In this document: piece by piece, positions 1-22,992 of the stretch
Layout of the letters: every line of letters begins with the position of its first letter
Position numbering within the stretch: the first letter of the stretch is position 1
Source of the DNA: a virus
Length of the DNA stretch: 22,992 nucleotides
Virus record (IMG/VR): IMGVR_UViG_3300036808_000083
Span: 1 to 22,992 of that record
Strand: one strand, 5' to 3'
Translations under genes and position numbers: made by a program
Notes under the pieces: generated by a model
The model's input: the letters and a program-made list of their open reading frames with translations, nothing else
What the model was told of the DNA's origin: nothing
Databases searched by the model: none

Positions 1-1
1 T

Positions 2-850
2 GTTTTCGCTGCTCTCGACACCGATGGTGACGGCATCCTTTCCCGTGATGAAGTAGCTGCCGGTCTCGGTAGTTCCTTCTCCAAGGCTGCCGAAGAGGAA
101 GCCGAAGAGGAAGCCGAAGAGGAAGCGGAAGAGGAAGCCTCCAAGAAGGCACGTATCCGCCGCCTCCGAGCCAAGAAGTCCGAGGAAGAGGCCGAAGAGG
201 AAGCTGACGAAGAGGCCGAAGAGGAAGTAGCTTCCAAGAAGGCCAAGAAGTCAGAAGAGGAAGCTGAAGAGGAAGCCGAAGAAGAGGCCGAAGAAGAAGC
301 CTCCAAGAAGGCCGCTCTACAGCGTCTCGCTATCGCTCTCGGTGCCGATGAGATGGACATGCTTTCCGAGATGCTCGCTGAAGAACAGCAGGCTGCTGGT
401 CCTTCCGACGCTGACATGGAGGCCAACATTGAGTCTCTGATGATGGCCGAAGAAGAGGCCGAATCCGAAGCCTGTGACGTAATGGGTGAAGAGGCTCCGA
501 TCCTGGGTGAAGATCCAATGGGTCTGATGGCCGAGGAACTCATGGCCGAGGACGGCGATCTTCTTGCCAACCTCTACGGCGGCAAGTTCGCTGGTGAGGA
601 TGAGGAAGAGGGTGATGCCGACGAAGGCGAAGCCGACGAAGCCGACGAAGGCGATGAAGACGATGCCGACGAAGGCGATGACGAGAAGGCATCTTCCAAG
701 AAGGCTTCCCGTCTGCGTCCCCAGCCCCGTAAGGCAAGTAAGGGCGTGAAGTCCGTTGGTGCAGTCAACAAGACCGCAGCCAGTGAGATTAGCGAGCTTG
801 CGAATCTGTGGGAATCTGCTCCTGACGTTTCTAACGTCTTTGGCTCGTAG
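2..850 (+). CDS. Acidic Glu/Ala/Lys-rich head protein with EF-hand loop, probable scaffold-type protein (5' end outside window)
   Basis: The reading frame is open from base 2 to the TAG at 848-850, giving 282 visible residues; the start lies upstream. It opens with a canonical EF-hand loop (DTDGDGILSRDE). Three blocks of AEEE-type repeats follow, separated by basic ASKKA segments, then a moderately acidic helical stretch rich in Met and Leu, a second Glu/Asp block, and a basic tail with SSKKASRLRP. Extreme Glu/Lys/Ala content just ahead of the capsid genes is typical of prohead scaffold or core proteins, and of the scaffold part of protease-scaffold fusions; whether a protease domain lies upstream cannot be seen. 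The repeated ASKKA segments could be processing sites, which is inference. The role as scaffold rests on position and composition only. A calcium-binding virion protein is the main alternative. Confidence 0.6.
   Translation, partial: VFAALDTDGDGILSRDEVAAGLGSSFSKAAEEEAEEEAEEEAEEEASKKARIRRLRAKKSEEEAEEEADEEAEEEVASKKAKKSEEEAEEEAEEEAEEEASKKAALQRLAIALGADEMDMLSEMLAEEQQAAGPSDADMEANIESLMMAEEEAESEACDVMGEEAPILGEDPMGLMAEELMAEDGDLLANLYGGKFAGEDEEEGDADEGEADEADEGDEDDADEGDDEKASSKKASRLRPQPRKASKGVKSVGAVNKTAASEISELANLWESAPDVSNVFGS
17..52 (+). other. EF-hand calcium-binding loop in the acidic head protein
   Basis: The twelve codons encode DTDGDGILSRDE. Asp is at loop positions 1, 3 and 5, Gly at 6, a hydrophobic residue (Leu) at 8, Ser at 9 and Glu at 12. 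This is the canonical Ca2+ ligand pattern of EF-hand and dockerin-type loops. The partner hand, if any, lies upstream of the window. Confidence 0.8.
89..310 (+). repeat. Low-complexity GCC-GAA-GAG-GAA tandem codon repeats
   Basis: Near-perfect 12-base units encoding AEEE run four times from 89 to 136. They recur in two further, less regular blocks (about 182-229 and 254-301), each followed by a Ser-Lys-Lys-Ala segment. The pattern suggests expansion by slippage, so copy number may vary between related phages. Confidence 0.8.
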
Positions 851-861
851 GACGAAACTTT

Positions 862-920
862 GAAAGTTACCCTCCCCTTGCGATTTAGCGACTGTTTTTT
901 AGCAGGGGGAGCTAACTTTC
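862..920 (+). other. Long hairpin in the leader before the decoration and capsid genes
   Basis: Bases 862-869 pair with 913-920 and 872-881 pair with 902-911 (one G-U pair), separated by a small internal loop, giving about 18 base pairs around a 20-base loop. No U-tract follows, so it does not look like a classical terminator. It could act in mRNA processing or stability. The rest of the 851-1050 gap holds three smaller hairpins and no gene. Confidence 0.55.
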
Positions 921-963
921 GGAAACTTCCTACGATATTCATTCAATAAGTTTGCTAACTATG

Positions 964-1029
964 TGTGAGGGATGGTCTCTCACAAAAAACGCTTTGAGCG
1001 TTTTCATCAACCGCCCCCTGTAAACAGGG
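964..1029 (+). other. Three consecutive small hairpins ahead of the decoration gene
   Basis: Bases 964-972 pair with 976-984 (9 bp, one G-U). Bases 986-993 pair perfectly with 997-1004; this second hairpin has A4 and T4 in the stem and looks like a weak bidirectional terminator. Bases 1016-1020 pair with 1025-1029, a few bases before the AGGAG ribosome binding site. A regulatory or mRNA-stabilising leader is likely but unproven. Confidence 0.45.
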
Positions 1030-1050
1030 AGCATAGGTAGGAGAAAGATT

Positions 1051-1668
1051 ATGCCTTTGCTTGGACAGGCAAGTGGTGGTTGGACTGAGAGTAGCTCTGC
1101 GCTACGGATTTTGCACGTTGGTATTCGTAATACCACGGGCGTCCTGACAGCAGATAGCTTCACCCAGGACAACCCGCCTAATACTACAACCGGTACTTCG
1201 GATCAGGTTGACACCACATCTAATGGTGTCCTCTCTGGTTCTGTATGTTTCGCTCGCCCCGATGAGGGTTCCAACTATGTTGGTGGCCCCGAGGCAAGCG
1301 CAGATACAGTCGTACTTGGTGTCTTCATCAACAGTGCGAACGGTAACTCGTTTGAGAACACCCCGGGCACCGCCTCTGGTAAGGGACCATACATCTCTGG
1401 TCAGGGAACGTATGCCAATGCTCTTTATGAGACGGCTAATCTCAACAGTGGTGTTGATATTACCTATTCCGTCTCTGACGGGTTGGTGGCATCTCTCAAT
1501 GGCTACTTGACCAACGTCGTTGCGGCTGACAACGCACACGACGATGCGAACAACGCTGGATTCAGTGATTCTGGTGCAACCGGTACTGGTTTCAATACGC
1601 TGATCGGTGTTCTCAAGATGCCGCCCGATTCAACCCAGACCGAACTGGTCTACGACCAGCGCGTATAA
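1051..1668 (+). CDS. Probable capsid decoration or capsid-associated protein
   Basis: This 205-aa protein starts at ATG 1051 behind an AGGAG at ideal spacing. It lies 13 bases before the major capsid gene, the usual place for a head decoration or stabilisation protein. The sequence is rich in Gly, Ser, Thr and Asn with alternating hydrophobic residues, has no membrane segment or signal peptide, and suggests a beta fold. The segments GVFINSA, GKGPYISGQGTYAN and the end VLKMPPDSTQTELVYDQR look like conserved features of capsid-associated proteins of environmental phages, from memory. The assignment rests mainly on position. Another minor head protein is possible. Confidence 0.55.
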   Translation: MPLLGQASGGWTESSSALRILHVGIRNTTGVLTADSFTQDNPPNTTTGTSDQVDTTSNGVLSGSVCFARPDEGSNYVGGPEASADTVVLGVFINSANGNSFENTPGTASGKGPYISGQGTYANALYETANLNSGVDITYSVSDGLVASLNGYLTNVVAADNAHDDANNAGFSDSGATGTGFNTLIGVLKMPPDSTQTELVYDQRV

Positions 1669-1681
1669 GGAGGGCTGAACA

Positions 1682-2554
1682 ATGAGTGTCAACAATGCTG
1701 TAAAGCAAAAAATCATCAGCGACTACATCAAGACCCCACAGGGTCGAGCCAAGCTCGCTGCCTCCATGACCCAACCACTCCGTACTCGGCGTGATTACAG
1801 TGCCGTTGGGCGCAAGACCTTCTTGGTCGAGCAGCTTCCTGACGGTGCGCTTCCAATCTACGACAAAGATCCCGATGTGACGGCCTTTGTTGTGGGTGAA
1901 GAAGGTCAGAACATTCTGGCAATCACCAAGCCCAGGCGTGTGATTTTCCCGTTGTTCGAGATTGCCTCGAACCCCGAGATTCCGCTGACCCAGATCAAGG
2001 AGCGTCGTTTCGACCTCATTGAGCGTGCCCAGGATCTTGCCCGAGCGCAGATTCAGGCCGCCGAGGACGAACGTGTGTTCGCTGTTCTGGATAGCATCGC
2101 AACCAGTGGTTACGACAGTATCTCCGCAGGTACGAACCCCGACCAGCCGGTCGTGGCTCCGCTTTCCGGTTCGGTACTGGCAGATGCCTTTGCTCTGATT
2201 GAACGACACGATCTCCGTGTGGCTCGGGTGTTTATGAACGCCCGTGACTACGCTGATATTCGCAAGTTCGGTCGGGACATCCTGGACATCGAATCCCAGG
2301 CCACACTGCTGAAGACTGGTCTCCAGGCTACCCTTTGGGGTGCCCAGATCATTACCAGCCGTCTGGTTCCTGTGGGCACGGTGTACGTTTGCTGTGAGCC
2401 CGAGATGTTCGGTCGGATTCCTGTCCGTACCGAGTTGACGGTTCTCTCGGCAGATGATCCGAAGGCTCGTACCATCGGGTTCAGTGTGTTCGAGAACTTG
2501 GGTATCGGGGCGTACAACCCCCGTGGTCTGACCCGCCTGACCGTGACTCGATAG
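1682..2554 (+). CDS. Major capsid protein, HK97-fold type
   Basis: This 290-aa protein starts at ATG 1682 behind a strong AAGGAGG. It begins with a helical N-arm, followed by a polar segment around PDGALPIYDKDPDVTAFVV. A long helical spine with ARAQIQAAEDERVFAVLDSI follows, then the typical C-terminal A-domain pattern: ALIERHDLRVARVFMNARDY, a hydrophobic strand with WGAQIITSRLVPVGTVYV, and an end that leads to IGAYNPRGLTRLTV. The order of long helix, adjacent N-R-D-Y segment and G-x-x-I-x-x-S strand is what HK97-fold capsid proteins show. It is short for the family and has no obvious large delta domain, consistent with a separate scaffold such as the acidic protein upstream. A strong terminator follows immediately, as is common for this highly expressed gene. 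Confidence 0.82.
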   Translation: MSVNNAVKQKIISDYIKTPQGRAKLAASMTQPLRTRRDYSAVGRKTFLVEQLPDGALPIYDKDPDVTAFVVGEEGQNILAITKPRRVIFPLFEIASNPEIPLTQIKERRFDLIERAQDLARAQIQAAEDERVFAVLDSIATSGYDSISAGTNPDQPVVAPLSGSVLADAFALIERHDLRVARVFMNARDYADIRKFGRDILDIESQATLLKTGLQATLWGAQIITSRLVPVGTVYVCCEPEMFGRIPVRTELTVLSADDPKARTIGFSVFENLGIGAYNPRGLTRLTVTR

Positions 2555-2580
2555 TTTCAACTTCGAGTTAGTCCCTATTG

Positions 2581-2616
2581 AAAACCCGGTCTCTCCTTTG
2601 GGGGAGGCCGGGTTTT
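2581..2616 (+). terminator. Strong intrinsic terminator after the major capsid gene
   Basis: Bases 2581-2596 pair with 2601-2616 around a TTTG loop, giving 16 pairs including a GC-rich core and an A4/T4 base. A second T-rich run follows at 2621. It ends the capsid transcription unit. Confidence 0.9.
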
Positions 2617-2677
2617 CTCATTTTGACTCTATCCACTCCAATCTAATCTCGGCCCTAAAAAACTTCTATCCGTTCGT

Positions 2678-2756
2678 TGGGGGGAAGCCCCACAGTGTCT
2701 TGGTAGTTGATTGATAGCCCTGTGGTAATGAATGCTGGGGGACAATGTATCCCCCA
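2678..2756 (+). other. Gap with two hairpins before the DUF5659-like gene
   Basis: The 2617-2786 gap holds no plausible gene. Two hairpins are visible: TGGGG/CCCCA at 2678-2692 (loop GGAAG), and TGGGGGA/TCCCCCA at 2736-2756 with a 7-base loop. The second sits 15-20 bases upstream of the GAAGGAG ribosome binding site. Confidence 0.45.
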
Positions 2757-2786
2757 ACCAAAGCCTCATAGGTGAAGGAGTGAGCC

Positions 2787-3041
2787 TTGTCTGAAAAGAA
2801 AGATATCCGACTCACAGACTTTCGACTGGCGGGGTTTCTGGTTGCCCGTGGTGTGAAGTTTCAGGGCACGGACATAAACGACCGGCAAGAAGTCGTGTTC
2901 ATTTTTGATAACGATGAAAATGTCGCCCAAGATACGTTGAACCAGTACCCCGGTTCTTCAGAGCAACAATACGATGCCGCTTGTAAGACCATGCACGACT
3001 TCGTAAAGGTCGCAAGCCAAGCAAAGAAGCGGCGTTCTTGA
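2787..3041 (+). CDS. Small DUF5659-like phage protein (TTG start)
   Basis: This 84-aa protein starts at TTG 2787, which has a GAAGGAG at good spacing; no in-frame ATG is nearby. The N-terminal core TDFRLAGFLVARGVKF, followed by an acidic turn and EVVFIFDND, is the helix-strand-strand layout of DUF5659, a short family frequent in phages; I recognise it from pattern only. The C-terminus is helical with a basic end (KKRRS). The protein at 14451-14693 shares the same layout and is a likely distant paralog. The function of the family is unknown. Its position right after the capsid terminator suggests a minor virion or assembly factor. Confidence 0.6.
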   Translation: MSEKKDIRLTDFRLAGFLVARGVKFQGTDINDRQEVVFIFDNDENVAQDTLNQYPGSSEQQYDAACKTMHDFVKVASQAKKRRS

Positions 3042-3057
3042 ACGGGATGGCTGGATC

Positions 3058-3726
3058 ATGGGTAAAGTCAGCGGGAAGAAGAGAAACGTCTCTCGTCAGC
3101 GTGATAAGCGCAAGCGGGAGAAAGCCCTCAAACGCAAACGGACTCGCAAGCCCCACAGTCCCCAGGAGACTCTAATGCCCCGTACTGATGACATCGCCTT
3201 CATCGACCAACGACTTGCTTCTATGCAAGAAGAGGTCAACCAGATTGGGGAGAAGTTCCAAGCCTATCATGGCGAGGTCCAAGAACAGATCGTGGAGCTT
3301 ATCCGAGAAGCTGGCATCTTCGATGAGGTCAAAAGCCTTGAGACGGAACGAGATGAGGTCCGCAAGAAGGCGGAAGCTCGGATCATAGAGTTCCAGAAAG
3401 AGGCCGATGAGTTGGTCAAGGCCAAGGGCTTCCTGGCGCAACGAGAGGGCGTGGAAGCAGAAGCACCTCAAGTTGAGGCAGAAGCACCTCCCAAAGCAGA
3501 GGCGTCAGAGGAAGCTGGGGACGAAGGGAAAGTCACAGGCAGAGCCGTCATCGATAAGATGGTAGCCGAAGGGAAAGCATCAGCGTCTTGGAAGCCGAAG
3601 AAGGTCGAGGCCAAGAAAGCTGAAGAACCCGCAGAGAAGACAGCAATCGAAGATCCAGGGCAAAGTACCTCTACCGATGAGGGCGGCTCAAAAAAGAAGC
3701 GCCGAGTTTCTGCTCCTGACTTCTAA
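3058..3726 (+). CDS. Coiled-coil, Lys/Glu-rich unknown with two possible starts
   Basis: From ATG 3058 the product has 222 aa. The first 39 residues are extremely basic (MGKVSGKKRNVSRQRDKRKR and onward). A second in-frame ATG at 3175 has a better ribosome binding site (CAGGAG, 7-base spacing) and would give a 183-aa protein starting MPRTDD. The body is a long amphipathic helix (about residues 44-135), probably a coiled coil. An Ala/Glu/Pro-rich linker and a basic end (KKKRRVSAPDF) follow. Both starts may be used, making a long form with a nucleic-acid-binding tail and a short form. I do not recognise a family. A scaffold-like or internal head protein is possible. Confidence 0.7.
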   Translation: MGKVSGKKRNVSRQRDKRKREKALKRKRTRKPHSPQETLMPRTDDIAFIDQRLASMQEEVNQIGEKFQAYHGEVQEQIVELIREAGIFDEVKSLETERDEVRKKAEARIIEFQKEADELVKAKGFLAQREGVEAEAPQVEAEAPPKAEASEEAGDEGKVTGRAVIDKMVAEGKASASWKPKKVEAKKAEEPAEKTAIEDPGQSTSTDEGGSKKKRRVSAPDF

Positions 3727-3743
3727 ACCCACAATAGCTGTCC

Positions 3744-3764
3744 AATATCTCACTATATAGGGTG
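3744..3764 (+). promoter_or_regulatory. Candidate phage promoter resembling the T7-class core
   Basis: The stretch CTCACTATATAGGGTGA resembles the CTCACTATAGGGAGA core of T7-class promoters, but with two extra bases (TA) before the GGG. It is directly followed by a structured leader and a large structural gene. No single-subunit RNA polymerase is visible in the window and no second copy was found, so this is only a candidate. The TATATA could also serve as a -10 box, but no good -35 is present. Confidence 0.25.
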
Positions 3765-3766
3765 AA

Positions 3767-3902
3767 GCCGGTCTGATTCCGGCAACGCCGACATCTCCCG
3801 ATGAGATGTATCGATTGAATGTGAATGTATGACCGCCCCCTACGGCGGACGGTTCGACGGACCAATACTACGGTTGACGTGCTTATGCGTCTGCCCACGC
3901 AT
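3767..3902 (+). other. Structured leader with four hairpins ahead of the fibre-like gene
   Basis: Four perfect short stems follow one another: 3767-3771 with 3779-3783, 3791-3797 with 3803-3809, 3833-3837 with 3844-3848, and 3885-3890 with 3897-3902. The 211-base gap 3727-3937 contains no convincing gene. The ribosome binding site of the next gene (CGGGAG) lies after the last hairpin. A structured 5' untranslated region that stabilises or regulates the mRNA is the simplest reading. Confidence 0.45.
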
Positions 3903-3937
3903 CTAACGGCGCAACAACTTTTCGGGAGAAAAAAACC

Positions 3938-5932
3938 ATGTCTTTTCCATCTTACGCTAACGACAACACATTCGACTCATTCAACACGAACGGGATGGCA
4001 GAAAACAAGTTTGTGCAACTCTTCAAGGGTTCTCAACGAACTCCGAGCAACCTTCTTGTCAACTCGCTCGCTGTCCCCATGCTTTTCAACTTCGGCGCTG
4101 CCAACGATCTTGCTCTTGAGGTAACTCACGGAGCCAAGATTGGCGGCCAGCTTCACGTTGGCGGCGAGTTTTCGGCTGACGGGGCCATTGTCGCTTCAGC
4201 CAACCTCACCCTCGATACCGCTGGCCCTCAGAGCATTAGCAAGACCGTGAGTGGAGCCTTCAGCATTGAGGGTGTCGCTGGGCTCGACATTCTTGGTGGG
4301 TCGAGTGCTTCTCTCAAGACTACTGCGGGCAACGTGGTCATCGCTGCTCTGACGAGCACTGCTTCGGTCAACATCGAGGATATGAGCATCAAGGCGAACA
4401 CCATTACAGGTGGTGCCTCGTCGATGTATATCAATGCTGGCGATGAGCGGTCCATTATCTTCCAGACGGAAGCTACTAATGCAGTTTTGGCACCGGCTCT
4501 CACGATTGACAAGGACAAGCTGGCGGCCTTCGCTGGTGCTGTGACGGTTGCGGGCAACCTGACTGTCAACGGTACAACCACGACAATCAGCACGGCCAAC
4601 TTGGATGTTGCAGATCTCAACATCACTGTTGCCAATGGTGCTGGCGATTCGGCTGCCGCTAACGGTGCTGGTCTTACGGTCGCAGGTGCGGCAGCCACGC
4701 TCCTGTATGTCCACTCCGGTACAAAGTGGGCGATGAACAAGCCCTTGGATGTCGGTGGTGCGTTGGCAGCTACCGGTGCTGTGAGCGGGGCCTCGGCTTC
4801 CTTCACTAACGCTTGCGTGGCTGGTTCGTTCAACGACGGCATTGCTACTTATGATGCTGGAGTTATCACCTCTGCTGTCTCCGCTGCGTTTAGCGGGGCT
4901 GTAACTGCCGGTTCACTCAACGACGGCATTGCTACTTATGATGCTGGAGTTATCACCTCTGGTGTCTCGGCTGCGTTTAGCGGGGCTGTAACTGCCGGTT
5001 CGTTCAACGACGGTTTGGCAACCTACGACCAAGGTGTGATTGGCTCTGCCGCCTCGGCTACCTTTAGTGGTCTTGTTTCCGCTGGTTCGTTCAACGACGG
5101 TGCGGCAACCTACGACCAAGGTGTGATTGGCTCTGCCGCCTCCGCTACCTTTAGTGGCCTCGTTTCCGCTGGTTCGTTCAACGACGGAGCGGCAACCTAC
5201 GACCAAGGTGTGATTGGCTCTGCCGCCTCGGCTACCTTTAGTGGTCTTGTCACGGGTGGTTCACTGATCACAACTGATAACACCGTGGCTTCGGCAACTG
5301 CCGGGTCTATCAGAACTGCTGGTGGTATCTCGATCCAAAAGGGTCTGATGCTCGGTGTATGGGGTTCTGGCGAGAGTGCTGTTGCTGCGCTGTCTATCGA
5401 CATATATGGCAACATGCTGCCATCGCCGAATATCGCTGCCCTGAACGCTGCTGGTGACTCGTTTATGTCACAGAAGGGGTATGTGAAGATGGGGGCCGCT
5501 CTGAACGGGGCTGTCAAGCCCGCAGCCGGTGATGTCGCTATGTCAGCCGTCGAGGGCGCAGGGGAAAATGCCGTATTGGTTGCTCTCGCAGGGCACTCAA
5601 CCCAGCATCGGGTTATGGGCATTTGTTCCGAGACCGCCGCTATCGCTTCGTTCGGACAGATTGTAACGAAGGGTCCAGTGGTTGCTACTTCTGCTACTTC
5701 TACTGCTACCCCACAGACTGTTATCGGCAAGTTTGCCTATGCCAAGCCTGGAAGCGCCCAGGTTATGTACGAGGTCGATCTGGCCGAGGACACTTGGGAT
5801 ACCGCAGGCCAGGAAGTCTGGTGCCTGGGTACGGTCCTGGAAGTCCTCTCCGACGCAACGGGAGAGGCGACCGGCTTGGTTCGGATTGGATTGGACCCGG
5901 TGCTGGTTGCCAAGATTGAGATCACCATCTAA
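3938..5932 (+). CDS. Fibre-like virion protein with five 29-residue tandem repeats
   Basis: This 664-aa protein starts at ATG 3938 after CGGGAG. Residues about 60-205 are Ala/Gly/Thr-rich beta repeats. Residues about 205-290 carry GNLTVNGTTTTISTANLDV and DLNITVANGAGDSAAANGAG, a signature I know from fibre-like structural proteins of cyanophages and other marine phages. Residues 295-439 are five 29-aa tandem units of the AGSFNDG-ATYD-GVI-SA type. The C-terminal 220 residues form a different, non-repetitive domain ending in VRIGLDPVLVAKIEITI. Such proteins form trimeric shafts or appendages on the virion. Its place in the head module, far from tail genes, raises the option of a head fibre. No chaperone or lyase motif is seen. 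Confidence 0.65.
   Translation: MSFPSYANDNTFDSFNTNGMAENKFVQLFKGSQRTPSNLLVNSLAVPMLFNFGAANDLALEVTHGAKIGGQLHVGGEFSADGAIVASANLTLDTAGPQSISKTVSGAFSIEGVAGLDILGGSSASLKTTAGNVVIAALTSTASVNIEDMSIKANTITGGASSMYINAGDERSIIFQTEATNAVLAPALTIDKDKLAAFAGAVTVAGNLTVNGTTTTISTANLDVADLNITVANGAGDSAAANGAGLTVAGAAATLLYVHSGTKWAMNKPLDVGGALAATGAVSGASASFTNACVAGSFNDGIATYDAGVITSAVSAAFSGAVTAGSLNDGIATYDAGVITSGVSAAFSGAVTAGSFNDGLATYDQGVIGSAASATFSGLVSAGSFNDGAATYDQGVIGSAASATFSGLVSAGSFNDGAATYDQGVIGSAASATFSGLVTGGSLITTDNTVASATAGSIRTAGGISIQKGLMLGVWGSGESAVAALSIDIYGNMLPSPNIAALNAAGDSFMSQKGYVKMGAALNGAVKPAAGDVAMSAVEGAGENAVLVALAGHSTQHRVMGICSETAAIASFGQIVTKGPVVATSATSTATPQTVIGKFAYAKPGSAQVMYEVDLAEDTWDTAGQEVWCLGTVLEVLSDATGEATGLVRIGLDPVLVAKIEITI
4820..5254 (+). 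repeat. Five tandem 87-bp repeats inside the fibre-like gene
   Basis: Five in-frame 87-base units encode 29 residues each. Units 1-2 (ATYDAGVITS, SAAFSGAVT) form one subtype and units 3-5 (ATYDQGVIGS, SATFSGLVS) another. Within a subtype the DNA is nearly identical. This indicates recent duplication and likely copy-number variation by recombination or slippage. Confidence 0.95.
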
Positions 5933-5967
5933 ATCAGCTAACTGACCGTTCTTCGGAACTTTGATCT

Positions 5968-6003
5968 AAAGCCCCCGGTAAGGTTCTCCTTACCGGGGGC
6001 TTT
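5968..6003 (+). terminator. Strong intrinsic terminator after the fibre-like gene
   Basis: Bases 5968-5983 pair perfectly with 5988-6003 (16 bp, GC-rich) around a TTCT loop, and more T residues follow (TTTTCTTT). It closes the 3938 transcription unit. Confidence 0.92.
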
Positions 6004-6054
6004 TCTTTATCCGGTCTATTGTCTCGGTAAAGTGTGTGAGAACGGAGGCGTACA

Positions 6055-6387
6055 GTGTCAGTAAAGAAAGCAGTTCAGATGGGCATCGGGGATGCCATCA
6101 TTCGTTTGATCAAGATCCACCGCCATCGAACCCAGTTTGGGGCCAAGCCCGGTGCCCTCTCGCAAGAAGAGTCCCTCATCATCGAGGCCCTCAACCAGCA
6201 AAAGCTCGAACTCAACTTCGACTGTGATGATGACGGCGTACCGGACACGGTGGAGATCTTCTCGCAATCCGCAAATACTTCGTGCTGTCGTATCCTTCCC
6301 CAAGACACAAGCCGCCGCTCATCGGTATCATCCGAGAAGCGGGCCAAGAGCAAGACTCGACGCTCTCGCTCTCGTAAGAAGGAATAG
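6055..6387 (+). CDS. Small unknown with EF-hand-like Asp loop and basic Ser/Arg tail
   Basis: This 110-aa protein starts at GTG 6055 behind GGAGG at ideal spacing. Residues 1-55 are helical (IGDAIIRLIK, ESLIIEALNQQKLELNF). Residues 56-67 read DCDDDGVPDTVE: Asp at loop positions 1, 3, 5 and 9, Gly at 6, Glu at 12. This matches an EF-hand or thrombospondin-type-3 Ca2+ loop. The last 25 residues are Ser/Arg/Lys-rich (KRAKSKTRRSRSRKKE), suggesting nucleic-acid contact. I do not recognise the family. It begins a run of closely spaced small genes after a terminator. Confidence 0.7.
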   Translation: MSVKKAVQMGIGDAIIRLIKIHRHRTQFGAKPGALSQEESLIIEALNQQKLELNFDCDDDGVPDTVEIFSQSANTSCCRILPQDTSRRSSVSSEKRAKSKTRRSRSRKKE

Positions 6388-6390
6388 AAT

Positions 6391-6684
6391 ATGCTCCCCA
6401 GTATCGCCGCCTTTTTGGTGTTCTACGGCCTCTGCTTCGGCCTCCAGAATAAAGCCACCTTCCTACATGGAAAGACCGACTTCACGGACGGTCTCTTGGC
6501 CTGCACCTACTGTACGGGTTTCCACTGCGGTTGGATGACATGGCTGATGTTCTGGGGAACCACAGGCTCACTACCAGCCGAGGGTTGGCACAACGCCGCC
6601 TCTGTGGCGATCTGGTGCTTTGCCGCAGCGGCTTGGTGCTATGGAATCGACGCTCTCGTCAAGTACCTTGAAGAGAACTCTTGA
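6391..6684 (+). CDS. Small membrane protein with CxxC-x3-HC motif (DUF1360-like layout)
   Basis: This 97-aa protein starts at ATG 6391, three bases after the previous stop, with AAGGA upstream. Hydrophobic segments lie at about residues 3-18, 44-58 and 69-87. Just before the second one is CTYCTGFHCGW (Cys38, Cys41, His45, Cys46). A Cys-x-x-Cys-x-G-aromatic motif at the mouth of a membrane helix recalls the DUF1360 family of small membrane proteins; this is a resemblance only. It probably sits in the host inner membrane. A holin-type function is not supported, because no lysis genes are nearby. Confidence 0.65.
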   Translation: MLPSIAAFLVFYGLCFGLQNKATFLHGKTDFTDGLLACTYCTGFHCGWMTWLMFWGTTGSLPAEGWHNAASVAIWCFAAAAWCYGIDALVKYLEENS

Positions 6685-6696
6685 GGTGGGGTAGAG

Positions 6697-7200
6697 ATGC
6701 CGATTGGACGTAGACCTGGGGGTGGCACATCCAACACCCAAGCGATCACGACTACTGACGAAGAGGGGATTCCGGTCCCACTCATCGATCAAGCAGAACT
6801 CGATCCACAAGTGTTGATCGATCTGGGTATCGTCGAGGGTGACGACTACCCACAAGGCATAGCGGTTTCCGCTTCCCAGAGCGGTGAAAGTCTCGCTTTT
6901 GAGCCTTGTAGTGCTGTTACGGCCACAGGTAAGGGTGAGAACTTCTATGGCTTTTTGAAGGTTGCTACGGCAGCCGGGGAGCCAACCCGGGTAATCACTG
7001 CCCGTGGGGCCACACTAACGCCTCTCTTGGAAGTCGGGACGACACCCGTTGCTGGAGAGGATGCCTTTCTGTCCACTGTGTCCGGTAGAGTGACGAACGT
7101 CGCTCCTAACGAGTCTGGAAACACAGTGCTACGGGTAGGCTACTACATCAGCGCAACTGCAATCGTATTCACGACAGACATGCGTACAAAGATATCGTAA
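6697..7200 (+). CDS. Beta-rich virion structural protein
   Basis: This 167-aa protein starts at ATG 6697 after GAGGTGGGG. The N-terminal 60 residues are flexible and polar. The C-terminal part has the pattern GATLTPLLEVGTTPVAGEDA, then FLSTVSGRVTN, ending in VLRVGYYISAT. A 'G-x-D-x-hydrophobic-L-S-x-x-x-G-x-V-T ... hydrophobic-G-Y' layout is common in decoration (DUF2190-like) and fibre-tip domains of phage virion proteins, which report on exposure at the particle surface. No membrane segment. The precise role is unknown. Confidence 0.6.
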   Translation: MPIGRRPGGGTSNTQAITTTDEEGIPVPLIDQAELDPQVLIDLGIVEGDDYPQGIAVSASQSGESLAFEPCSAVTATGKGENFYGFLKVATAAGEPTRVITARGATLTPLLEVGTTPVAGEDAFLSTVSGRVTNVAPNESGNTVLRVGYYISATAIVFTTDMRTKIS

Positions 7201-7213
7201 TGAGGAACCAGAA

Positions 7214-7585
7214 ATGGGAAATAAGGCGGACCCCCCAGCTTCTTGGGTGGGACATACATGGAGTGGCGGAATGAAGACACCCAATCGCAGGATTGAGTGC
7301 GAGGTGGATTTCAAGGGGCACCCGACTGTGGGTGAGTACGCTAACGCCTTCCGAGTGCTTCCTGATATAGCTACTGATGATGACTTCTTCTTGGACTTCC
7401 TCATCTACTCCGAAGACGAAAAGAAAGCCTTTTTGGTCTCTCGGGTTAGAGTTAGGAAGGATTTTCTTCCTGCCATCCAAGTCCGCTTGGGCGAGGCCAT
7501 GAAGGAGATAAGCCCAAACCTTCAAGTGGTTCTCCCCGTGGATCTTTGGTCCGACCCCAACAAGGGTGGTGGGGAACCGAACTGA
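7214..7585 (+). CDS. DUF3467-like small protein
   Basis: This 123-aa protein starts at ATG 7214, with TGAGGA ten bases upstream; ATG 7271 is a weaker alternative. The central pattern GEYANAFRVLPD ... DDFFLDFLIYS ... VSRVRVRKDFLPAIQVRL matches the layout of DUF3467: Tyr-Ala-Asn, a short strand, phe-Leu-Asp-Phe, then Ser-Arg-Val and a Phe-Leu helix. I recognise it by pattern, without a search. The family is of unknown function and occurs in bacteria and phages. In context it is one of several small genes of the head block. Confidence 0.5.
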   Translation: MGNKADPPASWVGHTWSGGMKTPNRRIECEVDFKGHPTVGEYANAFRVLPDIATDDDFFLDFLIYSEDEKKAFLVSRVRVRKDFLPAIQVRLGEAMKEISPNLQVVLPVDLWSDPNKGGGEPN

Positions 7586-7589
7586 AACC

Positions 7590-7608
7590 GGTCCAAAAGG
7601 TATGGACC
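7590..7608 (+). other. Short hairpin before the 7650 gene
   Basis: Bases 7590-7595 pair with 7603-7608 (GGTCCA/TGGACC) around a 7-base loop, between the DUF3467-like gene and the next ribosome binding site. It fits the pattern of hairpins before genes that follow a gap, but on its own could be chance. Confidence 0.3.
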
Positions 7609-7649
7609 TGGGTAATATGTGACCGACACCTATTTAGAGGAGTGACACT

Positions 7650-8459
7650 GTGAGTATACAATGGAAACGAGGCGAGTTTCTTGCCTTCCGAGCAACCACC
7701 AAGGTTCATCTTGGGAAGGTTGAGAAAGACATCTTTGAGAACGACGAGATCGAGTTCGACGGGCAGACGGTGAAGTATGCCGGGGAAGAGTTCGCTCTCT
7801 CCACGCTACGAGCCGCTGTGAAGGCGGGCTGGTTCGTTCCGATTGAGGATACTGTCAGCACCTATGTCCCGCAACCTGCGGACATTCGTATCCGTCCCGC
7901 ACAAGCGTTGGACATGAACACCCGAGGCGAACCTATGAAGGTCGAGCAAGCCTCTGACGAGGAACGGGTGGTCGGTACGGTGGAAGCCGCCAACGTAGGT
8001 GGTCGGGCTACCAAGGGAGATCCCGATGGCGTGGTAAGCACGATCAAGACGGCTGCGAAGCAGCGTGTCACGGTCACAGACGCCAGTCAGGTAGCTGCCG
8101 AGATCAACCGTCTGGACAACTCACCCCCGCCAGCAGCCGACTTCACACAGTCAGCTACCGGGGACGTGACCCAGACTATTGAATCCGCAGGGGAACTGGA
8201 CACCTTGCTACCGGATGCCGAGGTCCACCCGGCCAAGGCGGCCAAGAAGACCGTCAAGAAGGCTTCTGGAAAGACCGACAAGATCATCTCTGTCGAGACC
8301 CCTCATGGGACCATCGATTGGGATATGTCGGTTCACTGGAAGACCCGGGCGAAGACTATCGTCAGCAAGTACGGGAGTAACCCCGAAGTCCTTGACTCCA
8401 TTCTGGGAGTTGAAACGAAGGGTGTCGTCAATCAGGTTCAGGGAACTCTCGATAACTGA
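7650..8459 (+). CDS. Unknown 269-aa phage protein, likely virion-associated
   Basis: Translation starts at GTG 7650 behind AGAGGAG. The N-terminal domain (about residues 1-70) has alternating strands with the segment DEIEFDGQTVKYAGEEF and ends in LRAAVKAGWFVP. A long polar, low-complexity linker follows (about 75-210) with a Lys/Ala-rich stretch (AKKTVKKASGK). The C-terminal domain has HGTIDWDMSVHWKTRAKTIV, whose His, Trp, Asp and Tyr residues look like a conserved core. The two-domain layout joined by a flexible linker suggests a structural or adaptor protein. I cannot name a family. A terminator follows. Confidence 0.65.
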   Translation: MSIQWKRGEFLAFRATTKVHLGKVEKDIFENDEIEFDGQTVKYAGEEFALSTLRAAVKAGWFVPIEDTVSTYVPQPADIRIRPAQALDMNTRGEPMKVEQASDEERVVGTVEAANVGGRATKGDPDGVVSTIKTAAKQRVTVTDASQVAAEINRLDNSPPPAADFTQSATGDVTQTIESAGELDTLLPDAEVHPAKAAKKTVKKASGKTDKIISVETPHGTIDWDMSVHWKTRAKTIVSKYGSNPEVLDSILGVETKGVVNQVQGTLDN

Positions 8460-8483
8460 ACCAACCCGTTACTTCTCCAATAG

Positions 8484-8518
8484 AAGCCCACCAGTAGAGC
8501 TTGCTCTCTGGTGGGCTT
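8484..8518 (+). terminator. Intrinsic terminator after the 7650 gene
   Basis: Bases 8484-8494 pair with 8508-8518 and the inner 8496-8500 with 8503-8507, giving 16 pairs with one bulged T, followed by TTCTATTTT. It lies between the 269-aa gene and the next transcription unit. Confidence 0.85.
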
Positions 8519-8546
8519 TCTATTTTGAGCAAGCGAGTGGGATGGA

Positions 8547-8951
8547 ATGAAGAAAGACGCATCCAGTCAGGCAGCTTGGGCACTTCTCATTAGAGGTGTT
8601 GCCGAAGCTCGTACAGAGGCACATCGTCTACGGCACCTCGTCAATCGAGGACTGAAGATCGCAGAGGCTTCCGATCAGAAGGAGCACCTGTATGCGATAG
8701 CCGGTGATTTGATTGTCGGTATGCCAAAGCGCCTTGGAGTTCTTGAGCGTGTTCTGGATCGTACCTCCTATGCTCTTTCTGTCATGGGGAGTGAGTTCTT
8801 CGAGTCCCGCCTTGCTCTCCCAGATAGGGAGCTTGTGGAGGAAGCCGTAAAGCACTCACAACAACCCTTCCCTGGAAGCACCAAGCGCAGTTCTGCTCAT
8901 AAGGTAGCGGCTCGGTATCTGGCAAAGATGGCCGTCGATTCGGAGGGTTGA
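8547..8951 (+). CDS. Small helical unknown ending in a VAARYL motif
   Basis: This 134-aa, mostly helical protein starts at ATG 8547 in the context GGGATGGAATG. It is 28 bases after the terminator, so its promoter must lie within or upstream of the terminator, or it depends on read-through. The C-terminus carries SSAHKVAARYLAKMAVD. Similar VAxR-aromatic or hydrophobic peptides occur in the next protein (twice) and in the protein at 19877. The stop overlaps the region just before the next start. No family recognised. Confidence 0.65.
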   Translation: MKKDASSQAAWALLIRGVAEARTEAHRLRHLVNRGLKIAEASDQKEHLYAIAGDLIVGMPKRLGVLERVLDRTSYALSVMGSEFFESRLALPDRELVEEAVKHSQQPFPGSTKRSSAHKVAARYLAKMAVDSEG

Positions 8952-8953
8952 GT

Positions 8954-10894
8954 ATGGGTTCGAGGAAGCCACCACGATTGGCTTATCGTCCACCCGCCAG
9001 TGAGCTTTCGGGTGTCCAGACCTATGTCACCCAGACTAACAAGGAGAACCTCCCGCCGAATACGGACAAGTCTCCACAAGACAACTATCACTCCAGGCAG
9101 AATGGTCCGTCTGCACCGGAGAACAAGCAGCAAGCCCTACCCATCACGCCGCAGCACAAGAAGCAGCGTGACCAACGTCCCCCGATTTCTGACACGGGCG
9201 GCGGGGGCAGCAGCACCTCTCGACCGCAGTTCAATGTCCCTCCCCACTCCGAGGATGCCGTAGGGGGCCGCCCTATCCACAAGGAGAAGGTGAGGACTAA
9301 ATCTCAACCTGGGGAGGACTACGGGCACTCTCATATGGACCAGGGGCACCGTCTTCATCAGCGAAGACCCGGTGTTATCGCCACCGAGGCAGAGGATGTT
9401 GAAGCTGGGTATGAGGATGGGAAGTACCCTGTTCAGCGACAGCGGAAGCAGCGAGGACAGGCGAAGAAGTATTACCGAATCAAAGACAAGAAGCCCGACA
9501 GGAAGCTGCCAAAGAGACGAAAGTCTCGAATCAAGTGGAAGACCAAGCGGCGTAAGGGGACAACCAAGCGGTATAAGAGGAACTCACGGAAGTTTCCTCG
9601 TCGCTTCGTGCGGTTTCGTGGTGGTGGTGTTGCAACCAACGCAGAGCGAACACAGAAGTGGCGGGATAAAGGCAACCCCGTAAAGTACAAAGAGTATGAG
9701 AAGGACCGCCAAGAGCAGCGGAAGAAGGATCGCAAGCAAAAGAGCGAAACGAAGCTGCAAACGAAGAAGGCGGGTCTGACAGACATCCCCTTGCTGACAT
9801 TCTATGACTATGCAGGAAAAGCCGAGGTTCGAGAGGTAATCCTCGAAACCGAAACTGTTGTCTTCACCATCGAGGATGAGGTTTACGACGTTCCTTTCGA
9901 TTTCCTGGTTGACGAGATTGAGGACGAAACGGTCTTCGATGCGTTGTTTGGATACATTGATGAACTCATCACCTTGAGTCAGGAATACGACTTTGAGGTC
10001 GATGATGATCCGCAGGATCTTACGGTGGATGATATGGCCCAAGCCCTCAAGGAAGCGTTCTACCGAGAGCAACGCCGCCCCGACATGCTCACCCAGAACT
10101 GGAGAAAGGACCGCTCCAAGGGCGTCCCAGACGGCGAAGACGCCAATGCCGAGGCATACGGCGGGAGTTCAACTTGGGTTGTTCCGATGTCTGGTGCCCC
10201 AGGTCTGATTGAGGAACGGGAAAACCAGACACCTACCGACACGATCCAGCAGCCAGCCGTGCCAAGAAATCCCGGCTCTGCCAAAGTCATTCCCAGTGGT
10301 TACGGTTTCGTCAACAAGATAGCGTCCCGGCATGTGGACCGAGTGGCTGCTCGTATCGCCGAGATCTGGGATTCCACAGATCAAAAGATCCATCAGAGGT
10401 CTGACGGGCTCCAGGTCAAACTCAAGAGAACAGTTCCCAAGCACGCCTATTGGTTGTTTCAAGTCCAAGGGAAGACTGGGAGTTACCTCATCCGTCTCCA
10501 GGCCCAACGACGGGGAAACACCGTAGACATCAACAAGTTGAACGTCCGTATGTCTTGTACGTGTGACTTTTGGCGATGGCAGGGACCGGAGCATTGGGCA
10601 AAGGTCGGTGACTATCTTTATGGTAGACCCCGAGGAACAGCCAGTAATCCCGATACCAAAGATCCAGATGGAAGGCACCGGGTCTGTAAGCATGTTCTCG
10701 CTGTACTTCGTCGTGCCAAGAAGAACTACAAAGTACGGCCCAAGTCGAGGTTCACACAGAAACAAGGAAGTGCTCTGGTGGGGCTTCGGTATCTCTCCGA
10801 TACTATCGGTATGGGTAGGGTGTCAGTCAGCTACCGTGAGTTTGACCAAATGGTTGCGAGAGTGGCTGCTCGATTTGGACAGGAGAAGGCTTGA
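8954..10894 (+). CDS. Large multidomain protein with SWIM-type zinc motif
   Basis: This 646-aa protein starts at ATG 8954, six bases after GGAGGG; the in-frame TTG at 8948 is too close to that site. Residues 1-150 are disordered (Pro/Gln/Ser). About 155-275 is strongly basic (KKRRK/KRYKR runs). About 275-375 is a folded acidic domain (VFTIEDEVYDVPFDFLVDEI and onward). The C-terminal domain holds C535-x-C537 and C578-x-H580, the CxC...CxH pattern of SWIM zinc fingers, with WRWQGPEHWA and DYLYGRPRGTA between. VAARI and VAARF motifs precede and follow this domain. SWIM domains bind DNA or proteins. In a phage head block an internal or DNA-contacting virion protein is plausible. I cannot assign a specific role. 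Confidence 0.75.
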   Translation: MGSRKPPRLAYRPPASELSGVQTYVTQTNKENLPPNTDKSPQDNYHSRQNGPSAPENKQQALPITPQHKKQRDQRPPISDTGGGGSSTSRPQFNVPPHSEDAVGGRPIHKEKVRTKSQPGEDYGHSHMDQGHRLHQRRPGVIATEAEDVEAGYEDGKYPVQRQRKQRGQAKKYYRIKDKKPDRKLPKRRKSRIKWKTKRRKGTTKRYKRNSRKFPRRFVRFRGGGVATNAERTQKWRDKGNPVKYKEYEKDRQEQRKKDRKQKSETKLQTKKAGLTDIPLLTFYDYAGKAEVREVILETETVVFTIEDEVYDVPFDFLVDEIEDETVFDALFGYIDELITLSQEYDFEVDDDPQDLTVDDMAQALKEAFYREQRRPDMLTQNWRKDRSKGVPDGEDANAEAYGGSSTWVVPMSGAPGLIEERENQTPTDTIQQPAVPRNPGSAKVIPSGYGFVNKIASRHVDRVAARIAEIWDSTDQKIHQRSDGLQVKLKRTVPKHAYWLFQVQGKTGSYLIRLQAQRRGNTVDINKLNVRMSCTCDFWRWQGPEHWAKVGDYLYGRPRGTASNPDTKDPDGRHRVCKHVLAVLRRAKKNYKVRPKSRFTQKQGSALVGLRYLSDTIGMGRVSVSYREFDQMVARVAARFGQEKA

Positions 10895-11283
10895 TGCCGA
10901 TTTACTCATATCAATGTGAAAACGCAGAGTGCGGACACGCTTTTGAGCACTCTTTGCCGATTTCCGAGTACAAATCACCCCAGGATTGTCCTGAATGTGA
11001 AGGTTCGACAAAGAAGCTCATCACGCCGATTGGGTTCATTCTCAAAGGGGATGATTGGGCGGGCAAAAATCTGCGGATCAAGAAGCAGATGGCAACAAAG
11101 AATCGCCACCTCTCTGGTAAAGAAAACGAAATGAAGCGGGACGGCCCCAGAATGACTCTTGCCCCAAATGTGGGTGGAGAGAGGGTCGAGAGTTGGGCAG
11201 ACGCCCAGAAGCTCGCAGCCAGTAAGGGGAAAGAGACCTCTTCGTACAACTCGTTGGTGCATAAAGAGCGGAGTACCGCATGA
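10894..11283 (+). CDS. FmdB-type zinc-ribbon protein
   Basis: This 129-aa protein starts at ATG 10894, overlapping the previous TGA by one base, with AGGAGAAGG upstream. The N-terminus MPIYSYQC, followed by GHAFE and CPEC, is the classic FmdB-family zinc ribbon. Cys8 and Cys13 form the first pair (spacing wider than the usual CxxC) and Cys32 and Cys35 the second. The C-terminal 90 residues are basic and polar, with no known domain. FmdB-like proteins are frequent small genes in phages, probably protein- or nucleic-acid-binding. Tight coupling with the SWIM protein suggests related work. The next gene overlaps it by ATGA. Confidence 0.8.
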   Translation: MPIYSYQCENAECGHAFEHSLPISEYKSPQDCPECEGSTKKLITPIGFILKGDDWAGKNLRIKKQMATKNRHLSGKENEMKRDGPRMTLAPNVGGERVESWADAQKLAASKGKETSSYNSLVHKERSTA

Positions 11284-11999
11284 TCGGGATTATCCCAAGT
11301 GTGCTTGAGCGTTCGCCCGGTCTGATCGATCTTACGATCCGAAATACCAGCGCCACTCATTACCGTATCTCGGCTCACCGTACCTTGAATGATGCACACA
11401 TTGGCGGGACAACCCTGTTCACGATCCAGAAGAACACCTCTTTTCGGTCCAGGACTCTTCGACAGAAGGGGCTTGGGTTGACGATGGACTCCAACCGGGG
11501 TCTTACCCGAATGGTCTTTGATCTAAAGGACTACGCTGATGGCGGAGGCGGCACAGCAGCCACGGTCCCTATGGATGAAGAGATCCTGTATCTTCGGGTA
11601 GAAGAAAGCATGGACGAGGAAGTTTCCTGGCTCGCCGCTGGCCCTATTGTGGTGATCCCACCCGCAGGTTTTTACCGCACCCCAAACCCGGCATTGGTTC
11701 TTGCAGGCACAGCCCCCACGGATGGCGGGAGCACATCGATTGGAAACCCAGCTTCAAGTGCTGCCATGCACATTATTTTTCCGAAGTTTACGGTGGATAT
11801 TTCCGTTCGTAACCACGGAACAGCCGGGGCGGATGCCGGAGATATTTGGTATTCGGTTGGACATAATCATCCGGTCGGACGCTTGGAAGCAGACGACTGG
11901 TGGTTCGGTGGACCCGGCGGATATCGGGAGCTTCTTCTCGAAGGTTCTAATGCTGCTGCGGACTTTAGTATCAATATGGGAGTTGCATCGAGGATGTGA
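11280..11999 (+). CDS. Beta-rich virion structural protein, unknown family
   Basis: This 239-aa protein starts at ATG 11280, overlapping the zinc-ribbon gene by four bases (ATGA), so translation is probably coupled. It is rich in alternating hydrophobic residues, Gly and Thr, without membrane segments. Recognisable stretches are YRISAHRTLNDAHIGGTTLF, LYLRVEESMDEEVSWL (an acidic beta hairpin) and DIWYSVGHNHPVGRLEADDW near the C-terminus. This composition is typical of virion surface or neck proteins. Its partner could be the paralogous pair that follows. Function not recognised. Confidence 0.6.
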   Translation: MIGIIPSVLERSPGLIDLTIRNTSATHYRISAHRTLNDAHIGGTTLFTIQKNTSFRSRTLRQKGLGLTMDSNRGLTRMVFDLKDYADGGGGTAATVPMDEEILYLRVEESMDEEVSWLAAGPIVVIPPAGFYRTPNPALVLAGTAPTDGGSTSIGNPASSAAMHIIFPKFTVDISVRNHGTAGADAGDIWYSVGHNHPVGRLEADDWWFGGPGGYRELLLEGSNAAADFSINMGVASRM

Positions 12000-12011
12000 C
12001 CCCCGATGGTT

Positions 12012-12054
12012 TGTCTATAAGACATCAAGTATGAGCGAGTAGCCGCATAGCGGC
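12012..12054 (+). other. Two perfect hairpins before the 12080 gene
   Basis: TGTCT-ATAA-type and GCCGC-ATA-GCGGC stems: 12012-12016 with 12020-12024, and 12042-12046 with 12050-12054. The second lies about ten bases before the ribosome binding site of the next gene. The remainder of the 80-base gap (12000-12079) shows no gene. Confidence 0.35.
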
Positions 12055-12079
12055 CAAGACTTTAGGTGGAGAGAAAACA

Positions 12080-13054
12080 ATGCCGTATATCCTAATGGTT
12101 CGGTCAGACATCCCAGACGGGACTTTCTTTGTGGGAGACCTGACCCCCAATACCTCACAGCGGAGTGATCTCGATCCTCCCGGGCAGACCTTATACGTCA
12201 ACCGAGTCGTTACCGGCTCTGGTTCGGGTGGGAACAACGCTTCCAACTCGTCGCATGGGTCAATCACAGCCGACCAGCCCGATGGCGCAGGTACGCAGAT
12301 CAACCTTCACGGGAAGACCACCGGGTCCGATGCTTTCGGACTCGCTGCTTACTTGATCGACAACTGCCCCCTTGACGCTGGTACGGACACTCCGATCATC
12401 GCTGCCGATGCGATCATCGCCGCCGATGCAATCGTGGCATTGATGGACGCCTCTGTGGTCAATCTAACCGCAGCGAATATCAACACCGCTGTTCAAGCGG
12501 AAGCTGGCAATCTGGGCTCTTTTGAGCTTCTGGGTGGCACTGCAACGGCTTCGCTTGCCGACGTTCTCTCCGTTCTCGCAGGGCGTATCTACCGGGTTCC
12601 CGCAGGCTCTTTCATCGCCAATGATGAAGCCGCTAATGCAGGTGACTTCGATGGAGCAACCAGCTTCCAGAACGGTGGCTTCGTTGAACAGGTGACCACA
12701 GCGAAGAATCGTACCGAGCTTGGTAAGCAGGCACCCGATGTGGTGACTGTAAACATCCCTGTTCGGGGCATCCGCTCTGTTTACGCCAGTGGTGCTCTCA
12801 ACTCTTCCGTCAATGAGGGACTTCTCGCAGAGGGGGTGAGCGGTATCACTCTCTATGGCCGAGCCGTTTCCACACCTGACAACTCGGGTGACATTACTGG
12901 TTCTCCTTCCAAGACAGAAGGCGAAACTTCAACTGGTTACCCTGCCCGCAATCGTCAAGATATGGCGAACACGACTGGTGCTTTGTCAGCTTTGACCGAA
13001 GCCGGTGGTCGAGTTTTCCTCATCGTAGACGATGACGGCACAATCATCGCCTAA
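12080..13054 (+). CDS. Virion structural protein, first of a paralogous pair
   Basis: This 324-aa protein starts at ATG 12080 behind GGTGGAGAG. It shares with the next gene the N-terminal block DLTPNTSQR (residues 20-28), GQT-YV, GLAAYL, a 'LAGRIYRV' block and a 'YASGALNSSVNEGLLAE' block, all in the same order. It is Ala/Thr/Gly-rich with a repeated IIAADAI segment and no membrane segments, as expected of a beta-rich virion component. The end reads VFLIVDDDGTIIA, matching the paralog's RVYDDEGTNLA. It probably forms a complex with, or substitutes for, the paralog. The family is not recognised. Confidence 0.65.
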   Translation: MPYILMVRSDIPDGTFFVGDLTPNTSQRSDLDPPGQTLYVNRVVTGSGSGGNNASNSSHGSITADQPDGAGTQINLHGKTTGSDAFGLAAYLIDNCPLDAGTDTPIIAADAIIAADAIVALMDASVVNLTAANINTAVQAEAGNLGSFELLGGTATASLADVLSVLAGRIYRVPAGSFIANDEAANAGDFDGATSFQNGGFVEQVTTAKNRTELGKQAPDVVTVNIPVRGIRSVYASGALNSSVNEGLLAEGVSGITLYGRAVSTPDNSGDITGSPSKTEGETSTGYPARNRQDMANTTGALSALTEAGGRVFLIVDDDGTIIA

Positions 13055-13073
13055 AATCCTGGAGGAATGAACG

Positions 13074-14312
13074 ATGGCTACCAAGGCATATATCATCCCC
13101 GTTCGGAATGACCTTCCTGCGGGACAAGTACAAATCAACGATCTGACGCCCAACACGTCGCAGCGCAATCCCATCGTGGATGGCCCTGGACAGACTGGGT
13201 ACGTTCAGACGGGTCGATTTCTTTCAACAGCTTTTCCCGGCGCTTCAGCAGCGGTTGCGTTTGCTGATGTTGTGAGCTACACCGTGATCGGAACCGCCGA
13301 GCAGGGGCTTGCAGCCTATCTGCGGGTTGTGGTTCACGCTGATTCGGGTGTAGCCAACGACAACCTGACCGCAGCGGAAGCCTTTGAGGCTGCCTCGCTC
13401 ATTGTTCAAGATGTCCTCGACGGCACTGATATCGATGCTGCACGGCTCGCTGTTCATTTGACCGCAGCGGTTGGTGCAGCTACCGAGGCTATCGGTGACA
13501 CTGACATCATCGCAACGTCCGAGTCTTTTGGGACGGTTGATCAAGTCATGCGAATCCTGGCCGGTGAGATCTATGAGGTCCGTGCCGACACGGCGATTGG
13601 TCTTGATACATTAGGCGAGTGGCAGAGCGTTGCAGAGCGTGACGTTTGGATCGCTACGGAACTCGCAGCGAGCGGAGATGTTTACAACTCCGATGGCGGC
13701 TTCCTGACCGCAGCCGACCCCACAGCAGACACGCAGACGTGGCCCGCTTCGGAAAGTTACCAGTCTGCCCGTGCCCTGTATATTTCGGGCTCTCTGCGTG
13801 CTTCTATTGGTGAAGGCAAGCTGTCTTCGTTGGCTTCGGCTGACTTTGCCGCAGTGACCAACCGCCTTACGGTGAACGAGGACAATGCGGGTTTCCCGAC
13901 TGTCGAGTACACCTACGGTACGGATGATCTGTCGTCTTCGGACTACACCTATTCTGCTGGTTCGGTTCTCGCTGTGACCCCGATGCCCGTCTTGACGGTT
14001 GCATCAATCACGGCAGCAACCCCCGCAGTGGTGACTACGGACGATACTTCGGGTATCGCCAATGCTGACTTTGTTTGGATCTCCAACCACGACGGCACGG
14101 TCGCTGTGGATGGCCCGTTCAAGGTAGCAAGTGTTTCTGGTGCCACTTTTGAACTCAACACTGCCGCCGATGTTGCGGTGGCGTTCACGGTCGCCGCTAC
14201 TACCGGGAATGTGATCCTGACTAACTCTGACGGAGATCACGCATACAACTTGGCATCCAACTCCGCCCGAGCGATTCGTGTGTACGACGATGAGGGGACG
14301 AATCTCGCATAA
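13074..14312 (+). CDS. Virion structural protein, second paralog, with E1-FCCH-like domain
   Basis: This 412-aa protein starts at ATG 13074 behind TGGAGGA, 20 bases after its paralog. The N-terminal two thirds follow the same block order (DLTPNTSQR at residues 23-31, GQT-YV, GLAAYL, LAGEIYEV, YISGSLRASIGEGKL). The C-terminal third has an inserted domain at about residues 306-366. There VASITAATPAVVTTDD, FVWISNHDGT, and VASVSGATFEL match the beta-barrel pattern seen in phage tail and fibre proteins under the E1-FCCH-like name (I-x-x-A-T-P-x-V-V-T ... V-x-I ... F-E-L). The insert would explain the extra length compared with the paralog. A strong terminator follows. Confidence 0.7.
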   Translation: MATKAYIIPVRNDLPAGQVQINDLTPNTSQRNPIVDGPGQTGYVQTGRFLSTAFPGASAAVAFADVVSYTVIGTAEQGLAAYLRVVVHADSGVANDNLTAAEAFEAASLIVQDVLDGTDIDAARLAVHLTAAVGAATEAIGDTDIIATSESFGTVDQVMRILAGEIYEVRADTAIGLDTLGEWQSVAERDVWIATELAASGDVYNSDGGFLTAADPTADTQTWPASESYQSARALYISGSLRASIGEGKLSSLASADFAAVTNRLTVNEDNAGFPTVEYTYGTDDLSSSDYTYSAGSVLAVTPMPVLTVASITAATPAVVTTDDTSGIANADFVWISNHDGTVAVDGPFKVASVSGATFELNTAADVAVAFTVAATTGNVILTNSDGDHAYNLASNSARAIRVYDDEGTNLA

Positions 14313-14348
14313 TCCCGCCAACTCTCCCGCCTAATCCCTCGTTTTCTC

Positions 14349-14381
14349 AAGCCCCTTGCTGTCTTTGACAGCAAGGGGCTT
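14349..14381 (+). terminator. Strong intrinsic terminator after the paralogous pair
   Basis: Bases 14349-14363 pair perfectly with 14367-14381 (15 bp, GC-rich) around a TTT loop, and a T-rich stretch (TCCTCGTTT) follows. It ends the unit from 8547. Confidence 0.9.
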
Positions 14382-14450
14382 CCTCGTTTCTCCGGCTATA
14401 CATTCTCCTACATAGACAATGTGAACTACACCATATGTGCTGGAGAAATG

Positions 14451-14693
14451 ATGCCTAATACAAATGGTCACTACCGGACCTCGGACCTCTACTACGCCGC
14501 ATACCTAAAGGTGGCGGGGGTGATGTTGGAGGACTGCGTGCGGGAAGACAATCGAGTTTTCTTCCTCTTCGAGCACACGGACTCAATCTCCGACTTGAAG
14601 CAGCAGTATTTCAACCGCACCAGCAAGGTTCCGGCGTTGAGCTACGCAGATGAGATTCGATCCATGAAGGCGTTGACCCACATGGGTCGATAA
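14451..14693 (+). CDS. Second DUF5659-like small protein
   Basis: Several in-frame starts exist (GTG 14421, ATG 14448, ATG 14451). GGAG at 14442-14445 favours ATG 14451, giving 80 aa. The pattern YRTSDLYYAAYLKVAGVML, then an acidic turn and VFFLFEHTD, repeats the layout of the 2787 protein (helix, strand, strand), typical of DUF5659. A C-terminal Tyr-rich helix follows. The two are diverged paralogs or independent members of one family. It precedes the probable neck protein by 10 bases, again at the start of a transcription unit. Function unknown. Confidence 0.6.
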   Translation: MPNTNGHYRTSDLYYAAYLKVAGVMLEDCVREDNRVFFLFEHTDSISDLKQQYFNRTSKVPALSYADEIRSMKALTHMGR

Positions 14694-14703
14694 GGAGAGC
14701 AGG

Positions 14704-15600
14704 ATGGGTGTAGCCTTTTCACCGGGGGCCACTCTCGGGCGTGGTGATCTGGACATTTTCCTGACCAATGCCCAAGGGAACGCAGCGAACGCTTACGAGA
14801 TCACGTTCGCTCTCTACTACGTTGATCCAGGGTCGTTGAACGAAGTGCTCATCGGCTCGGAAACCCGAACCCCTGTGAACCCCGTGACGGGTGAATACTA
14901 CTCTGCCTTGATGGTGCCTCCATCGGCAGAGGCAGGTGACTACCGCATCCGATGGACTCTCAAGGAGTTCTCCAACAGCCCCGAACAACAGGTCGTTCAA
15001 GAGTGGGCCGTTGTAGCATCTTCCGCTTTGGAAGCCGCCGTCTATACAGTCGGCCAACAGTCGATGATCGATAAGCTACGGCTTCTCCTTCGAGACCAGA
15101 ACCCCGACAAGTATTATCGGTTCCGCCCCCCAGAGCATGAAGGGGACGTGGGTGCCTACAACCGTGTCATGGGCCAAGTCTGGGAAGATGCCGAGCTACT
15201 GGAATACCTGGAGAGGGCTTTGGATTGGTGGAATATGTTTCCACCAGAGACAGAGGCTTTGAACACCCTCGACAGGCTCGTAAAAATAAAGCCGGTTTGG
15301 CGAACAGCAGTTCTTTGGGCAGGGATTATCCATGCAGCAACGGCTCTTCAAGCTAACTGGATCGTTGAAGAGTTCGATTACTCCATTGGAGGGATCAGTC
15401 TGTCTCTTGAACGCTCCAGCAAATACGAGTCCTTGAAGTCCAGTGCGGAACAGCAGTTGGACAAAGCAACAGAGATGAAGGCACGGACAACCAAGTTCAT
15501 TCGTGGTTTGCAGCAGCCGAAATATGGGATTGGTATCCGTTCTTCCTTCGGCCCTTACGTTGGTAGAGGCGTGTTGAGTCCCCGAGGGTTCGTCGGTTGA
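14704..15600 (+). CDS. Probable neck or head-tail connector protein
   Basis: This 298-aa protein starts at ATG 14704 behind AAGGAGAG. The N-terminal 110 residues form a beta-sandwich-like domain (YEITFALYYVDPGSLNEVLI, then GEYYSALMVP). The remainder is helical with many aromatic residues: MIDKLRLLLRDQNPDKYYRF, LERALDWWNMFPPETEAL, ANWIVEEFDYSIGGISLSLE, and a Lys/Ala helix ending in TKFIRGLQQP. The helical part recalls head-tail adaptor-like structural proteins of environmental phages. The family name is not known to me, and the neck role is inferred from position before the fibre and the gp10-like gene. No enzyme motif is visible. Confidence 0.55.
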   Translation: MGVAFSPGATLGRGDLDIFLTNAQGNAANAYEITFALYYVDPGSLNEVLIGSETRTPVNPVTGEYYSALMVPPSAEAGDYRIRWTLKEFSNSPEQQVVQEWAVVASSALEAAVYTVGQQSMIDKLRLLLRDQNPDKYYRFRPPEHEGDVGAYNRVMGQVWEDAELLEYLERALDWWNMFPPETEALNTLDRLVKIKPVWRTAVLWAGIIHAATALQANWIVEEFDYSIGGISLSLERSSKYESLKSSAEQQLDKATEMKARTTKFIRGLQQPKYGIGIRSSFGPYVGRGVLSPRGFVG

Positions 15601-15637
15601 TCGGAGGTTCGGTCTTTCTTCAAGTTCGTTACCCTCC

Positions 15638-15657
15638 CTATTTGATCCAGTAAATAG
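15638..15657 (+). other. Hairpin ahead of the long fibre gene
   Basis: CTATTT at 15638-15643 pairs with AAATAG at 15652-15657 around an 8-base loop, before the GGAGAGAGG of the next gene. The rest of the 15601-15683 gap contains nothing recognisable. Confidence 0.35.
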
Positions 15658-15683
15658 AACTCCCGCTGGAGAGAGGCTGCTTC

Positions 15684-18600
15684 ATGTCATACATCAATAC
15701 CAAAGGGATCAACGAACTTGGGGCTACCTTCGAGCGGATCACTGCCGAAGGTAATGAGGTCGATTGGTCTGACCTTGGATCAGTGACAATGGTTTCAGGC
15801 CGTGATGGCGGCAACATCACGTTCGCCAAGGCCGCTATCAAGCAAATCAATGGCTGCGCCTTCGAGTTTGGTACTACTGGTGGAGGGTGCGGGACAACCA
15901 TCAATGGATTGGACCCGGCGCAGGTCCAAGCCGACTTCTTTGTAGAAGGGGGTGCGTTCTACTCCAAGGTTCGAGAAGCCTCCCTCAATGCCAACTCCGC
16001 AGCATGGCTTTCCAATGTCGAAGTCTTGAAGACGACCCAGTTGGGTGCAACAGTTCAATCACGGAACAACGCCAAGCTCGATCACTTTCAGTCGATGGTC
16101 ATCAATAGCGGGGAGTATGTTCGTTGGAACGGTACAACTTTCGAGGGGGCCGTTGTCACCGGGGGAGGCGGTGGGGCTTCCTATATCAATGATCTGACAG
16201 ACGTTGACCTCACGAACGCCGCCGATGGGGACATCATCGGTTTCGACATAGCCACAGGTAAGTGGAAGAACGGGCAGCTTCAGTTGGGGTCGATGACACT
16301 CGCTGCCGACCCCAGCCCTACGCTCTCCGCTGACCTCTCTGGGGCGAACCACAACATTGACCTCCAGGGCGGCAAGGCTCTTTTCTCGAATATCTACGTC
16401 ACCCTCCAAGACTTGCCTACTTCCGCTACCTACCACGGGATGTTCGCTCATGTTCATGCCACGGGTGCGGCGTACTACTCCCATGTGGACAATGTATCGG
16501 GCACCCTCACTTGGCACGACCTTCTTGCAAACGGCACCACTGCACCAGACAACTACACTGATCCCCTCTCCACTGTTGCATACAGCGGTTCCTACACCGA
16601 TCTGATCAACCAACCCACACAAACCCTTGGTGGCAACTCGGACGTTAGTCTGACCACCCCTTCAGCCAACCAAGTTCTGACGTACAACGGTGCGTCGTGG
16701 GTGAACTCTGCGGCACAAGGCGGCGGTGGGGCACTCACGCTGAATGAGTTGACTGATGTAGTCGTTCCCACTCCCAACGACGGGGAGTTTCTTCAGTACA
16801 CTTCCCAGAACAACTGGCAGAACGTCGCTCTCTTCCTCGATGATCTGAAGTCCAACAGCGCCGATGGGAAATACGTCGTTGACGTTATTGGGTCAGACAT
16901 TTCTTTGGCTCAACCCACAATGCCGATGTTGGACGACCTCACCAACGTCAACACTACCGATGCAGCCGATGGACGGTTCGTGCGTCGGGATGAGCAAGTT
17001 GGGGTCGTTCCTTCGGTCACTATCAGTGAAGACCCTGCTGGGACCGGGGTCACAGGCACGTTGGTTGTCGAGGCGAGGGAGAATCTCTCCTTCTTCATGG
17101 GCGTGGTGTTCACCAGCCAACTGGCTCCTGTATGGGATAACGGGTCTGGTCTCACCCTTATGCCGCCTGACTTCGGGATCTACTTGGTTCGTGGCAACGA
17201 TGTTGATGGTCTGCCGGGGGACAGTTTGTTCTTCATGGCAGATACAGCGACGGGCACGGATGCCAATGGTGGCCCCATTTGGAACAACCCCGGTTCGTAT
17301 CCGTCGTCTGGGGCAACGATTTTAGAGTTAGTCCACGACAACCAGGGGAATCCGGTGCTTGACGGCAACGGAGCCCCAACCTTTGTTGACGTTACGGACG
17401 ACAGGTGGAAGGTCACAGGGACCGGGTGGTTCACCACTCAAATGCTCTACGCCGCAGATTCCGGCCAGATTGTGCCCGTAAACTTCATCGGAGTCACGGG
17501 CCACTCTGATCACGGCAACACCCAATCGACCATCACTGACGTAGGAATCGCAGGTCAGAGCGCCGTAGCAGAGTACAAGGTCCAACCACTGACTTCGTTG
17601 GATATCGTTGGAGCCGCTACCGGGGCGATTTCTCCGCTGGACAACCAACACCTCGTCTGGCACGCCTCCGCAAGCAAGTTCATCTGGGCCGCCGAAAGCG
17701 GCACATCGGTCACACAAGACAGCATCAAACAAGCTCTGATCGGGAGTACCACTGATCCAAGTGCCGCTGGTTCTGCGTTCGTCTGGAATGGAGCCAGTTG
17801 GGAGTATGGGCTTGTCCCCAGTGCCTACACCCTTCCAGTAGCAAGTGTTTCTACTCTTGGTGGTGTGAAGACGGGCGGGGCCAACGTCAGTATCGACGGT
17901 GCCGGGGTGATCTCTTTCACGCCTGCCGCCCTTACTGCCGAAGGTATCGTCAACACCATGACTGGAGTTGACCCAGGATCATCGAATGAGGGGCAGGTTC
18001 TCGTTTGGCATGAGTCTACCAGCAACCTTACTTGGGCAGCCCTTGGTGGGAGCTACACCCTCCCACTGGCTGATGGCTCCACCCGAGGCGGGATAAAGAT
18101 CGATAGTACGGCGTACCCAAACTCGGGAGGTTCATTCCCGACATACATCTCCCTGACGAATGAAGTGATTGGGGTCGATGTCGCTACCCTATTTGGTGCC
18201 CTCTCGACCTCTCTCTGGGCTGACCCCGAGGTTAGCGCCGGGGACATTCAGCTTGGAAACCTCTACCTAAACCAAGGTCATTTGAGACTTCATGCTGGTG
18301 CCGTTGGCTATGAGTCTGGTGAGCCCCACTACCAAGAGCCAGGGACCATCCGAGCAGCCGCTACGACAGGTGACATCGAAGCGTATATCGCCGATGGCAC
18401 TGGTCAAAACGCTGCTTGGATCAGCCTGTCAGCAGATACCCAAGGTCCAACGTACACAGCCGGTTCGGGCATCAACATTGACGGGTCGAACCAGATTACC
18501 TCCACCGTCGCTGACTACTCTCTCCCTGTGGCTTCAGCCTCTACTCTCGGTGGGATCAAGGTAAACGGTGGGGGACTCGCTATTGCGGGAGACGGCATCC

Positions 18601-19877
18601 TTTCTGCTGACAACGACAACACCACGTATGGCGGTACGGGGTATATCTCCGTAGCCGATCCCACGGCTGGGAATACCGTGGGAACAATCACCTTGGATGT
18701 CACTCCAGAGGGTCTTACAGACCTCGCATTAGTGGGCCATACTCATCTTGCCGCCGAGATTACGGATCTCTCGGACACCAACACCACGTATGAAGCTGAC
18801 TCTGGATCGGGTGGGGATTACATCACTATTGTTGCGCCTTCGGGCGGATCGTCGGTTGGAACTTTCAGCTTGACGGTCAATCCTGCTAACGAAACACCTG
18901 CACTTTCGGTCACTGGTCATACACACACCGTAAGCGAGCTTACGGATTACACCGCTGTTACGGACACCAACACCACGTACACCTCTGCCAATAGTGACAT
19001 CACTATTGCTGCACCTTCGGGTGAGAGTACCGTAGGTACGATCACGTTCAACGCGGCGCTCTTCGCCTCCAGTGACCATGACCACGATAACGACTACGCC
19101 GCAGACGACCATGACCATGCGTTGGGAGATGCTTCAGACGTAACGGCAGCGGTGGACGTGAACGATAACGGAAAGGTGCTGACCTACCAAGGGAACGATA
19201 ACGGGTTCACTTGGGAAACTCCCGCTTCAGGTGGGGCAACCAACCTGGGCGATCTGGGCGATGTCACAGGTGGTGGGGAGGACGGCCAAGTCCTGACTAT
19301 AAACTCTGGGGCCGCAACCTTTGTCGATGTCCCTGTTACATCAGATGGCCGGGGCATCAAGACCTATACCGAGGGGGATGTTACTGGGTCGCAGCTTGAC
19401 ACCAAGTCGCTGTTGATCACTTCGAGTGTCTTCAAGACCTACAAGACAGGGATTATGAGGTACGACGGCGGGGCCGGTGAGTCTATCGAGAAGGTCTATC
19501 TCCCGCTCACTATGGACCCAGCCGGTGCTCACGACGGCACATATGCGGAGGCGGGTAAGTTCCTCGCTTACGAAACTTTCACTATCATCAATCAGTCAGC
19601 AGGTGAACGGGTCACAGTAATAGAGATATATGGTTGGGAGAGTAACGACTGGTATGATCCATTCAACCCCAACAACAACCCCGCCTCTGGGGGAGAGATC
19701 GGCATTACTGTGGGGGGTGGAACGTCGTCACCGGGCGGCGGGTCGTCAGGCCGTATGATGGTCCAGTTATCGCCGGGAGGCGCTGTCACCCTTGCTGCTT
19801 ATGTGAATGAGACAACACAAAAGACAGATTGGCTCGTCGTGGGTCAATCCGGCGATGCCTCGATGCTGGCGGTGTAA
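15684..19877 (+). CDS. Large fibre protein with shaft repeats and His/Asp-rich metal motif
   Basis: This 1397-aa protein starts at ATG 15684 behind GGAGAGAGG. Fibre-shaft signatures occur along the chain: INDLTDVDLTNAADGDIIGF (about 167), NELTDVVVPTPNDGEFLQYT (about 355), LDDLTNVNTTDAADG (about 415) and LGDLGDVTGGGEDGQVL (about 1187). 'LPVA-STLGG-KV/T' turns lie at residues 717, 793 and 947. Residues about 979-1145 hold three 'NTTY' repeats with GHTH motifs, ending in a DHDHDNDYAADDHDHA stretch. Paired His residues of this type coordinate metal in T4 long and short tail fibre tips. A Gly-rich C-terminus follows. It probably forms a trimeric adhesion fibre. Whether it attaches to the tail or the head/neck cannot be told. 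The next gene starts on its stop codon. Confidence 0.75.
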   Translation: MSYINTKGINELGATFERITAEGNEVDWSDLGSVTMVSGRDGGNITFAKAAIKQINGCAFEFGTTGGGCGTTINGLDPAQVQADFFVEGGAFYSKVREASLNANSAAWLSNVEVLKTTQLGATVQSRNNAKLDHFQSMVINSGEYVRWNGTTFEGAVVTGGGGGASYINDLTDVDLTNAADGDIIGFDIATGKWKNGQLQLGSMTLAADPSPTLSADLSGANHNIDLQGGKALFSNIYVTLQDLPTSATYHGMFAHVHATGAAYYSHVDNVSGTLTWHDLLANGTTAPDNYTDPLSTVAYSGSYTDLINQPTQTLGGNSDVSLTTPSANQVLTYNGASWVNSAAQGGGGALTLNELTDVVVPTPNDGEFLQYTSQNNWQNVALFLDDLKSNSADGKYVVDVIGSDISLAQPTMPMLDDLTNVNTTDAADGRFVRRDEQVGVVPSVTISEDPAGTGVTGTLVVEARENLSFFMGVVFTSQLAPVWDNGSGLTLMPPDFGIYLVRGNDVDGLPGDSLFFMADTATGTDANGGPIWNNPGSYPSSGATILELVHDNQGNPVLDGNGAPTFVDVTDDRWKVTGTGWFTTQMLYAADSGQIVPVNFIGVTGHSDHGNTQSTITDVGIAGQSAVAEYKVQPLTSLDIVGAATGAISPLDNQHLVWHASASKFIWAAESGTSVTQDSIKQALIGSTTDPSAAGSAFVWNGASWEYGLVPSAYTLPVASVSTLGGVKTGGANVSIDGAGVISFTPAALTAEGIVNTMTGVDPGSSNEGQVLVWHESTSNLTWAALGGSYTLPLADGSTRGGIKIDSTAYPNSGGSFPTYISLTNEVIGVDVATLFGALSTSLWADPEVSAGDIQLGNLYLNQGHLRLHAGAVGYESGEPHYQEPGTIRAAATTGDIEAYIADGTGQNAAWISLSADTQGPTYTAGSGINIDGSNQITSTVADYSLPVASASTLGGIKVNGGGLAIAGDGILSADNDNTTYGGTGYISVADPTAGNTVGTITLDVTPEGLTDLALVGHTHLAAEITDLSDTNTTYEADSGSGGDYITIVAPSGGSSVGTFSLTVNPANETPALSVTGHTHTVSELTDYTAVTDTNTTYTSANSDITIAAPSGESTVGTITFNAALFASSDHDHDNDYAADDHDHALGDASDVTAAVDVNDNGKVLTYQGNDNGFTWETPASGGATNLGDLGDVTGGGEDGQVLTINSGAATFVDVPVTSDGRGIKTYTEGDVTGSQLDTKSLLITSSVFKTYKTGIMRYDGGAGESIEKVYLPLTMDPAGAHDGTYAEAGKFLAYETFTIINQSAGERVTVIEIYGWESNDWYDPFNPNNNPASGGEIGITVGGGTSSPGGGSSGRMMVQLSPGGAVTLAAYVNETTQKTDWLVVGQSGDASMLAV
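18618..19118 (+). repeat. Three diverged tandem units with GHTH / DHDH motifs
   Basis: Units start at 18618, 18780 and 18969, each with a 'NTTY' block, a 'VGT' strand block and a histidine motif (GHTH, GHTH, DHDH). Unit lengths are 54, 63 and about 50 codons. The DNA sequence GACACCAACACCACGTA recurs exactly at 18774 and 18963. They form the metal-binding part of the fibre. Confidence 0.8.
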
Positions 19878-20149
19878 TGAAACCGAAGGCTTCCAGAGTG
19901 GCTAATCGCTACATCGACCGACAAAGGGTGCGTGTTGCAGGGCAACACTACAAGGGTAGTCGTGTGTACGAGTACCAGTCAGGCGATGGTACGATCTACT
20001 GGACCTTCAACAAGTATAGGCAGACGGTCGTTCCTCACCAGAACCTTCAGCTTCAGAGTCGGGTTGGTAAACACCTTATCAACTATCTAAATGAGCTACG
20101 GCTTATTGGACAGCAGACACAAAGATTGATGGAAGACCCAACTTCCTGA
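19877..20149 (+). CDS. Small basic unknown with N-terminal ASRVANRY motif
   Basis: This 90-aa protein starts at ATG 19877, sharing one base with the fibre stop (TAATG), so it is translationally coupled; the upstream in-frame ATG inside the fibre gene is not likely. Residues 4-12 read KASRVANRY, related to the VAARY-like motif at 8898 and 10843. The body is aromatic and basic (VYEYQSGDGTIYWTFNKYRQ). The small size and direct coupling to a fibre raise the option of a fibre assembly helper, which is inference. No family recognised. Confidence 0.65.
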   Translation: MKPKASRVANRYIDRQRVRVAGQHYKGSRVYEYQSGDGTIYWTFNKYRQTVVPHQNLQLQSRVGKHLINYLNELRLIGQQTQRLMEDPTS

Positions 20150-20212
20150 TGATTGCTCGGTATTGTACCGGGCAGGACAACCCCTCGATGGAACTTTAGG
20201 AGATTTAGACCC

Positions 20213-20563
20213 ATGAGCGATACCCAGACAACGGAAACGATGAGCACCTCAAACACCACGGGCACCGAGACCCCTGGAAATGGCGCTGCCAAGGCGCTTC
20301 TCCAAGAAGAAGTCACGGTCCTTTCTTCTCTCCGTAAGTCGGCCAACGATGTTGTGACCGAGATCGGACAGCTTGAGGTTCGCAAGGCTCGCTTGCTTGG
20401 CAGTCTCTCGGAGATTGAAGCTCGGGCACAGGGCGTGCTGAATACCGCAGGCGAACGCCTCGATATCCCAGACGGCCAGCCTTGGCAGGTCACCCCCGAT
20501 GGAAATATCGTGATGATCCCCGAGGGCATCCCCGGCGGACCCGCACCCGAAGCGGGTGTGTAA
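20213..20563 (+). CDS. Small coiled-coil unknown
   Basis: This 116-aa protein starts at ATG 20213 behind TTAGGAG; the upstream in-frame TTG at 20153 lacks support. Residues 1-25 are a Thr/Ser-rich flexible arm. Residues 26-80 are a charged coiled-coil helix (LLQEEVTVLSSLRKSANDVV, QLEVRKARLLGSLSEIEARA). The rest is a Gly/Pro-rich end with PDGQPWQVTPDGNIVMIPEG. This layout resembles small adaptor or oligomerisation proteins. It lies between fibre-associated and neck genes. I cannot assign a function. Confidence 0.65.
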   Translation: MSDTQTTETMSTSNTTGTETPGNGAAKALLQEEVTVLSSLRKSANDVVTEIGQLEVRKARLLGSLSEIEARAQGVLNTAGERLDIPDGQPWQVTPDGNIVMIPEGIPGGPAPEAGV

Positions 20564-20572
20564 GGAGAAGAG

Positions 20573-21952
20573 ATGACAGCGGGATGGACACCCGGCGCAG
20601 GCCAATACCCCCTACCACCACACAATGTTCAAGTTGTTAGTGCGTATGAGCAGGGGGTGTTGGATTTGCGGTGGGATGAACCATCCATCCTTGCTGACAA
20701 TACGGTGTGGACCATTGTTGGGGTGAATATCTATCGGTCAGATGTCTCTGACCGAGGGCCATTCCACAGGATCAATCCGTATCCGCTTGGCGGATCGTTC
20801 TACCGGGACCAGACCAGCAACGAGAAGGTCGTCAAGGAACCGGTGATATGGGATAGCTCTTGGGTCCATAAGGGGGACGCTGCCAACTCTCGGCAGTGGG
20901 CCTTCCGTACCAAACACCCTATCGTCCAGAACCCTTCTCAAGCTCCTTTCGGGTCACCCACAGCGGGTAACGCTCCTACGGACGTGACTCTTCACATCAA
21001 TGGTGAAGAAGTGCGTGTGGCAAGTGTTTTCGGCCCCACGGGTGAGATCGTGCTGATCAACCAGCCGTGGTTGGACCCGACGACCGAGAAGTACACTCAG
21101 CCTGCGTTGCCTGTCGAGGGGTCCGAGGTTTTGATCACCTATTGGACCAACCGGAATCACATCCGTTCTGGGCTGGACACCAAGCTCTTCTATCGAATCA
21201 CGACGGTTGCCATTTCCCATGACGAGGATTCGTTGTCTGGATTGGTTGAGACCCCCTTGGATCAATGCCAAGCGGTTGCCAACGTCGAGGTCGAGGCGCT
21301 CGATTACATTTGGCGTGAGGCCGCCAGGAGGAACAACTGGATCTTGGAGCAGGGCGGGGAGAGGGTCAAAGTCTTCATCCGTAAGCAGTCTGGGGTTCCT
21401 TGTGGCTGTACGTTAGAAGAGCGCATGGTGGAATACAGTCAACAGCCCTCCAATCGATGTGTCCTCTGCTACGGCACTGGGTTCATCGGTGGCTACGAAG
21501 GCCCTTACGAGACCATCATGGCACCCGACGATGGGGAACGCCGCATCGCCCAGACCCCGACTGGCCGCCGCATGGAACACACTTATGAGGTGTTCATGGG
21601 TGCCTCTCCATTGGTCACGCAGCGGGACTTCATCGTCAAACAGACCAATGAGCGGTACAGCATCGGAGCGGTTCGCCGCCCCACGAATCGAGGCAACATC
21701 CTTCAGCAGCACTTCACTGTTGGATATTTGGATGAAGGTGACATCCGGTACAAGGTGCCCGTGGATGCGGCTGGTATGCCGTGGCCGGAGACCAGGGATA
21801 CCCGCAGCAGCAGCCCCATAGCGGGCACAACTTATGCTCCTTCCGAGCTTGGGGCAGACCAAGCAACCCCCATGTCAACCGAGAAGGACACTATGCCCGA
21901 TGAGAGGGAGCAGCGTGGGCGCACCCGAGTTTGGGAAAACCTCAATAACTAA
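20573..21952 (+). CDS. Virion protein with FN3-like N-terminus and CxC-CxxC motif
   Basis: This 459-aa protein starts at ATG 20573 behind AAGGAGAAG. Residues about 15-60 are a fibronectin-III-like sandwich (PPHNVQVVSAYEQGVLDLRW, then VNIYRSD). Residues about 135-225 are a beta-rich domain. A zinc-knuckle-like motif lies at C277-x-C279 and C296-x-x-C299 inside a conserved-looking segment (GTGFIGGYEGPYETIMAPDD). A domain with strands YEVFMG, FIVKQTNERYSIG and QQHFTVGYLDEGDI follows, then a polar, disordered C-terminus. It sits just upstream of the gp10-like gene and is probably part of the neck or upper tail. This is inference from position; the family is not recognised by name. Confidence 0.6.
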   Translation: MTAGWTPGAGQYPLPPHNVQVVSAYEQGVLDLRWDEPSILADNTVWTIVGVNIYRSDVSDRGPFHRINPYPLGGSFYRDQTSNEKVVKEPVIWDSSWVHKGDAANSRQWAFRTKHPIVQNPSQAPFGSPTAGNAPTDVTLHINGEEVRVASVFGPTGEIVLINQPWLDPTTEKYTQPALPVEGSEVLITYWTNRNHIRSGLDTKLFYRITTVAISHDEDSLSGLVETPLDQCQAVANVEVEALDYIWREAARRNNWILEQGGERVKVFIRKQSGVPCGCTLEERMVEYSQQPSNRCVLCYGTGFIGGYEGPYETIMAPDDGERRIAQTPTGRRMEHTYEVFMGASPLVTQRDFIVKQTNERYSIGAVRRPTNRGNILQQHFTVGYLDEGDIRYKVPVDAAGMPWPETRDTRSSSPIAGTTYAPSELGADQATPMSTEKDTMPDEREQRGRTRVWENLNN

Positions 21953-21964
21953 TGGGAGGCCCAA

Positions 21965-22276
21965 ATGGCACGGTGCGGACGATGCGGCCTCTGGAATCAG
22001 TACCCAGATGAGTACAAAGAGCAGAAGTGGGCTGGCGTCTGCCTTTGGTATCAGCACAGGTTGACAGAGGATGCTGTCTTCGAGGAACGGACCTGCCCCG
22101 ATTTCTTCGAGAAAGTCCCACAACTCACCCCTGTTCAACACTTCGACTACAAACTCAAACGGGACAACTTGGGGGACGCTTACGAGACCGCAAAGCGGTC
22201 AAAGCGGATCGCCTATGTAGGGGTCACGCTCTCCGTCATTAGTCTCACCTGGGCCATCCTGAAGGAAGTTTCCTGA
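21965..22276 (+). CDS. Small Cys-motif membrane-anchored protein
   Basis: This 103-aa protein starts at ATG 21965 behind GGGAGG. The N-terminus has MARCGRCGLW (Cys4, Cys7), with Cys26 and Cys44 completing a possible four-Cys zinc site. Residues 60-80 are a basic helix, and 82-99 (IAYVGVTLSVISLTWAIL) form one membrane helix near the C-terminus, so it is probably C-terminally anchored with the Cys domain on the cytoplasmic side. A membrane protein in a virion block is unexpected. It ends where the next gene begins (TGATG). No family recognised. Confidence 0.65.
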   Translation: MARCGRCGLWNQYPDEYKEQKWAGVCLWYQHRLTEDAVFEERTCPDFFEKVPQLTPVQHFDYKLKRDNLGDAYETAKRSKRIAYVGVTLSVISLTWAILKEVS

Positions 22277-22860
22277 TGGCTGGAGAGATGCGGAGGAAGC
22301 GTGCGGTCTACACAGGGCCTCTCTGGAAGAAGCTCGACTTTGACAAGGGGGAGCTTCTCATAGACAGGCCGCTGCTCGATCTGTTGGGCAAGGCTTTGGT
22401 CAAAGCGGTCATTCACGAAGCAAAGAAGGATTTTGCCAAGAGACGCAAGATGGGGCGGGGCAAGCCTATTTCGGATGGCGGGGCTATCGGACCCGAAAAG
22501 AGCTTCTTCCGGTCATTTTCCTATCAGATCCGTGGAGAGAGGACTATCGAGTTGGTCTCCAACTGGCCCCGGCTCGACAGCCTTCTTGAAGGAAGGAAGA
22601 AAGGGAAGATGACCAGCCTCACAGCCGAGAAGAACCCAAAGCTCTGGAGACCCGCCAAATCGGGGAAAGGAGCGAAGGTCCGAAAGACGATTCCGATCAT
22701 TGACCACGGTAAAGTGATCTTTAGGACGGTCCCGTTGACAATGGCTGACGCTTGGATTCATCCAGGTATCTCAAAGCATACCTTTATGGAGCGGGGAGTA
22801 CGGCGATGGAAGAAGGAAGCAGGGGCCATCATAGCGACTTGGTTAGCGGGCAGGGGATGA
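22276..22860 (+). CDS. HK97-gp10-like neck / tail-completion protein
   Basis: This 194-aa protein starts at ATG 22276, overlapping the previous TGA by one base, and has GGAAG at modest distance. The N-terminus is basic (MRRKRAVYTG). The middle shows an alternating beta pattern with FSYQIRGERTIELVSNWPRL. The end has AWIHPGISKHTFMERGVRRW. A W-x-H-P-G-I followed by a Phe-Met-x-arginine helix is the typical C-terminal signature of HK97 gp10-like proteins, which join the tail to the head. It therefore marks the neck section. The next gene overlaps its stop by ATGA. Confidence 0.65.
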   Translation: MAGEMRRKRAVYTGPLWKKLDFDKGELLIDRPLLDLLGKALVKAVIHEAKKDFAKRRKMGRGKPISDGGAIGPEKSFFRSFSYQIRGERTIELVSNWPRLDSLLEGRKKGKMTSLTAEKNPKLWRPAKSGKGAKVRKTIPIIDHGKVIFRTVPLTMADAWIHPGISKHTFMERGVRRWKKEAGAIIATWLAGRG

Positions 22861-22992
22861 GTATGGGTGGGGTAATAGACGCACGCATCAAGTGTACTTC
22901 GGGCGTAGCCATCATCGTTGATCTCGGACTGCGTTTAGAGCGGGGGGACGTTGTAGACATTCCCGAAGCATCTGCTCAAAGCTCCCAAGACT
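22857..22992 (+). CDS. Unknown, truncated by the window end
   Basis: ATG 22857 overlaps the previous TGA by four bases; a second in-frame ATG at 22863 has slightly better spacing to CAGGGG. Only 45 residues are visible (about GGVIDARIKCTSGVAIIVDL then RLERGDVVDIPEAS). Alternating strands suggest a small beta protein. Following a gp10-like gene, a tail terminator or similar neck protein would be usual, but this is not demonstrated. Confidence 0.5.
   Translation, partial: MSMGGVIDARIKCTSGVAIIVDLGLRLERGDVVDIPEASAQSSQD

Follow-up and report, generated by a model that had tools for sequence, protein, structure and literature searches.

SWIM-type proteins in phages

The gp25 protein of phage P1 has been assigned a role in tail stability; it was weakly detected in virions, with two peptides, HHpred gave no role for it in the published study, and it could be an assembly cofactor instead of a stable part of the virion (PMC9024508). 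In Bacillus phage SP-15 a SWIM gene lies before the sheath gene, between a gp13-like neck gene and a Neck1/tail-completion gene, the latter being two genes beyond it. The SWIM gene of Listeria phage LIS04 is found between the neck gene and the sheath gene, and those of GXN1 and Va2 are placed similarly to that of SP-15. SWIM-like proteins are present in P1-like, SP-15-like, Lu11/PaBG-like, Vibrio and actinobacterial phages, some of them already annotated "SWIM-type". The open literature that we searched for SWIM and phage does not describe the domain in virions. The preliminary description of the locus studied here had called such domains rarely described, which is right for that literature but not for the sequences, where SWIM-like proteins occur in several phage groups.

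The protein reported here is encoded in a stretch of viral DNA of 22,992 nucleotides (IMG/VR record IMGVR_UViG_3300036808_000083; the window) and belongs to a family that is mostly annotated as hypothetical.

The window protein and its zinc motif

The features of the SWIM gene and its surroundings are compiled in Table 1. Its stop codon and the start codon of the following gene share letters in the sequence TGATG at 10892-10896. The protein contains only three cysteines, all of them within the motif, and these (C535, C537 and C578) together with H580 form the pattern CxC-x40-CxH. The four residues are exactly where the preliminary description had placed them, and the 40-residue spacer from C537 to C578 with its peptides WRWQGPEHWA and DYLYGRPRGTA was found as described there. 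None of 20,000 shuffles of the composition of the window protein produced a CxC-x(6-60)-CxH pattern, which rules out a composition artefact as its source.

Table 1. Coordinates of features in the window and, where a locus is named, in related phage sequences.
Feature	Position	Strand	Remarks
Major capsid protein gene	1682..2554	+	phrog_2522 major head protein, E 8.6e-51; anchors head block
Gene A	7650..8459	+	no PHROG match; syntenic partner upstream of SWIM gene
Gene B	8547..8951	+	no PHROG or Pfam match; directly upstream of SWIM gene
Shine-Dalgarno-like GGAGGG	8942..8947	+	precedes ATG 8954; read directly from the sequence
SWIM-domain protein gene	8954..10894	+	646 aa
Basic region, residues 161-280	9434..9793	+	net charge +39
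Acidic region, residues 281-360	9794..10033	+	net charge -25
SWIM core, about residues 485-592	10406..10729	+	predicted (AlphaFold) beta strands, CxC, loop, CxH helix; kept in 20 relatives
Codons of C535-T-C537	10556..10564	+	predicted first zinc-ligand pair; invariant in aligned relatives
Codons of C578-K-H580	10685..10693	+	predicted second zinc-ligand pair; invariant in aligned relatives
FmdB-type zinc-ribbon gene	10894..11283	+	PF09723 Zn_ribbon_8, 45 bits (cut-off 34.4)
Gene E	11280..11999	+	syntenic partner in closest relatives
Connector-like protein gene	14704..15600	+	phrog_17327 head-tail connector, weak match, E 1.3e-4; downstream border of block
Intein-bearing SWIM gene	L035 7950-10421		same protein in L036-L039
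SWIM-like genes of four jumbo phages	L044 7755-8426; L045 7806-8225; L047 7593-8255; L097 3761-4417

Clear relatives of the whole protein were found on a 44-kb contig (L002) and in the uncultured phage LR745208.1 of 485 kb (L003). A search of viral contigs with an alignment of the domain yielded 36 loci, many on contigs between 100 and 485 kb long, and no relative turned up when bacterial and archaeal genome contigs were scanned with the alignment. The related proteins range from 126 aa (L019, which extends scarcely beyond the SWIM core) up to about 800 aa. None of the four CxC and CxH ligands varies in 20 aligned relatives, the majority from large contigs, so that loss of the Cys or His residues, named in the preliminary description as an observation that would speak against the motif, was looked for and not seen in any of the 20. 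Ile 33, Gly 106, Pro 128, Pro 133 and Lys 141 (using domain numbering) are also invariant in this alignment, and Trp 102, Glu 108, Tyr 116 and Asp 132 nearly so. Both cysteines of CxC are likewise invariant in a set of 27 sequences, cultured phages among them, with one row ending before CxH.

The Pfam SWIM model (PF04434, curated cut-off 19.6 bits) scores 12.5 bits on the whole window protein and 18.5 bits on the isolated domain, and two relatives pass the cut-off (L019 with 22.6 bits and Maribacter phage Colly with 19.9 bits). The window family shares with PF04434 the CxC followed by CxH, the β-strands leading up to CxC and a helix beginning at CxH, but differs from it in the 40-residue insert between the ligand pairs and in a conserved signature of its own, WxWxGPExxAK...GTASxPDIRDP. 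The insert is longer than that of the classical SWIM motif. Conservation, Pfam scores at or just under the curated cut-off, the predicted fold and the profile-profile match to phage SWIM-like proteins (see below) bear out the identification first made by eye from the letters: the motif is a real, strongly conserved zinc finger of SWIM type, a divergent form of an established fold in a setting that has been little described.

Predicted fold of the domain

An AlphaFold model of the domain, built from 20 sequences, has a mean pLDDT of 79.9, with most of the core strands and the CxH helix blocks above 90. The predicted topology features three long strands, a fourth strand that ends in CxC, two short helices, a loop modelled with less confidence, and a helix opened by CxH, so that in the model the elements follow each other in the order expected of a SWIM domain. 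Neither the domain profile nor P1 gp25 gave a usable match in sequence searches of the PDB, and no solved structure was matched when the model was compared with the PDB by Foldseek. Against predicted viral structures, Foldseek returned nine proteins at E ≤0.001, and the matches include a protein of Burkholderia phage BcepSauron that UniProt names "SWIM-type domain-containing protein" (E 6.7e-4). A match from Myrna (B5LJA0) was not located within the stretches of the Myrna genome that were examined.

Gene order around the SWIM gene

In order to compare gene order, the window genes were searched by tblastn on 21 related loci, many of which end before the more distant genes. Within the reach of these loci, the major capsid gene was found in 14, every time upstream of the SWIM gene; genes A and B each lie upstream of it in 13/21 and the FmdB zinc ribbon downstream in 13/21, while gene E is present in six and the connector-like gene lies downstream in six. 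The order capsid-A-B-SWIM-FmdB-(E)-connector-like, all on one strand, recurs across the related loci, and therefore the SWIM gene is a fixed part of the block running from the capsid gene to the connector-like gene in the clade of the window. Assignment of the protein to the head block thus agrees with a conserved position downstream of the major capsid gene. A tail sheath (PF04984) was searched for in nine related large records and none was found.

Several other features of the window were observed. The FmdB-type gene overlaps the SWIM stop codon, so that two zinc proteins are encoded side by side. The C-terminal part of the gene B product contains HKVAARYLAKMA. Two small genes, at 2787-3041 (84 aa) and 14421-14693 (90 aa), flank the block; both match L027:12254-12490 and are therefore possibly paralogues. 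The stretch 3938-5932 encodes a long repetitive protein with near-identical internal repeats of the type SFNDGxATYDQGVIGSAASATFSGLV, which is probably fibre-like.

Links to P1 gp25 and to SWIM-like proteins of other phages

Profile comparison by hhalign of the window family with an alignment of P1 gp25, SP-15 SP15_038, LIS04_65 and GXN1 gave a probability of 98.0 (E 3e-13, 98 columns), and comparison with a group formed by JA29, BcepSauron, Motura and Va2 gave 97.4 (E 1.2e-11), figures that are optimistic in both cases because they come from small alignments and from matches centred on the motif residues. The match to the P1 group also spans the strands before the motif. In the search against PHROG HMMs the window protein did not match phrog_1722, the group of P1 gp25, and matched phrog_4315 only at 0.007; in the absence of a direct match we do not file it under phrog_1722, which one of its relatives (P0002) matches at 1.8e-5.

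The window protein and P1 gp25 have in common the CxC...CxH core (C192, C194, C233 and H235 in gp25), the upstream β segment, an NP...CKH signature and a context of virion morphogenesis, whereas gp25 is a protein of 405 aa with other flanking regions whose gene lies among tail and baseplate genes. The SP15_038, LIS04_65 and GXN1 proteins share the SWIM-like core and a gene position between capsid or neck genes and the tail sheath; they are 184-289 aa long and belong to contractile-tailed phages, unlike the relatives of the window, in which a sheath gene was not detected. Gp16 of Rhodococcus phage Finch is likewise of SWIM type and encoded in a head block, where its gene immediately follows the portal gene and the capsid gene comes three genes later, but has 769 aa, another architecture, the ligands CSC...CSH and a weak fold match (E 0.014). 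The profile links to P1 gp25, SP-15 and LIS04 thus indicate that SWIM proteins are widespread in phages and barely described.

Proposed function and the charged N-terminal arms

On balance we favour the view that the window protein is a divergent phage SWIM zinc-finger protein with a role in virion morphogenesis, where it most likely helps to complete the head or to join head and tail. Its distant relatives include the P1 "tail stability" protein, so it probably represents a widespread and overlooked part of virion assembly. The motif, its conservation, the gene order and the profile match to P1 gp25 and SP-15-type proteins were observed directly; zinc binding, a place in or on the virion, the partner and the step concerned are inferred. 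The C-terminal domain would bind one zinc ion through C535, C537, C578 and H580, and the zinc would pin the small β-sheet to the helix and keep the 40-residue loop (WQGPEHWAK...DYLYGRPRGTA) in place, so that another protein of the virion could dock on it. The N-terminal arm, basic and then acidic, would have been added in particular lineages and may extend to DNA or to further proteins of the head.

The strongly basic region of the preliminary description is present (Table 1), and the acidic region named there is indeed acidic but was not predicted to be folded, with pLDDT mostly <50 in a model made from only seven sequences. As a whole this full-length prediction was too poor (pLDDT 42) to serve for conclusions on the arms. 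The long N-terminal arm is probably disordered. When seven long relatives were aligned, the basic arm was found to be kept basic (net +19 to +34) and the acidic region acidic. Many relatives of 126-290 aa have no basic arm, which therefore does not belong to the core function; with arms seen in the seven long relatives and sizes reaching down to 126 aa, what the family shares is the SWIM core, to which the arms have been added.

Outside this family, DNA-linked proteins often carry SWIM domains, and the preliminary description had suggested a contact with packaged DNA. The window protein might be read as an internal or ejected head protein, whose basic arm coats packaged DNA while the SWIM domain adds DNA affinity, and which may be ejected with the genome. 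Conservation of the arm in the seven long relatives and the position of the gene in the head block are consistent with this, but the relatives of 126-290 aa without the arm and the equally conserved acidic stretch that follows it argue against it, and we regard it as unlikely.

SWIM-like genes near sigma-factor and replication genes

A search with the Motura protein brought up a second SWIM-like group, with members in 87 phage records at E ≤0.001. In the four jumbo-phage members examined (BcepSauron, Motura, JA29 and PaBG) an RNA polymerase sigma factor gene is located downstream of the SWIM-like gene, next to it in BcepSauron and some genes away in the other three. Lu11/PaBG/Y3-type jumbo phages and Maribacter phages have the SWIM gene among genes for replication, recombination and sigma factors, and some members may therefore not be structural. 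The former correspond to phrog_18980, which resembles the window family in its SWIM-like core (profile match probability 97.4, the optimistic figure given above); the members examined, unlike the window, are encoded near sigma factor, SSB and RecA genes and not near capsid genes. The function in the JA29/BcepSauron/Motura/PaBG group may differ from that in the clade of the window.

The sigma factor genes downstream of the SWIM-like genes in these four phages, and the label of transcriptional regulator that FmdB relatives carry in PHROGs, would also fit a control of late transcription by the SWIM protein and the adjoining FmdB zinc ribbon, both encoded with the head genes and not built into the head. 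In the clade of the window the gene remains grouped with those for the capsid and the connector-like protein, however, and P1 gp25, which was detected in virions, is a factor of tail stability (PMC9024508); such a regulator is, in our estimate, quite improbable.

An intein at the zinc site

In one lineage the SWIM gene carries an intein. The loci L035-L039 are identical, and L040, which ends at the contig end, is identical as far as it is present; the capsid gene lies upstream in the L035 locus too. The Pfam evidence consists of Hom_end_hint at 37.1 bits (cut-off 32.1) and an Intein_splicing domain reaching to residue 610. The intein ends in VVVHN directly before CKH (VVVHN|CKH), that is, before the third zinc-ligand cysteine. 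The +1 splicing residue would be the third zinc ligand itself, and the complete zinc site would then form only after splicing. Inteins tend to occupy conserved functional sites, and insertion at this point fits a functionally important or constrained site. That the CxC/CxH pattern lacks a metal function, as a chance or decayed arrangement, might be argued from the score of the window protein under the Pfam SWIM cut-off, but is scarcely credible given ligands invariant across deep divergence, the composition test and the predicted topology.

Returning to the reading of a SWIM protein in head completion or head-to-tail joining, the findings provide a phage family mostly annotated as hypothetical with a fold and with a zinc site that can be tested, and this site suggests a molecular handle on P1 gp25. 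We put forward only tentatively, and with some doubt, the wider proposition that the SWIM zinc-finger protein is a widespread, unrecognised head-tail completion component in phages ranging from P1 and the SP-15-like ones up to those of almost half a megabase, with completion zinc-dependent in all of them and the site of one lineage completed only through intein splicing. If head-tail completion did require zinc, this step, of which little is understood in huge phages, would become testable in a laboratory phage.

A recurrent short peptide

A peptide of the type [VI][AV]xR[YFH][LIVA] (for example KVAARYLAKMA) is repeated in many seemingly unrelated proteins of these huge phages, often no more than about 20 residues from an end. 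In the window it is carried by the products of 8547-8951 (residue 120), 8954-10894 (several copies) and 19829-20149 (residue 24), and it is also found in L053-L096. It might serve as a tag for sorting, for packaging or for a protease, or its carriers may be homologous. Control phages contained 3 copies vs 3.5 in shuffles, and two of the genomes 20 vs 4.0 ± 2.2 (G001) and 21 vs 5.1 ± 1.9 (G006).
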